NCBI GenBank assembly: GCA_947168065.1
Contig: CAMVKH010000004.1
Location: forward strand, 62,001-126,000
Source: an uncultured Bacteroidales bacterium
Lineage (GTDB): Bacteria > Bacteroidota > Bacteroidia > Bacteroidales > UBA932
Reading direction: 5' to 3'
DNA length: 64,000 nt
The position numbers and the translations under genes were made by a program. The notes under the pieces are model-generated. The model was not told the DNA's origin, made no database searches, and saw only the letters and a program-made list of their open reading frames with translations. This document shows, piece after piece, positions 1 through 64,000 of this stretch (positions within the stretch are counted from its first letter, which is position 1; the number at the start of each line of letters is the position of its first letter).

Positions 1-1
1 C

Positions 2-1912
2 GAATTCGACAGCGACGAGATCCAGAAGCAGATCAAGGAGACTTACGCCCGCATGACCGAAGGTCACGGCAAGACCAAGACCTCGAAGCACCGCCGCGAG
101 AAACGCGAAGAGATATCCCAGAAGATGCAGGAAGAGCAGGAGCGCCAGGAACTCACCAGTAACGTGCTCAAGGTTACGGAATTCGTGACCGTCAACGAAC
201 TGGCCATCCTGATGAACAACACCCCGGTGACCAAGGTCATCGAGGCCTGTATGAACCTCGGTCTGATGGTGTCCATCAACCAGCGTCTCGACGCCGAAGC
301 CCTCGTGCTGGTGGCCGAAGAGTTCGGCTACAAGATCGAATTCGTCACCGCCGAGATCCAGGGCGCCATCGCCCAGGAGGAAGACAAGGAGGAGGACCTC
401 CTTCCGCGTCCGCCGATCGTCACCGTGATGGGTCACGTCGACCACGGTAAGACCTCGCTGCTCGACTACATCCGCAAGACCAACGTGATCGCCGGCGAGG
501 CCGGTGGTATCACGCAGCACATCGGCGCCTACAACGTCGCCCTCCCCGACGGTCGTCACATCACCTTCCTCGATACCCCGGGTCACGAGGCCTTCACGGC
601 CATGCGTGCCCGCGGCGCCAAGGTCACCGACCTGGCCATCATCATCATCGCGGCCGACGACGCCGTGATGCCGCAGACCGTCGAGGCCATCAACCATGCC
701 CAGGCAGCCGGCGTCCCGATGATCTTCGCCATCAACAAGATCGACAAACCGGGCGCCAACCCTGAGAAGATCAAGGAGCAGCTTGCCAACATGAACATCC
801 TGGTGGAAGACTGGGGCGGTAAGTACCAGTGCCAGGAAATTGCGGCCAAGAAGGGTATCAACGTAGAGGAACTCCTCGAAAAAGTCCTGCTCGAAGCCGA
901 CCTGCTCGAACTCAAGGCCAATCCCAACAAACTGGCCGTGGGCAACATCATCGAATCGTCGCTCGACAAGGGCCGCGGCTATCTGGCCACGGTACTCGTG
1001 CAGAGCGGTACGCTCCACGTGGGCGATCCCATCGTGGCCGGCTGTTTCGCGGGCCGCGTGAAGGCCATGTTCAACGAGCGTGGCCAGCGCCTCAAGGAAG
1101 CAGGCCCTTCCACCCCGGTCTCCGTACTCGGTCTGAATGGCGCGCCGACTGCCGGCGACACCCTCAACGCCATGGAAGACGAGAAGGAAGCCCGCGACGT
1201 GGCCAACAAGCGCGAACAGCTGATCCGCATCCAGGGCATCAAGACGCAGACCCACATCACCCTCGAGGAGATCGGCCGACGTATCGCCCTGGGCAACTTC
1301 CAGGAACTGAACATCATCGTCAAGGCCGACGTGGACGGTTCCATCGAGGCCCTCTCCGATTCGCTCATCAAACTCTCGACCGAAGAGATCCACGTCAATG
1401 TGATCCACAAGGCCGTGGGTGCCATCTCCGAGTCGGACGTCCTGCTGGCCGTGGCCTCCAACGCCATCATCATCGGCTTCCAGGTACGCCCGATGCCCAA
1501 CGCCCGCAAACTGGCCGAAAAAGAGCAGATCGAAATCCGTCTCTACTCGGTCATCTACGACGCCATCGAAGAGGTCAAGAGCGGTATCGAAGGCATGCTC
1601 GCTCCTGAGGAGAAAGAGGAGATCACCGCCAATGCGGAAGTGCTCGAAACCTTCAAGATCTCGAAGGTCGGTACCATCGCCGGCTGTATGGTCCGCGACG
1701 GCAAGCTGACGCGCAGCGCGAAGGTTCGCGTCATCCGCGACGGCATCGTGGTCTACACCGGTACGCTGGGCTCGCTCAAGCGCATGAAGGACGATGTGAA
1801 GGAAGTCGCCGCCGGCTTCGACTGCGGTCTGAGCGTGGACGGCTTCAACGACATCAAGATCGGCGATATGATCGAGGCCTACCAGATTGTCGAAATCAAA
1901 CGCAAACTGTAA
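2..1912 (+). CDS. infB: Translation initiation factor IF-2, C-terminal part (5' truncated by window edge)
   Basis: Frame open from base 2; [25 protein letters not shown]1 motif, [12 protein letters not shown] motifs; C-terminal IF-2 domains. Confidence 0.97.
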
Positions 1913-1927
1913 CAAACCTTTACCGCA

Positions 1928-3262
1928 ATGGATCCGCTGCTGGCCATATCCCCCGTCGACGGCCGCTACGCCGGCAAGACGGCGGAACTTTCTGCCTTCT
2001 TTTCCGAATGTGCGCTGATGCGCTACCGCGTCCTGGTGGAAGTGGAGTATTTCATCGCCCTTTGCGAAATGCCCCTGCCCCAGCTCGAAGACGTTGACCC
2101 GGAAGTCTTTCCGCAACTGCGGGCCATCTACGGCGACTTTACGGCGGAAGACGCTGCCCGCATCAAGGAGATCGAGCGCCGGACCAACCACGACGTCAAG
2201 GCCGTGGAGTATTTCCTGAAGGAGCGCTTCGCAGACCTCGGTCTCTCCGCCTACGCCGAATTCATCCATTTCGGCCTTACCTCGCAGGACATCAACAATA
2301 CGGCTACTCCGCTCTCGCTCAAGGAAGCGCTGGCTGAGGTTTACATGCCCGCCCTGCGCGAGCTGCTCGACATGCTTTCGCAGCGCGCCGCGCTCTGGGC
2401 CGACGTTCCGATGCTGGCCCATACGCACGGTCAGCCCGCATCCCCGACGCGTCTGGGAAAAGAACTGGAGGTATTCATCGTCCGGTTGAAAGAGCAGCTG
2501 CGCCAGCTGGAAGAGCGGCCCTACCCCGGTAAGTTCGGCGGGGCGACGGGCAACATGAACGCCCATTACGTGGCCTATCCCGACATCGAATGGAACAGCT
2601 TCGCCGAGCAGTTCGTCGCCTCCCTGGGCCTCAAGCGCTCCTACCCCACTACCCAGATCGACCACTACGACAACCTGGCCGCGATCTTCGACGCCCTGCG
2701 CCGGATCAATACGATACTGGTGGACCTGAGCCGCGACTGCTGGCTCTACATCTCGATGGAGTATTTCGGACAGCAGCTGGTGGCCGGTGAAGTAGGCTCC
2801 TCCACGATGCCGCACAAGATCAATCCCATCGACTTCGAAAACGCCGAAGGCAACCTGACCTACGCCAACGCCATCTACGACTACCTCTCCTGCAAGCTGC
2901 CGGTCTCGCGCCTGCAGCGCGACCTGACGGACTCCACGGTCTCGCGCAACATCGGCGTCCCCATCGCCCACTCGCTGATCGCCATCCGCTCCCTCCAGAA
3001 AGGTATCGGGAAACTGATCCTCAACGAAGAGCGCGTGGCCCAGGACCTCGAGCGCAACTGGGCCGTCGTCGCCGAAGGCATCCAGACCGTGCTGCGCCGC
3101 GAAGGCTTCCCCAAGCCTTACGAAGCCCTCAAAGCCTTGACCCGCACCGGCGAACACATCACCAAAGAGGCCATCAGCCACTTCATCGACTCGCTCGACA
3201 TCGACGACGCCGTCAAAGCCGAACTCCACGCCATCACGCCGCATAACTACACGGGCCGCTGA
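1928..3262 (+). CDS. purB: Adenylosuccinate lyase
   Basis: SSTMPHKINPIDFENAEGN fumarase/ASL signature; PurB-like N-terminus LLAISPVDGRYAGKT. Confidence 0.97.
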   Translation: MDPLLAISPVDGRYAGKTAELSAFFSECALMRYRVLVEVEYFIALCEMPLPQLEDVDPEVFPQLRAIYGDFTAEDAARIKEIERRTNHDVKAVEYFLKERFADLGLSAYAEFIHFGLTSQDINNTATPLSLKEALAEVYMPALRELLDMLSQRAALWADVPMLAHTHGQPASPTRLGKELEVFIVRLKEQLRQLEERPYPGKFGGATGNMNAHYVAYPDIEWNSFAEQFVASLGLKRSYPTTQIDHYDNLAAIFDALRRINTILVDLSRDCWLYISMEYFGQQLVAGEVGSSTMPHKINPIDFENAEGNLTYANAIYDYLSCKLPVSRLQRDLTDSTVSRNIGVPIAHSLIAIRSLQKGIGKLILNEERVAQDLERNWAVVAEGIQTVLRREGFPKPYEALKALTRTGEHITKEAISHFIDSLDIDDAVKAELHAITPHNYTGR

Positions 3263-3283
3263 CCCGGACGACCATCTTAGCAT

Positions 3284-3368
3284 CTGTCCAAGATTTCTAT
3301 GGTATTTCTTGGACAGATACTCTTTCCGGCGGCAACTGTCCAAGGTTTTCGTCGTATCCTTTGGACAG
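3284..3368. repeat. REP-like hairpin doublet (two 33-bp CTGTCCAAG-N15-CTTGGACAG units, 19-bp spacer), left of RAYT
   Basis: Hairpins at 3284-3316 and 3336-3368; same architecture repeated at 4424-4508. Confidence 0.85.
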
Positions 3369-3369
3369 T

Positions 3370-4326
3370 TTATTTCTTTTTAAGCGGGAAAAGAGCGACC
3401 AGCACTTCAACGGGCATCCTGAGGAGCCGGGCGATTTTGGCGTTGTCGGCATTGTAATCAAAGTGCAGTACCTTCGCCAGGGACAGTTTTTCATCCTTCC
3501 CTAACAGCGTTGCCTTCTGCCCATTATATTGCTCTTTGCAGATCCGGTAGACAACGTCGTTCAACTCATCGTCGGTGTAGAATATCGCATCACCCACCAT
3601 TGTGGCAATATCACGGTAAGACTCTATCTCCTTGGACAGCTTATGGAAATAGTGACGCGCATCCCGGAAAACCCCTTCCCCAATATCCAGCCGACAATAG
3701 TTCATTGGCGAGAAATACCCATCGACTATCTGGTAGGACAGAGGGTAATCGGCCTGTCTTGAATGGACGAACGCCCGCCTTTTCAATATATTGACGTCCC
3801 CAAACAAAGACGTCTGACGCTCCTTGGCAATGGGATTGAAATAATAGCTGTTCGCACCATATGGATACGTGAAGGGCGTCTGGTCGGGATCGACGACAAA
3901 ATTATTCCGGTTCGTATAACCGATCTGGTTCCGCAGCGATTCGAGTGTCTCTATCGCTATCGGTTCATCGCAGTTGAACCGGCGCAAATCTCTCTGGCCT
4001 CCATTCTTGACCAGATACCAGCGCAGGCGTTTCTTGAATAGTTCAAAAAACGCCAGAACCTCTTCCTTACTCCCACAAATCACGAAGTGTACATGATTGC
4101 TCATGATCTCGAAGGTGATGATCTGCACCTGCGGGCAATCGTATGCACACATCGCCACCAAAGTCATGGCAAACACATAATCTTCCGGATTCCTGAAAAT
4201 GACCGGCTGCTTCTCCCCGGGCGTGCATAAATGCCAGATTCCACCGTATTTCCGCAGCGTCATTTGGAAGACGCGTCGACAGCGTTCTTCCTTCTCATAG
4301 AAAGTGTGTTCCTTAACCATATTCAA
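3370..4326 (-). mobile_element. REP-associated tyrosine transposase-like (Y1/IS200-like, RAYT) protein
   Basis: 318 aa; EIMSNHVHFVICG HUH motif (HxH) and downstream conserved region typical of Y1 transposases; flanked by paired palindromes. Confidence 0.8.
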
Positions 4327-4423
4327 TCCTCCATCCGTTATCCACCACCAACATGGTTATGGCCAACCACAAAGATACAACGGAGAAGCCCCGATTACAA
4401 ATACAATCGAAACAAAAGAGCAA

Positions 4424-4508
4424 CTGTCCAAGAATAGCTCAGGTATTCTTGGACAGAAGGCGTCTCTGCGGGCAACTATCCAAGGAAGCAGCCCGATTCC
4501 TTGGACAG
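4424..4508. repeat. REP-like hairpin doublet, right of RAYT
   Basis: Hairpins at 4424-4456 and 4476-4508, 19-bp spacer (...CGGGCAA) as in the left copy. Confidence 0.85.
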
Positions 4509-4549
4509 ATTGAAGAATCAGAACGGTTCTTGCCCTGAGTGGCGAAAAA

Positions 4550-4632
4550 GAAAAAGGCGCTTCTCCTTTGCAAAGGGAGAGGCGCCTAGTCCTTTTAACC
4601 TAAAAACTTAACCTATGAAAAAACTATTCGAT
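4550..4632 (-). ncRNA. Candidate sigma-54-dependent sRNA, copy 1
   Basis: Start inferred 12 nt from the -12 box; ends at terminator hairpin AGGCGC...GCGCCT plus T-run; body shared with copy 2. Confidence 0.6.
4556..4587 (-). terminator. Intrinsic terminator (rimM 3' end / sRNA copy 1)
   Basis: AGGCGCCTCTCCCTTTGCAAAGGAGAAGCGCCTTTTTCTTTTT on minus strand. Confidence 0.8.
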
Positions 4633-4641
4633 TGTAGGTTA

Positions 4642-4657
4642 AGCAAAGGGTGTGCCA
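4642..4657 (-). promoter_or_regulatory. Sigma-54 (RpoN) -24/-12 promoter TGGCACACCCTTTGCT
   Basis: Perfect match to TGGCACRNNNNTTGCW on the minus strand. Confidence 0.7.
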
Positions 4658-4671
4658 AAGTCGAATTCCGA

Positions 4672-5133
4672 TCAGAGAAGTCCTTCGGGAATATCGAGGG
4701 TGATGACTTCGCCGTGGATATTGACGATGAGTTCTTCGTGCAGGGGGAGCAGGACTTCGCCGCTGTCTTCCGTTTCGACGGTCAGGACGATGTTGCCGCC
4801 GTAGTCGCTGAAATCCACGATTTCGCCGATGATGCGCCGCGTGCGGCTGTCGCGGACCCTGAGGCCGATGAGCGTGTCTTCCTCTTCTTCCTCTTCTGCG
4901 GCGAAGCGGACCTCGCGGCCGACCAGTTCTTCGGCCTGGGCGAGCGTATCGACATCCTCGAACTTTACGATCAGGCGATTGCCCTTTTCCTGCAGGGATT
5001 CAAAATAAAAAGGAACCGGCAGTCCATCGAATTCGATGAATACCGGTTCCTGTACGTTCAAATCCTGCGGACTGTCTGCCGGGCGGCTCAACACCACTTC
5101 TCCGGCTGCGCCCCAGGATTTCAGCACCTTCAT
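4672..5133 (-). CDS. rimM: Ribosome maturation factor RimM
   Basis: RimM-like N-terminal beta domain and PRC-barrel C-terminus; immediately downstream of rpsP. Confidence 0.9.
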   Translation of the reverse strand: MKVLKSWGAAGEVVLSRPADSPQDLNVQEPVFIEFDGLPVPFYFESLQEKGNRLIVKFEDVDTLAQAEELVGREVRFAAEEEEEEDTLIGLRVRDSRTRRIIGEIVDFSDYGGNIVLTVETEDSGEVLLPLHEELIVNIHGEVITLDIPEGLL

Positions 5134-5141
5134 CCCGAAAA

Positions 5142-5699
5142 CTACGCTTCCGGATTCTCAGCGGGAGCCTCAGCTTCAGCAGCGGCGGCAGCAGCCTCTT
5201 CGGCAGCGGCCTTGGCGGCAGCTTCAGCAGCAGCGGCGAGCTCAGCCTTCTTCTTGGCGATCGCTTCAGCGCGCTCCTCGTTGACCTTGGCCTCAGCCTT
5301 GATGGCAGCCTTGGCGGCAGCTTCGTTGGCGCTGGCGATGGTCTGCTTCTTGGAGGCCAGTTTCGAATCTTTCTGGGTCTTCCAGGCAGCATAGCGGCGC
5401 TCGGCTTCCTCCTCGGAGAAAGCACCCTTCGCTACACCACCCTGGAGGTGTTTCTTCAGCAGGACACCTTCGTAGGAGAGGATGCGACGGGCGGTCGTGG
5501 TCGGCTGGGCACCTTTGTTGAGCCAGTCGAGGGCACGTTCACCATCGAGGACGATGGTCGCGGGGTTTGTGTTCGGGTTGTAGAGGCCGATCTGTTCGAT
5601 CAGACGGCCGTCGCGCGGTGCGCGTGCGTCAGCGACGACAATGTGGAAATACGCGTAATTCTTCTTGCCGTGACGCGAAAGGCGGATTTTAACAGCCAT
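5142..5699 (-). CDS. rpsP: 30S ribosomal protein S16 with long Ala-rich C-terminal extension
   Basis: [38 protein letters not shown]; extension of about 80 aa rich in A/E/K. Confidence 0.95.
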
Positions 5700-5804
5700 T
5701 TTGCTTTTGCTTTAAGTTAGTAATCAGTTCAATAATTGTAACTTCCCTATCTTCTCGAGAAAGGGCTTGCAAAGATACGGATAAATTTTGAAATACAAAC
5801 TTTT

Positions 5805-7130
5805 TTAAAGGGCATCGACGACCCGCTCCATGTGTTTGCCGTTGGAGCCCTTGATCAGGATGGTACGTTCCTCAAGCGGGTGCTCCGTCACATAGGCTTT
5901 GAGGTCTTCGATGGTGGGGAACGGCAGGATCCGGGCGTATCCTGCACCCAGTGCTGCCGCTGCGGCCGTGAATTCGTTGCCTACCAGATAAATCTCACCC
6001 GAGACGGAAACGGCGTGGCGAAGAATGGCCATGTGCTCGTCGGCCGAGTCGGGACCGAGTTCCAGCATGTCACCCAGCATCAGCACTTTGCCCGGGAATT
6101 CGGTGGCGGCGAAATTGTCGAGGGCGGCCCGCATGCTCGAAGGGTTGGCGTTGTAGGCGTCGATCACCAGCGTATTGTGGGCGGTCTTCACCAGCTGGCT
6201 GCGGCTGTTGGAAGGGGTATAGGCTTCGATGGCTGCTACCATCTTCTTGAACGGGACTTCGAAGTAGGTACCGACGGCCAGGGCGGCCATCACATTGTCG
6301 GCGTTGTAGTCGCCCACCAGATGCGTGGTGATGGTCACGGGCTTGTCGTCATGCGTGAGTTCGAGTTTCAGGAACGGGCTGTCCGGCGTTGCGGGCAAGA
6401 CCTTCACGTCCTGCTCCCGGACGCCGTACTTGCGGACGCAAAGGCCGGGCCGGTGCGAAACCATCTCGCACAGATGCGGATTGTCGGCATTGTAGAACAC
6501 GACGCCGCCCCGCTGGCGCAGGATATCGTAGAGTTCCCCCTTGGTTTTCTTGACCCCTTCGAAAGAACCGAATCCCTGCAGGTGTGCCTTTCCCACCGTC
6601 GTGATCAGGCCGCAGGTGGGCTGGACGATCTTCGTCAGCTCCGCGATTTCGCCCGGGGCGCTGGCACCCATTTCCACAACGGCCATGTCGGTGCGTTCGT
6701 CGATGCGGAACAGGGTGAGCGGCACGCCGATATGGTTGTTGTAGTTGGCCTGGGTGGCGACCAGATTGTATTTCTTCGACAGGACGGCGGCTACCAGTTC
6801 CTTGGTCGTGGTCTTGCCGTTCGTGCCGGTGATGCCCACGACGGGAATGTCGAATTGTTTGCGGTGATAGGCGGCCATCTGCTGAAGCATGGCCAGGGAA
6901 TTCTCGACTACGATGCATTTGCGGCCGCGATAAGCCGTACCTTCCAACAGGAAACGGTCGACAACCGCATAGCGGGCGCCTGCCTTGAGCGCATCTTCCG
7001 CAAAATCATTACCGTCGAACTTCTCGCCTTTGAGCGCAAAGAACATCATGCCTTCCTTGATGTTGCGGCTGTCTGTCGTAATGCCCGTACACTTCCGGTA
7101 GAGCGCATACAATTCTTCAACTGATATCAT
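5805..7130 (-). CDS. murF: UDP-N-acetylmuramoyl-tripeptide--D-alanyl-D-alanine ligase
   Basis: VGITGTNGKTTTKELVAAVL Mur ligase P-loop; MGASAPGEIAELTKI. Confidence 0.95.
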   Translation of the reverse strand: MISVEELYALYRKCTGITTDSRNIKEGMMFFALKGEKFDGNDFAEDALKAGARYAVVDRFLLEGTAYRGRKCIVVENSLAMLQQMAAYHRKQFDIPVVGITGTNGKTTTKELVAAVLSKKYNLVATQANYNNHIGVPLTLFRIDERTDMAVVEMGASAPGEIAELTKIVQPTCGLITTVGKAHLQGFGSFEGVKKTKGELYDILRQRGGVVFYNADNPHLCEMVSHRPGLCVRKYGVREQDVKVLPATPDSPFLKLELTHDDKPVTITTHLVGDYNADNVMAALAVGTYFEVPFKKMVAAIEAYTPSNSRSQLVKTAHNTLVIDAYNANPSSMRAALDNFAATEFPGKVLMLGDMLELGPDSADEHMAILRHAVSVSGEIYLVGNEFTAAAAALGAGYARILPFPTIEDLKAYVTEHPLEERTILIKGSNGKHMERVVDAL

Positions 7131-7139
7131 GGTCTTGTC

Positions 7140-7571
7140 TTATTTTCCTGTTGAACCGAATCCGCCGCTTCCGCGACCGCTTTCCTCCAGCGCTTCCACG
7201 GGCTCCCACTGCACCGTCTCGTGGCGGGCGACGACCATCTGCGCGATCCGCTCGCCGGGATTGACCGTGAAGGGTTCGTTCGAGAGATTGACCAGCACCA
7301 CTTTGATCTCCCCGCGATAGTCGGCGTCGATGGTGCCGGGGGCGTTGACGATCGAGATGCCGTGTTTGGCCGCCAGGCCGCTGCGCGGACGGATCTGCGC
7401 CTCAAAGCCTGCGGGCAGTTCGATGTGAAGGCCGGTGGGTACCATCGCCCGCTCCAGCGTCCGAAGCACCAGGGGTTCCTGCAGGTCGGCACGGAGATCC
7501 ATGCCGGCAGACAGCTCGGTGGCATAGGCGGGCAGCGGGTAAGGTGAGTGATTGACGATCTTCACTTTCAT
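7140..7571 (-). CDS. dut: Deoxyuridine 5'-triphosphate nucleotidohydrolase
   Basis: [56 protein letters not shown] motifs. Confidence 0.97.
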
Positions 7572-9043
7572 ACGGCAGCTCTTCTTTTCTGAACTACAAA
7601 TATAACAAATGCAATGGCAATATAGAGCAGCACGAAGGCAGAATGTACGAGGATTTTTGCCCAGACACCCATCTCAGGGAGCAGCATGCTCAGGCCCCAT
7701 ACGCCCAGACCAGCCGCTACCAGCAGAATCACCACGCCCCAATTATAGGGGATAGGATAATGCTTGCGGCCCAGCAGGGCGGTCAGCAGCAGCATCGTCA
7801 CATAGCTGGCGATGTGGCCCCAGGCCGCCGCGTGGTATGAATAGCGCGGCATGAAGATGAGATTGACCACGATGGTGACGACCAGGCCCGCCAGCGTGAT
7901 CCACACGGCGTAACCGGTCTTTTCGGAGAGTTTGTACCAGATATTGACGTTGAACAGGATGCCCGTAATCACATAGGCCATCAGCATGATGGGCGTGATG
8001 TCGAGACCTACGCGGAAGTCCTTGCCCAGCAGCAGGCCGATCTCATCCATAAAGAGCATCAGCACCACGAAGCCGAACATGCAGAAGGCCGTGAAATAGT
8101 TCAGGACCTTGGCATACGTCTGCTTGCTGTCTTTCTCGCGCTCGCGCTGGAAGAAGAAAGGCTCCGCCGCATAGCGGAACATCTGCACGAACAGCTGCAT
8201 GATGACGGCCAGCTTCACCGCGGCCTGATAGACGCCCAGGTCGGCGCGCCAGTTCACCGGATCGGCATTGACGAAGCGCATCAGAACGCGATCGAGCACG
8301 TCGTTCATGATGCCCGGGAGGCCGGCGATCATCAGCGGGAGCGAATAGACCAGCAGCCGGCCGATCAGCTTGCGGTCGAGCTGGAAAGAAAGCTTCAGCA
8401 GCTCGGGCGCAATCAGCACGAGGCAGACGATGCAGCTGACCAGGATGGCGAAAATCGGATAGGTGAAGTCGGGGGTCGAACTGACGAAACGCGTGAGCCA
8501 GAGGCTGGAACCTGCCGCGAAGCGTTTGGCCATCACCAGGTAGAGCCACAGGTTCACCGCCACTTCGGTAAGGATCTTGACGGTCTTGATGACGGCAAAC
8601 TTGAGGGCCTTGTGCTCGTGACGCAGCTTGGCGAAAAGGATGGCCGTCGTACAGTCGATGGCCAGGATCAGGCCGCAGTACACGATCATGTTCCGGAATC
8701 CCGGATAACCCATCGCCGTGGAGATGTCGCCCGAGAAGGCGATCATGCAGGCCAGGAAAAGGGCACAGATGCCGAATACCGTGACGAATGCGTTGGAGAA
8801 TACTTTCCTGGCGTCTGCACCTTCTTTGCTGGCGTAGCGGAAACAGCCCGTTTCCAGCCCCAGCGTCAGCACCACCTGGAGCATGGCGATGTAGGCCATG
8901 AATTCAGATACTACACCATATTGCGCCTGTGTGAGGACGCGTGTATAAAGCGGGACGAGGGCAAAGTTGATGACCCGGGCCAGGATGGTACTCAGTCCAT
9001 AGATGGCGGTTTCGCCGGCGAGTTGTTTGAGGGGATTTGCCAC
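7568..9043 (-). CDS. Lipopolysaccharide/polysaccharide flippase (MOP/Wzx-like)
   Basis: 491 aa polytopic protein; [39 protein letters not shown]-terminus typical of the family. Confidence 0.85.
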
Positions 9044-9126
9044 GAGTGTCGTGTTTGTCTTACAAAAATAAGAAATATTCGTTAAATTTGGGCTGCGAAA
9101 AACAGATATAAACGTTTATACACGTC

Positions 9127-9825
9127 ATGAAACGCCTATGCATCTATATCCTTGCGGCCCTGGTCCTGTTTGCGGCCTGCAAGAAGCCCGACAACCCGCA
9201 ACCTGCTGAAGGCACGGAGGAAACAACCACGGAACAAACCCCTGAAACGAACAATCCGACAACCACCACTATGAACGAACAACCTGCTGCCCCCGCCGAC
9301 AAATGGGCGGAACTCGGCGAAGAGCCGATGCTCAAGATCAAGACCACCGACGGCACGATGACCGTCAAACTGTATGCGGAGACCCCGCTGCACCGCGACA
9401 ACTTCGTGAAACTGGCCCGCAGCGGCTTCTACAACGGCCTGCTGTTCCACCGGATCATCAAGGGCTTCATGATCCAGGGCGGTGACCCCTTCACCAAGGA
9501 CTCCACCAAGATCGCACAGTTCGGCACCGGCGGCCCCGGCTACACCATCCCGGCCGAAATCGTAGCAGGCAAGACGCACAAGAAAGGCGCCCTGGCGGCC
9601 GCCCGTCGCGGCGACCAGGTCAATCCGGCCAAGGAATCGTCCGGCTCGCAGTTCTACATCGTCCAGGATGAAGAAGGCTGCAAGCATCTCGACGGCGAAT
9701 ACACCATCTTCGGCGAAGTGGTCGACGGCTTGACCGTCATCGACAAGATCGCCTCCGAACGCACCGACATGCGCGACCGCCCGATCCGCAAAGTGGAAAT
9801 CATTTCGATAACACCTGCCGAATAA
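9127..9825 (+). CDS. Cyclophilin-type peptidyl-prolyl cis-trans isomerase lipoprotein
   Basis: Lipobox LFAACKK; FHRIIKGFMIQGGDP and GSQFYIVQ cyclophilin motifs. Confidence 0.95.
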   Translation: MKRLCIYILAALVLFAACKKPDNPQPAEGTEETTTEQTPETNNPTTTTMNEQPAAPADKWAELGEEPMLKIKTTDGTMTVKLYAETPLHRDNFVKLARSGFYNGLLFHRIIKGFMIQGGDPFTKDSTKIAQFGTGGPGYTIPAEIVAGKTHKKGALAAARRGDQVNPAKESSGSQFYIVQDEEGCKHLDGEYTIFGEVVDGLTVIDKIASERTDMRDRPIRKVEIISITPAE

Positions 9826-9845
9826 TTTTTACTGCTGCCCGACTT

Positions 9846-9861
9846 TGGCACACCCTTTGCT
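9846..9861 (+). promoter_or_regulatory. Sigma-54 (RpoN) -24/-12 promoter TGGCACACCCTTTGCT
   Basis: Perfect match to TGGCACRNNNNTTGCW. Confidence 0.7.
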
Positions 9862-9870
9862 TAACCTACA

Positions 9871-9950
9871 ATCGAATAGTTTTTTCATAGGTTAAGTTTT
9901 TAGGTTAAAAGGAACAGGCGCCCCCCTTGGAAAAGGAGAGCGCCTTTTTC
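9871..9950 (+). ncRNA. Candidate sigma-54-dependent sRNA, copy 2
   Basis: Start 12 nt after the -12 box; ends at AGGCGC...GCGCCTTTTT terminator; 74-bp block 9840-9913 identical to RC of 4590-4663. Confidence 0.6.
9916..9949 (+). terminator. Intrinsic terminator (PPIase 3' end / sRNA copy 2)
   Basis: AGGCGCCCCCCTTGGAAAAGGAGAGCGCCTTTTT. Confidence 0.8.
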
Positions 9951-9972
9951 TATGCTATCTTCTGCCAGGAAG

Positions 9973-10560
9973 TTACTTCTTCCAGACGTGGAGGATCTCG
10001 CCGATATACATATAGTGGATGCCCAGGCCGGACCGTTCGTACCACTCGCGTTGTTCCTGCGGGAGAAGGTCCGCGTCGAATTGCTGCGCATAGATCTTCT
10101 TGCACTCGATGGCAAGATCCGCTTCGGCATAGATCGGATTGCCCAGTTCCGTGAATTCCACCGTCAGGCCGGCACCGGCTACCTTGTCTTCATTCCGGCC
10201 GGAGGCTCTGCCCAGATAACTCAGCTGAGGCCGCATCGATTCCGGGAAGTGCGTTACCGTGAAATAGTCGTTCTCCTCCATAAACTGGTGCGTGTACCGG
10301 CTGGTCGAGACATAGACGATGAAAACGGGTTTGTTCCACAGTTCCCCGATCGTACCCCAGGAGATGGTCATCAGATTCATCTTCCCTTCCTTGCCCGCTG
10401 AAACCTCCAGCCAGTCCCGGTCGATCATCTGGAGCGGATTCAACGTGATTTCGGTCGGTGCAATTTCCTGCCAGGACTTCGCCTGGACGTCATTCCGGAC
10501 TTCTTTACCGCAACTCATAAGCAATGCCATTGAAAGGATAAAAAGGATAATCTTGTTCAT
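9973..10560 (-). CDS. Flavin reductase-like (flavoredoxin family) lipoprotein
   Basis: Lipobox ALLMSCGKE; MNLMTISWGTIGELWNKPVFIVYV and SRYTHQFMEENDYFTV like flavin reductase domain proteins. Confidence 0.75.
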   Translation of the reverse strand: MNKIILFILSMALLMSCGKEVRNDVQAKSWQEIAPTEITLNPLQMIDRDWLEVSAGKEGKMNLMTISWGTIGELWNKPVFIVYVSTSRYTHQFMEENDYFTVTHFPESMRPQLSYLGRASGRNEDKVAGAGLTVEFTELGNPIYAEADLAIECKKIYAQQFDADLLPQEQREWYERSGLGIHYMYIGEILHVWKK

Positions 10561-10606
10561 ATTGAATGGGTTAATCAGCTGCTAATATAGCTATTTTTCT
10601 TGAAAA

Positions 10607-11470
10607 CTAAGGGATAGCCGTGCCGTGGAATTCGGGGGCGGCGGTGGCGGCGGCCAGGGCGGCGAGATTTTCGGGACGGACGCCACGGCCGGGCATGATG
10701 ATCAGGCGGTCGCCGGCATGACGGACCAGGCGGGCGATCAGTTCCCTTCCCTCCCAGGCGGTGGGAGCCATCCCTGAAGTCAGCAGGCGGGTGCAAAGGA
10801 GCGAGATGATTTTATCGACAGCTTTGAATGGATCTTCGCTGCAGACATCGAAGGCGCGGTGGAAAGTCACGGAGAGCGGGCCGGCGGCGGAGACCAGCCG
10901 CCGCATGGCCGGCAGGTCGATGGCGCCGTCGGGCGTCAGCGCCCCGACGACCACGCCGGCGACACCAGCCGACCGGCAGAAGGCGATGTCCGACTCCATC
11001 TGGCTCACAGCCTCTTCGTCGTAGACGAAATCCAGGGCGGAAAAACCACCCAGGGAGAGGTGAGATGCCCGGTCAGGCCGAGCATGACGGTCGGGGTCAA
11101 GCCTGGCATGACGGGCGGAGGCTGGCCGGGAAGGATGTCCGGAGGCTGGCCGGGAGCCGGAGGCAGGGCGTATGAGGACATTTACGGGGATCGAGAGTCG
11201 GGCGACGGTTTCGCGGATTAAGTCGCGGGGCGGGGTGAGACCTCCGACGGAGAGGTCGGTGCAGAGTTCGATGCGGCCGGCACCGCGCGCCTCGGCGGCA
11301 AGAGCTTCGTCGAGGGTCGTGCAGCACGACTCGATGAGGAAAGATTCCCGGTCAAGCCGGGAATGACGGGCGGAGGCTGGCTGGGCTTGGCGTTCGAAGT
11401 CGCGCCAGAAGGCTTCATCATCGTCGATCCTGGGGTAACGCTGGGCAAAGCCGGGAACGAGCGAACTCAT
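10607..11470 (-). CDS. cutC: Copper homeostasis protein CutC homologue with in-frame repeat insertion
   Basis: SCCTTLDEALAAEARGAGRIELCTDLSVGGLTPPRDLIRE, VTFHRAFDV, IIMPGRGVRPENL; start ATG overlaps upstream stop (ATGA). Confidence 0.85.
   Translation of the reverse strand: MSSLVPGFAQRYPRIDDDEAFWRDFERQAQPASARHSRLDRESFLIESCCTTLDEALAAEARGAGRIELCTDLSVGGLTPPRDLIRETVARLSIPVNVLIRPASGSRPASGHPSRPASARHARLDPDRHARPDRASHLSLGGFSALDFVYDEEAVSQMESDIAFCRSAGVAGVVVGALTPDGAIDLPAMRRLVSAAGPLSVTFHRAFDVCSEDPFKAVDKIISLLCTRLLTSGMAPTAWEGRELIARLVRHAGDRLIIMPGRGVRPENLAALAAATAAPEFHGTAIP
11064..11113. repeat. Two degenerate copies of CGTCATTCCCGGCTTGACCGGGAATC-type palindromic repeat inside cutC
   Basis: GATGCCCGGTCAGGCCGAGCATGACG followed by GTCGGGGTCAAGCCTGGCATGACG. 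Confidence 0.8.
11344..11369. repeat. GATTCCCGGTCAAGCCGGGAATGACG palindromic repeat inside cutC 5' region
   Basis: Direct sequence match to copies at 38503 and 39962. Confidence 0.85.
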
Positions 11471-13824
11471 AGCTGCGAAAGGACGCGTTTGAGATCTTCG
11501 GCCAGGGAGGTGTTGTACCCCTGCGAGAAATAGACGATACGGCCGAAGCTGTCGCAAACGGTGATTACCGGTTTCTGGCGGGATTCGCTCTTGCACCCGG
11601 CGCACAACATCTCGAGGATCGAGCCGTCAGCATCGTCGACCGGAACCAGTTTCGACAGCCGCCCCAGGGAATCGTCCTTAGAAGAGGCCATCGCACGGCC
11701 GACAGCAGGGCCTGCCATCAGCAGGGGCCTTCCCCATTGCTCCAGCACGGGAACCAACGTCTCCAACTGACGGACGGCATGGCTTGTCGGTTCATCGCGG
11801 TCGCCCAGCACAGCCAGCAGATAGTAGCCGCGGCCGGTCTGCGGCAGGAAACGGTCGGCATCCATCGTGCCCAGTACCGAAATCCGGTCGTCGGCGCTGC
11901 GCATCACCAGCGGAACCTGTGTGACGGCATTGGGACTGACCGTGAAGAATTCCGTGTGCGAGAGCACGCTGCCGTCAGCCAGGCGCGTGCCGCTTGTAAG
12001 CATGTAACACCCGACTTCCACTTCCAGCGGGAAAACCGTATCCCAGGGATTATGGTCGGAATCTTCGCCGACGGTGCACAGTTCCGTCTTGCGATACGAC
12101 TCGCCGGACAGACCTCCAGGGACAAGGGAAGACAGCGTAAAATGATAGTAATACTCCGGTGTTCCCGACCCCACATACTGGACGTCCACCTTTCCTTTCG
12201 CGATCCTTTCGTCTTCAATCAAAGTCGGCGTTTCTCCAGATTCAAGGGCAGCTTTTTCATACAAATCTGCCTCGGCCTGACCTGTCAGCGGATCGAGACG
12301 GGCCTCCAACCCATTGGCACGGCAGAGCGCGACAAAGAAGATATCCCGGTTCATTCGGTCGGCCTTGCGGCTGAGCATGACGTCTGCCGGCGCCATCCGC
12401 AGCCCTTGCGGGTTGCGCTGCGCATCGACTTCGATGTTCTTTCCGATCCATTCGGCCACTTCCTTGCGGGATTTCAAATCGAGACTGGCCAGCACGCTGA
12501 AATAGGGCTTGAGCGGTTCCAGATCCACACGCGGGCAGTCACGCAGCGGGTTGAAAGTACCGTCGATATGCGCGTAGGCATCTTCCAGCACGTCAAGCGT
12601 CACGTCACCGCGGTCCTTTTCAGAGAGCGAGGCGAGGAGCGCGTGTGCATTCGCATCGTCGTGCGCCGCCAGGAAGGCATCGATAACGGCCGCGTTGCCT
12701 TTGGGCCGCGCCTCACGCAACGAATCTTCGTAGCGCAGACGCTCTGCATTGCGGGCCACTTCCTCGTCGGTAGCGCCCGAAGGCAGCGGGTTCTCGGCCG
12801 GCGGTACGATATCCAGATCGATGGCACAACGCTCTCCGACGGTATGGTCAAGCGTCACCGTCACCGCTTCCCCATCGATCACGGCCAGACCGAAGCGGTC
12901 GGCTTTTGAAGCCCAGACCACCATATCTCCCAGCCCCATATCGAGCGCAGCCTGTCCTTTCCGGTCGGTCTGATAACTGGCCACCGTGTAATACTCGGCG
13001 TAATTATAGATCTTGAACTCCACGTGGGCTCCGGCGACGGGCTTGCCTTTCTCATCCACCACCGTCACCACACTCCGACGGGCAGGAACATACCCCCGGA
13101 TCACATTGATTTCCGTGTAACAAGGTGTCCGCCGGATCACATCCTCGTCGCCGTGATAATCTCCGAAAACCTTGGTATGAAGGATCATAGCACGGGAAAC
13201 AGGCCCCGTGAACCAGGCCATGTTGAGCCGCGGCTCCGGCTCGCAGGCGCCCATAAACTGCCATTTGCCGTCTACATAGACCTCCACCCAGGCGTGATTG
13301 TCGTCGGTATGGGCCCAGCGCGGCGTATAGACCTGCCGGGCGGGAATCCCGGCGGCGCGCAACGCCGCCACCGCCAGCACGGATTCCTCGCCGCAGCGCC
13401 CCACGCCGCGCTGGATGGTTTGCAACGGCGAAGACGTCCGACCGTCTGAGGGCTGATACGTGGCCATCTCGTGGCACCAGTGATTGATCTCCAGCGCCGC
13501 CTCCCCGATCGTCATCCCCTGCACACGGGCACAGAGCGTATCGGCATACAGCGTCCGGAAGTCGTCGAGCGGCTCGTTGTTGACACGCAGCGGCAGGACG
13601 AAATGCCGGAACTCCCGCTCGGGAATGTCCCAGCCCATCCGTTCGCGAACCTCGAGCGTCTTGTCGACATTGGCTTCCCAATAGGTGTAGGGATGGGCCG
13701 CCAGGTCGGGATGCGGCATATAGGCATACAGGAAATCGATGTACCCGTCCGCTTCGCCTTTCGGCTCGCTCCCGCAGGCTGCCAGCACCAGGACGAAGAC
13801 CCCCAGCGCCTGCAACGGAAGCAT
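11467..13824 (-). CDS. Transglutaminase-like domain lipoprotein
   Basis: GRCGEESVLAVAALRAAGIPARQVYTPRWAHTDDNHAWVEVYVDGKW transglutaminase C-H-D; likely start MLPLQALGVFVLVLAACGS. Confidence 0.88.
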   Translation of the reverse strand: MLPLQALGVFVLVLAACGSEPKGEADGYIDFLYAYMPHPDLAAHPYTYWEANVDKTLEVRERMGWDIPEREFRHFVLPLRVNNEPLDDFRTLYADTLCARVQGMTIGEAALEINHWCHEMATYQPSDGRTSSPLQTIQRGVGRCGEESVLAVAALRAAGIPARQVYTPRWAHTDDNHAWVEVYVDGKWQFMGACEPEPRLNMAWFTGPVSRAMILHTKVFGDYHGDEDVIRRTPCYTEINVIRGYVPARRSVVTVVDEKGKPVAGAHVEFKIYNYAEYYTVASYQTDRKGQAALDMGLGDMVVWASKADRFGLAVIDGEAVTVTLDHTVGERCAIDLDIVPPAENPLPSGATDEEVARNAERLRYEDSLREARPKGNAAVIDAFLAAHDDANAHALLASLSEKDRGDVTLDVLEDAYAHIDGTFNPLRDCPRVDLEPLKPYFSVLASLDLKSRKEVAEWIGKNIEVDAQRNPQGLRMAPADVMLSRKADRMNRDIFFVALCRANGLEARLDPLTGQAEADLYEKAALESGETPTLIEDERIAKGKVDVQYVGSGTPEYYYHFTLSSLVPGGLSGESYRKTELCTVGEDSDHNPWDTVFPLEVEVGCYMLTSGTRLADGSVLSHTEFFTVSPNAVTQVPLVMRSADDRISVLGTMDADRFLPQTGRGYYLLAVLGDRDEPTSHAVRQLETLVPVLEQWGRPLLMAGPAVGRAMASSKDDSLGRLSKLVPVDDADGSILEMLCAGCKSESRQKPVITVCDSFGRIVYFSQGYNTSLAEDLKRVLSQL

Positions 13825-13958
13825 CAGTGAATGAAGGAGTTGCCGAAACCGATCCCCCCGCTTTTGAGGGGGATCAGTTTCTGTAATAAACTGATTGACA
13901 AGTGTGTACATTGCAGCGGAAAGAGGGGGAAAAGAGGGTATGGACTGTCGGGACTGTG

Positions 13959-16910
13959 TTATTGGATGGTGACTTCATCGACGAAGATGTGGGCCTGGCC
14001 GCCGGCGCCCAGGTGCCATTCGGGCAGAGTGCCGAAATTCCGCGCTACCACTTTGACATAGCGGGCGTTCACGTTGACTGGAAGCGTGAATTCGTGGATC
14101 TGGCAGTTGTAATCCTGCGGATCGACATCATGCTCCAGGCGGCGCTGCCGTACGAAGTCCTTTCCGTTGAGCGAAGTGTAGAATTCCACCCAGACGGGCA
14201 ACACGATCCACGAACGGGTATCCTGCAGGAATCCGGCGCTCAGCCGGGAGAGATGCTTCTCGGCTCCCAAGTCGATCACAGCCTCGAAGTCGCTGTTCTG
14301 GTAGCCCTGCCAACCGCCCAGGCGGAAGTTGGTACCGCCGCGCACTCCGTCGACGATCGCCTGGTCGCCGCCGGCGCTGTAGAGCCGGCTGTACGGATGG
14401 GCGATCTGGACCTTATAACTGTTCTCGACACGCCGCAGCGTGGTCTGCGTCGTAAAGCTGCGATTGCCGTCCGCGTCGGTGCAATAGGCATAGATCGTGC
14501 AGTTGCGGCTTACGGTAAAGGGACGCTGATAGAGGTCGAAGTCACCGCCGGCCACGCTGCCTTCCGGCACCATCTGGTACCAGATGCGGTTGCCCTTGGC
14601 CGGGGACTCGATCTCCACTTTGGTAAAAGCGTTGAACACCGGGGAGGGCACGACGAAGACAGGATTTTCCACGATGGTCTTCTCCACGGCCGAGTAAGGC
14701 CGGTCGTCCTCCCGGGCGCCGAAGCGCAGATTGGGCTCTGCATCCATACCGAAAATGAAGGTCGTTCCCTGCGCGATATCGGCATAGGTCACATAGGACT
14801 TCCTGTAGGGCAGACCGTCGCGCATCACGTGGTTGATGTAGCGGTTCGTGCTGCTGGTCCGCGGCGCGCGCAGGGTGAAATCCCGTCCGTTTTCGAGATG
14901 GATCACGGCATTGCGGAACATCGGCGAACCGAATACGTACTGGTCGCTGCCCGGGGTGACGGGATAGAAGCCCAGCGCGCTCATCACGTACCAGGCCGAC
15001 ATCTGGCCGCAGTCCTCGTTGCCGCAAAGGCCGTCCGGCGCGTCGGTGAAGAGTTCTTCCATGATCTTGCGGACAATCCGCTGCGTCTTCCAGGGCACGC
15101 CGACATAATTATACAGGTAGGCGATATGGTGGCTGGGCTCATTGCCCTGGGCGTATTGCCCCACCATACCGGTCATATCGGCGACCTTCAGGCCGCCGGT
15201 ATCGCTCGAGGTCGAGAAGAGCTCGTCGAGCCACTGTTCCATGGAACTGTCTCCGCCGCTGGCTTCGATCAGGCCGCTGATATCGTGCTGCACGTGGAAG
15301 GAATACTGCCAGGCATTGGCCTCCGTGTAATGGATGTTGGCCTCTGCGGGATCGAAGGGATCGAGCCAGATGCCGTTGAGACGGGCCCGCATGAATCCGG
15401 TGGAGGGATCGTAAATGTTGCGCCAATACTGCGAACGGCGGAGGAATGTCGAAGCGGTACCGCGCTCGCCCATCCGCTGCGCCACCTGCGCGATGCACCA
15501 GTCGTCGAAGGCGTATTCCAGGGTCTTGGAGACGGATTCATGCTCTTTGTCGGCCAGGACCAGTCCGTTGTCACGATACACGTCGATGCCGAATTCCGGC
15601 CGGTTGGCGGTCTCCACCATGGCCTTGAGGGCTTCTTTCCGGTCGAAGTCGGTGATGCCTTTGGCCAGGGCGTCGGCAATCACCGGCGCCGCACTGTAGC
15701 CGATCATGCAGTCGGTTTCGTTGGCACTCAACTCCCAGCGGGGCAGTTTGCCCTGTTCTTCATAGATCGAGAGCATCGATTTGATGAAATCGACCGTCCG
15801 CTTCCGCTCGATCAGATTGAACAGCGGATGCAGTGTCCGGTACGTATCCCAAAGCGAGAAGATATGGTAGCGGTCCCAGCCGTCCGTGCGGTGGATCTTG
15901 CGGTCCATGCCGCGGTATTCCCCGTTTGCGTCGGAGTAGAGGCTGGGGGCGATGGCCGTGTGATAGAGCGCCGTATAAAAGATGCGCTTCGTCGTGTAGT
16001 CGCCTTCCACCTCGATTTTCGAGAGGAATTCGTCCCAGGCCTTGCGGGCTGACTCTTTCGCAATATCGAACGCATAGATGCCGCCTTTCTGCAAGGCTCC
16101 CTCCGATTCGAGATTGGCACGGGCGTTCGTCTCGGAAACCGAGGAGATGCCCACGCGGACAAGCAGCTCCCGCGCGCGGGAACGGCCGGATGATTTATCG
16201 AACATAATCAGGGCACGCGGCTGGTCATCACCTTCTATCGGCTCTTCGATCACCATTTCGGCAATCGGGCGGGAGAATTCCATATAGAAATAGACGATCT
16301 GGTCGTCGGCCCAGGAGTGGGAACGACGGTAACCCTGGACGGCATAATCGCCTACCTTCGTGATCCGTGCACCCAGCATCTTGTCGCGCGGGACCAGGTC
16401 GAGTACCAGCTGCGGCGTGACGCCGGCAGGGTAAGTATAGCGATGGAAGCCGCTGCGACGGCCCACCGTCAATTCTGCTTCAACGCCCCACCGGTCGAGG
16501 AACACTTTGTAGTACCCTGCCTGGGCGGATTCCTTGCTGTGGGAGAAACCGGATTGGTAGTCCTCTTCCCTGTAGGGAAATTCCTTGAAGGGATCGAGAC
16601 CCGCCACGGGCATCACACGGATGTCGCACAGGTCTGCGCAGCCGGTGCCGCTCAGGTGGGTGTGGCTGAAACCCTTGATGAGCGAATCGCTGTAATGGTA
16701 GCCTGAACAGCCGTCCCAGTTGTCCTCGCGTGTATCGGGGCTCAGCTGGACCATACCGAAAGGATAGGCTGCACCCGGAAAAGTATGACCGTGGAAATCG
16801 GTTCCGACCATCGGGTTCACCAGGTCGGCATATTTTGTGCGCAGCACGCCGGCGGACAACAGGAAAGGCAGGCCAGCCGCCAGGACGAAGAGAATCAGAA
16901 GCTTTTTCAT
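13959..16910 (-). CDS. GH92 family alpha-mannosidase
   Basis: NPMVGTDFHGHTFPGAAYPFGMVQLSPDTR; GNEDCGQMSAWYVMSALGFYPVTPG; signal peptide; ORF extended upstream by the track. Confidence 0.95.
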   Translation of the reverse strand: MKKLLILFVLAAGLPFLLSAGVLRTKYADLVNPMVGTDFHGHTFPGAAYPFGMVQLSPDTREDNWDGCSGYHYSDSLIKGFSHTHLSGTGCADLCDIRVMPVAGLDPFKEFPYREEDYQSGFSHSKESAQAGYYKVFLDRWGVEAELTVGRRSGFHRYTYPAGVTPQLVLDLVPRDKMLGARITKVGDYAVQGYRRSHSWADDQIVYFYMEFSRPIAEMVIEEPIEGDDQPRALIMFDKSSGRSRARELLVRVGISSVSETNARANLESEGALQKGGIYAFDIAKESARKAWDEFLSKIEVEGDYTTKRIFYTALYHTAIAPSLYSDANGEYRGMDRKIHRTDGWDRYHIFSLWDTYRTLHPLFNLIERKRTVDFIKSMLSIYEEQGKLPRWELSANETDCMIGYSAAPVIADALAKGITDFDRKEALKAMVETANRPEFGIDVYRDNGLVLADKEHESVSKTLEYAFDDWCIAQVAQRMGERGTASTFLRRSQYWRNIYDPSTGFMRARLNGIWLDPFDPAEANIHYTEANAWQYSFHVQHDISGLIEASGGDSSMEQWLDELFSTSSDTGGLKVADMTGMVGQYAQGNEPSHHIAYLYNYVGVPWKTQRIVRKIMEELFTDAPDGLCGNEDCGQMSAWYVMSALGFYPVTPGSDQYVFGSPMFRNAVIHLENGRDFTLRAPRTSSTNRYINHVMRDGLPYRKSYVTYADIAQGTTFIFGMDAEPNLRFGAREDDRPYSAVEKTIVENPVFVVPSPVFNAFTKVEIESPAKGNRIWYQMVPEGSVAGGDFDLYQRPFTVSRNCTIYAYCTDADGNRSFTTQTTLRRVENSYKVQIAHPYSRLYSAGGDQAIVDGVRGGTNFRLGGWQGYQNSDFEAVIDLGAEKHLSRLSAGFLQDTRSWIVLPVWVEFYTSLNGKDFVRQRRLEHDVDPQDYNCQIHEFTLPVNVNARYVKVVARNFGTLPEWHLGAGGQAHIFVDEVTIQ

Positions 16911-16964
16911 AATATGTAAAAATAGGCATTTTTTTATTATTTTTACCGAATAATTGTTCTCAAG

Positions 16965-17996
16965 ATGAAAAGAATCCTGTTCGCGCTGGTCCTGACGCTG
17001 TTTTTCTTCCAGGACGTTATGGCCCAGTCGGGGCCCGTCGTCTACAGTCTTCCCAGGACTACCGTCAGCCTCCGCGTCAACGCCCGCCGTGAAGCCTTCA
17101 CCGCCGGACCGTACGCCCAATATGCCCAGAAATACTTCGGAGTGGCCGCTCCCACGCAGAACCGCACCACCTATACGTTACAAGCCATCACCCTGACTCC
17201 CTATGTGGAAGCCGATCCCGCTTCCCGTTATACGGTGTCGATTCCCGAGCGCGCCTCGGCCGGTTTCCTGCAGATGTGCACCCAGGGCCTGGTTGCGATG
17301 TCCGACAATTACACGGGCCAGCCCGCCGCCTGGCGCTTTGCGCCGGTCGCGGGCGCAGCCTCCTTTGAAGGTATCGACCCGACGGGCAACCTCGGCAGTG
17401 AAACCACCGTCCTCTACCAGGCCGTCCTGACCGACGAAGGCTACGAACGTGTCCCCGTGACCCAGGACAACGTGGTTGAAAAATCGGCCGACCGGAAGGC
17501 CGCCGATGCTGCAGCCACGATTTTCTACCTTCGTGAAAAACGTCAGCAGATCGCCACGGGCGATACCGACGCCACCTTCAGCGACGATGCCCTCCGGGAT
17601 GCCATCCATGAGATTACCCGTCTCGAACAACGCTATATGAGCCTCTTCTACGGCATCCGCGAAGTCTCCGACCTCGAGAAGACCTTCGACGTGACGCCCG
17701 ATCCCGAAGCCAAAAACCAGCGTTACACGGCCTTCCACATCTCCGAAAAGAACGGGCTGCTGCCCGCCTCGGTCAATGAAGGCGAAGCGGTGACCGTGGA
17801 GTTCATCGTCGAGCCGCTGGCCTCGCCCGAAGCCTCGTCCGACCGTTCGAAGGAGCCACTGGTCCACTATCGCATCCCCGCCATCACCCGCTGCCGCGTG
17901 GTGCAGGGCGGTGCAATCCTGCTTGAGAACCGCGTGCCCGTCTACCAGCTCGGGGAAGAGAGCACCCTTCCGCTGAATATCCTGTTATCGAAATAA
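16965..17996 (+). CDS. DUF4831-like secreted protein
   Basis: Signal peptide; YSLPRTTVSLRVNARREAFTAGPYAQYAQKYFG similar to DUF4831 proteins. Confidence 0.75.
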   Translation: MKRILFALVLTLFFFQDVMAQSGPVVYSLPRTTVSLRVNARREAFTAGPYAQYAQKYFGVAAPTQNRTTYTLQAITLTPYVEADPASRYTVSIPERASAGFLQMCTQGLVAMSDNYTGQPAAWRFAPVAGAASFEGIDPTGNLGSETTVLYQAVLTDEGYERVPVTQDNVVEKSADRKAADAAATIFYLREKRQQIATGDTDATFSDDALRDAIHEITRLEQRYMSLFYGIREVSDLEKTFDVTPDPEAKNQRYTAFHISEKNGLLPASVNEGEAVTVEFIVEPLASPEASSDRSKEPLVHYRIPAITRCRVVQGGAILLENRVPVYQLGEESTLPLNILLSK

Positions 17997-18017
17997 TCTC
18001 TCAAAAACACTTTCATC

Positions 18018-19481
18018 ATGCCTATCCGCAAATTAGAACCCAAGTGCGTTTGGAACAACTTCTATTCGCTTACCCAGATCCCCCGTCCCTCGGGACATAC
18101 GCAGAAAGTCGCCAAATTCCTCGTCCAGTGGGCGAAGGACCGCGGCATGGAAGCCTTCCAGGATGAATGCGGCAACGTGATTATCCGCAAACCCGCCACG
18201 CCCGGCATGGAAGACCGCAAGGGAATCATCCTGCAGGCCCACATGGACATGGTCCCGCAGAAGAACAACGACAAGAAGCACGACTTCACCAAAGACCCGA
18301 TCGAGACCCGCATCGTCCACCAGGACGACGGTGACTGGGTGTATGCCTGCGGCACCACCCTCGGCGCTGACGACGGCCTCGGCGTAGCCGCCGCCATGTC
18401 GGTGCTCGAATCCGAGACGATCAAGCACGGTCCCCTCGAGGCGCTCTTCACCGTGGACGAAGAAACCCGCATGGTCGGTGCCAAGGCCCTCAAGCCCGGC
18501 ATCCTCAAGGGTGACATCCTGCTCAACCTCGACTCCGAGACGGAAGGCGAACTCTACGTGGGCTGCGCCGGCGGCATCGACGCCAACATCAGCTTCAAAT
18601 ACAAGGAAGAACCCATGCCCAAGGGCTTCAAGGCCCTGAAGATCGTGGTGACCGGCCTTCGCGGCGGCCACTCCGGCATGGAGATCAATGAGGGCCGCGG
18701 CAACGCCAACAAGGTGATGGCCCGCCTGCTGCTCCCCATCCTGCGGGACAACAAGGGCAAACTCGCCAGCTTCAACGGCGGCAACATGCGCAACGCCATC
18801 CCGCGTGAAGCGGAGGCTGTCGTCGCCGTCCCGGCCGAGAAGGTCGAGGCCGTGAAAGCGGGCGTTGAAAAGACCGCCGCCACCGTAAAGGCCGAACTCG
18901 CCCCCATCGATCCGGGCCTGGTCATCACTGTCGAAGGCATCCGCTGCGGCAAGGTCATCGCCGGCAACACCGGCCTGAAGCTCGTCAAAGCCCTCTACGC
19001 CTGCCCCAACGCGGTCGACCGCATGAGCCTTGAGGTCGAAGGTCTGGTGGAGACCTCCAACAACCTGGCCATCGTCCACACCGACAAGGGCGTGATCAAC
19101 GTCAATACGCTGCTGCGCGGCTCTACCGACACGCTCAAGATGGACCTGGCCGAATCGGTCCGCGCCGCTTTCGAGCTGGCCGGCGCCAAGGTCTGGTTCG
19201 ACGGAGCCTATTCCGGCTGGAGCCCGAACATGGCCTCCCCCATCCTCCACACCATGAAGGACCAGTACAAGAAACTCTTCGGCAAGGAGCCGGCCGTGAT
19301 GGCCATCCACGCCGGACTTGAATGCGGCATCCTGGCCGGCGCCTATCCCAACTGGGACATGATCTCCTGTGGTCCGACCCTCAAGTCGCCTCACTCCCCG
19401 GACGAGCGCTGCTATGTTCCTTCGGTCGCCAAGTGGTGGCAGTTCATCCAGGCGGTCATCGAGGATGCGCCGAAGAAATAA
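18018..19481 (+). CDS. pepD: Aminoacyl-histidine dipeptidase (peptidase D)
   Basis: [59 protein letters not shown]. Confidence 0.95.
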
Positions 19482-19504
19482 TTTGTCAAATAAAAAATTA
19501 TCTC

Positions 19505-19512
19505 TATCTTTG
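19505..19512 (+). promoter_or_regulatory. Bacteroidetes -7 element TATCTTTG for rpsF operon
   Basis: TAnnTTTG about 50 nt upstream of rpsF. Confidence 0.65.
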
Positions 19513-19513
19513 C

Positions 19514-19540
19514 AGCCCTTTGGGAAAATCCCGAAGGGCT
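19514..19540 (+). promoter_or_regulatory. rpsF-operon leader hairpin, possible S6:S18 autoregulatory element
   Basis: AGCCCTTTGGGAAAATCCCGAAGGGCT stem-loop in the leader. Confidence 0.45.
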
Positions 19541-19563
19541 TGTTTATTAATTATTACCTACTT

Positions 19564-19944
19564 ATGTTAAAACAGTACGAAACCGTTTTCATTGCAACTC
19601 CCGTTTTGTCTGATGTCCAGATGAAGGAAGCGGTTGCCAAGTACACCGGTCTGATCACCGAAAACGGTGGCAAGATCGTGTGCCAGGAGGACTGGGGCCT
19701 GAAGAAACTGGCTTACCCCATCCAGAAGAAAACTACCGGCTTCTACACCCTGATCGAGTTCCAGGCCGAACCGGAGTTCATTGCCAGATTTGAAACACAG
19801 TTCAAGCGTGATGAGCGCATCCTCCGCTTCCAGACTGTATCCATGGACAAACACGCCATCGCTTATGCCGAGCGCCGTCGCGCCAAGATGAGCGGTGCCG
19901 CCGCACCGGCCGAAGCTCCCGCCGAGGCTCCCGCTAACGAATAA
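19564..19944 (+). CDS. rpsF: 30S ribosomal protein S6
   Basis: [53 protein letters not shown]. Confidence 0.97.
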
Positions 19945-19956
19945 GGAGATACAACT

Positions 19957-20223
19957 ATGGCACAGAACGATGACATCCGCTATCTGAACCCCGTCAATGT
20001 CGAGGTCAAGAAGAAGAAATACTGCCGTTTCAAGAAAGCAGGCATCAAATACGTTGACTACAAGGATGCTGAATTCCTGAAGAAGTTCCTCAACGAGCAG
20101 GGCAAGATCCTTCCCCGCCGTATCACCGGCACTTCCCTGAAGTTCCAGAAGAAAGTCTCGCAAGCCGTCAAGAGAGCACGCCACCTGGCGCTTCTCCCGT
20201 ATGTAACCGACCTGATGAAATAA
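19957..20223 (+). CDS. rpsR: 30S ribosomal protein S18
   Basis: [51 protein letters not shown]. Confidence 0.98.
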
Positions 20224-20235
20224 GGAGGAAACACC

Positions 20236-20691
20236 ATGGAAGTCATTCTCAAACAAGACATTCAGAACCTTGGTAACAAGGACGACATCGTGACCGTACG
20301 CAACGGTTACGGCGCCAACTGGCTGATTCCCCAGGGCCTGGCCATCATGGCCACCCCGACCGCCAAGAAAATCCACGCCGAGAACATGCGTCAGCGCGCC
20401 CACAAGGAGCAGGCGCTCCGCGACGCCGCCGAGAAACTCGCCGCCCAGCTCGCAGAGGTGACCGTCAAGGTCCCCGCCAAGGTGAGCGAGACCGGCAAGG
20501 TATTCGGTTCCGTGAGCAACATCCAGGTTGCCGAAGCCCTCGAGGCCGCCGGTTTCAACGTGGATCGCAAGAACATCACCCTCGTGGGCGAAAACCTGAT
20601 CAAGCAGGTGGGCGACTACGAAGCCGTGGTCAAGTGCTACAAGGACATCAAAGCTACCGTCAAACTGCAGGTAGTCGGCGAAGAAGCCTAA
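20236..20691 (+). CDS. rplI: 50S ribosomal protein L9
   Basis: MEVILKQDIQNLGNKDDIVTVRNGYGANWLIPQGLA. Confidence 0.97.
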   Translation: MEVILKQDIQNLGNKDDIVTVRNGYGANWLIPQGLAIMATPTAKKIHAENMRQRAHKEQALRDAAEKLAAQLAEVTVKVPAKVSETGKVFGSVSNIQVAEALEAAGFNVDRKNITLVGENLIKQVGDYEAVVKCYKDIKATVKLQVVGEEA

Positions 20692-20709
20692 ACGAATACG
20701 GACAGAAAA

Positions 20710-20745
20710 ACAGGACATGCCTATGGACATGTCCTGTTTTTTTTA
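20710..20745 (+). terminator. Intrinsic terminator after rplI
   Basis: ACAGGACATG-cctatgga-CATGTCCTGT followed by T-run. Confidence 0.85.
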
Positions 20746-20780
20746 TATCTTTGTCCCAAACACTCAAACACTTATCTGTC

Positions 20781-21182
20781 ATGAAAAGAATCCTCTCGAC
20801 CCTGGTTATCGCGCTGATGGCGATTACTCTGACCTGTTCTTGCGACATCTTGTTTGGCGAAGAGGGCAGCGGCAGCAACGAACTTGCCGGCACTTCCTGG
20901 AAACTGGACAACCAAAGCGACCCGGTGTATTACGGCGCCCATGTCGTCTATCTGGTGACGATCGGCAAGACGAATGAATTCACTTTCACCCGCACGGTGG
21001 ACGGCACCGAATACACGATGAAAGGCACCTACGATTACGATGGCGGAAAGGGCAAGGCCTATCTGTACAATACTTATGGTGACGACCAGACTTCGGAGTA
21101 CTGGCTCACCTTTACGGTCAGCGGCGATACAATGGTCCTCACCTACAGCCTTCGCGACGTTACGCTGACCAAGGTCAAATAA
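20781..21182 (+). CDS. Small lipoprotein of unknown function
   Basis: MKRILSTLVIALMAITLTCSCD lipobox; TATCTTTG promoter at 20746-20753. Confidence 0.7.
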   Translation: MKRILSTLVIALMAITLTCSCDILFGEEGSGSNELAGTSWKLDNQSDPVYYGAHVVYLVTIGKTNEFTFTRTVDGTEYTMKGTYDYDGGKGKAYLYNTYGDDQTSEYWLTFTVSGDTMVLTYSLRDVTLTKVK

Positions 21183-21257
21183 TCAAAGATGTGTTCTGAT
21201 AATAGACGCGCCCATGGCCTGGAGCGTTCTTCATACTGGCGCACGATGTATGACAAG

Positions 21258-21345
21258 TGCTCCCAATAGCGTCAAATAGCCGCCATTGGGAGCATTATTG
21301 GCTTTATTTGCTCCCAATGGAAGAAAAAAACCGCCATTGGGAGCA
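21258..21345. repeat. REP-like doublet: two 37-bp TGCTCCCAAT...CCGCCATTGGGAGCA units
   Basis: Units 21258-21294 and 21309-21345, 14-bp spacer. Confidence 0.85.
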
Positions 21346-21362
21346 CTTATGCGTCTAACACG

Positions 21363-22376
21363 TCAGAGATTCCGCTCGATATCACTCCAGCGGAGTTTCT
21401 TTCCGGAGAGGAAGAAGCGCAGGACGATACTGCCGTCATAGAGGCCGATGTTGTTGCACTCTTCTTCGAAGGGAGACGGATCTTCGTCGCGGCGCATGCG
21501 GCGATAGTCGCGATGTGCCCGCCAGACGGATTTGAAGAAACTCCAGCGGCCCGTTACCAGATAGACGGCAGCGGAAGCACCGTCGAGGAGCATCCTGACA
21601 AAGATACGGCGTCTGCGGATGCGCTCCGGAAGGTTCTTGTAGAGCATCAGCAGGTTGTTGCGGTAGTTGAAATAGAGTTTCTGCGGTGAATTGTTGGGCA
21701 GGGTGCCGCCCCCTACGTGCCAGACCGTCGAAGCGGGCACGCACCAGACCTGATAGCCCAAGAGCTTGGCCCGCCAGCAGAAATCAATCTCCTCCATATG
21801 GGCGAAGAAACTGTCGTCCAGACCGCCGAGATGGTGGTACAGTGCGCTGCGCACCATCATGCAGGCGCCCGTCGCCCAGAAGCACTCTTCCGGCGTGTCG
21901 TACTGTCCCTGGTCTTTCTCCAGGTTCGAGAGGATGCGGCCGCGGCAGAAGGGATAGCCGTAGCGGTCGATGAATCCGCCGGCCGCACCTGCGTATTCAA
22001 AGCGGTCCCGCTCGGCCATGGAGAGGACCTTCGGCTGGCAGATGCCCACATCGGGGTGCTCTTCCATGAAGGAGACCAGCGGCTCGAGCCAGCCTTCGCC
22101 TACCTCGATGTCGGAGTTGAGCAGGATATAGTAGTCGGCGTCGATTTCGCGCAGGGCGCGGTTGTAGCCGCCCGTGAAGCCGTAGTTCCGGTCGAAGCAA
22201 AGCGTGCGGATTTCGGGATAAGCCTCCTTCAGCCAGTCCACGGAACCGTCGGTTGAACCATTGTCGGCCACCACGATGAAGGAGCCGCAGCAGGAGGTGC
22301 GTTCCACCAGCGCAGGCAGGTAGGTTTGAAGCATCTTCAGCCCGTTCCAGTTGAGAATGACGACGGCGATATCCAT
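21363..22376 (-). CDS. Glycosyltransferase family 2
   Basis: MDIAVVILNWNGLKMLQTYLPAL, VADNGSTDGSVDWL, NSDIEVGEGWLEPL. Confidence 0.92.
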   Translation of the reverse strand: MDIAVVILNWNGLKMLQTYLPALVERTSCCGSFIVVADNGSTDGSVDWLKEAYPEIRTLCFDRNYGFTGGYNRALREIDADYYILLNSDIEVGEGWLEPLVSFMEEHPDVGICQPKVLSMAERDRFEYAGAAGGFIDRYGYPFCRGRILSNLEKDQGQYDTPEECFWATGACMMVRSALYHHLGGLDDSFFAHMEEIDFCWRAKLLGYQVWCVPASTVWHVGGGTLPNNSPQKLYFNYRNNLLMLYKNLPERIRRRRIFVRMLLDGASAAVYLVTGRWSFFKSVWRAHRDYRRMRRDEDPSPFEEECNNIGLYDGSIVLRFFLSGKKLRWSDIERNL

Positions 22377-22378
22377 GG

Positions 22379-23521
22379 TCAGCGGAGTTTGATGAACGAT
22401 TTGCACAGGATCCGCATCAGGGCCATCAGGACGAGCGCTCCGGCAATCAGGATGCTGGCATAGAGTTGTTCACGGATACGGTGGCGCAAGATTACCACGT
22501 CGGGATCTTCTTCCAGCACTTCGGCCAGGTTCACGTCGTCCAGCTCGACATTGGCCCATTTCGAAACGATGGTCCCGTCGTAGAAATACACGGCGCCGCC
22601 GTTGCTGCGGTTGAGGGTCATGAGCGACTTGCGGTCGGCCGGTTCGTAATCACCCGAGGGACCGTACATAATCACCTCGTGTCCCTGCATGAGCGCCGCG
22701 TTGCGGAAACGGTCGATGCGGTCCAGATGTTCTTTGTCGAGCGATTCGGGGCTGTAAACCGTTACGGCCAGCACCGGGCCATCCTTCCGCTCGAGCGTGA
22801 AATCGACCTGAGCCATCTTGGTCGAGCCGCCCACCTGGACGGTCTTGCTGTCAAGGTAGGTCCAGCTGTCGTCGGGCAGATTGTCGAGCGTGAATTCTTC
22901 CGTATGGCCGTCCTTGGTATAGAGGAAGGTCGTCTCGAAACGCGCCTGATTCTCCTGCGCGAGTTCATCGAGGCTGTTGCCTACACGGTAGGCCGTGAAA
23001 TCAACCTGGGGGATGGTGGCCAGCGCGCGGACAGAAACGGCCAGCGCCAGCAGGGCGAAGATGCCCACGAACAGCCATTCCATCCACGCCGGGGCCAGCC
23101 GGGTTGCCCGTTTACGACCGAGGAAGATCAGGAAGGCAAGCACCAGCAGGATCACGTTCTTGATGAAAGTCTGGGTATTGGTCAGATGGATGGCCTCGCC
23201 GAAACAGCCGCAGTCGCTGATGGGATTGTAGAGCATCAGGTAGAGCGTCAAGGCCGTGAAAAATGCCATCATCAGGAGGGCGACCCAGGCGATGATGCGG
23301 ATGCGCAGGCCGCTGAGCACGCAGATACCCGTCGTGAATTCAACCGTAGCCAGGCCCATGCCCAGCAGCACGGCGGAGGATTGCAGGAAATCCAGGTGCA
23401 TGAAGTCGAGGTACTCCTTGACGATGAGCCCGGTCCCGACCGGATCGAGCAGTTTGAGTGCCCCCGACACGATAAAGGTCAGGGCGAAAATCACCCGGCA
23501 AAGGCCACGCAGGAATCTCAT
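22379..23521 (-). CDS. DoxX/MauE-like membrane protein (BT_3928-type)
   Basis: FIVSGALKLLDPVGTGLIVKEYL; ISDCGCFGEAI conserved motif; multiple TM segments. Confidence 0.8.
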   Translation of the reverse strand: MRFLRGLCRVIFALTFIVSGALKLLDPVGTGLIVKEYLDFMHLDFLQSSAVLLGMGLATVEFTTGICVLSGLRIRIIAWVALLMMAFFTALTLYLMLYNPISDCGCFGEAIHLTNTQTFIKNVILLVLAFLIFLGRKRATRLAPAWMEWLFVGIFALLALAVSVRALATIPQVDFTAYRVGNSLDELAQENQARFETTFLYTKDGHTEEFTLDNLPDDSWTYLDSKTVQVGGSTKMAQVDFTLERKDGPVLAVTVYSPESLDKEHLDRIDRFRNAALMQGHEVIMYGPSGDYEPADRKSLMTLNRSNGGAVYFYDGTIVSKWANVELDDVNLAEVLEEDPDVVILRHRIREQLYASILIAGALVLMALMRILCKSFIKLR

Positions 23522-24195
23522 AAGGCGGCGTCGATTTGGTCGCGGATGCGGCGGAAGATGTCGGCGGCGGGGAGCATGTGCCCCTCGCAGTCGCTGCAGT
23601 CGATGCGGATGAACGACGCGTCAAGTGCGCACTGCTCCTCATAGAGGGCCCGCACTTTCTCCTGGAAGTGGATGTCTGCTTCGTGGATGTCAGTCTTGCC
23701 TTCCAGATAGGAGCGGTCGCCGCCCTTGCGGCTCGCGCGGAGTTTGGCGTCCACGAATCCGATGGGCACATCGAGGAAGAGGTTGAGGGTCGGGCGAGGG
23801 ATGTCGAAATGCTTGTATTCGAGATCAAAGATCCAGTCGCGGAGCGCGTCGGATTCCGCCCGGGTGGGGAGCTTGGCGCACTGGAAGGCGATGTTGGAAT
23901 AGACATAGCGGTCAAGCACGACCACGCGGCCCTGGTCCATCCAACTGCGGATCTGGGCGGCTGCATCCCGCCGGTCTTCGGCGAAGAGCAGGGCGACGAG
24001 CTGGGGATGGACCTGGTCGATCGAACCGAAGTCTCCCCGCAGGAACTTCGCGATGAGTTCGCCGTAGACCGGCGCGCTGTAGCGGGGGAAGTGCAGGTAT
24101 TCCACTTTCCGGCCCAGGGAGGAGAAGTAGGAAGTAACCATCTTGAGCTGCGTCGATTTACCGGCGCCGTCCAAACCTTCGATTACGATCAGCAT
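23518..24195 (-). CDS. tmk: Thymidylate kinase
   Basis: MLIVIEGLDGAGKSTQLKMV; VVLDRYVYSNIAFQ. Confidence 0.95.
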   Translation of the reverse strand: MLIVIEGLDGAGKSTQLKMVTSYFSSLGRKVEYLHFPRYSAPVYGELIAKFLRGDFGSIDQVHPQLVALLFAEDRRDAAAQIRSWMDQGRVVVLDRYVYSNIAFQCAKLPTRAESDALRDWIFDLEYKHFDIPRPTLNLFLDVPIGFVDAKLRASRKGGDRSYLEGKTDIHEADIHFQEKVRALYEEQCALDASFIRIDCSDCEGHMLPAADIFRRIRDQIDAAL

Positions 24196-24211
24196 ATCGT
24201 TTTTTTTCTTA

Positions 24212-24219
24212 TATCTTTG
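24212..24219 (+). promoter_or_regulatory. -7 element TATCTTTG for folP
   Basis: TAnnTTTG 37 nt upstream of folP ATG. Confidence 0.6.
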
Positions 24220-24255
24220 TATTCAACTTGTAAAGGTACAAAAAGAAACGACATC

Positions 24256-25005
24256 ATGGAAAGCGGTCCGACGAAAATCATGGGGATCATCAACCTGAAT
24301 CCCGACTCGTTCTACGAGCCTTCCCGCGCCGCGACGGAAAGTGCTTTCCGTCGCCGGGCAGACAGCCTGCTGGCACAGGGAGCCGACATCCTGGATCTGG
24401 GCGCCGTGTCCTCCCGGCCGGGGGCGACGGATGTCGGTGCAGATGAGGAGTGGGCGCGCCTCGAGCCTGCCCTCGAGACGCTCCGGCGCTATTACCCCGG
24501 CGTCACGGTCTCGATCGACACCTTCCGTTCCTCCATCGTGGTAATGGCCTACCAGGCCATCGGCCGCTTCTGGGTCAACGACATTTCCGCCGGAGAATGG
24601 GACGACGCCATGCTGCCGGTCGTCGGCAGGCTGGGGCTCCGCTACGTGGCCATGCACCACCAGGGAACGTTTGAGACGATGCATGACGACTATCACTACG
24701 ACAACGTGGTAGAGAGCGTCAAACAGTATTTCCGCGACTTCGCCGTCCGTGCCAAGGAAGCCGGCGTAGCCGACTGGATCCTCGACCCGGGCTTCGGCTT
24801 TTCCAAGAGCGACCAGGACAACCAGACGCTGTTCGACCATCTCGACGAACTGAAGTCCTTCCGCCGTCCCATCCTGGTCGGCGTCTCCCGCAAACGCTTC
24901 ATCTGGCGTCCCCGCCTGCTGACCCCGCATACCTGCGACGCCGTCGTGCGCGAATACGAAGAACGCGCCCAGGCCATGGGCGCGTCCATCATCCGTCGGC
25001 ACTGA
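24256..25005 (+). CDS. folP: Dihydropteroate synthase
   Basis: IMGIINLNPDSFYEPS, LDLGAVSSRPGA, VSIDTFRSS, DPGFGFSKS, VGVSRKRF; truncated C-terminus. Confidence 0.92.
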   Translation: MESGPTKIMGIINLNPDSFYEPSRAATESAFRRRADSLLAQGADILDLGAVSSRPGATDVGADEEWARLEPALETLRRYYPGVTVSIDTFRSSIVVMAYQAIGRFWVNDISAGEWDDAMLPVVGRLGLRYVAMHHQGTFETMHDDYHYDNVVESVKQYFRDFAVRAKEAGVADWILDPGFGFSKSDQDNQTLFDHLDELKSFRRPILVGVSRKRFIWRPRLLTPHTCDAVVREYEERAQAMGASIIRRH

Positions 25006-25063
25006 TCCGATCCTGGCTGATAAATATCTAATAAACAGATGATTCCAAAAAATAGCCCCCATA

Positions 25064-25513
25064 CTAAGGCTTCTGCACAACGACAATTCGCGCAAAACCA
25101 TAGTGATTGGGCGCAAAACCGGTAGTATCAAGCAAATCTATTCCCAAAGCCTGTTTCTCACCGGTTGTGTTTTTCAATGCTGAAATGGTATAGCGAGTTT
25201 CCATCGACGATATCTTTTCCCGTGTTACAGAAAAATGCCCCTCTGGCGCAGTACTGCCGATCCGTGCCCAGTCATCCAGTTGTTTCTTCTCTGGATTATC
25301 AAGATAATATGCTATGAGTTTGAGGCTCCCGCCGTCTGGGCTTATCTCATATTCGCTTTGGTTGTTCAGTTTATTTCCGTCAATGGAGACGAATATCTTG
25401 AGATAGCCGTCTTGATGAAGTTCGTCCGCGCCTGTCTCTTCTTGAATAGCTGCGCATCCTGCAATCATTGAAACGACTGCCAGTAAATCCAATAAATAAA
25501 GAATTCTTTTCAT
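25064..25513 (-). CDS. Small lipoprotein of unknown function
   Basis: MKRILYLLDLLAVVSMIAGCAAI lipobox; AT-richer local composition. Confidence 0.6.
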   Translation of the reverse strand: MKRILYLLDLLAVVSMIAGCAAIQEETGADELHQDGYLKIFVSIDGNKLNNQSEYEISPDGGSLKLIAYYLDNPEKKQLDDWARIGSTAPEGHFSVTREKISSMETRYTISALKNTTGEKQALGIDLLDTTGFAPNHYGFARIVVVQKP

Positions 25514-25800
25514 AGTTTATCCTTTTTAATAATTGATGCAGATTGAAGGGAAAATGTTGCGTGCTACTTACATTAATTTTGGCTCCATCCAATAAACGTA
25601 ATCGTGAATTCTACTTAGAAGTGCAACACACTTCAAAAGTCTGAGTATCCGCAAAAAAATAGAAGCTGAAGGGTTGACTCAATTAAAAGAGATTCGATCA
25701 CTAGAGATAATGAGTCCTGGAAAAAGGAGCGAAGACTCGAATAATCGTTTGTAAACGCCGTCCCTGGAGGGCAAATGTCAAATATCCAGTTAATTCCGAA

Positions 25801-25835
25801 AAATAGCCCCCGCTCGGCGAGCGGGGGCTATTTTC
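25801..25835 (-). terminator. Terminator of M49 peptidase gene (near-symmetrical)
   Basis: AAAATAGCCCCCGCTCGGCGAGCGGGGGCTATTTT. Confidence 0.8.
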
Positions 25836-25876
25836 AGCTATAAACTGTAAATCAGGCAGATAGCCTCCATGCGCGT

Positions 25877-27877
25877 CTAGAGCGTGCGGTACTTCTTGCC
25901 GTACTGGAGCTGCTGTTCGAGGAAGTCGGTGCCGTAAACGATCTTGTAGTCGACGGTTTCGCCATCCTTGACGACCGGGACGATCTCGGGGTTGATGAAA
26001 CCGCGGTAGGGTTTCAAGCCGAGGCTGGCGTAACGTGTGAGCACTTCCTTGTGGAGTTCGGGGTCGATGTCCACGGCGTAGTTCAGGACCAGGGCTTTGC
26101 CGGCTTCATAGTCGCCTTCCGACTTGATGCGCTGGATTTCGGCGAGCAGCTCGCCAAACAGGCCGCGGAGTTTCTCGAAGTCGTTGATCACGAAGTAGGT
26201 CTTGCCGTCGCGCACTTTCTTCTCGATGACGTTGTCGGCGCGGCCGTGCTCATAGCACCAGTCGGCGATCAGCTTGCGGTTCTGCATGTGGGCTTCGGTG
26301 TTCTTCTTACCCAGTTCGACCCGGCTGAACTGCGTCATGATGCCGTTGCGGATGTAACTCATATAGGCTGCCTTATACGCTTCGGGGCTGTCAAGCAGGC
26401 CCAGTTCCACCAGCTTGGGATCGGCCACGTAGTAGAGGCCGAACAGGTCGGCGCGCGCCTCTTCGAGCGTAGAGGTGAATTCCTTCAGGGCATTGGCAGG
26501 AGTGGTCTCGAGCAGCTGGCCGGAGCCGTGGCCGAGGCATTCATGAAGGTCGGTGTGGAGATTGTCGGTGATGCTGCCGTATTTCTTGCACAGGTCGATT
26601 TCGGCCTGGTCCCAGGCGAACTCGCTCAGGACGCTCTTGGGACGCTGTTCCGAAGCGAAGGTATAGGCGTCGGTGATGTTGGCGATGGTCACCGACTTGG
26701 AGCCGTGCTCCTTGCGGATCCAGTCGGCGTTGGGCAGGTTGATGCCGATGGCCGTGGCCGGATAGTTGTCGCCGGCGATGACGGCCACGTTGATGACCTT
26801 GGCCGAGACACCCTTGACCTCTTTCTTCTTGAAACGGGGATCCACCGGGGAATGGTCTTCGAACCACTGGGCGTTGCCGCTGATGATCTCGGTGCGGCGC
26901 GAAGCCTCGCGGTCGCGGTAGTTCACGATGCCCTCCCAGGATGCCTTGCGGCCGAGCGGGTCGTCATAATCCTCGATGAAACCGTTCACGAAGTCCACGT
27001 CGCTCTGCGTATCGCCTACCCAGGTAATATTGTACTGGTCCCACATCCGGAGGTCGCCGGTGCGGTAGTATTCCACCAGTTCGTCGATGTATTGTTTCTG
27101 CGTATCGTTCTCGGCGAAGGGACGGGCCGCCTCGAGATGGCCGATGATGACCTGGATGGCAGGTCCGTAGAGGCCGTCGGCCTTCCACGTCTTCTCGACG
27201 ATCTTTCCGCCTTCCTTGACGACCTTGCTGTTGAGTCCGTAGCTGATGGGGTGCGGATCGGACGGATCTTCCATCTTCGTATAGAAGTCGTTGACCTCGT
27301 CGGCCGTTACTCCGTCATAGAAGTTGACGGCGGAAGCTTCGACCAGGTCTTTCTCCGTGCCCTGATACTGCAGCGTGGGATAGAGGTCGGGATCGTAGAT
27401 CACCTGCAGCAGGAAATCCCGGCGGACGGGATCTTCGCCCACGGCGTCCATCAGCGTGGCGAAATAATCCTGCGCGCAAGCAGGCAGGATCTTGTCGTTG
27501 GCGTAGTGATGGTGGATGCCGTTGCTGAAGAACACGCGCTTGGCATAGACCAGGAAGTCGTTCCACTGGGCGCCCTTGCGTTCGCCCTTGTAGTTCTCGA
27601 GGATATCCTCCAGCAGATGCCGGATCTCGAGGTTGTAGCGGAAATTCTGGTCCCAGGTGATGTCGCGGCCGGCCTTGGCGGCTTCGCTCAGATGGTAGAT
27701 GTACGATTTCTGCTGGAAGGATAGTTCGTCCCAGCCCGGCACCTGGTAACGAAGCACCTCGATGTCAGCGAATTCGTCGATGGAGTATTGGAAATCGGGG
27801 TCGCCGGTCTTCGAACCGCATGCGGTCAGGACCAGGCCCAGTCCGGTGGTGATGATCATGGCTTTGAAAAGTCGCAT
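25877..27877 (-). CDS. Dipeptidyl-peptidase III-like metallopeptidase (M49), lipoprotein
   Basis: HECLGHGSGQL (HExxGH) and EEARADLFGLYYVAD; likely start MRLFKAMIITTGLGLVLTACGS. Confidence 0.9.
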   Translation of the reverse strand: MRLFKAMIITTGLGLVLTACGSKTGDPDFQYSIDEFADIEVLRYQVPGWDELSFQQKSYIYHLSEAAKAGRDITWDQNFRYNLEIRHLLEDILENYKGERKGAQWNDFLVYAKRVFFSNGIHHHYANDKILPACAQDYFATLMDAVGEDPVRRDFLLQVIYDPDLYPTLQYQGTEKDLVEASAVNFYDGVTADEVNDFYTKMEDPSDPHPISYGLNSKVVKEGGKIVEKTWKADGLYGPAIQVIIGHLEAARPFAENDTQKQYIDELVEYYRTGDLRMWDQYNITWVGDTQSDVDFVNGFIEDYDDPLGRKASWEGIVNYRDREASRRTEIISGNAQWFEDHSPVDPRFKKKEVKGVSAKVINVAVIAGDNYPATAIGINLPNADWIRKEHGSKSVTIANITDAYTFASEQRPKSVLSEFAWDQAEIDLCKKYGSITDNLHTDLHECLGHGSGQLLETTPANALKEFTSTLEEARADLFGLYYVADPKLVELGLLDSPEAYKAAYMSYIRNGIMTQFSRVELGKKNTEAHMQNRKLIADWCYEHGRADNVIEKKVRDGKTYFVINDFEKLRGLFGELLAEIQRIKSEGDYEAGKALVLNYAVDIDPELHKEVLTRYASLGLKPYRGFINPEIVPVVKDGETVDYKIVYGTDFLEQQLQYGKKYRTL

Positions 27878-27947
27878 ATACACTGAAAATAAAGGATTGG
27901 CACATTTTTTCCTTGACAAAGATACGGAATTTTCCTATCATTGCCTT

Positions 27948-29147
27948 ATGAAACGGATTTTGGGATTTCTGCTGGCACTGCTCTGCGTGACTTCCTGCCA
28001 CTGGTTCGATCCGGTGCAGAAAGACCGCCACGCCCTGCTCGTGTTCTTCTCAGGCAACAACAGTCTCTCCGGCTATGGCACGGAAGACCTGCAGAACTTC
28101 ATGGACGCCTACCTGCCGACCGCCCGCGACAAGGAGAACTACGTCATGGTCTATTACCACTTTACCGACCAGACCCCTACCCTGAGCCGGCTCTACAAGG
28201 ACCGCCAGGGCCAGACGGTGGAAGAGACCATCAAGACCTATCCTTTCTCGACCAATTCCGCCACCGCTACAACGCTGGAAACCGTCATCCGGGATGCCGA
28301 GCAGGCCTATCCCGCCGAACACCACGGCATGATCCTGTGGTCACACGCTACCGGCTTCCTGCCTGCCGGCTACTACAGCAATCCCCGCGAATCCACCAAG
28401 GGAGAGTCGATGATGAGCGTCGAGGCCGACCCGTACGCCTTCATGGTCAAGTCGTCCGAACCCGATTCCAAGAGTTTCGCGGAAGACCACGGCAGCGAGA
28501 TGGAACTCCTCGACCTGCAGAGGGCCCTGTCCAACTTCCACTACGATTACCTGATCTTCGACTGCTGCCTGATGGCCAACATCGAAGTCGCCTACCAGCT
28601 GCGCGACTGCTGCGACTATCTGCTCATGTCTCCTACCGAAATCCTGGCCGACGGCCTCCCCTACGACCAGATTACCCAGCCGCTGCTGACCCTGCCCCCG
28701 GAAGAGGCGCTCCGCCTCATCGGCGAGAAGTATATGAGCTACTACCGCGGTTTCTCGGGCGCCTACCGCTCGGCCACGATCACGCTCGTCAAAACCCAGG
28801 AGATGCAACGGCTCGCCACGGCCTGCCGGCAGATCTTCAAGGACCGCAGCGATGCGATCATGACGCTCGACCGCTCCAAAGTCCAGCCCTACTTCCGCAA
28901 CGGATGGCACTGGTACTACGACCTGGACGACTTCGTGAGCCAGCTGGCCGATGGCGACGAGTATGTGGAATTCGTCCGTGCGCTCTCGGACGTAGTCGTG
29001 TACAAAGACGCCACCGAGCACTTTATCGACGTGGACATCAAAAAGAATTCGGGTCTGAGCATTTACATCCCCAGACCCGGATACACTGTCTTGAACAATT
29101 ACTACAAGACCCTGGCCTGGAACAAGGCGACAGGGCTGATTCCGTAA
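27948..29147 (+). CDS. Clostripain-family (C11) cysteine peptidase lipoprotein
   Basis: LILWSHATGF His motif; YLIFDCCLMANIEVAYQLRD Cys motif; lipobox CVTSCHW. Confidence 0.9.
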   Translation: MKRILGFLLALLCVTSCHWFDPVQKDRHALLVFFSGNNSLSGYGTEDLQNFMDAYLPTARDKENYVMVYYHFTDQTPTLSRLYKDRQGQTVEETIKTYPFSTNSATATTLETVIRDAEQAYPAEHHGMILWSHATGFLPAGYYSNPRESTKGESMMSVEADPYAFMVKSSEPDSKSFAEDHGSEMELLDLQRALSNFHYDYLIFDCCLMANIEVAYQLRDCCDYLLMSPTEILADGLPYDQITQPLLTLPPEEALRLIGEKYMSYYRGFSGAYRSATITLVKTQEMQRLATACRQIFKDRSDAIMTLDRSKVQPYFRNGWHWYYDLDDFVSQLADGDEYVEFVRALSDVVVYKDATEHFIDVDIKKNSGLSIYIPRPGYTVLNNYYKTLAWNKATGLIP

Positions 29148-29708
29148 TTATTTCTTGTTCTTGAAATAGCGGTTGTAAAGGCCCTCGAAGCCTTTGCCGT
29201 GGCGTGCTTCATCCTTGGCCATCTCGTGGACGGAGTCGTGGATGGCGTCGTAGCCCAGCTGTTTGGCGCGCGTAGCGATGGCCTTCTTGCCTTCGCAGGC
29301 ACCGGCCTCGGCTTCCATGCGTTTCTTGAGGTTGGTTTCGGTATCCCAGACCATTTCGCCCAGCAGTTCGCAGATCTTGGCGGCGTGCTCGGCCTCTTCC
29401 CAGGCGTAGCGCTTGAACGCGTCGGCCACCTCGGGATAACCCTCGCGGTCGGCCTGACGGCTCATGGCCAGGTACATGCCCACCTCGGAGCATTCACCCC
29501 GGAAGTGATCCTGCAGGCCCTGCCAGACTTCGGGGTCGCAACCCTTGGCCACACCGAGCTTGTGCTCGTCGACGAAGGTCAGTCCGCCTTCGCTCTGGAC
29601 CAGTTCGTTGAATTTAGCCTTGGGAGCCTTGCACTGCGGGCACCGCTCGGGCGCCTCAGGTCCTTCGTGAACGTAACCGCAAACGGTACAAATCCATTTC
29701 TTTGCCAT
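29148..29708 (-). CDS. Rubrerythrin (rubredoxin domain at N-terminus)
   Basis: [36 protein letters not shown] and [13 protein letters not shown] di-iron motifs. Confidence 0.93.
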
Positions 29709-29800
29709 GATTTCTATGATTTTAAGTGTTTTGTAGTTTAGAATCGTTATAAACTATTACAAAGATAGATATTAATTGTGCTTTCACAAAATTATTTTCT

Positions 29801-29892
29801 TATCTTTGCGGCCTGCCGAAAAGGGAAACCTTTTGGTGCAATGGGAGCCGGGCCCGATCCCGGCTTGAGTAACACATTTTAAATTCAAGGCA
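29801..29892 (+). promoter_or_regulatory. rplY/ctc promoter and structured leader
   Basis: TATCTTTG at 29801-29808; hairpins CCGAAAAGGGAAACCTTTTGG and AGCCGGG-cccgat-CCCGGCT. Confidence 0.5.
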
Positions 29893-30471
29893 ATGAAGCA
29901 TTTCGAACTGCAAGGTAAGAAGAGAATTACCGGCAAGAAGGCAGACGTCAAGAGCGTCCGCAAAGAAGACAGAGTTCCTTGCGTCATCTACGGCGCTGGT
30001 ATCAAGAACGTTTCTTTCTCCGTTGACGAGAAGGAACTCAAGGGCCTCACCCACACCCCGTACTCCCACATCGTGGACCTGAACATCGAAGGAGAAGCAC
30101 ACCAGGCCATCCTCAAGGCGATCCAGTATCACCCGGTGACCGACCGTGCCCTCCACGTCGATTTCCTCGCCCTCGATCCGGCCAAGCCCGTGACCATTGA
30201 AGTTCCCATCAAGATCACCGGTAACTCCATCGGCGTACGCCAGGGCGGCAAACTCAACGTCCCCACCCGCAAGCTGAAGGTCTGCGGTGCCATCGAGAAC
30301 CTGCCTGACGAACTCCCGGTCGACATCACCGAACTGGGCCTGGGCAAGCAGATCAACGCCGGCGACCTCAAGTACGACGGTATCCAGATCGTCTCGCCGA
30401 AAGGCACGCTGGTATGCGCCGTCCGCGCCACCCGCAACTCCGCAGCCGCCGCTGCCGAGACTGCCGAATAA
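29893..30471 (+). CDS. rplY: 50S ribosomal protein L25/general stress protein Ctc
   Basis: MKHFELQGKKRITGKKADVKSVRKEDRVPCVIYG; C-terminal TL5-like domain. Confidence 0.93.
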   Translation: MKHFELQGKKRITGKKADVKSVRKEDRVPCVIYGAGIKNVSFSVDEKELKGLTHTPYSHIVDLNIEGEAHQAILKAIQYHPVTDRALHVDFLALDPAKPVTIEVPIKITGNSIGVRQGGKLNVPTRKLKVCGAIENLPDELPVDITELGLGKQINAGDLKYDGIQIVSPKGTLVCAVRATRNSAAAAAETAE

Positions 30472-30480
30472 TCTCTTCCT

Positions 30481-31089
30481 ATGAACTATCTTGTCGTCGG
30501 ACTGGGTAATATCGGCGCCGAATACGCCGCCACCCGACACAATATGGGATTTATGGTATTGGATGCCTGGGCCCAGGCATCCAATGCTGTTTTTACGCCG
30601 GGCCGCTACGGTGCGACCACGGAAATCTCCTTCAAGGGCCGGAAGTTCATCCTGCTGAAGCCTTCCACCTACATGAACCTCAGCGGTAAGGCCGTGCATT
30701 ACTGGCTGCAGAAGACCCGTATCCCGCAGGAAAACCTGCTGGTAGTGGTCGACGACTTCGCCATCCCCTTCGGGACGCTTCGCCTGCGCAAGCGCGGCTC
30801 TGACGGCGGACACAACGGGCTCAAGAGTATCGACTACTCCCTGGCCAGCGACGACTACGCCCGGCTGCGCGTGGGAACGGGCAACGGCGGGTTTGCCGAA
30901 GGCCACCAGGTGGACTTCGTGCTGGGTGAACTGCTGCTGGAAGAGAAAAGGGCGATGCCCGAATTGCTCGAGCGTGCCGTGGCCTGCATCAAATGCTATG
31001 GTACCGAGGGAATCGACCGGGCGATGACCCAGTTCAACCGCGCTCAGTCTTCCGCGTCGCCGGCATCTCCGACAAAAAACGAATCGTAG
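30481..31089 (+). CDS. pth: Peptidyl-tRNA hydrolase
   Basis: MNYLVVGLGNIGAEYAATRHNMGFMVLD; KPSTYMNLSGKAV; GSDGGHNGLKSI. Confidence 0.97.
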   Translation: MNYLVVGLGNIGAEYAATRHNMGFMVLDAWAQASNAVFTPGRYGATTEISFKGRKFILLKPSTYMNLSGKAVHYWLQKTRIPQENLLVVVDDFAIPFGTLRLRKRGSDGGHNGLKSIDYSLASDDYARLRVGTGNGGFAEGHQVDFVLGELLLEEKRAMPELLERAVACIKCYGTEGIDRAMTQFNRAQSSASPASPTKNES

Positions 31090-31451
31090 AGCGAATCCAT
31101 GTCGCGGCGCTCTTTTTTCGTAGGGCGTCCCGTGCCCCTGTCACGACGGATGAAGAAAGTCTCCACCGGTGCGTGGAGTTTGTCGAGTTCGCTCTGCGGG
31201 GTCAGGTTCTCGGCGTAGCCGGGAACGTCTTTGGCACCGACCCGTTTCTCGAGCGGGGCCAATACCTTAAATGTATAAAGAACGGGGCCTTTGCGGACCT
31301 CGATGCGGTCGCCAGCCTTCACTTCGCGGGAGGGTTTGACGTCGGCACCGTTGACGGTCACCTTACTGCCCTTGCAGGCGTCGGTCGCATCGGTGCGGGT
31401 CTTGTAGACCCGGATGGCCCAAAGATATTTGTCTATACGTACGGAATCCAT
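31044..31451 (-). CDS. S4-domain RNA-binding protein (Hsp15-like)
   Basis: MDSVRIDKYLWAIRVYKTRTDATDACKGSKVTVNGADVKPSREVKAGDRIEV. Confidence 0.9.
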   Translation of the reverse strand: MDSVRIDKYLWAIRVYKTRTDATDACKGSKVTVNGADVKPSREVKAGDRIEVRKGPVLYTFKVLAPLEKRVGAKDVPGYAENLTPQSELDKLHAPVETFFIRRDRGTGRPTKKERRDMDSLYDSFFVGDAGDAED

Positions 31452-31524
31452 GATGGCTGGTGGGGATGCAAAAAAAGAGCCGCATCGCTGCGACTCCTTC
31501 ATTTTTCTCAGAAAACCGAAAAGC

Positions 31525-31698
31525 TTATTTGGCAGCTTCAACAGAGGCTTTTCTGAAGTCCTTCATCAGCTTGCTGATGTTGAGCGCGTTCTTGCGAGCA
31601 CGGGTACCGGCAGCTTTGTTGCCTTTGGTCACCTGAAGATTGGCGTTGGCTTGGAAGAGCGCAATCTCGGCATTGATTTTTTCAACGAGTTCTTTCAT
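31525..31698 (-). CDS. Histone H1-like (Hc1-type) small basic protein, 57 aa
   Basis: MKELVEKINAEIALFQANANLQVTKGNKAAGTRARKNALNISKLMKDFRKASVEAAK; absent from the supplied ORF track (below its length cut-off). Confidence 0.85.
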   Translation of the reverse strand: MKELVEKINAEIALFQANANLQVTKGNKAAGTRARKNALNISKLMKDFRKASVEAAK

Positions 31699-31827
31699 GG
31701 GTTTTAGGTTGTTATGAATTGATAATTACGTATAAATTCTTATTACTAAGCGCTTACGAAGGTAGGGAGATTCAGCTAATTCTCCAAATTTTATGCTGAA
31801 AAAAATACAAAAAAACTCACTTTTTTA

Positions 31828-33300
31828 TTAAAAACCTCCTCTGAGGACCTTGTAGAGGCCATACCGGGGGCTATCTTCCTCCCTGTCAATCCGATATCCA
31901 GTTTTCGGGGTAGCTTTGGTCGAAACTGCCTGCGAGGAGCGTGTAATGGCAGGCCAGGTGCCTGAAACCATGTGCGTCAGACAGGCCCGGATGTTCTCTT
32001 CCTCGACGCCGAAATCGTGGAAGACGTCGTCGGGACGGTATTTGTCGGGGATGAAACCGTCGTAGGGAATCGCTTCACCTGCCGAATTCTGGTTGAAGAA
32101 GGCGATGGGCAGGAAAACCCACTGCAGCTTGCTGAAATCTCCATCCAGATAGGCTTCGTAATCATCGTTCGAGCCGGGATACATCAGGACATACATACCG
32201 TTGGGCTTGCCATAGGTCGTATCGCCCACCATCTGCAGCTTGTCGCCCATATAGGGCCGCAGGCCGTTGATGACCATCTCGCTGGCGGAGGCCGATCCAG
32301 GACCGACGATGAAATAGATGCGGTCCGGACGAAGCGCATTCTCGTTGCTCTTGACAATGGAAGTGTTTTCCTCGTCGGAGAAGGACTTGTCGAGGCTGGC
32401 CAGATAGCTGTTGTGCTTGCGGACGACATAGGGTTTCCCGACCGCATCGGCGGGAGCCAGGCAATCCATCAGCAGCTGGCTGGCGCGTGAATCGCCACCG
32501 CCGTTGTAGCGCAGGTCCACGATCAGCTTCTTGACTCCGGCGCTGCGGAAAGTGGTCATCGCCTCGGTGATGTCATCGAGGAAATTGGCCTTGAAGGCCA
32601 TATAGAGGAAATAGCCCACCGGCTCGGTAAGCCCCGGGAAATCGCCAGGCTGGAAAACACGGGTTATCAATGAGGTACGCGTAGAGAGTGACTGCGCCAT
32701 CGAGGCCGTGAAAGTGGTGTCGCGGCCATCCTTGAGCCGGAAGGTCAGATTCTGGGGAGACTTGTAGTAATTCTTCTGGAAATACTGAAGTTTCTCGTTC
32801 GTGAAGCCCGTCTCGTCTTCCTGGACGCTGACACCGTTGATGTGGGTGAGCTGGGCGCCGCGGGTGACGCCGTAGCGCTCGAGCGGGGAGCCGGGCCAGA
32901 CATACCGCACACGCAAATTGTAGTCGTTATAATATTCGTAAGCCTGTCCCAGGCTGATGCCCCAGGTGCCGGAGATGACGCCGGTCTCATCGGAGATGTA
33001 TTCTTCTTTGTCGCACATCCAGCTCCAGCGGTCCTCCCTGTAGAGCATCCTGTCGAAGAAATCGTAGATGTCGTAGTCGTAAGGCTTGAGGGTAGCGTTG
33101 CGGTCCTTCACTTCGTCCCGCCAGAAGTAATAGACGTCCATATACTGCTTGCGGAGGAAGGATTTGGCTGCGTAATCGGGATCGGCGTCGATCTTCTGCT
33201 GCTCCTCGTCCGGAATGGGATCCCCGCAACCCTGGAAGAGGCAGGATGCGGAAAGGAGGGCCATAAAAAGAAGGATTCCGGGTATACGGTTGACTTTCAT
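31828..33300 (-). CDS. S41 family C-terminal processing peptidase, lipoprotein
   Basis: KKLIVDLRYNGGGDSRASQLLMD; VGPGSASASEMVINGLRPYM; lipobox SCLFQGCGD. Confidence 0.9.
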   Translation of the reverse strand: MKVNRIPGILLFMALLSASCLFQGCGDPIPDEEQQKIDADPDYAAKSFLRKQYMDVYYFWRDEVKDRNATLKPYDYDIYDFFDRMLYREDRWSWMCDKEEYISDETGVISGTWGISLGQAYEYYNDYNLRVRYVWPGSPLERYGVTRGAQLTHINGVSVQEDETGFTNEKLQYFQKNYYKSPQNLTFRLKDGRDTTFTASMAQSLSTRTSLITRVFQPGDFPGLTEPVGYFLYMAFKANFLDDITEAMTTFRSAGVKKLIVDLRYNGGGDSRASQLLMDCLAPADAVGKPYVVRKHNSYLASLDKSFSDEENTSIVKSNENALRPDRIYFIVGPGSASASEMVINGLRPYMGDKLQMVGDTTYGKPNGMYVLMYPGSNDDYEAYLDGDFSKLQWVFLPIAFFNQNSAGEAIPYDGFIPDKYRPDDVFHDFGVEEENIRACLTHMVSGTWPAITRSSQAVSTKATPKTGYRIDREEDSPRYGLYKVLRGGF

Positions 33301-33316
33301 TTTCACGCTCAATTTG

Positions 33317-33334
33317 TTATCTTTGCAAAGATAA
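33317..33334. promoter_or_regulatory. Shared divergent promoter palindrome TTATCTTTGCAAAGATAA
   Basis: -7 box TATCTTTG on both strands, abutting, in a 46-bp intergenic gap. Confidence 0.7.
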
Positions 33335-33346
33335 AGATTTTTTTCC

Positions 33347-34735
33347 ATGCAATCCATCTCCTCCGTCATCGAAAGCATCTCCACGGCTGTCTGGGGCTGG
33401 CCCATGATCATCCTGCTGCTGGGCACACATATCTTTATGACGATCCGCCTGAGATTCCCGCAGCTGAGCGTCGGCAAGGCGATCCGGCTCTCCATCACCA
33501 AGGACAAGCATTCCCACGGCGACGTGAGCCAGTTCGGCGCACTGGCCACGGCCCTGGCCGCAACCATTGGCACGGGCAACATCGTCGGCGTGGCAACGGC
33601 CGTTGCCCTGGGTGGCCCGGGTGCCGTTCTCTGGTGCTGGATCACCGGTGTCTTCGGCATGGCCACCAAATATTCGGAAGGCCTGCTGGCGGTCAAATAC
33701 CGTGTCAAGACCAAGGACGGAAGGATTCTCGGCGGACCGATGTTCGCCCTGGAAAGAGGTCTCCACGCCAAATGGCTGGCCATCCTGTTCGCCGTCGTCA
33801 CGGCCATCGCCGCCTTCGGCATCGGCAACACGGTGCAGGCCAATTCCATCTCGCTGCTCTTGAATGAGACCTACGGCATCTCGCAGTACCTGATCGGCGT
33901 CATCCTCGCCGTCCTGGTGTTGCTGGTCATCGTCTTCGGTGTGAAAGGCATCGCAAAAGTCTGTTCGACGCTAGTCCCGTTCATGGCCGCCTTCTATGTG
34001 CTGGGATGCCTGGTGATCCTGGGCATGAACTGGCCGTACCTGGGCGAGAGCATCCGGCTCATCTGCCGCTCGGCCTTCACAGCCCGCGCGGCCGGTGGCG
34101 GTTTTGTCGGCTCGACCGTCCTGATCGCCTGCCGCTTCGGTATCGCCCGCGGTCTGTTCTCCAACGAGTCTGGCCTCGGTTCCGCCCCGATCGTGGCGGC
34201 CGCGGCCCAGACCCGCAATCCTGTCCGTCAGGCGCTGGTATCCTCCACCGGAACATTCTGGGATACCGTGGTGGTATGTGCCATTACCGGACTGGTGCTG
34301 GTCAGCAGCATCGTGGCGCATCCCGATATCGACTGTACGCAGGGCGCAGCCCTGACCAAGGCGGCCTTCGACAAGCTTCCGCTCATCGGCCCGATCATCC
34401 TGTCGGTCGGCATCGTCACTTTCGCCTTCTCGACGATTCTAGGCTGGTCGTATTATGGCGAACGCGCCGTCGAATACCTGGCCGGACACAATCCGAAGAC
34501 AGCCCGGATCATTACCGGCATCTACCGCACCCTCTTCGTGGCCGCCGTCTTCTTCGGCTCGGTGATGAGCCTCTCGGTGGTCTGGAACCTGGCCGATATC
34601 GCCAACGCGATGATGGCGATTCCGAACCTGATCGCCATCCTGCTGCTCAGCGGGGTAATCGTACGGGAAACCCGGAAATATCTGTGGGAAAACCGGCTCG
34701 ACGAGGAAAGCGACGAGACGCCGCCTACTTTATGA
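33347..34735 (+). CDS. Sodium:alanine symporter family (AGCS) transporter
   Basis: ATALAATIGTGNIVGVATAVALGGPGAVLWCWITGVFGMATKYSE. Confidence 0.95.
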   Translation: MQSISSVIESISTAVWGWPMIILLLGTHIFMTIRLRFPQLSVGKAIRLSITKDKHSHGDVSQFGALATALAATIGTGNIVGVATAVALGGPGAVLWCWITGVFGMATKYSEGLLAVKYRVKTKDGRILGGPMFALERGLHAKWLAILFAVVTAIAAFGIGNTVQANSISLLLNETYGISQYLIGVILAVLVLLVIVFGVKGIAKVCSTLVPFMAAFYVLGCLVILGMNWPYLGESIRLICRSAFTARAAGGGFVGSTVLIACRFGIARGLFSNESGLGSAPIVAAAAQTRNPVRQALVSSTGTFWDTVVVCAITGLVLVSSIVAHPDIDCTQGAALTKAAFDKLPLIGPIILSVGIVTFAFSTILGWSYYGERAVEYLAGHNPKTARIITGIYRTLFVAAVFFGSVMSLSVVWNLADIANAMMAIPNLIAILLLSGVIVRETRKYLWENRLDEESDETPPTL

Positions 34736-35051
34736 CGTACACGTCTTCTCCGTCCTTGTGATAGAAATACTCTTCGCGGGCGAACTTTTCCAGGGAGTCG
34801 CGCTCTGACTGGAGCTGTTCGAGTTTGCGGTCCATCTTCGTGATTTCCCGTTCATAGAATTCCATCTGCTGCCGCTGGTTGCGGAGCGTGATCCGGGAAC
34901 GGATCATCTGCCCCACGTTGTTGGTGTCGAGGAAGCAGATGTAGACCAGGAAAATGAAGCCGACGATGAAGTACTTGTTGAGCAGTACCTTACCGACGGG
35001 ATGCTGTTTCCACTGGCTGATTTTTTCCTTGACCGGGGTAAAGAAGGACAT
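34725..35051 (-). CDS. Septum formation initiator/DivIC-FtsB-like protein
   Basis: 109-codon ORF with one TM, coiled coil and REEYFYHKDGEDVYVIK C-terminus. Confidence 0.85.
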   Translation of the reverse strand: MSFFTPVKEKISQWKQHPVGKVLLNKYFIVGFIFLVYICFLDTNNVGQMIRSRITLRNQRQQMEFYEREITKMDRKLEQLQSERDSLEKFAREEYFYHKDGEDVYVIK

Positions 35052-35093
35052 GGCTGCGGATGTTTTCACAAAAATAATGATTATTTTTGACGA

Positions 35094-35930
35094 ATGATTC
35101 AAGAATTGAAATATTACAAGCCCACGCTCGGCCAATCCTGGTGGCTGGTCCTGCTGATCCTTGTCGGCAGCCTCGTGGGAGGCGGGATTGCTCTTTTCTG
35201 GAGCAGCGTTCCCCAGTCGCTGTCCTATTTCATCATGATGATGGTACCCCTGCTCTGGTGTGTCATGAAAGGCCGTCTGGCTGAGCAGGCCGGGGTCCGT
35301 CCGCTGGCCATCCACGCGCCGCATTATGGAAAACTGCCCGCCTGGGTGTTCTTCGTGCTCGCCGGCATCGCCTTGATTGCCGTTTCTTTCCTGGTCGAAC
35401 CCCTGGCCAACCTCATCCCGATGCCCGACAGCATCAAGGCCATCTTTGAAAAGGCCTTCGTGGAATCCACGCTGTGGGACATGGTCGTCTCGACCTGCAT
35501 CCTGGCGCCGCTGCTCGAAGAACTGCTCTGCCGCGGCATCATGCTGCGCGGGATGCTCCCGCGAATGAAGCCCGGCAAAGCCATCTTTTGGTCCGCCCTG
35601 CTCTTCGCCGTGATGCACATGAATCCCTGGCAGGCAATTCCGGCCTTCCTGATCGGCCTGCTGATGGGCTGGATCTACTGGCGGACCCACAGCCTGTGGG
35701 CCACCATCTTCCTGCACTGCCTCAACAATTCCCTGTCGACGGTCCTTTCCCGCGTGATGCCCGACGTTTCGATCGAAGCCAGCTGGAAAGACATCCTTCC
35801 TGCGAACATCTACTGGCTCTGCTATGCCGGCGCTGCCGTGCTGCTGGCAGTCATCCTCTATATCCTGCATGAAAAAACTCTATCCCCTCAAATTTCGTCC
35901 CCAGTGGATGCCGAAGGCCTGGGGCGGTGA
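35094..35930 (+). CDS. CPBP family intramembrane metalloprotease
   Basis: CILAPLLEELLCRGIMLRGML (EExxxR) and FAVMHMNPWQAIPAFLIGLLMGWIYWRTHSLWATIFLH. Confidence 0.93.
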   Translation: MIQELKYYKPTLGQSWWLVLLILVGSLVGGGIALFWSSVPQSLSYFIMMMVPLLWCVMKGRLAEQAGVRPLAIHAPHYGKLPAWVFFVLAGIALIAVSFLVEPLANLIPMPDSIKAIFEKAFVESTLWDMVVSTCILAPLLEELLCRGIMLRGMLPRMKPGKAIFWSALLFAVMHMNPWQAIPAFLIGLLMGWIYWRTHSLWATIFLHCLNNSLSTVLSRVMPDVSIEASWKDILPANIYWLCYAGAAVLLAVILYILHEKTLSPQISSPVDAEGLGR

Positions 35931-36870
35931 ATACTGGGACCTCTGCGGCTTCGAAGATGCCGCTTCCGTGGTCTCAGAAGGCTATCTGGCTGAAAACGAC
36001 CTTCCCGATATCCTGGAAACCTACCTGGGCGACCTGGTGGGCGACGAGATTTTCGAATGGCACAATCTCTATTTCCCCCTGCTGATCAAACGCCTGGTCG
36101 TGAAAGACCGCCTGTCGGTGCAGGTCCATCCTGACGACACGGTCGCCGCCGAACGGTTTGGAGAATACGGCAAGACCGAGTTCTGGTACGTCCTGGAAGC
36201 GGAGCCGGACGCCCGCATCTGGATGGGCTTCAAGGAAGACACCGACGCCGGTGCACTCTACAAGGCCTGCCAGGAAGGAACCGCCGAGCAGCTGCTCAAC
36301 GCCTATGCTCCCAAACCGGGCGACTGCTTCTTCATCCCGACCGGCACCGTCCACGCAGCGGGCGGCGGGCTGAAGATCGCCGAGATCCAGGAAGCCTCCG
36401 ACATGACCTTCCGCCTCTACGACTGGGGCCGGGAATTCAACCCCGCCACCCGCCGCCAGATGCATCTCGACGAAGCGCTCGACAGCATCAACTACCGCAA
36501 ATACGACGAAGCCGCCTGCAGCTGCCATCTGGAAACCGATCCCAAAGTGGCTTCCGGAACGGACGACCGCGTACGCGTCCTGGTCGAAGACCCTCACTTC
36601 ATCCTCACCAGCCTGTCGCTCACCGCACCCGCCAAGGTTCCGATGGAAGATTTCAAGAGTTGTGTCGTGCTGCAGTGCCTGTCCGGATCGATGAATGTGG
36701 AAACCGACGGCGCGACCTTCCCGCTCGCAGCCGGCGAGACGATGCTCCTCCCCGCTTCGCTTGAAGACGTGATGCTTATCCCCGACGCCTGCGGCGTCCA
36801 CCTCCTGCAGGCCCATCTCCCTCAACCTCCCAAGGACGACGTCTACGACGGCCCCGAACCGGAAGCATAG
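35869..36870 (+). CDS. manA: Mannose-6-phosphate isomerase, class I
   Basis: KAWGGEYWDL, PLLIKRLVVKDRLSVQVHPDD, FIPTGTVHAAGGGLKIAEIQEASDMTFRLYDWGR. Confidence 0.95.
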   Translation: MKKLYPLKFRPQWMPKAWGGEYWDLCGFEDAASVVSEGYLAENDLPDILETYLGDLVGDEIFEWHNLYFPLLIKRLVVKDRLSVQVHPDDTVAAERFGEYGKTEFWYVLEAEPDARIWMGFKEDTDAGALYKACQEGTAEQLLNAYAPKPGDCFFIPTGTVHAAGGGLKIAEIQEASDMTFRLYDWGREFNPATRRQMHLDEALDSINYRKYDEAACSCHLETDPKVASGTDDRVRVLVEDPHFILTSLSLTAPAKVPMEDFKSCVVLQCLSGSMNVETDGATFPLAAGETMLLPASLEDVMLIPDACGVHLLQAHLPQPPKDDVYDGPEPEA

Positions 36871-36872
36871 CC

Positions 36873-37071
36873 GGAAGGGTTTTAGATGAAAAACCCATGG
36901 CCGCCCGCGCCTTCAGGCGCTAGTGGAGGCCGCAAGGGCCGGCAATTTGGAATAGGAGGCCGTAACGGAGGGGTTTGGGGCAGCGGCCCCAGTAACTCAG
37001 ATATGGGAGGGGCCCAAGCTTGCTTGGGAGGGATGGAGCGAAGCGGAAGGTTTTTCAGCTAAAACCCTTCC
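36873..37071. repeat. Structured 199-bp intergenic element with 13-bp terminal inverted repeats
   Basis: GGAAGGGTTTTAG ... CTAAAACCCTTCC ends; internal palindromes at 36877-36896, 36907-36920, 36928-36940, 36977-36990, 37013-37028. Confidence 0.7.
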
Positions 37072-37093
37072 AGCTACGCTGTAGGAAAGACGA

Positions 37094-38425
37094 TTATTTC
37101 TTGACGAATTCGACGCGGCGGTTCTTGGCACGGCCTTCGTCAGTGCTGTTGTCGGCGATGGGTTCGTGGGCGCCTTTGCCGACGGCAGTCAGACGCGAAG
37201 CGTCGATGCCGTTGGCCACGAGGGCGGCCACGATGGCCTCGGCGCGCTTCTGGGAGAGCGGATCGTTGACAGCGTCGGAGCCCGTGTTGTCGCAGTGACC
37301 TTGGACTTCGAAGTGGATCGACGGATCGTCCTTCATGATTTTCGTAATACGGTTGATCTCGCCGGTCGATTCGGGTTTGATCGTAGCCTTGCCGGTATCG
37401 AAGGTAATCGCGTAAGTCACGATCTTGCCGTCGGAAGCCAGACGGTCGTACAACGGCACGGCACCCTTGGCGATGCGGACGTTCTTGATGAAATGCGTGC
37501 GGGGAGCATCGCTGTTGCATTCGATGGTCAGCCATTTGGGAGCATTCATGTTGGGAATGTTGATGACCCGCTGCTCGTCGACATAGACTTTCAGCGCCCG
37601 TTTGTTGAAAGACACGGCGATGTGATGCCATTTTTCAAATTCGATGTTGCGCAGGTCATATTCACCCGACCGCCAGTCTTCACCGACTTTCCACCAATAA
37701 CGAACGACTTTGTCATCCGTCATCTGGTTCCTATCGACATCGGTCTGCGATTCCAGCCTGAACTCGAAAACGTTTTCCCTCCAGTTCTGACTGATATCAT
37801 CGGTACCCTCCAGCCTGAACTTTGCCTCGGACCACCCGTGAAGGTCCGCACCGTTCTCCTCTTCCCAGATTTTCTCGTGGATGAAGTAGGCGTCGAACTC
37901 GAAGGTGAACTGCTCCGTGAGATAGGGCTTGTTCTCATTGAACAGCGGGGTGATGATGGCATCCTGATAATTGAGGCACTTCTCGCCGTTGATCTCGACA
38001 ATCTCCGCATTTCCCTTGAAGATATCCCACCGGGACGGGAACTCACCGAGCTGCTCATTTTCCATCGTATCTTCAAAGATGATCTCATCGCCGGCGACGA
38101 AATCGTAGTTGTTCCATTTCATCTGGGCGCCTTTCTTCACCTCCTTCTGCGGAGCGGCAGCTTCTTCCGGCACAGCCATCTCATCCGGCACGACATCCCG
38201 GGCCTGCTGCTGATTCTGTTGTTGATTCTGCTGCTGGTTGTTTTTCTTGTCTTTTCCCAATTTCCCGTTGAGCAGGTCGTTGACGCCCTTCTCAACTTTG
38301 TTGCCGATGTTCTGTTCGGCAGCGTTTTTCGCCCGGTTCTTGAGCCGGTTGAGCACATCACTCTGGGCATAGGCACCGCTGCAGACCAGCAGCAGCGCGG
38401 TTAACAGCAATACGAGCTTTTTCAT
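37094..38425 (-). CDS. OmpA-family protein
   Basis: C-terminal VQGHCDNTGSDAVNDPLSQKRAEAIVAALVANGIDASRLTAVGKGAHEPIADN; signal peptide. Confidence 0.92.
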   Translation of the reverse strand: MKKLVLLLTALLLVCSGAYAQSDVLNRLKNRAKNAAEQNIGNKVEKGVNDLLNGKLGKDKKNNQQQNQQQNQQQARDVVPDEMAVPEEAAAPQKEVKKGAQMKWNNYDFVAGDEIIFEDTMENEQLGEFPSRWDIFKGNAEIVEINGEKCLNYQDAIITPLFNENKPYLTEQFTFEFDAYFIHEKIWEEENGADLHGWSEAKFRLEGTDDISQNWRENVFEFRLESQTDVDRNQMTDDKVVRYWWKVGEDWRSGEYDLRNIEFEKWHHIAVSFNKRALKVYVDEQRVINIPNMNAPKWLTIECNSDAPRTHFIKNVRIAKGAVPLYDRLASDGKIVTYAITFDTGKATIKPESTGEINRITKIMKDDPSIHFEVQGHCDNTGSDAVNDPLSQKRAEAIVAALVANGIDASRLTAVGKGAHEPIADNSTDEGRAKNRRVEFVKK

Positions 38426-38502
38426 ATCGGTAAAACTTTGATTTTCGTGGGGTTGCATTCCTACGCAAATCTAACAATAAATATTGAAAATGCAAAAGAC
38501 AA

Positions 38503-38528
38503 GATTCCCGGTCAAGCCGGGAAGGAGG
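38503..38528. repeat. Palindromic repeat GATTCCCGGTCAAGCCGGGAAGG plus partial copy to 38548
   Basis: Match to 11344 and 39962 copies. Confidence 0.8.
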
Positions 38529-38534
38529 GGAGAG

Positions 38535-39944
38535 TCAAGCCGGGAAGGAGACCAGACCGAGTTCGGCGGCCTTTTGTTCCATCAGGGCGTAGGCGGCGTC
38601 GAATTCGTTGGGGATGATGCCGTCGAGGATGGCTTCCTTGACGGCCTCCTTGATGACACCGACCTGGCGGCAGGGCGGGATATGGTATTTCTCCATGATG
38701 AGCTCGCCCGTAATGGGGTTCTTGAAATTGCGGACGGCGTCTTTGGCTTCGACCTCGACGAGTTTTTCCTTTACGTGGTCGTACTGCTTCTTGAAACGCT
38801 CCACCTTCTGCTCGTTGGCCGAGGTGATGTCGGCCTTGCAGAGGATCATCAGGTCGTCGATGTCGTCGCCGGCGTCGAACAGCAGGCGGCGGACCGCCGA
38901 ATCGGTAACCTCGTCGGTGACCAGCGCCACGGGACGCATATGGAGCGAGACCATCTTCTGGACATACTTCATGTCGTCGGTCTGGGACATCTTGAGTTTG
39001 TTGAAGATGCCCTTGACCATTTTCGATCCCACGTACTCGTGGCCGTGGAAAGTCCAGCCCGTACCGGGCTCCCAGTGTTTGGTGGGTGCCTTGCCGATAT
39101 CGTGCAGCAGCGCGGCCCAGCGGAGCCAAAGATTGTCGCTGGCGGCCGCCACGTTGTCGAGCACCTGGAGGGAGTGCCGGAAATTGTCCTTGTGGCCGCG
39201 GCCTTCCACCGTCTCCACACCCTTGAGATTGGCAAGCGCCGGCAGGATGGTAGGCAGCAGCTCACATTCGTCGAGCAGCAGGAAGCCCGTCGAGGGCTTC
39301 GGTGTGCGCATGATCTTGTTCAGCTCGTCGGCGACACGTTCCCAAGAAAGAATCTCCAGCCGGTCTTTGTTGCGCCGGATGGAGGCGATGGATTCCGGTA
39401 CGATGGTGAAGCCCAGCTGCGTGGCGAAACGGATGGCCCGCAGCATGCGGAGCGGGTCGTCGCTGTAGGTTGTGTCCGGATCGAGCGGCGTGCGGATCAG
39501 GCCTTCGTTGAGATCGCGGATGCCGCCGAAGGGATCGACCAGGGCGCCGTAGTCGGCTTCCTGCAGGCTGAAGGCCATGGCATTGATCGTGAAATCGCGG
39601 CGCTGCTGGTCTTCCTCCAGCGTACCGTCTTCCACGATGGGCTTGCGGGAATTGGCGCGGTAAGATTCGCGGCGGGCGCCGACGAACTCGACTTCCATAT
39701 CCTTCCAACGGAGCATCGCCGTGCCGAAATTCCGGAACACGGACACTTTGGTACGCAGCTTTTCGGCCACGGCCTCCGCCAGCGCGATGCCGCTGCCCTC
39801 GACCACAATGTCGATGTCGTTGTTGGGGCGCTGCAGGAAGAAATCGCGCACATAGCCGCCGATGACGAAGGCACGTACGCCCTGTTCGCGCGCAATCTGC
39901 GACACGACATCGAAAACTTTTCCTTTCAGCGCCTGAGCAAACAT
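38535..39944 (-). CDS. CCA tRNA nucleotidyltransferase/HD-domain protein
   Basis: FVIGGYVRDFFLQRPNNDIDIVV; RRDFTINAMAFSL; DPLRMLRAIRFA; HD LLHDIGKAPTK. Confidence 0.93.
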   Translation of the reverse strand: MFAQALKGKVFDVVSQIAREQGVRAFVIGGYVRDFFLQRPNNDIDIVVEGSGIALAEAVAEKLRTKVSVFRNFGTAMLRWKDMEVEFVGARRESYRANSRKPIVEDGTLEEDQQRRDFTINAMAFSLQEADYGALVDPFGGIRDLNEGLIRTPLDPDTTYSDDPLRMLRAIRFATQLGFTIVPESIASIRRNKDRLEILSWERVADELNKIMRTPKPSTGFLLLDECELLPTILPALANLKGVETVEGRGHKDNFRHSLQVLDNVAAASDNLWLRWAALLHDIGKAPTKHWEPGTGWTFHGHEYVGSKMVKGIFNKLKMSQTDDMKYVQKMVSLHMRPVALVTDEVTDSAVRRLLFDAGDDIDDLMILCKADITSANEQKVERFKKQYDHVKEKLVEVEAKDAVRNFKNPITGELIMEKYHIPPCRQVGVIKEAVKEAILDGIIPNEFDAAYALMEQKAAELGLVSFPA

Positions 39945-39961
39945 AGTGCAAATATACAAAA

Positions 39962-39987
39962 GATTCCCGGTCACGCCGGGAATGACG
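39962..39987. repeat. Palindromic repeat GATTCCCGGTCACGCCGGGAATGACG
   Basis: Direct match to the repeat family, in a divergent intergenic region. Confidence 0.85.
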
Positions 39988-40013
39988 TTTTTTATTCGTA
40001 CATTTGTGGAGTT

Positions 40014-41072
40014 ATGGCAAAGGCGACGACAGACACGGTTCAGGAGTACAAGGCGCTGCGGGAAGAAATCCTCCGGGGCGACATCCAGCCTTTCTACCTG
40101 CTCTTCGGCAAGGAGCACTATTACATCGACGAACTGTGCAAGCTGCTTATGAAGCAGGTCGTCCCGCCCGAGGAGCGCGACTTCGGCCAGCTGGTGTACT
40201 TCGGCGCCGACGTGACGGCGAACCAGGTCGTGAGCGCCGCCCGGCAATACCCCATGATGATCGCGCGCCAGATCGTGGTGGTCAAGGAGGCGCAGATGAT
40301 GAAGAAGGTGGAGGACATCGGCGTCTATTTCGAAGGCATCCAGCCCACCACCGTCCTGGTAATCTGCTACAAGACCAACAACGACCCTACCAAGAGCGGC
40401 AAGAACATCGATAAACGCTCGACTTTCTACAAGCAGGCCAAAAAGGCAGGTGTCGTATTCGAATCGAACCCCATCCCCGACTACCGCATCGCCCGCTGGA
40501 TCGACGCCTACGTGGCGGAACAGGGTATGCGCATCGACCCCGACGCAGCCGCTCTGCTTGCCGAATCGGCCGGCACCGATCTCCAGAAGCTCGCCCTGAC
40601 GGTCGACAAGCTCCGCAAACTGCTGCCGGAAGACCGCAACCGCATCGGCATCGCCGACATCGAAGAGAACGTGGGTATGAGCCGCGACTATTCTGCCTTC
40701 GAGCTGACCAAGGCCCTCTCGCTGAAAGATGCACCCAAAGCCTTCCGCATCGTGCAGTTCTTTGCCGATTCACCCAAGCGCTTCCCCATCCAGATGACGA
40801 TGGCCGCCTTGTCCAGCCACTTCATCCGGCTGCTGCGCTACCATGCCCTGCTCCAGAACGGTCTTTCGCGCAATGAGATCCTTGCACAGCTGGGCATCAA
40901 CCCTTATTTCGGCAGCGAATACGACGCTGCCGTCCGCAACTATCCGGTCAGAAAGGCCATGAAGGTCATCTCCCTGCTCAAGGATTACGACCAGCGTTCG
41001 AAATCGAACACGCGCGGCGAGGCCAGCGATGGCGACCTGCTCAAGGAATTGACAGCCAAGATTCTAGCTTAA
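40014..41072 (+). CDS. holA: DNA polymerase III subunit delta
   Basis: PFYLLFGKEHYYIDELCKLL; EENVGMSRDYSAFELTKALSLKD. Confidence 0.92.
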   Translation: MAKATTDTVQEYKALREEILRGDIQPFYLLFGKEHYYIDELCKLLMKQVVPPEERDFGQLVYFGADVTANQVVSAARQYPMMIARQIVVVKEAQMMKKVEDIGVYFEGIQPTTVLVICYKTNNDPTKSGKNIDKRSTFYKQAKKAGVVFESNPIPDYRIARWIDAYVAEQGMRIDPDAAALLAESAGTDLQKLALTVDKLRKLLPEDRNRIGIADIEENVGMSRDYSAFELTKALSLKDAPKAFRIVQFFADSPKRFPIQMTMAALSSHFIRLLRYHALLQNGLSRNEILAQLGINPYFGSEYDAAVRNYPVRKAMKVISLLKDYDQRSKSNTRGEASDGDLLKELTAKILA

Positions 41073-41471
41073 ATCTTCCGGAATATCGGAAAGATACTCG
41101 TAACCGCTCCCGTCGGGGAGACGGCGCAGCAGGTGCACGTTCGTCCCGTTGGTTACCAGCACATATTTGACGGTCAGGACGCGGGTGTAGCGCACCACCT
41201 GCTCCACGACCTTCGCGTCGAGCGTCACGCCGGGCGCCTTGCATTCCACCAGCAGATGCGGCTGCAGCTGACGGTCGAAAACCAGGATGTCGGCCCGGTA
41301 GGTGCGCCGGTTGTAACGGAAAGCATATTCGCTGGCCATCCGTCCGGCCGGGAAGCCCTTTGCCCCGCACAACCACTGGATGACAGCCTGACGGACCTCC
41401 TCTTCCGGAGTCCGCGCCACATACTTGCGCCGCAAGGGATCGTAGATTTCGTTTCCGGAGGCCACGGTCAA
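41064..41471 (-). CDS. Type I restriction enzyme R N-terminal domain-like nuclease-fold protein (orphan)
   Basis: RADILVFDRQLQPHLLVECKAPGVTLDAKVVEQVVRYTRVLTVKYVLVTNG. Confidence 0.85.
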   Translation of the reverse strand: MTVASGNEIYDPLRRKYVARTPEEEVRQAVIQWLCGAKGFPAGRMASEYAFRYNRRTYRADILVFDRQLQPHLLVECKAPGVTLDAKVVEQVVRYTRVLTVKYVLVTNGTNVHLLRRLPDGSGYEYLSDIPEDLS

Positions 41472-41950
41472 GGAAGACGCTGAACGATCATTCCGACCTT
41501 CTGGAATTCGTTCCAGAGCCAGAGATATTCATCCGAAGCCTTGACGACGACCAGCTTGACGATCAACGTGGTCGATTCGCCGGCGGCCAGCCGGTAATGG
41601 ATTTCGCACTCCACTTCGTCATCGACCGTCATCGGGATATCCTCCGTGTAGCGGACATGGAGATAGAGGGTCTGGTCGTCGCTCTGGATGCGATAGGTCC
41701 TGCGCTGAAGGCTGACTGCGCGCTGGAAGGTTGCCAGATCGAACGGAAGGACGCACGAGCCCTTGAGATACAGTCCTTCCACATAGGCGGATTCCAGTTG
41801 CTTGCGCTCCGCAGATTTGGTGTCGACCGGGATGGGCGGCTCAGGCTCCGGCGGCGTGGGCTGGGGACACGAGACGGCCATCGTGGTGGCCACCACGAAA
41901 AGGGCGAGCGCAAAGCGCCACATGAAACCGGCTTTTTGGCTAATTCCCAT
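41468..41950 (-). CDS. Small putative lipoprotein
   Basis: Hydrophobic N-terminus with VATTMAVSCPQ lipobox-like cysteine. Confidence 0.6.
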   Translation of the reverse strand: MGISQKAGFMWRFALALFVVATTMAVSCPQPTPPEPEPPIPVDTKSAERKQLESAYVEGLYLKGSCVLPFDLATFQRAVSLQRRTYRIQSDDQTLYLHVRYTEDIPMTVDDEVECEIHYRLAAGESTTLIVKLVVVKASDEYLWLWNEFQKVGMIVQRLP

Positions 41951-43937
41951 CTTTTACCTCCAGGATTTTGGTCAGCACCTCCTTGCTTCCGTCGGAATAA
42001 GTGATGGTGGCCGAGATTTTATAGGATCCCGCCTTTTCAAAGCGGAACGCTTCGCCCGCGGACGGCTGGCTGTCGATGCTCCACGACACGGACGCGCGGT
42101 CGTCGTTCATGTTGAGCAGGAAAAGGCGGAACAACTCACCTGTATGCCAGACGCGGTCCAGTCCACCGATCAGCGGATAGTCGCTCAAACGGTCGAGTGC
42201 GCGGAATTCGATGCGCTGCGTCCGGCCCTTGACATTCCAGCGGGTGTAATAGATTTCACAGAAATACGATTCACCCGGGACCAGGTCTTCGAACACATAG
42301 CTGGTCTGGCTGCCGGTATTCACCGTCTGGCTGGAAACCCCGTTGAGAATACCCCAGCGAAGTTCCCATTGGCCGGAAGAAGACTTGTCGCTCTGCCATT
42401 CCAGCAATGCGGAGATCTGGGCAGGGACGATCGACCAGCCCGTCACCACCGGAAGGTCCCAGCTGTCGTCGTTGACCACGTTGCACCGGATACCGTCGGC
42501 TTCACGGGTAATGCCGGACAGGCCCAGGCCGATACCCTTCCCATTCCAGCCCGTCAGCGGGAAGTTGCTGGCTGAATGGATATCCCTGACATTGCGATAG
42601 CCCGGATAGAAGGCGTCCTTCACATCGAGGGCTTTGCCGGCATCGGAGCCGACAAAGACCGCACAGGGATGCGCGGCGCAGCCGTTGACCGCATTGGCCG
42701 ACCATCGCAGTCTCGCGTTCATCGAGCCGGCCATGTTGGTACTCTTGTCGATATGGTAGACCACCAGGCCTGTTCCGCCGATATAGGCGTCCCAGCGGTA
42801 ACCGTCACGGAATTCAAGCCAGAAATCCTCACCCGGAATACCGGAAGGCAACACGTACGCCTTCGATGCCTCCTGAACGGGCGGCACGACCAGTTCCTGC
42901 GGACGGCGGACCGTTTCCATCTGGGTCAGGCCGATCTGATGACGCTCGAACACGGTCAGGTACGGCGGTGTCCGGCCCTCGTTGTTGTAGTTGCCGTGGT
43001 CCATGATCGAAAGCGAACCGAAAAGGCCGTCGGAAGGGCCTTCCGTCAAACCATTGACATCATAGAGATCCTGGAGACCGAGGAAATGGCAGTATTCGTG
43101 GCAGATGGTGCCGATACCGGCGAAATGATAGCCGGAAGGGCCTGTGTATTCGGAATAGAGCGAAAAGTTGGAGATCCGCATGCCGTCCAGATAGAAGCCC
43201 ATATCGGAAATGTTCCACGACTGGGGCCACAGGGTGTTGTCGCCGCCGCCTTCGGCCTCGTTGTGGCCGGCGAAAAAGAGGAAGACATTGTCCACCACAC
43301 CGTCTCTGTCGAAGTCGTAGCGGGTGAAATCGACGCCGGCTGCATCGGCCGCTTCACAGGCGTGGACCACCAGTTGACGGATGTTCTTGTCTGTGACGCC
43401 GTCGAGGTTGGCACCATAGAAGGACAGCGTGCCCGGTACGGTCACTACGTCACAGACCTCGAACGAGAAATTGCCGTATCCGTCAAGATTGTCTCTGAAC
43501 CAGTCGAGGACGCTGCCCGTGGCGCCGTTCTCGGCGTAATACTGCTGGTTGAAGAGGTTATAGATGGTGCTGCGCGGAGTCGGGATGGTGAACTTCCGGT
43601 CGCTGAACTGGACGGGGATAACGAGCGTCCGGACGGAGACGGGCGCCTTCGTGGCAAGGAACATCGACAAGGTGCCGCCCTCGGGATTAAGGTGCTTGAT
43701 CGTCGTCCCTACCGCGGGAAGGGAATCCGTCACGTGCCAGAAACCGCGGGCGTCCTGGAACACGGGGCGACCGTCGAGGGTCGTCTTCCAGGAACGGTTC
43801 TCATCGCCGTGGATCCGGATGGTCAGCGTGGTGCCGTCAGGCTGGGTGACCGTGACCGGATACGGGTAGGCCTTCACTGCAAGAAGTTGCAGCGAGAAGG
43901 CCGTCAGGGCCAGCAGGAGCAGGGCAATCCGTTTCAT
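41940..43937 (-). CDS. M6 family metalloprotease (immune inhibitor A-like)
   Basis: GTICHEYCHFLGLQDLYDVNG HExxH-type site; secretion signal. Confidence 0.9.
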   Translation of the reverse strand: MKRIALLLLALTAFSLQLLAVKAYPYPVTVTQPDGTTLTIRIHGDENRSWKTTLDGRPVFQDARGFWHVTDSLPAVGTTIKHLNPEGGTLSMFLATKAPVSVRTLVIPVQFSDRKFTIPTPRSTIYNLFNQQYYAENGATGSVLDWFRDNLDGYGNFSFEVCDVVTVPGTLSFYGANLDGVTDKNIRQLVVHACEAADAAGVDFTRYDFDRDGVVDNVFLFFAGHNEAEGGGDNTLWPQSWNISDMGFYLDGMRISNFSLYSEYTGPSGYHFAGIGTICHEYCHFLGLQDLYDVNGLTEGPSDGLFGSLSIMDHGNYNNEGRTPPYLTVFERHQIGLTQMETVRRPQELVVPPVQEASKAYVLPSGIPGEDFWLEFRDGYRWDAYIGGTGLVVYHIDKSTNMAGSMNARLRWSANAVNGCAAHPCAVFVGSDAGKALDVKDAFYPGYRNVRDIHSASNFPLTGWNGKGIGLGLSGITREADGIRCNVVNDDSWDLPVVTGWSIVPAQISALLEWQSDKSSSGQWELRWGILNGVSSQTVNTGSQTSYVFEDLVPGESYFCEIYYTRWNVKGRTQRIEFRALDRLSDYPLIGGLDRVWHTGELFRLFLLNMNDDRASVSWSIDSQPSAGEAFRFEKAGSYKISATITYSDGSKEVLTKILEVKDGN

Positions 43938-44054
43938 TCCGTCGGCAAACGTTTCGACGCGTTTTTACACGTTTATAAACGTTTCTATGTGTTTATACCT
44001 AATTTCAAACTACATAATTACAAAAAAATTTCGACTTCACCAAAAACTGTTTCG

Positions 44055-44062
44055 TAACTTTG
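44055..44062 (+). promoter_or_regulatory. -7 element TAACTTTG upstream of GT2-LABN-GT39 operon
   Basis: TAnnTTTG 42 nt upstream of ATG. Confidence 0.6.
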
Positions 44063-44103
44063 CACGGTTTTCGCAACAAAAGGCCTGCCAGAACCCCAAT
44101 TGC

Positions 44104-44838
44104 ATGAACCCTACGGCTTCCTTCCAGTTTACCATCATCGTCCCGGTCTACAACGAACGGGAAGGCCTTCTCCGGCTGGAAAACAGCCTTGCCGCTTATC
44201 TGGAAAAAGCCCTGGTCCGGCCCGCCTGCGTCCTGCTGGTGGACGATGGTTCGACCGATGGCGGGAGCGCCCTGATCGAGGAGATCTGCGCCCGCCACGC
44301 CGATTTCTTCTTCCTGCGCTTCGCCCGCAACTGCGGATTGAGCGCCGCGCTGAAAGCAGGGTTCGAGGCCTGTGAATCTCCTTACGCCGGCTATATCGAC
44401 GCCGACCTGCAGACCGATCCGGAAGACTTCAATCTGCTGCTTCCTTACGCAGCCGGATTTCCCCTGGTCATGGGCATCCGCGCCGAGCGCAAAGACAGCT
44501 TCGGAAAGCGTCTGATCTCCAGGATCGCCAACGCATCGCGGCGCCGCATCGTCCACGACACGGCGGCCGACACCGGCTGCCCGCTGAAAGTCCTGCAGAC
44601 AGCTTATGCCCGGCAGCTCCCCAGCCTCAGCGGCATGCACCGCTTCCTTCCGGCCCTGATCGCCATGCAGGGCGGTTCCTATAAGCAAGTGCCGGTGCGG
44701 CACTATCCCCGCCAGGCCGGAAAGAGCAAATTCGGTCTTTCCAACCGCTTCTGGGGACCGATCCGCGACGCTTTCGGCTACCGCTGGTACCAGCGCCGCC
44801 TGTTCCGCTATACCATTGAGCGCAGCAACCTGGACTGA
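44104..44838 (+). CDS. Glycosyltransferase family 2 (polyprenyl-phosphate glycosyltransferase-like)
   Basis: FTIIVPVYNEREGLLRLENSL; VDDGSTDGGSALIEEI; AGYIDADLQTDPEDF. Confidence 0.92.
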   Translation: MNPTASFQFTIIVPVYNEREGLLRLENSLAAYLEKALVRPACVLLVDDGSTDGGSALIEEICARHADFFFLRFARNCGLSAALKAGFEACESPYAGYIDADLQTDPEDFNLLLPYAAGFPLVMGIRAERKDSFGKRLISRIANASRRRIVHDTAADTGCPLKVLQTAYARQLPSLSGMHRFLPALIAMQGGSYKQVPVRHYPRQAGKSKFGLSNRFWGPIRDAFGYRWYQRRLFRYTIERSNLD

Positions 44839-45476
44839 TGGACAATCTCTGGATCTTCGCACTCGGACTTCTGGCGCAGGGACTCTTCTCTGCCCGGATG
44901 CTCGTGCAATGGATCCTTTCAGAGAAAGCGCACAAAGTGGTCAATCCCACCTTGTTCTGGATCCTGAGCCTGGCCGCCTCGCTCCTATTCCTCTACTACG
45001 GCTGGCTTCGCAACGATTTCGCACTGATGCTCGGCCAGGTGATCGGCTATTATGTCTACATCTGGAACCTCGGGAAGAAAGGCGTATGGGGCCGCATCGA
45101 CAAGCCGCTGCGCATCGCTGTCCTGACTGTGCTGGTTTTGATTCCGCTTGCCGCTCTCAGCAGAATGGCCGGTAACTGGCCGGCCGTCTCCGAGGCACTC
45201 TTCCACAACGACGCGATTCCGCGCTGGCTGCTCGTCCTCGGGACGGCCGGCCAGGTCGTCTTCTCGCTGCGCTTCCTCTATCAGGCGCTGTACTCCGCCC
45301 GCCGGGGCGAATCGCTCCTGCCGGCCGGCTTCTGGACCATCAGCCTCATCGGGGCTGTCCTGATCCTGACCTACGGCATCCTGCGTCACGACCCTGTGGT
45401 GATCCTGGCCCAGTCCTGCGGACTGGTCACCTACATCCGCAACCTGATGTTATGGAAACAAGGCACGCGCGCATAA
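44838..45476 (+). CDS. Lipid-A-disaccharide synthase N-terminal domain (LABN) protein
   Basis: GLLAQGLFSARMLVQWILSEKAHKVVNPTLFWILSLAASLLFLYYG. Confidence 0.85.
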   Translation: MDNLWIFALGLLAQGLFSARMLVQWILSEKAHKVVNPTLFWILSLAASLLFLYYGWLRNDFALMLGQVIGYYVYIWNLGKKGVWGRIDKPLRIAVLTVLVLIPLAALSRMAGNWPAVSEALFHNDAIPRWLLVLGTAGQVVFSLRFLYQALYSARRGESLLPAGFWTISLIGAVLILTYGILRHDPVVILAQSCGLVTYIRNLMLWKQGTRA

Positions 45477-46591
45477 TCCGGCTGCTGTCCGACCAGCGGG
45501 TACGGCTGGGACTCTATCTGCTGCTCCTGCTCCCGCTCCTGCTGCGGCGCGACATCACGCCCGAAAACGAACTCAAATACCTGCAGATCGCGGACGAAGC
45601 ACTTCGCGACGGGCATTTCTGGTGCCTGTTTCTCGATGGTGCGGCCTATGCCGACAAACCGCCGCTCTACCTCTGGATCGTAATGGGACTGCGGCGTTTG
45701 CTGGGCTTCCACTGCATTCCGCTGCTGGAACTGTTCTCGCTGTTGCCGGCTTTCGGCATCCTGGTCGTCTTCGACCGCTGGTGCGGCGTTTCGATGCAAT
45801 TGCGCTGGCGGGTCGCGGCGGAAGCCGCCCTGCTGACCACCGCCTATTTCCTGGGCGGGGCCGTCGTGCTCCGGATGGACATGCTGATGGTTTTCTTCAT
45901 CACAGTGGCGATGCGTCTTTTCTGGAAGATCGACCAGGGGGACAACCGGCCCGCGCTGCGATGGGCTTTTGCCTTTTCCGTGTTCATGGCCATCTTTTCA
46001 AAGGGACCGGTAGGCTTCCTCTTCCCGCTAGCCGGCATTTTCGTCTGGCTTGGACGTGAAAAACGTCTGCGTGACTTCGGCAGGGCGTGGGGCTGGCGTA
46101 CCTGGCTCGTCCTGGTCGTGCTCTGCGGCATCTGGTGGGGCGGCGCCTGGCTGGAAGGCGGCGGGGCCTATCTCGACAACCTGCTTATCCACCAGACAGT
46201 TGACCGGGCCGTGAACGCGTTCCACCACAACCGGCCCTGGTACTACTACCTCTATACCATCTGGTACGCAATGGGACCGTGGGCCTTGCTTACAATTCCC
46301 GTATCGACCTGGGGAGCGATCAAAAAGGTAGGAATGGAACCGCTGGTGCGTTTTTTCCTGACCATCTCGGCGACCTTCTTCCTCATGCTGTCGGTCTTCA
46401 GTTCCAAACTTCAGATCTACCTGCTTCCGCTTTTCGGCTTCGTGAATTATGCGGCCTTCCTGATCCTGCAGGCAGCCGACACGCCGCAGCGGCGCTGGCC
46501 GGGAATCCTACGCAAGGTAGTGTACGGCGTGGCGGCGGCGATGCTCCTGCTCTGCGTGGCGGCAGGGTTCTTTTTCCCCGACATTTTTTGA
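45452..46591 (+). CDS. ArnT-like glycosyltransferase family 39
   Basis: DITPENELKYLQIADEALRDGHFWCLFLDGAAYADKPPLYLWIVMGLRRLL; polytopic. Confidence 0.88.
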   Translation: METRHARIIRLLSDQRVRLGLYLLLLLPLLLRRDITPENELKYLQIADEALRDGHFWCLFLDGAAYADKPPLYLWIVMGLRRLLGFHCIPLLELFSLLPAFGILVVFDRWCGVSMQLRWRVAAEAALLTTAYFLGGAVVLRMDMLMVFFITVAMRLFWKIDQGDNRPALRWAFAFSVFMAIFSKGPVGFLFPLAGIFVWLGREKRLRDFGRAWGWRTWLVLVVLCGIWWGGAWLEGGGAYLDNLLIHQTVDRAVNAFHHNRPWYYYLYTIWYAMGPWALLTIPVSTWGAIKKVGMEPLVRFFLTISATFFLMLSVFSSKLQIYLLPLFGFVNYAAFLILQAADTPQRRWPGILRKVVYGVAAAMLLLCVAAGFFFPDIF

Positions 46592-46654
46592 TTTTTTTCT
46601 GGCCAACGAGGGGTACAAATTGTTATTTTTGTACGATAAATAGCATTGGATACA

Positions 46655-47764
46655 ATGGCACAGAATCCCCCGCTCGCGCGACTTGAACTCAGCCGCAGCG
46701 GTATCAAAAACAACTTCCAGCATTTCCGTTCCCTTCTCAAACCGGAGACCCGGATCCTGATCCTGGTCAAAGCCAACGGCTACGGCCACGGCGCCGTCCC
46801 TTTCGCCCGCGAGATGGAGCAACTGGGCGCCGCCTACCTCGGCGTCGCTCTCCCCGGAGAAGGCGTGGAACTCCGCAAGGCAGGCATCGACCTGCCCATC
46901 CTCGTACTCACGACGGGCACCGACGACTACCCGGAGATGATCCGCTACGGGCTCGAGCCCGGTATCCCCGACCTGTTCGCCCTGACGCGCCTCAGGGAAG
47001 AACTCCGCAAGGCAGGACGAAGAGACTATCCTGTCCACATCAACATCGACACCGGCATGCACCGGCTGGGCTTCATGGAACGGGAAATCCCCGGCCTGAT
47101 CGACTTCATGGCCGAAAGCCCTGAAATCCATATCGAAGGCCTCTATACCCACCTGGCCGCCTCCGACGAGAAGCAGCACGACGAATTCACCCTCGGACAG
47201 ATCGCCCTCTACGAGAAGCTCAGCACGCAGATCATGGCGCACCTGCCCTACAAGCCGCTCCGCCACGTGCTCAATTCCGCCGGCATCGAGCGCTTCACGC
47301 AGTATCAGTACGATATGGTCCGGCTGGGCATCGGCATCTACGGCATCAGCGCCGTTTCCGATCCGGGTCTCAAACCCGCTGCCTTCTACCGCTGCCCGAT
47401 CCTCCAGATCAAGGACCTCCTTCCGGAAGACGGAACCGTCGGCTACGGCCGCCACGGCAAGCTCGGCCCCGGCGTCACCCGTTCAGCCACCCTGTGCGTC
47501 GGCTATGCGGACGGCATCAACCGGCATCTGGGCTGCGGCAACGCCAGCTTCGAGGTCAACGGACACCTGGCGCCCACCCTCGGCAACATCTGCATGGACA
47601 TGTGCATGATCGACGTGACCGGCATCGACTGCAAGGAAGGGGACATGGTCACCATTTTCGGCGACAAGCCGACGGCCGGCGAACTGGCAAAGATCCTCGA
47701 CACGATTCCCTACGAGATCTTCACCTCCGTGCCCCGGCGGGTCAATCGCACGATTGTAGATTAA
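46655..47764 (+). CDS. alr: Alanine racemase
   Basis: ILVKANGYGHGAVPFAREME PLP-lysine motif; HINIDTGMHRLGF; CVGYADGINR. Confidence 0.96.
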   Translation: MAQNPPLARLELSRSGIKNNFQHFRSLLKPETRILILVKANGYGHGAVPFAREMEQLGAAYLGVALPGEGVELRKAGIDLPILVLTTGTDDYPEMIRYGLEPGIPDLFALTRLREELRKAGRRDYPVHINIDTGMHRLGFMEREIPGLIDFMAESPEIHIEGLYTHLAASDEKQHDEFTLGQIALYEKLSTQIMAHLPYKPLRHVLNSAGIERFTQYQYDMVRLGIGIYGISAVSDPGLKPAAFYRCPILQIKDLLPEDGTVGYGRHGKLGPGVTRSATLCVGYADGINRHLGCGNASFEVNGHLAPTLGNICMDMCMIDVTGIDCKEGDMVTIFGDKPTAGELAKILDTIPYEIFTSVPRRVNRTIVD

Positions 47765-47801
47765 AATTTTAAAAATTTTATTGTATTTCGATATTTATTT
47801 A

Positions 47802-47809
47802 TATATTTG
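47802..47809 (+). promoter_or_regulatory. -7 element TATATTTG
   Basis: TAnnTTTG 36 nt upstream of the 47845 ORF in an AT-rich gap. Confidence 0.55.
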
Positions 47810-47844
47810 CATAAAATTTTGAATCCACTAATACCTGAATCACT

Positions 47845-48585
47845 ATGGCAACTGAGAAACTCGACATCGTGAAGACCATCGGAGACGGCATCCGCTATGG
47901 CCTGAAGAACTTCTTCCCTCTCTTGCTGATGGTCATCCTCTACATCGTGACTGTCTGGATCCCCTACCTCAACGTCGGCACCACCATTGGTCTTTATAAA
48001 GCCGTCATCGGCATCGGACGCGGTGAAACCATCGATCCGACTTCGATCTTCGCCAAGGAGAATTTCCATAACCTGAGCGGGCTCTTCCTGCTGCTGGGTC
48101 TGCTCTACATCGGCACGGTCGTCGCCATGATGTTCATGCTCATTCCGGGCATCGTGATGGGCATCGCCTGGGGCTTCGCCATCTATTTCTTCCTCGACAA
48201 GAAGGTCTCCCCGCTCAAGTCACTCCAGCTGAGCTATGACACCACCTATGGCAACAAGTGGCGCATCTTCTTCGTGGAATTCCTCACCGCACTCGCCATC
48301 GGCCTCGTCTGCGGCCTCCTGGGAGCCATCCCGAAAGCCGGTACCGTCCTGGCCATCCTGGGTGCCTTCCTCTGCAGCGCCATCGCCGTGGCCATCGAAG
48401 GTGTGATGTACGATTTCTTCTCCAAGAAAGCCGACGCCATCCTGGCTGAGAAACGCGAGCGCTTCGGCCACGGCCGCTGCTGCCACGGTGAAGAAGCAGC
48501 CGCTGAAGCTGCTGAAACCGCTGAAGCCGTCGAAACCGTCGAAATCGTCGAAGAAGCCATCGACGACGTCCAGACCGAAGCGTAA
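47845..48585 (+). CDS. Integral membrane protein with acidic A/E/V-rich C-terminal tail
   Basis: Several TM segments; tail EEAAAEAAETAEAVETVEIVEEAIDDVQTEA. Confidence 0.75.
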   Translation: MATEKLDIVKTIGDGIRYGLKNFFPLLLMVILYIVTVWIPYLNVGTTIGLYKAVIGIGRGETIDPTSIFAKENFHNLSGLFLLLGLLYIGTVVAMMFMLIPGIVMGIAWGFAIYFFLDKKVSPLKSLQLSYDTTYGNKWRIFFVEFLTALAIGLVCGLLGAIPKAGTVLAILGAFLCSAIAVAIEGVMYDFFSKKADAILAEKRERFGHGRCCHGEEAAAEAAETAEAVETVEIVEEAIDDVQTEA

Positions 48586-48627
48586 GCCTGCCTGGAGGAC
48601 AACTATCTGATAAACAGCGATTAGCTT

Positions 48628-48665
48628 AAACCTGCCCCCGTTTCCATAACAGGGGCAGGTTTTTA
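48628..48665 (+). terminator. Intrinsic terminator
   Basis: AAACCTGCCCC-cgtttccataac-AGGGGCAGGTTTTT. Confidence 0.85.
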
Positions 48666-48687
48666 TTATCGCCAGACTATCACCGCT

Positions 48688-48819
48688 TTAGTCGCCAGAG
48701 CTCAAATACCCCCTCTCAAAAGCCGCCGGGAACTGGAAACGGGATTCCCGGTCCGGGAACTTGACGATCAGGTATTTGTCGTCAAGAGCCATGACTTGAC
48801 CGGGATTTACTTCAATCAA
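48688..48819 (-). pseudogene. Remnant of a protein C-terminus (LIEVNPGQVMALDDKYLIVKFPDRESRFQFPAAFERGYLSSGD)
   Basis: 44-codon open segment after an in-frame TGA, with protein-like composition. Confidence 0.4.
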
Positions 48820-48830
48820 TCATTTTCGGA

Positions 48831-48939
48831 GCTGGAGCCAAAGTGCCTGACATACAGCAAATAACGTAATCTTGCCCTCCTGCCCAACAGGAGGGCAAGA
48901 TTGCACAAAATGCTGTTAATCAGCAGAAAAGGCTCCAGC
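48831..48939. repeat. Nested inverted-repeat structure upstream of Y1 transposase
   Basis: Outer GCTGGAGCC/GGCTCCAGC; inner 15-bp perfect stem AATCTTGCCCTCCTG-cccaa-CAGGAGGGCAAGATT. Confidence 0.8.
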
Positions 48940-49037
48940 GAGAGAAAAGACAAGGCCCGCATCCTCTTTGGCAAAAAAATAATTTGGAGAAGGCTATCAG
49001 CCGACAGTATATTTGTAGAATAAAAATAAGTTGAGAT

Positions 49038-49967
49038 ATGAGGGGAAGGATTTCTTTCAGGCCGGGGGCCATTCAGCACATCTATCAAAACACAGTTGAC
49101 GGTGTCCTGATCTTTTATTCCCGTTGGGATGCCCTGGTCTTCTTTACGACATTATCTGTCGCTGCGCGGCGCTACGATATTCGTATCCTGGGCGTCTGCC
49201 TGATGGCCGACCACATCCACATACTGGCGGAGGCGCCCTGCAAGAAGATACTCGACAGTTTCGTCTGCCTCTATACAAGCTGGTTTGTCCGGCAATACAA
49301 CATGTGGTATGGCCTGACGGGGTCCCTGTTCAATCCCAGATACGGTCTGGCCTCGAAAGTGACGGACAAAGACATCCGCAGTGCCATCGCCTATCTGTAC
49401 AACAATCCTGTTGAACGGCAGCTTTGCAGACGGGCAGAGCAGGCGCATTGGAATTTCCTGGCTTATGCCGATAATCCCTACCCTTTTTCTCAACCCATCC
49501 GGCTGGACAAGGCGCGTGCGCCGATGCGCAGGGCAGTCGAAGAAGTCAGGGCTGCCCGCAAGGAAGACCGTCCCCTGAACCATGCCCAGCTGAAAAGGAT
49601 AACGGCCAAACTGAATCCGCTTGAACAGCAGCAACTTACAGATTTCATCATCACTTCCTACAATTGTGTGGATTATAAGGATCTGTTCTACCGCTTCGGT
49701 GATTACACATCCCTGATCACTGCCATCCATACAACGGCAGGCAGTGAATACGCAATAAGGGAAGATTTTGTCGGGCGATCCGACACGATCTACAGACAGA
49801 TAACGGAATTCCTGCTTCAATCGCACAGGATCGGCAGCATCGAGGAACTGCTCAGACTGCCTATGGAAGAACGACTCGGGATGGTCGCGCCCCTGAACCT
49901 CCGGACAGGAGCGTGGCGACGCCAGATTGAAAAGTATCTCCATCTCCCGCCGGGCAGACAAGGATGA
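49038..49967 (+). mobile_element. Y1 (IS200-like/RAYT-type) transposase-domain protein
   Basis: CLMADHIHILAEAP HUH motif; YLYNNPVERQLCRRAEQAHWNFLAY. Confidence 0.8.
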
Positions 49968-50220
49968 GCCTGGCGCAAGCCATTGAGAAGATGGAGCTCA
50001 ATCTATTGAATTTCAGCATAGTATTCAACATAGCCCACCCTTTGCCACTGGGGGTTGATAACAGCAACTCGCTAACAGACAGTTGATTATCCTCCAGCTT
50101 CATGCTCGACGGTGCCATACATCACACTGACAGCAAAAGTGCCTGATTATTAGTTGCTGAAATGCTGAATTAGTCTTAAATTTGCGGGATTTTTGAACTT
50201 TCTTTACAAGGAAAAAAGAA

Positions 50221-52712
50221 TGCACCGGGTTTTTGTTCCGATCTATCGATTTTTTCGCAGCCATAAGGCTTTATTATATGTTTTGCTGGCGCTCAGTACG
50301 CTGGTATTCGTTTTTTTCGGCACGAAGTTGCGCTATGAGGAGGACGTGGCCAAGCTGCTGCCGCGCTCAAGTGTCGAGAGTGAGCTGGCGTTCAGCGACA
50401 TCGGACTGAAAGACAAGATCTTCATCCAGATTACCTCGGCCGACGCCGAAACGCCGCTCGATACCTGGACGCTGAGCGATTATATCGACGAATTCACCGG
50501 TGCGCTGGAGCAGCGCGATTCCACCGGAAAGTACATCCGGAGCATCCTGCGTTCACTCGATGCGGAGACGGCCCTCGGGGCGATGGACTATGGCTTCGAG
50601 CACCTTCCGTCCCTCATCGACACAGGCTTCTACGAGGCCTTCGCTGCAGCACTGGAACCGGCTGCCCTCGATGCGCAGATGGCCCGGAACCTCGAACTGA
50701 TTGAGAGCGACATGACCGGTGAGACGACCCGGCTGGTGTGCACCGATCCGTTCGCCCTGCGCGACATCTTTCTCGCCCGGCTGATGCCCGAAGGTGCGAT
50801 GGACGGCTCGGTCGGCGACTACACGATTGAAAACAGCCACTTCTTCTGCCCCGACCGGACCGTGGCGATGGCCTTCCTCTCTCCCAGTTTCCAGCAGACC
50901 GACTCGGGCACTTCCACCAAGTTCGCCCGCATCCTCAACCAGGAGCGCAAGGCCTTCGAAGCAGCGCATCCCGACGCCCGCATCTATTTCCACGGCGCAC
51001 CGCTGGGTGCCGTGTCGAACGCAGGTACCATCAAGCAGGACCTGGTCTGGACCGTAGGCATCTCGCTGCTGGTCATCCTGACCATCCTGCTGCTGGCCTT
51101 CCATCGCCTGCGCTTCATCGCCCATCTGCTCCTTCCCGTAGTCTATGGCACCTTCTTCGCCCTGGCCTGCGTCTATTGGATCAAAGGGTATATGTCGCTC
51201 ATGGCCCTGGGCATCGGCGCCATCATCCTGGGTGTTGCCCTAAGCTACTGCCTGCACGTGCTGATCCACTACTATTACGTGGAAGATGTGGAACAGATGC
51301 TCCAGGAAGAATCCACGCCCGTGGTTCTGGGCTGCCTGACCACCATCGGCGCCTTCCTGGGCCTGCTCTTTACCGAGAGCGACCTGCTGCGGGACTTCGG
51401 CCTGTTTGCCACCTTCGCCCTGATCGGCAGCACCTTCTACGCACTGGTATTCCTGCCGCACTTCCTAAAAAAAGAAGACGTCAACTACAAGAAATACAAA
51501 GGTTTCCACCTGATAGACCGCATCAACGGCCTGCCGTGGGACCGCAATCCGTGGATCCTGGGCGCATTGGTCGCACTGCTGGCGGTCGGCATCGTCTTCA
51601 GCCCGAAAGTGGGCTTTGACAGCGACCTGCGTAACCTCAACTACGTGGACATCCCGCTCGACGAGAGCCAGCGCCTTTACAGCGAAAAGAACGAAAGCGG
51701 CCATATAAACCTGTATTTCGCCGCTTACGACAACGATTTTGACAACGCGCTCGAATACGACAAACTGCTCGGTGCCCGCCTGGATTCCCTGCAGCGGACC
51801 GGCCTGGTGAAACGCTATTCCTCGATCGTATCACTGCTCTTCCAGACAGAGCAGGAACAGACGCTCCGCATCGATGCCTGGAAGAAGTTCTGGACGCCGC
51901 AGCGGATTGAAAAGGCCCGCCGCGACCTTTCGGCCTCAGCGCGCAGGCAGAAACTCGACCCCGGCCTGTTCGAACCGTTCTTCGCCCTGGTCGAAGCGGA
52001 CTATCTGCCCGGAAACCTCTACGAGGCCGGACTGATCCCCGACGCGCTGCTTTCCTCGTTCATCGAGAAGCAGGACAGCGGCCGCTGGATGATCTTCTCG
52101 ACCGTTGCCTTCGCGCCGGAAGATATGGATACCGTGACCGATGCGCTGGTCAGCGGTCCGCAGACCGTGGTCCTGGAACCGTTCTACTACTGCCGGGACA
52201 TGGTCCAGATTGTCCACGACGACTTCCAGAAGACGCTGCTGATCTCCTCGCTCTTCGTGCTGCTGGTCCTGCTGATCTCGTTCCGGAACCTGTGGGTTTC
52301 GCTGGTAGCCTTCTTCCCGATGTTCCTTTCCTGGTATGCCCTGCAGGGCTTCATGGCCCTCTTTGGCCTGGAATTCAATCTGATCAACATCGTCATCGCC
52401 ACCTTCGTGTTCGGTATCGGCGTGGACTACAGCATCTTTGTAATGGAAGGGCTTCTGCAGGAAGCCCGTACCGGTGAGAAGACGCGGCTGGAATACCACA
52501 AGGTCGCCATCTTCTTCTCCGCCCTGATCCTGATCATCGTGGTGGGCTCGCTGGTCTTCGCCCGTCATCCGGCCATCAGTTCCACCGGCCGGATCACGCT
52601 GATCGGCATGGTCTTCACCATCCTGATGACTTATTCCCTTGAACCTTTCGTGTTCCGGAAACTGCTCAAGACAAAATGGTTCCGGCGCAGTCTTAAACTC
52701 CCTGAAAAATGA
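50221..52712 (+). CDS. MMPL/RND-family transporter
   Basis: About 830 aa; duplicated TM/periplasmic organisation; FVFGIGVDYSIFVMEG; ATG at 50221 preferred over TTG at 50193. Confidence 0.88.
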
Positions 52713-54310
52713 TGGATACACTGGATGGAACCCTCTTCTTGTCGATGGTCCGCAGCGGCGGAGCCCGGCTGGATGCCCATCGCAAGACCATCAACGACCT
52801 GAACGTCTTCCCCATCCCCGACGGGGATACGGGCGACAATATGTTCATGACCCTGGAGGCCGGATGCCGCGTGCAAGCCGGCCCGGTCGATGAGACCGCG
52901 GAGGCCGTTTCGCAGGGGATGCTCATGGGCGCCCGCGGAAACTCCGGCGTCATCCTTTCGCGTATCTTTTCCGGCATTGCGCGGGGCCTTTCCGGCATCC
53001 GGGAAGCAGACCTGAAGGCCTTCGAAAAAGCCATGGAATGCGCTGTGGAAGACGCTTACAAGGCCGTCGCCATACCCGTGGAAGGCACCATCCTGACCGT
53101 ACTCCGGGAAGGCGTGGCAGCCGCCGAGGAAAGCCAGGATTTCGAAACCTACTTCGACCGGCTCATCGCCGGAATGGACTGCTCGCTCCAGCATACGCCC
53201 GAACTGCTCGACGTCCTCAAAAAAGCCGGCGTCGTGGACAGCGGCGGCGCCGGGTTGCTCTACGTTGCCGAAGGTATGCGCGCCGCCCTCAGCGGCGAAG
53301 CCGAAATGATGCCCGAGTCCACGGCTGCAGCCCCGGTCCAGACTGTCGACCTGAACGCCTTTACGGAAGACAGCACGCTGGAATTCGGCTACTGCACGGA
53401 GTTCCTCCTGCGGTTGCAGCGGAGCAAGGTCGATCCCGACCACTTTGACGAGAAGGTCATCGCCGACTGGCTTTCCGCCCACGGCGACTCGCTGGTCTTC
53501 TTCCGCCAGGGAACGATCATCAAGGTCCACGTCCACACCTTCCATCCCGGCGAGATCCTCAACCACTGCCAGCAGTACGGCGAATTCCTGACCTTGAAGA
53601 TCGAAAACATGACGCTCCAGCACCACGAAAACCATATGGACGAACGCTTCCACGTGGACGGCAAGGCTCTCGGCGTGGTGGCCGTCGCCGCCGGGACGAA
53701 ACTGCAGCAGGCCTTCCGGGAGATGGGTGCCGACGAAGTGATCGAGGGCGGCCAGACCATGAACCCGCCGGTACAGGCCTTCCTCGAAGCCTTCGACCGC
53801 ATCGGAGCGGAGAATATCCTCGTGCTGCCCGACAACGGCAACATCCTGCTCACAGCCCGGCAGGCTGCTGAAATGTACGACAAGGCCCGCGTCGAGGTGC
53901 TGCCCACCCGCAGCCTCGGCGAAGGCTACTACGCCCTGGCCAGCCTCGACACGTCCGAGACGATCGACCAGATCGTGCCGGAACTGGAAGAGGCGCTGCA
54001 GGCGACCGTCACGGGACTGGTCTCACGCGCCATCCGCGAGAGCGAAGCCGGACACACCGGCGACTACCTGGGCCTGAGCGGCAAAGATATCCTTTGCGGC
54101 TCGCCCGACCGGGAAGAAGCGCTCCTTGAGCTGGCCCGGAAACTGGACGCGGGCAGCCGTGACATCGCCCTGCTCCTGACCGGCGCCGAGGTGCCGTCCG
54201 ACGAGGCCCAAGCCGCCCTCCAGGCACTGACCGAAGCCTTCCCCCGCACCGAAACCACCCTGGTCGAAGGCGGACAACCTGTTTACGATTATATCCTTCT
54301 GTTATGTTGA
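52709..54310 (+). CDS. DAK2-domain fatty acid kinase FakA-like protein
   Basis: LNVFPIPDGDTGDNMFMTLEAG; GARGNSGVILSRIFSGIARGL; VVDSGGAGLLYV. Confidence 0.9.
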   Translation: MMDTLDGTLFLSMVRSGGARLDAHRKTINDLNVFPIPDGDTGDNMFMTLEAGCRVQAGPVDETAEAVSQGMLMGARGNSGVILSRIFSGIARGLSGIREADLKAFEKAMECAVEDAYKAVAIPVEGTILTVLREGVAAAEESQDFETYFDRLIAGMDCSLQHTPELLDVLKKAGVVDSGGAGLLYVAEGMRAALSGEAEMMPESTAAAPVQTVDLNAFTEDSTLEFGYCTEFLLRLQRSKVDPDHFDEKVIADWLSAHGDSLVFFRQGTIIKVHVHTFHPGEILNHCQQYGEFLTLKIENMTLQHHENHMDERFHVDGKALGVVAVAAGTKLQQAFREMGADEVIEGGQTMNPPVQAFLEAFDRIGAENILVLPDNGNILLTARQAAEMYDKARVEVLPTRSLGEGYYALASLDTSETIDQIVPELEEALQATVTGLVSRAIRESEAGHTGDYLGLSGKDILCGSPDREEALLELARKLDAGSRDIALLLTGAEVPSDEAQAALQALTEAFPRTETTLVEGGQPVYDYILLLC

Positions 54311-55173
54311 CACTATATACTGACACCGACACCGACATCACGCCCGCCATCGCAGCGGAATACGGCTACAAGCTCATCAGCATGCCCTACAGCGTGGATG
54401 CCAAAACCGTCTATCCTTACGTGGACTTCGACCAGTTCGACGCCCGCAGTTTCTATGATATGCTTCGCCGCGGCACGCTTCCCACGACCAGCGCCATCTC
54501 CAAGGAGCGCTACATCGAGTATTTCGAGCCCGAAATGGCCGCCGGCAACGACATTCTCTACGTCCACTTCTCCCGCGCGATGACCATCACCTTCGATGCG
54601 ATGGACCAGGCCGTGGCCGAACTCCGGGTCAAGTACCCGCAGTGCCGCTTTGAGGAGATCGACACCAAGGGCATCACAACCATCAGCTATGCCGTGGTCC
54701 GCGCCGTAGGCGATCTGATCAAGGCTGGCAAAAGCCTCGACGAAGTGCTCGAATGGGCCAAGACCGAGGTGGACCATTACGCGATGTACTTCTACGCCGA
54801 CGACCTGAAGTTCTTCCGCCGCAGCGGCCGCGTCAGCGGCCTGGCGGCCACGATGGGCACGCTCATCGGCATCCGTCCGATCATCTATATGTCGGCCGAT
54901 GGCAAGATGGTCTCCTGCGGCAAGGAGAAAGGCCGCACCAAGGCCATGGAGCATCTGATCGGCCGCGTGACCGAACTGGGCGACGACATCAAGAACTACC
55001 GTTTCTACGTGGGCCATACCGACGCCCCGGAACTGGCCAAGGACCTGGGAAAGGCTCTGAAAGCACGCTTCGGCCAGGATCTGAATATCGAATATGTGGT
55101 CTGCAATCCCACGGCGGGCAGTCACGCCGGCCCGAACGGCGTAGCCGTCTGCTTCCACGCCAAACACCGCTAG
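54304..55173 (+). CDS. DegV family (FakB-like) fatty-acid-binding protein
   Basis: TDTDTDITPAIAAEYGYKLISMPYSV; TTSAISKERYIEYFEP; LKFFRRSGRVSGLAATMGTLIGIRPI. Confidence 0.92.
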   Translation: MLTLYTDTDTDITPAIAAEYGYKLISMPYSVDAKTVYPYVDFDQFDARSFYDMLRRGTLPTTSAISKERYIEYFEPEMAAGNDILYVHFSRAMTITFDAMDQAVAELRVKYPQCRFEEIDTKGITTISYAVVRAVGDLIKAGKSLDEVLEWAKTEVDHYAMYFYADDLKFFRRSGRVSGLAATMGTLIGIRPIIYMSADGKMVSCGKEKGRTKAMEHLIGRVTELGDDIKNYRFYVGHTDAPELAKDLGKALKARFGQDLNIEYVVCNPTAGSHAGPNGVAVCFHAKHR

Positions 55174-55174
55174 G

Positions 55175-56302
55175 ATGATCGAGGTCCGGCAAGTCACCAC
55201 ACGGCGCGAGCAGCGGGAATTCATCGAGTTCCCGCTCGACCTGTACAAAGGCAATCCCTTCTTTGTACCGCCTTTCTACGCCGACGAACGGAAAATGTTC
55301 CGTCCGGGCTACGTCTATACCGACTGCTGCGACTGGATCTGCCTGAACGCCTACAAGGACGGGAAGATGGCCGGCCGTATCCAGGGTATCATCCAGAAGG
55401 CCGCCAACGAGAAAAACGGCGAGCGGCGGGCCCGCTTCACCCGTTTCGACGCCATCGATGACGTCGAAGTGTCGCGCGCCCTGTTCTCGGCTGTTGAAAA
55501 GTGGGCCCTGGACAAGGGCATGGACACGCTCTGCGGCCCGCTCAGCTTCTCCGACCTGGAGCGCGAAGGACTGCTGGTCGAGGGATTCGACCAGCCCCAG
55601 ACCTTTGAGGAGCAGTACAATGCGGAATATTACCAGCACCACATCGAGCAGCTGGGCTTCGTCAAGGAAATAGACTGGACCGAGTCGCGCATCTATGCGC
55701 CGGAGCCGTCGGAAGACGAGGAAGACCTCGACAAGCTCACCGACTTCATCTTCCGCCGCTACAAACTGCATTTCGGCCCGTCGAAGAACGCCAAAGATTT
55801 CCTCCGCCGCTACGCCGACGGCGTCTTCGAACTGATTGACAAGTCGTACGACGGACTCTACGGCACCGTCCCTTTCACCGAGGGCATGAAGCGGCTTATG
55901 ATCGACAATTTCCGCCTGGTCATCAGCCCGAAATACACGGCCGTCATCCTGGACGAGAACGAAAAGATGGTCTGTTTCGGCTTTGCCATTCCCAGCCTGG
56001 CCTCCGCACTGGCCGGAACGAAGGGACGCTACACCCCGAAAGTGCTGTGGCGCCTGCTGCGCAATATCCGCAAGCCGAAAGTCATCGACCTGTGCCTGAT
56101 CGGTGTGGATCCGGAATACCTCAACCGCGGCGTATCGGCCGCCTTCGCATCGGCCATCATGCATATGCTGCGCGACACGCCGGTCCGCTACGCCGAGACC
56201 AACCTCAACCTCGAAGACAACTACGCCATCCAGAACCTGTGGCACCGCTTCAATGCCGTACAGGCCAAGCGCCGCCGCGCCTATGTGAAGAAACTCGCAT
56301 GA
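55175..56302 (+). CDS. GNAT-fold N-acyltransferase-like protein
   Basis: 375 aa; FIEFPLDLYKGNPFFVPPFYADERKMF; C-terminal NRGVSAAFASAIMHML...AETNLNLEDNYAIQNLWHRF. Confidence 0.65.
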   Translation: MIEVRQVTTRREQREFIEFPLDLYKGNPFFVPPFYADERKMFRPGYVYTDCCDWICLNAYKDGKMAGRIQGIIQKAANEKNGERRARFTRFDAIDDVEVSRALFSAVEKWALDKGMDTLCGPLSFSDLEREGLLVEGFDQPQTFEEQYNAEYYQHHIEQLGFVKEIDWTESRIYAPEPSEDEEDLDKLTDFIFRRYKLHFGPSKNAKDFLRRYADGVFELIDKSYDGLYGTVPFTEGMKRLMIDNFRLVISPKYTAVILDENEKMVCFGFAIPSLASALAGTKGRYTPKVLWRLLRNIRKPKVIDLCLIGVDPEYLNRGVSAAFASAIMHMLRDTPVRYAETNLNLEDNYAIQNLWHRFNAVQAKRRRAYVKKLA

Positions 56303-57318
56303 TCAAGATCCTCGTCGACTGCTTCGGCGGCGACCATTCGCCGCAAGCCCAGGTGGCCGGTTCGCTGGCCGCCCTGGCCAAAAACCCGAACCTGCATCTT
56401 CTTCTGACAGGCGACCAGGCCCTGCTCGAAGCAGAACTGAAAGGGAAGACTTATGATGCCACACGACTGGACATCATCCACGCACCCGAAGTGATCGGCT
56501 GCGACGAAAAGCCTACCGACGTGATCCGTCTCAAGCGGAACAGTTCGATGATGAAGGCCATCATCCTGCTGCGCGACGAAGACGATATCGCGGCTATGGT
56601 CTCCTGCGGCTCCACCGGCGCCCTGGTAACCGGCGCCCTGGTGCGCCTGGGACGGATTCCCGGAGTCATCCGTCCGGCATTCTGCCCGCTGCTTCCCACG
56701 ATGGAAGGGGGGATCGTGGGCATCTGCGACAGCGGAGCCAATCCCGAAGTCACGCCTGCCCACCTGCGTCAGTTCGCCATCATGGCCAGCCTCTATCTGG
56801 AGAACGTTTACGGCGTGGACAAGCCCCGCACCGCCCTGCTCAATGTGGGCAAGGAAGCAGAAAAAGGGGATGATATCCGGCGCGAAGCCTACCAGCTGCT
56901 GCAGCAGACCCCGTCGGTCAACTTCGTCGGCAATATGGAAAGCCGCGACCTGCTGTCCGGCGCCTACGACCTGGTGGTGGCAGACGGATTCTCGGGCAAC
57001 GTGCTGGTCAAGACCACCGAAGGCACGGCTATCGAACTGCTCAAGAAACTCAAGAAGGACATCTATTCCCGGACGCTCTACAAGGTAGGCGCGCTTCTGA
57101 TGAAACGCATGTTCCAGGAAGAGAAGGAATTCATGAACTACCAGAACTATGGTGGCAGCGTCCTGCTGGGAACGGCCAAGGTCGTGGTCAAGGGCCACGG
57201 CAGCAGCAAGGCCGTGGCCGTGGAAAAATGCATCGAGCAGGCCTACCGCATGGAAATCAGCAAGCTTTCATCCAAGATCGAGACGGAAATCGCCCGATAC
57301 GAACATTACGAAGAATAA
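56299..57318 (+). CDS. plsX: Phosphate acyltransferase PlsX
   Basis: MIKILVDCFGGDHSPQAQVAGSL; SCGSTGALVTGALVRLGRIPGVIRPA. Confidence 0.95.
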   Translation: MIKILVDCFGGDHSPQAQVAGSLAALAKNPNLHLLLTGDQALLEAELKGKTYDATRLDIIHAPEVIGCDEKPTDVIRLKRNSSMMKAIILLRDEDDIAAMVSCGSTGALVTGALVRLGRIPGVIRPAFCPLLPTMEGGIVGICDSGANPEVTPAHLRQFAIMASLYLENVYGVDKPRTALLNVGKEAEKGDDIRREAYQLLQQTPSVNFVGNMESRDLLSGAYDLVVADGFSGNVLVKTTEGTAIELLKKLKKDIYSRTLYKVGALLMKRMFQEEKEFMNYQNYGGSVLLGTAKVVVKGHGSSKAVAVEKCIEQAYRMEISKLSSKIETEIARYEHYEE

Positions 57319-57325
57319 TCAACCC

Positions 57326-57351
57326 GTCATACCCGGCCCGACCGGGCATCT
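57326..57351. repeat. Palindromic repeat GTCATACCCGGCCCGACCGGGCATCT in plsX-acp gap
   Basis: Reverse-orientation member of the CCCGGTCAAGCCGGG family. Confidence 0.7.
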
Positions 57352-57355
57352 GTCC

Positions 57356-57598
57356 ATGAATATGTTTGACAAAGTCAAGGCCATCCTGGCCAAGCAGCTC
57401 CGGAAGGATCCGGCCATCATCACTCCCGAATCGAGAATCAAGCGCGACCTGGGTGCCGACTCCATCGACATCCTGCAGCTGCTGATGCGCATCGAAGACC
57501 AGTACGGTATCGTCATCCCCGACCAGGAACTCGCAACGTTCGAGACCGTAGGTGATGTCGTAGCCTTCCTGGAGAAGCAGGAAGCTGCTAATATTTAA
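57356..57598 (+). CDS. Acyl carrier protein
   Basis: DLGADSIDILQLLMRIEDQYGIVIPDQELATFETVGDVVAFLE; DSID phosphopantetheine site. Confidence 0.93.
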   Translation: MNMFDKVKAILAKQLRKDPAIITPESRIKRDLGADSIDILQLLMRIEDQYGIVIPDQELATFETVGDVVAFLEKQEAANI

Positions 57599-58106
57599 AG
57601 AGATACTCTGTAGAGATACCGCCGAATTCCTCGAGCACCATACGCACGGGGAGACCTTTTCCGTTGTATTCCATGATGATCTGGGAATAGCCGCGGGGAG
57701 CGGCTTTGCGGGCCTTCATCTGAACCGTCTTGATCCCATTCTTTTCGGATACGGAAAGATCGGCGTCGTTGTCCTTGGCCGCCTGCTCATAGTTGCCGTC
57801 GATGCAGTTGAGCAGCGTATTGCGCAGGACCTTGAAATGCGCGTTCTTGCCGGTGTCCACGGAAATCTTCTGCCCCATCGTGTTGGAACGGAGCATCGGA
57901 CCTGAAATGACCAGGTACTCCCCTGCCGGGTCGGTATAGGTCATCGTCAGCTGGTCGGGAGATTTGTACGACACGACGCCTTCGGAACGGATGACCTTGC
58001 CGGAAGCCTTGATGGTGCGTGCCTGGGTGAATTTGCATTCGGTTGTTTGTGCCTGGACAAGCCACGCAAAAAACACGAAAAAGACTAAAAACAGTGATTT
58101 TTTCAT
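57588..58106 (-). CDS. LolA-like outer membrane lipoprotein carrier protein
   Basis: Signal peptide; CKFTQARTIKASGKVIRSEGVVSYKSPDQLTMTYTDPAGEYLVISG. Confidence 0.75.
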   Translation of the reverse strand: MKKSLFLVFFVFFAWLVQAQTTECKFTQARTIKASGKVIRSEGVVSYKSPDQLTMTYTDPAGEYLVISGPMLRSNTMGQKISVDTGKNAHFKVLRNTLLNCIDGNYEQAAKDNDADLSVSEKNGIKTVQMKARKAAPRGYSQIIMEYNGKGLPVRMVLEEFGGISTEYLFKY

Positions 58107-58173
58107 TCTCAATCGTAAAAACAGGGACAAAGATAGAATAATTATTCCTAAATTTGTGCCAAACGATAGAAAA

Positions 58174-58998
58174 ATGCCAGCAATCGAACCTTATTGGAAT
58201 CCGCAAATTGATTTATCCGGGCACCTGTTCCATATGAGAAAAGTGGAAAGGACGGGTTTTTTCGATGTCTCCGATGTGCCCGAAACGGTTTTGCCCCTGT
58301 TCTCATTCGTCTATCTGCTCCGCGGAGAAGTTCTTCTGGAAGTGGAAGGAAGAGCCTGTCTCTGCAAGCAGAACCAGATACTCCTGGTGCCGCGCAACGT
58401 TCCTTTCAGGGTCCTGTATTTCAAAGAGAATATCGGCTATGAATGCGCATTCTCGCTCCGTTTCCTCAAGGACGTTTCCTACGATTGCCTGCACGTCCCG
58501 CATCCGCTGCTCCAGACCTTTGAGGCCGAAGATGCTGCTTTTACCGCCGCCCTGCTGGAGCAGATCTATCAGTCCTTCCACAATGACGACCTGGCTTTGA
58601 CGGCCAGTGCCCTCGACTTGTTCCTGTGCCGGCTCAGGCAACGGGAGGGGAAACCCGAAAACGCCCTGGTCAGCCGTTTTCTGGAGATGGTCTTCAACCG
58701 CAATGAAAAACCGGGGAAGGTGTCCGATTATGCGGAAACGCTCTTCATCACCCCGAACTACCTCAACCGGCTGGTCCGCGCCAATACCGGCCACTCGGCC
58801 ATGGAGTGGATCGAAATCTCCCGGCTGAACCTGGCCAAGTCGCTGCTCAAGCAGAACCGGCTGCAGGTTTCAGAGATTGCCGCCGCCGTCGGCATCGACG
58901 ATCAGTCCTACTTTACGCGCTTCTTCAAGAAGAACGAAGGCTATACGCCTACCCGGTACCGGGAGATGCTCATATCAGGTATAAAAAATCCTGATTAA
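58174..58998 (+). CDS. AraC-family transcriptional regulator
   Basis: ETLFITPNYLNRLVRANTGHSAMEWIEISRLNLAKSLLKQNRLQVSEIAAAVGIDDQSYFTRFFKKNEGYTPTRYRE. Confidence 0.95.
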   Translation: MPAIEPYWNPQIDLSGHLFHMRKVERTGFFDVSDVPETVLPLFSFVYLLRGEVLLEVEGRACLCKQNQILLVPRNVPFRVLYFKENIGYECAFSLRFLKDVSYDCLHVPHPLLQTFEAEDAAFTAALLEQIYQSFHNDDLALTASALDLFLCRLRQREGKPENALVSRFLEMVFNRNEKPGKVSDYAETLFITPNYLNRLVRANTGHSAMEWIEISRLNLAKSLLKQNRLQVSEIAAAVGIDDQSYFTRFFKKNEGYTPTRYREMLISGIKNPD

Positions 58999-59005
58999 GG
59001 GCGTC

Positions 59006-59758
59006 TTACCCGGCCGGAGCCAGCAGGATTTCAGCACAGAAAGAAGAACGGCCGCCGACTCTTCCCTCGACGACCCATCCGTCCTCGACGGACGAACGGA
59101 ACAGCTCGACCACTTCGCCGGGCAGGGCTTCCTTGTTGAAATTGATACGCAAACTCCGGACGCGGCGCGTGGCCAGTGTCTCGTAGTCCAGGCAGTCCAT
59201 AGCCCAGACCACATAACGGGCATTGTTGGTGTGCCCCACGAAATCGATGTCCGAATAGGATACTTTGTGTTCGGCGACCTGCTCGATCTCGCCTTCCGGC
59301 ATCTGAACCTTCCCGCAAGGGGTTTCAATGGCGTTTTCGGGACAGATGGTATCGAGGGGAAGCTGGTCTTCCAGATGCTCGCGCCGCAGGAGCCGGCGCG
59401 TGTTCATATCGATGATCAGCCAGGAAGAAGTGGCCACGACGGCAGGTTGCCCGTCAGCCCCGGTCATCCGGAAGTCACGCACATAGAAGGGGCCTTCGAA
59501 ACCCTTGTGCCAGGTCTGCAGCGTCACGGCATCCTTCCAGCGCGGCATCGCGAGAAAATGTGCCTCGAAGCGTGAGAGCACCCACGCGGTTCCGTAGCGT
59601 TGCAAGGCATCGAAACCGAAGCCCAGCGAATCAGCCGACACATTGGCGATTTCCTGCGCCATATCCATGAAGGCGCCCGGTTTCAGATAATGGGACACGT
59701 CGGTGTCGTAACAGGGCACCGTCAGTCGTTGCGTGGTTATTTTTTCGGTCATTTCCAT
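59006..59758 (-). CDS. Acyl-ACP thioesterase
   Basis: Double hot-dog layout; CYDTDVSHYLKPGAFMDMAQEIAN; VSYSDIDFVGHTNNARYVVWAMDCL. Confidence 0.92.
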   Translation of the reverse strand: MEMTEKITTQRLTVPCYDTDVSHYLKPGAFMDMAQEIANVSADSLGFGFDALQRYGTAWVLSRFEAHFLAMPRWKDAVTLQTWHKGFEGPFYVRDFRMTGADGQPAVVATSSWLIIDMNTRRLLRREHLEDQLPLDTICPENAIETPCGKVQMPEGEIEQVAEHKVSYSDIDFVGHTNNARYVVWAMDCLDYETLATRRVRSLRINFNKEALPGEVVELFRSSVEDGWVVEGRVGGRSSFCAEILLAPAG

Positions 59759-59763
59759 GAGGG

Positions 59764-61551
59764 TCAGGCTTTGTAACGGGTTTCCGCATCCGGAGTTTCC
59801 GTCCTGTAGCCGATGGGATTTCGCCGGTTGGCTTTGGCAAGGGAGGAAGGGTTGCAGCGGATGGATTCTTCCAGGTGACGCTGGGTAATCACTTCGTCGG
59901 CCAGGGCCGCGATCAGGGCGGCATCGTTGGCGATGAAGGCGATGTCGGACGAGGCGTAGCCATCCGTCAGGGAGGCCAGCCGGTCCAGATTGATGTCGTC
60001 GGCCAGCGGACGGCCTTTGAGGTGATGGATGAACATCGCGCGACGGGTCGCGGCGTCCGGAGCGGGCACTTCGATCTGCAGGTCCAGACGGCCCTTGCGC
60101 AGGACAGCCGGGTCGATCATATCCATCCGGTTGGTGGTTCCGATGACGAAGATGCCGCGCTGGGCGCAGTTGTTGAGCTGGGAGAGGAACTCGTTGACTT
60201 CCTCCGGACGATGCCGCGCCGCATCGCTGCCACGCGCGGGGACAAAGGAGTCGAATTCGTCAAAACACAGCACTGTCGGCGCTTTGGCCTGGGCTTCCTG
60301 GAAAAGGGCGGCAATCTTGCCCTGCGTACCGTGGATATAGGTACTGCCCAGGTCCGAACCGTTGACCACCATATAATTGAAGCGGGACTCCTCGGCGAAT
60401 TTTTCGGCGAAATAGGTCTTTCCGCAGCCCGGAGGGCCGTAGAGCAGCATACCGTTGGGCGGCAGCAGACGGTACTTCCGCGCCTTTTCGCGGTCGCGCA
60501 GGACCCAGATCACCCGCTCGGTGAGCATCTTCTTGAGATCTTCCATCCCGGCCACGTCGGCAAAGCCGCCCTGGCGCGTATTGCGCTGCATGGCTTTCTT
60601 GAGTTCCGTGCCGTCGGTCGTCGCCACCAGGCCCGAGGGAGACGAAGGACGGGCGGGGCGCTGGGGAGTGGCCGTGCGATGCCGGTCCTCTCCGGACGCC
60701 GAGACGCCGAGAAGTAGCAGCATCTTGGCGGGAGAGGGCCGCTGCTGCGGATTGATGTGCAAACCGGTGAGCACCAATTTCTGCAACTGGGGATCGGCCG
60801 CGTGCAGGGCCGCAGGCCATACCGGCTCGCGGCGGCGTGCCTCCCGGAGCTGGTCGATCTGCTGCCAGAGCGGCTCCTGTTCATCCAGGGTCAGGTTCCA
60901 CGGCGCCTGTCCGCAAAGCATCGTAAAGACCAGCGCGGCGACGGAGAAGGCGTCGCTCTCCGGCGAGAAATGGCCCTCCAGCGCTTCAGGCGCCGTAAAG
61001 AGCAGGTTCAAATCCTCCAGGGGGAAGGGTGGATTGCCGTCGAAGGGCGCGCAGGCGTGGCCCAAGTCGATGATCTTGGGGACCACCGCGCTGCCGGCCT
61101 GCGTTTCCAGCAGGATGTTGCGCGGAGTGATGTCGTTGTGGTTCAGGCCCAGTGAGTTTTGGAGATAGACCAGCCCCTCGAGCACAGGGATGATCATCGC
61201 CCGCACTTCCGGGCCTGTGAAACGCCTCCCTTCGCCGAGCAGTTCTGAAAGGAGCACACCCCGGAAAAACTGCATGGCCAGCCAGGGGTAACTGAGCCCC
61301 TGGACGGAAAGGACGCTGTCGGTGACATACGAGATGACATTGGGATGGTCGACGCGGCGGCTCGACACGATTTCCGTCACCTCCCCTTCCGTGAACCAGG
61401 TGGCGGGCACCTTGTCCGGATCGAAGAGTTTCAGGAAGAACGTGCCCTTTTCCGGATTTCCTACCACATAGCAGTCGTTGTACAGACCCTCCTTGATGAA
61501 GCGCTGCACCTTGTAGGGGCCGATCGGAGCATTGTCAGGCAGACGGATCAT
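59764..61551 (-). CDS. Protein kinase-like domain fused to AAA+ ATPase
   Basis: Kinase: FFLKLF Lys, LNHNDITPRNILLE, IIDLGHA, TAPEAL. AAA+: GPPGCGKT, VLCFDEFDSF, IGTTNRMDMID, RKGRLD. Confidence 0.9.
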   Translation of the reverse strand: MIRLPDNAPIGPYKVQRFIKEGLYNDCYVVGNPEKGTFFLKLFDPDKVPATWFTEGEVTEIVSSRRVDHPNVISYVTDSVLSVQGLSYPWLAMQFFRGVLLSELLGEGRRFTGPEVRAMIIPVLEGLVYLQNSLGLNHNDITPRNILLETQAGSAVVPKIIDLGHACAPFDGNPPFPLEDLNLLFTAPEALEGHFSPESDAFSVAALVFTMLCGQAPWNLTLDEQEPLWQQIDQLREARRREPVWPAALHAADPQLQKLVLTGLHINPQQRPSPAKMLLLLGVSASGEDRHRTATPQRPARPSSPSGLVATTDGTELKKAMQRNTRQGGFADVAGMEDLKKMLTERVIWVLRDREKARKYRLLPPNGMLLYGPPGCGKTYFAEKFAEESRFNYMVVNGSDLGSTYIHGTQGKIAALFQEAQAKAPTVLCFDEFDSFVPARGSDAARHRPEEVNEFLSQLNNCAQRGIFVIGTTNRMDMIDPAVLRKGRLDLQIEVPAPDAATRRAMFIHHLKGRPLADDINLDRLASLTDGYASSDIAFIANDAALIAALADEVITQRHLEESIRCNPSSLAKANRRNPIGYRTETPDAETRYKA

Positions 61552-61563
61552 AACGACGTAGGA

Positions 61564-61989
61564 TTAAAGCGGGGTGACGTCCAGACTCAGGGACGAACTG
61601 TAGAAAGAAAGGCTGTTGACCTGCACCCGCTCGAGTAAGCGGGCGAGCTGCGGAATGGCCGCCAGATTGAGGACGGCACGACCGCCCGAGAAGCTCTCCA
61701 CGAACCCCTCCGGCAACTTCTGCATAAGTTTCTGCGAAGCCATGTCAAGGGCCATGTTGCCGGCTTTTCCCGCATCGAGCTGCAGGACCGCGCGGCGGCC
61801 GTCGAACTCGACCAGCTGCAAATCGGCCGAGACCGTGTGGGTGATCGGACGGTTGATGACCGGCAGGGAAATCGAGGCCTCGTAGGTGAACGTCAGCGTA
61901 TCCGGGCCTTTGTATTGGATGCCGACAGACTGTCCGCTCCGCTGGCGGACCAGCTGGGAAATCTCGTCGTAAGATGCAGAAATAACCAT
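61564..61989 (-). CDS. Conserved-looking protein of unknown function, first gene of kinase-AAA operon
   Basis: 141 aa beta-rich ORF, 12-bp gap to kinase-AAA gene. Confidence 0.7.
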   Translation of the reverse strand: MVISASYDEISQLVRQRSGQSVGIQYKGPDTLTFTYEASISLPVINRPITHTVSADLQLVEFDGRRAVLQLDAGKAGNMALDMASQKLMQKLPEGFVESFSGGRAVLNLAAIPQLARLLERVQVNSLSFYSSSLSLDVTPL

Positions 61990-62061
61990 TCTTCCTCAAT
62001 TTTTTCTCAAATTTAACGATTGTTTCACGATATTTGCAGATAAAGCTGGAAAATTTCCCCC

Positions 62062-62760
62062 ATGAGACGATTTATACCCGTCCTGATTCTTCTGACACTC
62101 TCCTGCGCGCTCCAGGCACAGGCCCTGCCGTTCGGCTCCGAGACCCTCTCCTACTCCGTACGGCACAATCTCTTTCCCGGCGACATCGGCACGATGACCT
62201 TCCGCGGAAAGGATGCCGGCGGCAACTACAAAGTTGAAGCGACCCTGAAAGCCGCTGTCGGAAACATCTATACGCTTGATTGCGATTATACCTCCGTCTT
62301 CCAGAAAGATGCACAACTGACACCGGTTTCTGCCACGCGCAGCCAGACCGAAAAGAAATACTGGGCCAAAGGCAAGTATGACTGGTCCGCACCCGGAAAG
62401 GTCCACCTCGACGTGACCAAGAGCACCCGGGCGCCCCGCAACGAGACCCTCAACTGGTCCGGCACCGTCCGCGACCTGCTGGGCACCATCTGGTGGCTCC
62501 GCAGTCTCGATTACGACAAGGCGATGACTTCCAGCAACGCCCTGCTTCTGGATCACGACGCCCTTCCCGTGACCATCTCTTCCTGCACCCGCAAGACCAT
62601 CAAATCCGGCGGCAAGCAGACCCCTGTCATCGAAGTGGCCATCGCCCAGAACGGCAAGGAAGCCCTCCGCCTGACTCTGACCGACGACAGCCGCCGTATC
62701 CCGCTCAAGTTCTCCCTCTCCCTGCCCTTCGGTACCATCAAGGGCACCCTCAAGTCCTAA
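62062..62760 (+). CDS. DUF3108-like secreted protein
   Basis: Signal peptide; LPFGSETLSYSVRHNLFPGDIGTMTFRGKDAGGNYKVEATLKA. Confidence 0.8.
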   Translation: MRRFIPVLILLTLSCALQAQALPFGSETLSYSVRHNLFPGDIGTMTFRGKDAGGNYKVEATLKAAVGNIYTLDCDYTSVFQKDAQLTPVSATRSQTEKKYWAKGKYDWSAPGKVHLDVTKSTRAPRNETLNWSGTVRDLLGTIWWLRSLDYDKAMTSSNALLLDHDALPVTISSCTRKTIKSGGKQTPVIEVAIAQNGKEALRLTLTDDSRRIPLKFSLSLPFGTIKGTLKS

Positions 62761-62773
62761 CTATCCATCCGAT

Positions 62774-64000
62774 ATGAGTCTGACCCCATTTGCAAGACTG
62801 GTATTCGCGCCGCGGGCGCGGGAGTTGAAACGTCAACGGACAGAAGGGGACGCCGCCCAAAGGGAGGCGCTCTCCTTTTTGATGCGCAGGGCCGCTGGTA
62901 CCGAGTACGGGAAGCAGCACGGCTTCGCTTCGGTCCGCACCTACGAAGATTTCGCGGCATCCTGCCCTGTCAACACTTATGAGGAACTCAAGGGCGGCAT
63001 CGACCGGATGCGGCACGGAGAGCGCGACATCCTCTGGCCCGGGGCCGTGAAGTGGTATGCCAAATCTTCCGGCACAACGGCCGACAAGTCGAAGTTCATC
63101 CCCGTAAGTGCCGAAGGCCTGCAGAATGCCCACTACCAGGGTGGATTCGATTCCCTAGCCTATTACCTTGACAATCACCCGGAAAGCCGCATCTTCGACG
63201 GCAAGGCGCTCATCCTGGGCGGCAGCCACGCCCCAAACTACAACGTGAAAGACTCGCTGGTAGGCGACGTGAGCGCCATCATGCTCGAAAACATCAATCC
63301 CATCGCCAACCTGGTGCGTGTCCCCAAAAAGGAGACGGCGCTGATCGCCGACTTTGAGGTCAAGCGCGACCGCATCGCCCGCGAGACCATGAACCAGAAC
63401 GTCACCAACATCAGCGGCGTTCCGTCCTGGATGATGTCGGTCCTGACGCGTGTGATGGAACTGTCCGGCAAGTCGCATCTGGAAGAGGTCTGGCCCAATC
63501 TCGAAGTCTTTTTCCACGGCGGCGTAGCCTTCACGCCCTATCGCGCCCAGTACCAGCGCCTGATCACCTCGCCCAAGATGCATTATATGGAAACGTACAA
63601 TGCCAGCGAGGGATTCTTCGGCCTCCAGGACGACCCGGCCGATCCGGCCATGCGCCTGACGCTCGACTACGGCATCTTCTACGAATTCATCCCGATGGAA
63701 GACTTCGGGAAGGAGAACCCCGCTGTCGTGCCGATCTGGGGCGTCGAGACCGGAAAGAATTACGCGATGGTCATCTCCACGTGCTGCGGTCTGTGGCGCT
63801 ATCTGATCGGCGACACGGTCCGCTTCACCTCCAGGAATCCGTACAAGTTCGTCATCACCGGCCGGACGAAGCACTTCATCAACGCCTTCGGTGAAGAACT
63901 GATCGTCGACAATGCCGAACAAGGCCTGGCCTTCGCCTGCCGCGAAACCGGCGCCGAAGTGCTGGAATACACCGCCGCTCCCGTGTTCATGGACGACAAT
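62774..64000 (+). CDS. GH3 auxin-responsive promoter-family protein (acyl-adenylate enzyme), 3' truncated by window end
   Basis: MSLTPFARLVFAPRARELKRQ...; VKWYAKSSGTTADKSKFIPVS; YNASEGFFGLQDDP; frame open to window end, missing from ORF track. Confidence 0.92.
   Translation, partial: MSLTPFARLVFAPRARELKRQRTEGDAAQREALSFLMRRAAGTEYGKQHGFASVRTYEDFAASCPVNTYEELKGGIDRMRHGERDILWPGAVKWYAKSSGTTADKSKFIPVSAEGLQNAHYQGGFDSLAYYLDNHPESRIFDGKALILGGSHAPNYNVKDSLVGDVSAIMLENINPIANLVRVPKKETALIADFEVKRDRIARETMNQNVTNISGVPSWMMSVLTRVMELSGKSHLEEVWPNLEVFFHGGVAFTPYRAQYQRLITSPKMHYMETYNASEGFFGLQDDPADPAMRLTLDYGIFYEFIPMEDFGKENPAVVPIWGVETGKNYAMVISTCCGLWRYLIGDTVRFTSRNPYKFVITGRTKHFINAFGEELIVDNAEQGLAFACRETGAEVLEYTAAPVFMDDN

Follow-up and report, generated by a model that had tools for sequence, protein, structure and literature searches.

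Two near-identical genes for a putative small RNA (sRNA) lie on opposite strands of the window, by which we mean the whole stretch of 64,000 nucleotides analysed here. They are designated copy A (4657-4551, minus strand) and copy B (9846-9949, plus strand). Copy B reads, in this order, TGGCAC-N5-TTGC, a short spacer, GTTTTTTCATAGGTTAAGTTTTTAGGTTAAAAGGA, a GGCGCC hairpin and a T-run, and the exact reverse complement of the sRNA body that an earlier note on this DNA had placed at 9871-9913 is indeed TCCTTTTAACCTAAAAACTTAACCTATGAAAAAACTATTCGAT. From the -24 box to the end of the body, both copies have the same sequence; they diverge in the terminator hairpin. The features of the two loci are the following:

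9127-9825, plus strand: cyclophilin-type peptidyl-prolyl isomerase with an N-terminal signal (Pfam Pro_isomerase)
9846-9851, plus strand: -24 box TGGCAC of the sigma54 promoter of copy B, read directly and conserved in homologues that were found without the promoter
9857-9860, plus strand: -12 box TTGC of copy B (GC at 9859-9860), read directly, the N5 spacing being fixed among homologues
9861-9868, plus strand: TTAACCTA, an inverted repeat of TAGGTTAA (9888-9895, within the body), upstream of the predicted transcription start
9872-9949, plus strand: predicted transcript of copy B, about 78 nt, deduced from promoter and terminator
9879-9913, plus strand: body of copy B, 35 nt, with both seeds, supported by the duplex profile on SusC starts and nearly fixed among homologues
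9916-9949, plus strand: intrinsic terminator of copy B, GGCGCC hairpin and T-run, recognised from sequence, fold and stability in homologues
4643-4657, minus strand: sigma54 promoter TGGCAC-N5-TTGC of copy A, identical to that of copy B
4551-4631, minus strand: predicted transcript of copy A, with the body at 4624-4590 and the terminator at 4586-4551
4643-4631 and 9860-9878: spacers of copies A and B, shared genome by genome and otherwise variable
4672-5133, minus strand: rimM (Pfam RimM)
4615-5394, plus strand: spurious open reading frame (ORF) of 259 aa, MKKLFDCRLSKGCAKV..., antisense to copy A and then to rimM, overlapping part of rpsP

Transcription of copy B from the plus strand is well supported by the perfect TGGCAC-N5-TTGC upstream and by the GC-rich hairpin with its T-run downstream. 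The start was put 12 nt past the C of the -12 box and the end at the T-run. According to the predicted fold, which was compared with the layout of the FopS sRNAs of Bacteroides, the 5' part is open, a weak small hairpin lies inside the body, and a strong terminator hairpin follows. The body contains two seeds, one for the start codon (GTTTTTTCATAGG) and one for the leader (TTTTTAGGTTAA), as judged from the duplex profile. The core 16-mer TTAACCTATGAAAAAA has two sites in the window, at 9880-9895 (minus strand) and 4608-4623 (plus strand), with none expected from shuffled sequences. The ORF at 4615 had already been called spurious, and we agree, because it is the antisense of the second sRNA copy. 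In both copies, TTAACCTA and TAGGTTAA form a perfect inverted repeat. Among the aligned homologues, the TTAACCTA-type repeat (TTAACCT) is common in the genus and missing from more distant relatives; it would fold over the seed if transcription began further upstream, or could alternatively serve as an operator. Copy A has as a neighbour an ORF of 318 aa (3370-4326, minus strand) in which SNHVHFV resembles the HUH motif of REP-associated and IS200-type transposases; a Pfam search with this ORF gave no match.

The 121-nt query was matched in 63 of the 101 relatives searched, and the arrangement of promoter and seed was found in at least 119 stretches. Among the matches listed, the named records are mostly uncultured Bacteroidales from rumen and gut, including Candidatus Cryptobacteroides and Candidatus Coprenecus. 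Promoter and body are nearly fixed in the aligned homologues. The terminator stem is free to vary, with 89 different first hexamers in 134 homologues, and the terminator hairpin is stable (at or below -10 kcal/mol) in all 133 homologues tested, with a mean of -23.5 versus -10.3 kcal/mol for shuffled sequences. Two copies are present in the source assembly (77% complete) and mostly one to three per genome in the genus, and in many genomes of the genus the pair is found in synteny, its members on opposite strands with about 5.2 kb between them. These observations bear on the simplest alternative, namely that the two loci are the terminators or 3' untranslated regions of rimM and the isomerase with a chance repeat, or a mobile inverted repeat, and that no functional RNA is made. 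Their position invites such a reading, as both lie just past same-strand stop codons (15 nt from the rimM stop to the -24 box of copy A and 21 nt from the isomerase stop to that of copy B). We nevertheless find it barely credible, because the feature has a promoter of its own, because body and promoter are conserved and the stem varies in sequence yet always forms a hairpin, and because a pair kept in synteny at this distance in many genomes is unlike a mobile repeat.

In the variable 22 nt that precede the body, likeness is 91% between the copies of one genome versus 76% across different loci of different genomes, and none of 2000 permutations gave a within-genome likeness as good. These spacers, shared within each genome, suggest that the two copies evolve in concert, probably by gene conversion between the inverted copies, which appears to be a new observation.

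The earlier note assigned the promoter to RpoN (sigma54), and the conservation of TGGCAC-N5-TTGC bears this out: invariant GG and GC at a fixed spacing, by which sigma54 promoters are recognised, are found at both copies and in the homologues. The promoter was assessed in matches whose alignment excluded it, a choice by which circularity was avoided; 12 antisense gene leaders were removed and 26 sRNA-like matches kept. When these were sorted by eye, 14 had an exact TGGCA[CT]-N5-TTG[CT] and 4 a degenerate form of it, and 8 were of the sigmaABfr type, with no TGGCAC and in most cases with a clear TAnnTTTG. All 14 exact sigma54 boxes belong to the window's own family, and the sigmaABfr types to some other genera of this family and to other families. 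Loci found by a pattern that includes the promoter were not counted as promoter evidence, since such counts would be circular. Judging from these alignments, sigma54 promoters replace those of sigmaABfr across most of the window's family, which is new here. The competing view is that the RNA is an ordinary FopS member transcribed with sigmaABfr, as the FopS promoters of Bacteroides are (PMC11697453), that TGGCAC and TTGC are coincidental, and that the real promoter is TTTG-N19-TACAATCG. A TTTG at 9844-9847 does have the correct spacing from TACAATCG, and clear TAnnTTTG boxes occur in some related sRNAs, but the -7 stretch does not read TAnnTTTG and differs freely from species to species, whereas TGGCAC-N5-TTGC is fixed, and TTTG itself often has G or C in place of its first T. 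The nature and variability of the -7 stretch make this reading fail, and we regard it as very improbable.

With the sigma54 promoter as the preferred reading, its distribution becomes of interest. The perfect sequence TGGCACNNNNNTTGCW occurs only at the two sRNA genes in the source genome assembly of 2.02 Mb, and the sRNA pair likewise has the only perfect sites in two relatives that are 98% (G003) and 95% (G011) complete; as far as these assemblies tell, this exclusiveness is also new. Across 40 genomes of the genus there are 98 perfect sites versus 75 for the reversed pattern, and coordinate matching places 49 of the 98 at sRNA genes. Allowing one mismatch gave 42 sites, as against 63 with the pattern reversed; the ones inspected lay inside long open frames, and no regulon was readable from these sites; weaker sigma54 promoters probably exist that are indistinguishable from chance here. 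The rpoN gene is present in the source genome and in 98 of the 101 relatives. Four strong PF00158 proteins represent the sigma54 activators of the source genome, three of them of response-regulator type by sequence. Two response-regulator activators (L140, G000:C2:110570, and L141, G000:C9:45447) are near-duplicates in which the loop that usually reads GAFTGA reads GAFTDA. Upstream of the sRNAs, a search for a conserved activator site gave none, and the enriched words there resemble isomerase coding sequence. The papers searched contained nothing relevant on sigma54-driven sRNAs or on RpoN-controlled glycan uptake in Bacteroidota, which leaves the absence of such reports unproven.

The targets were approached through the proposal that the body is antisense to a SusC-like translation start and that its complement should be sought at the starts of the genome. 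Searched literally with up to two mismatches, and with the sRNA copies set aside, the 16-mer matched only one start in the source genome, that of exbB. Alone, this search would resemble a refutation, and bipartite pairing therefore had to be tested for. Complementarity proved strongly enriched at the start codons of SusC genes; the proposal thus holds as regards pairing and fails as regards a continuous duplex, the pairing being bipartite instead. Predicted duplexes between the 35-nt body and the leader (-40 to +18) had a mean energy of -18.0 kcal/mol for 91 SusC starts from the source genome and its genus relatives versus -11.7 kcal/mol for 283 control starts, which were drawn from the window and from related loci; genes and starts were simple, uncurated ORF calls. 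Controls resembling signal peptides had a mean of -11.9 kcal/mol (p=4e-20 for the difference from SusC), none of 100 shuffled sRNA bodies equalled the real body on SusC starts, and against leaders shuffled with dinucleotides kept, the mean z was -1.5 for the SusC starts and +0.1 for the control starts. Reversed leaders yielded -12.0 kcal/mol, and with a reversed sRNA body SusC starts did not differ from controls. The SusC leaders of one genus are not independent of one another; they were also clustered, and the 53 clusters of related leaders gave -16.9 versus -11.7 kcal/mol (p=2e-13). Within the source genome alone, nine SusC starts, one of them reassigned by hand, averaged -17.8 kcal/mol versus -12.1 kcal/mol for 43 genes of the window (p=7e-4). 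Not every SusC leader fits: one in the source genome reached -7.6 kcal/mol at the start first chosen (-15.7 elsewhere) and another -14.5 kcal/mol.

The first part of the pairing is formed by UUUUUUCAUAGG on the start codon and codons 2-3, from AUG to +9 with UUUUUUCAU, and AUG is paired in 94-98% of the leaders. The second part is formed by UUUUUAGGUUAA on the TTAACCTAAAA block at about -10 to -20. Of the SusC leaders, 25% contain words like AACCTA, as against 2% of the reversed leaders and 0.7% of the controls. In the modelled fold, the inner hairpin of the body may compete with target pairing. Since the TTAACCTAAAA motif is common to the leaders of SusC genes over long distances and AGGTTAA occurs twice in the RNA as a repeat, the motif might have another role, for example in ribosome recruitment, and the RNA might, without base pairing, capture a leader-binding protein as a decoy or sponge. 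The RNA is, however, the complement of the leader rather than a copy of it and so cannot mimic it for a binder of single strands; moreover, the complementarity extends over the start codon and codons 2-3, and FopS has been found experimentally to act by pairing (PMC11697453). For these reasons we give the decoy model very little credence and retain pairing with the SusC start as the preferred reading.

Predicted targets likely include envelope genes other than SusC. The start of exbB (L003, G000:C1:190615-190630) gave a duplex of -18.8 kcal/mol, and the leader of mscL (L358, G000:C1:119735), with TTAACCTAAAA 21 nt before the start, one of -20.8 kcal/mol; the latter match is a possible link to osmotic or envelope functions. 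ExbB, of the MotA/TolQ/ExbB family, is the energiser of TonB-dependent uptake. Outside the sRNAs, the source genome has 8 sites resembling TTAACCTAAAAA, and 5 of these lie 17-40 nt before starts, namely those of two SusC genes, mscL, a small protein putatively of the outer membrane and a putative lipoprotein; one more site lies before a SusC-like start that is truncated by the contig end. By their predicted products, the genes next to such sites are mostly envelope genes. It might be argued that a few of these other mRNAs (exbB, mscL and further envelope genes) are the main physiological targets and that the SusC signal amounts to a mild by-product, exbB being the closest to the 16-mer and both duplexes being strong at -18.8 and -20.8 kcal/mol. 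We consider this improbable, because SusC is the class that was tested and found enriched, both in the source genome and across the genus.

We therefore favour, with good though not full confidence, a pair of trans-acting, FopS-related sRNAs of about 75-80 nt that would be transcribed with RpoN and would repress SusC-type transporters. Observed are the two genes, their promoters and terminators, the degree to which these are conserved, and a complementarity to SusC starts that is statistical in nature; from these observations we infer the following course of events. RNA polymerase with sigma54 and an enhancer-binding protein would transcribe both sRNA genes. The induced sRNA, its body largely single-stranded, would pair with the leader and start codon of mRNAs for SusC-type transporters and would stop ribosome loading on them, so that the susCD operons would be shut off; further envelope genes (mscL, exbB and the putative outer-membrane protein) would perhaps be repressed too. 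By analogy with sigmaE and MicA/RybB, a response to outer-membrane or envelope stress would in this way reduce the burden of those outer-membrane proteins that are most abundant. Of the signals proposed in the earlier note, nitrogen or carbon found no support, and an envelope signal is judged more plausible in view of the role of sigma54 in Flavobacterium psychrophilum (PMC9723704) and of the bile-salt response of FopS; envelope stress as the inducing signal is a tentative proposal by analogy, to which we assign slightly less than an even chance. That the sRNA pair, by turning off SusC-type transporters and perhaps exbB, constitutes the main and perhaps the only strong RpoN output of this clade is conceivable, and we lean towards doubting it.

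RpoN is a little-understood global regulator in Bacteroidales, and it gains here a concrete predicted output, the post-transcriptional control of glycan uptake, in a lineage that is widespread in gut and rumen and uncultured. Related RNAs under a different switch are already known from Bacteroides. One sRNA family would have swapped its sigma factor and kept its seed and targets, and the evolution of a post-transcriptional regulon becomes traceable through a promoter swap.

The closest known system is FopS of Bacteroides thetaiotaomicron, a family of 14 paralogous sRNAs that bind SusC mRNAs close to the start codon and repress translation (PMC11697453). FopS is induced by bile salts, driven by sigmaABfr and antagonised by the RRM protein RbpB (PMC11697453; Nat Commun 2025). 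An Rfam scan of the window at gathering thresholds gave no match. A lax search of 201 bases with the FopS model RF04319 scored 28.2 bits (E=0.012; model positions 1-71 of 71), below the gathering score of 56, and relatives in other genera and families scored 35 and 43 bits. The likeness comprises the open 5' seed with UUUUUCAU, a second AGGUUAA block, the terminator, the end-to-end alignment to the model, the presence of several copies per genome and the complementarity around the SusC start codon. The differences lie in the promoter (sigma54 here, sigmaABfr in FopS), in the copy number (2 here, 12-15 in Bacteroides) and in the fact that repression by FopS is experimentally proven, whereas here it is deduced from sequence. 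No RRM_1 gene of the RbpB type was found in the source genome (a draft, 77% complete), and such a gene occurs in none of the 16 genus genomes with a high-identity syntenic sRNA pair and in 13 other genomes of the genus. This newly noted absence of RbpB alongside the syntenic pair likely goes back to a single loss; as nearly all of these genomes are draft assemblies, it is suggestive. It suggests that the FopS circuit can do without its RbpB half. The RNA appears to be a homologue of FopS with a probably similar mode of action; score, promoter, copy number and the lack of RbpB mark it as a variant rather than a standard member of the family.

The sigma54 regulon of F. psychrophilum, another member of the Bacteroidota, serves envelope stress and protein quality control; it shares with the present case the phylum and the -24/-12 promoters and differs in that the outputs described are protein genes, the available part of the report containing no FopS-like sRNA (PMC9723704). 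GibS resembles our RNAs in having an R1-type seed at the 5' end and in acting at translation starts, but is 142 nt long and has a second seed, R2, a PM2 promoter and other targets (PMC7366714). Its model RF04182 scored 16.8 bits, far from the gathering score of 115. In Escherichia coli, the sigmaE-controlled sRNAs MicA and RybB exemplify how an alternative sigma factor turns off the synthesis of outer-membrane proteins at the start codon. They differ from the present pair in the class of sigma factor, in their unrelated RNA sequences, in having porin targets instead of SusC, and, on present evidence, in the use of Hfq. If the sRNA pair is indeed the main RpoN output of the clade, which we lean towards doubting, it would be a sigma54 counterpart of the sigmaE-MicA/RybB shut-off, derived from an RNA of the FopS type by replacement of its promoter and kept after the loss of RbpB.
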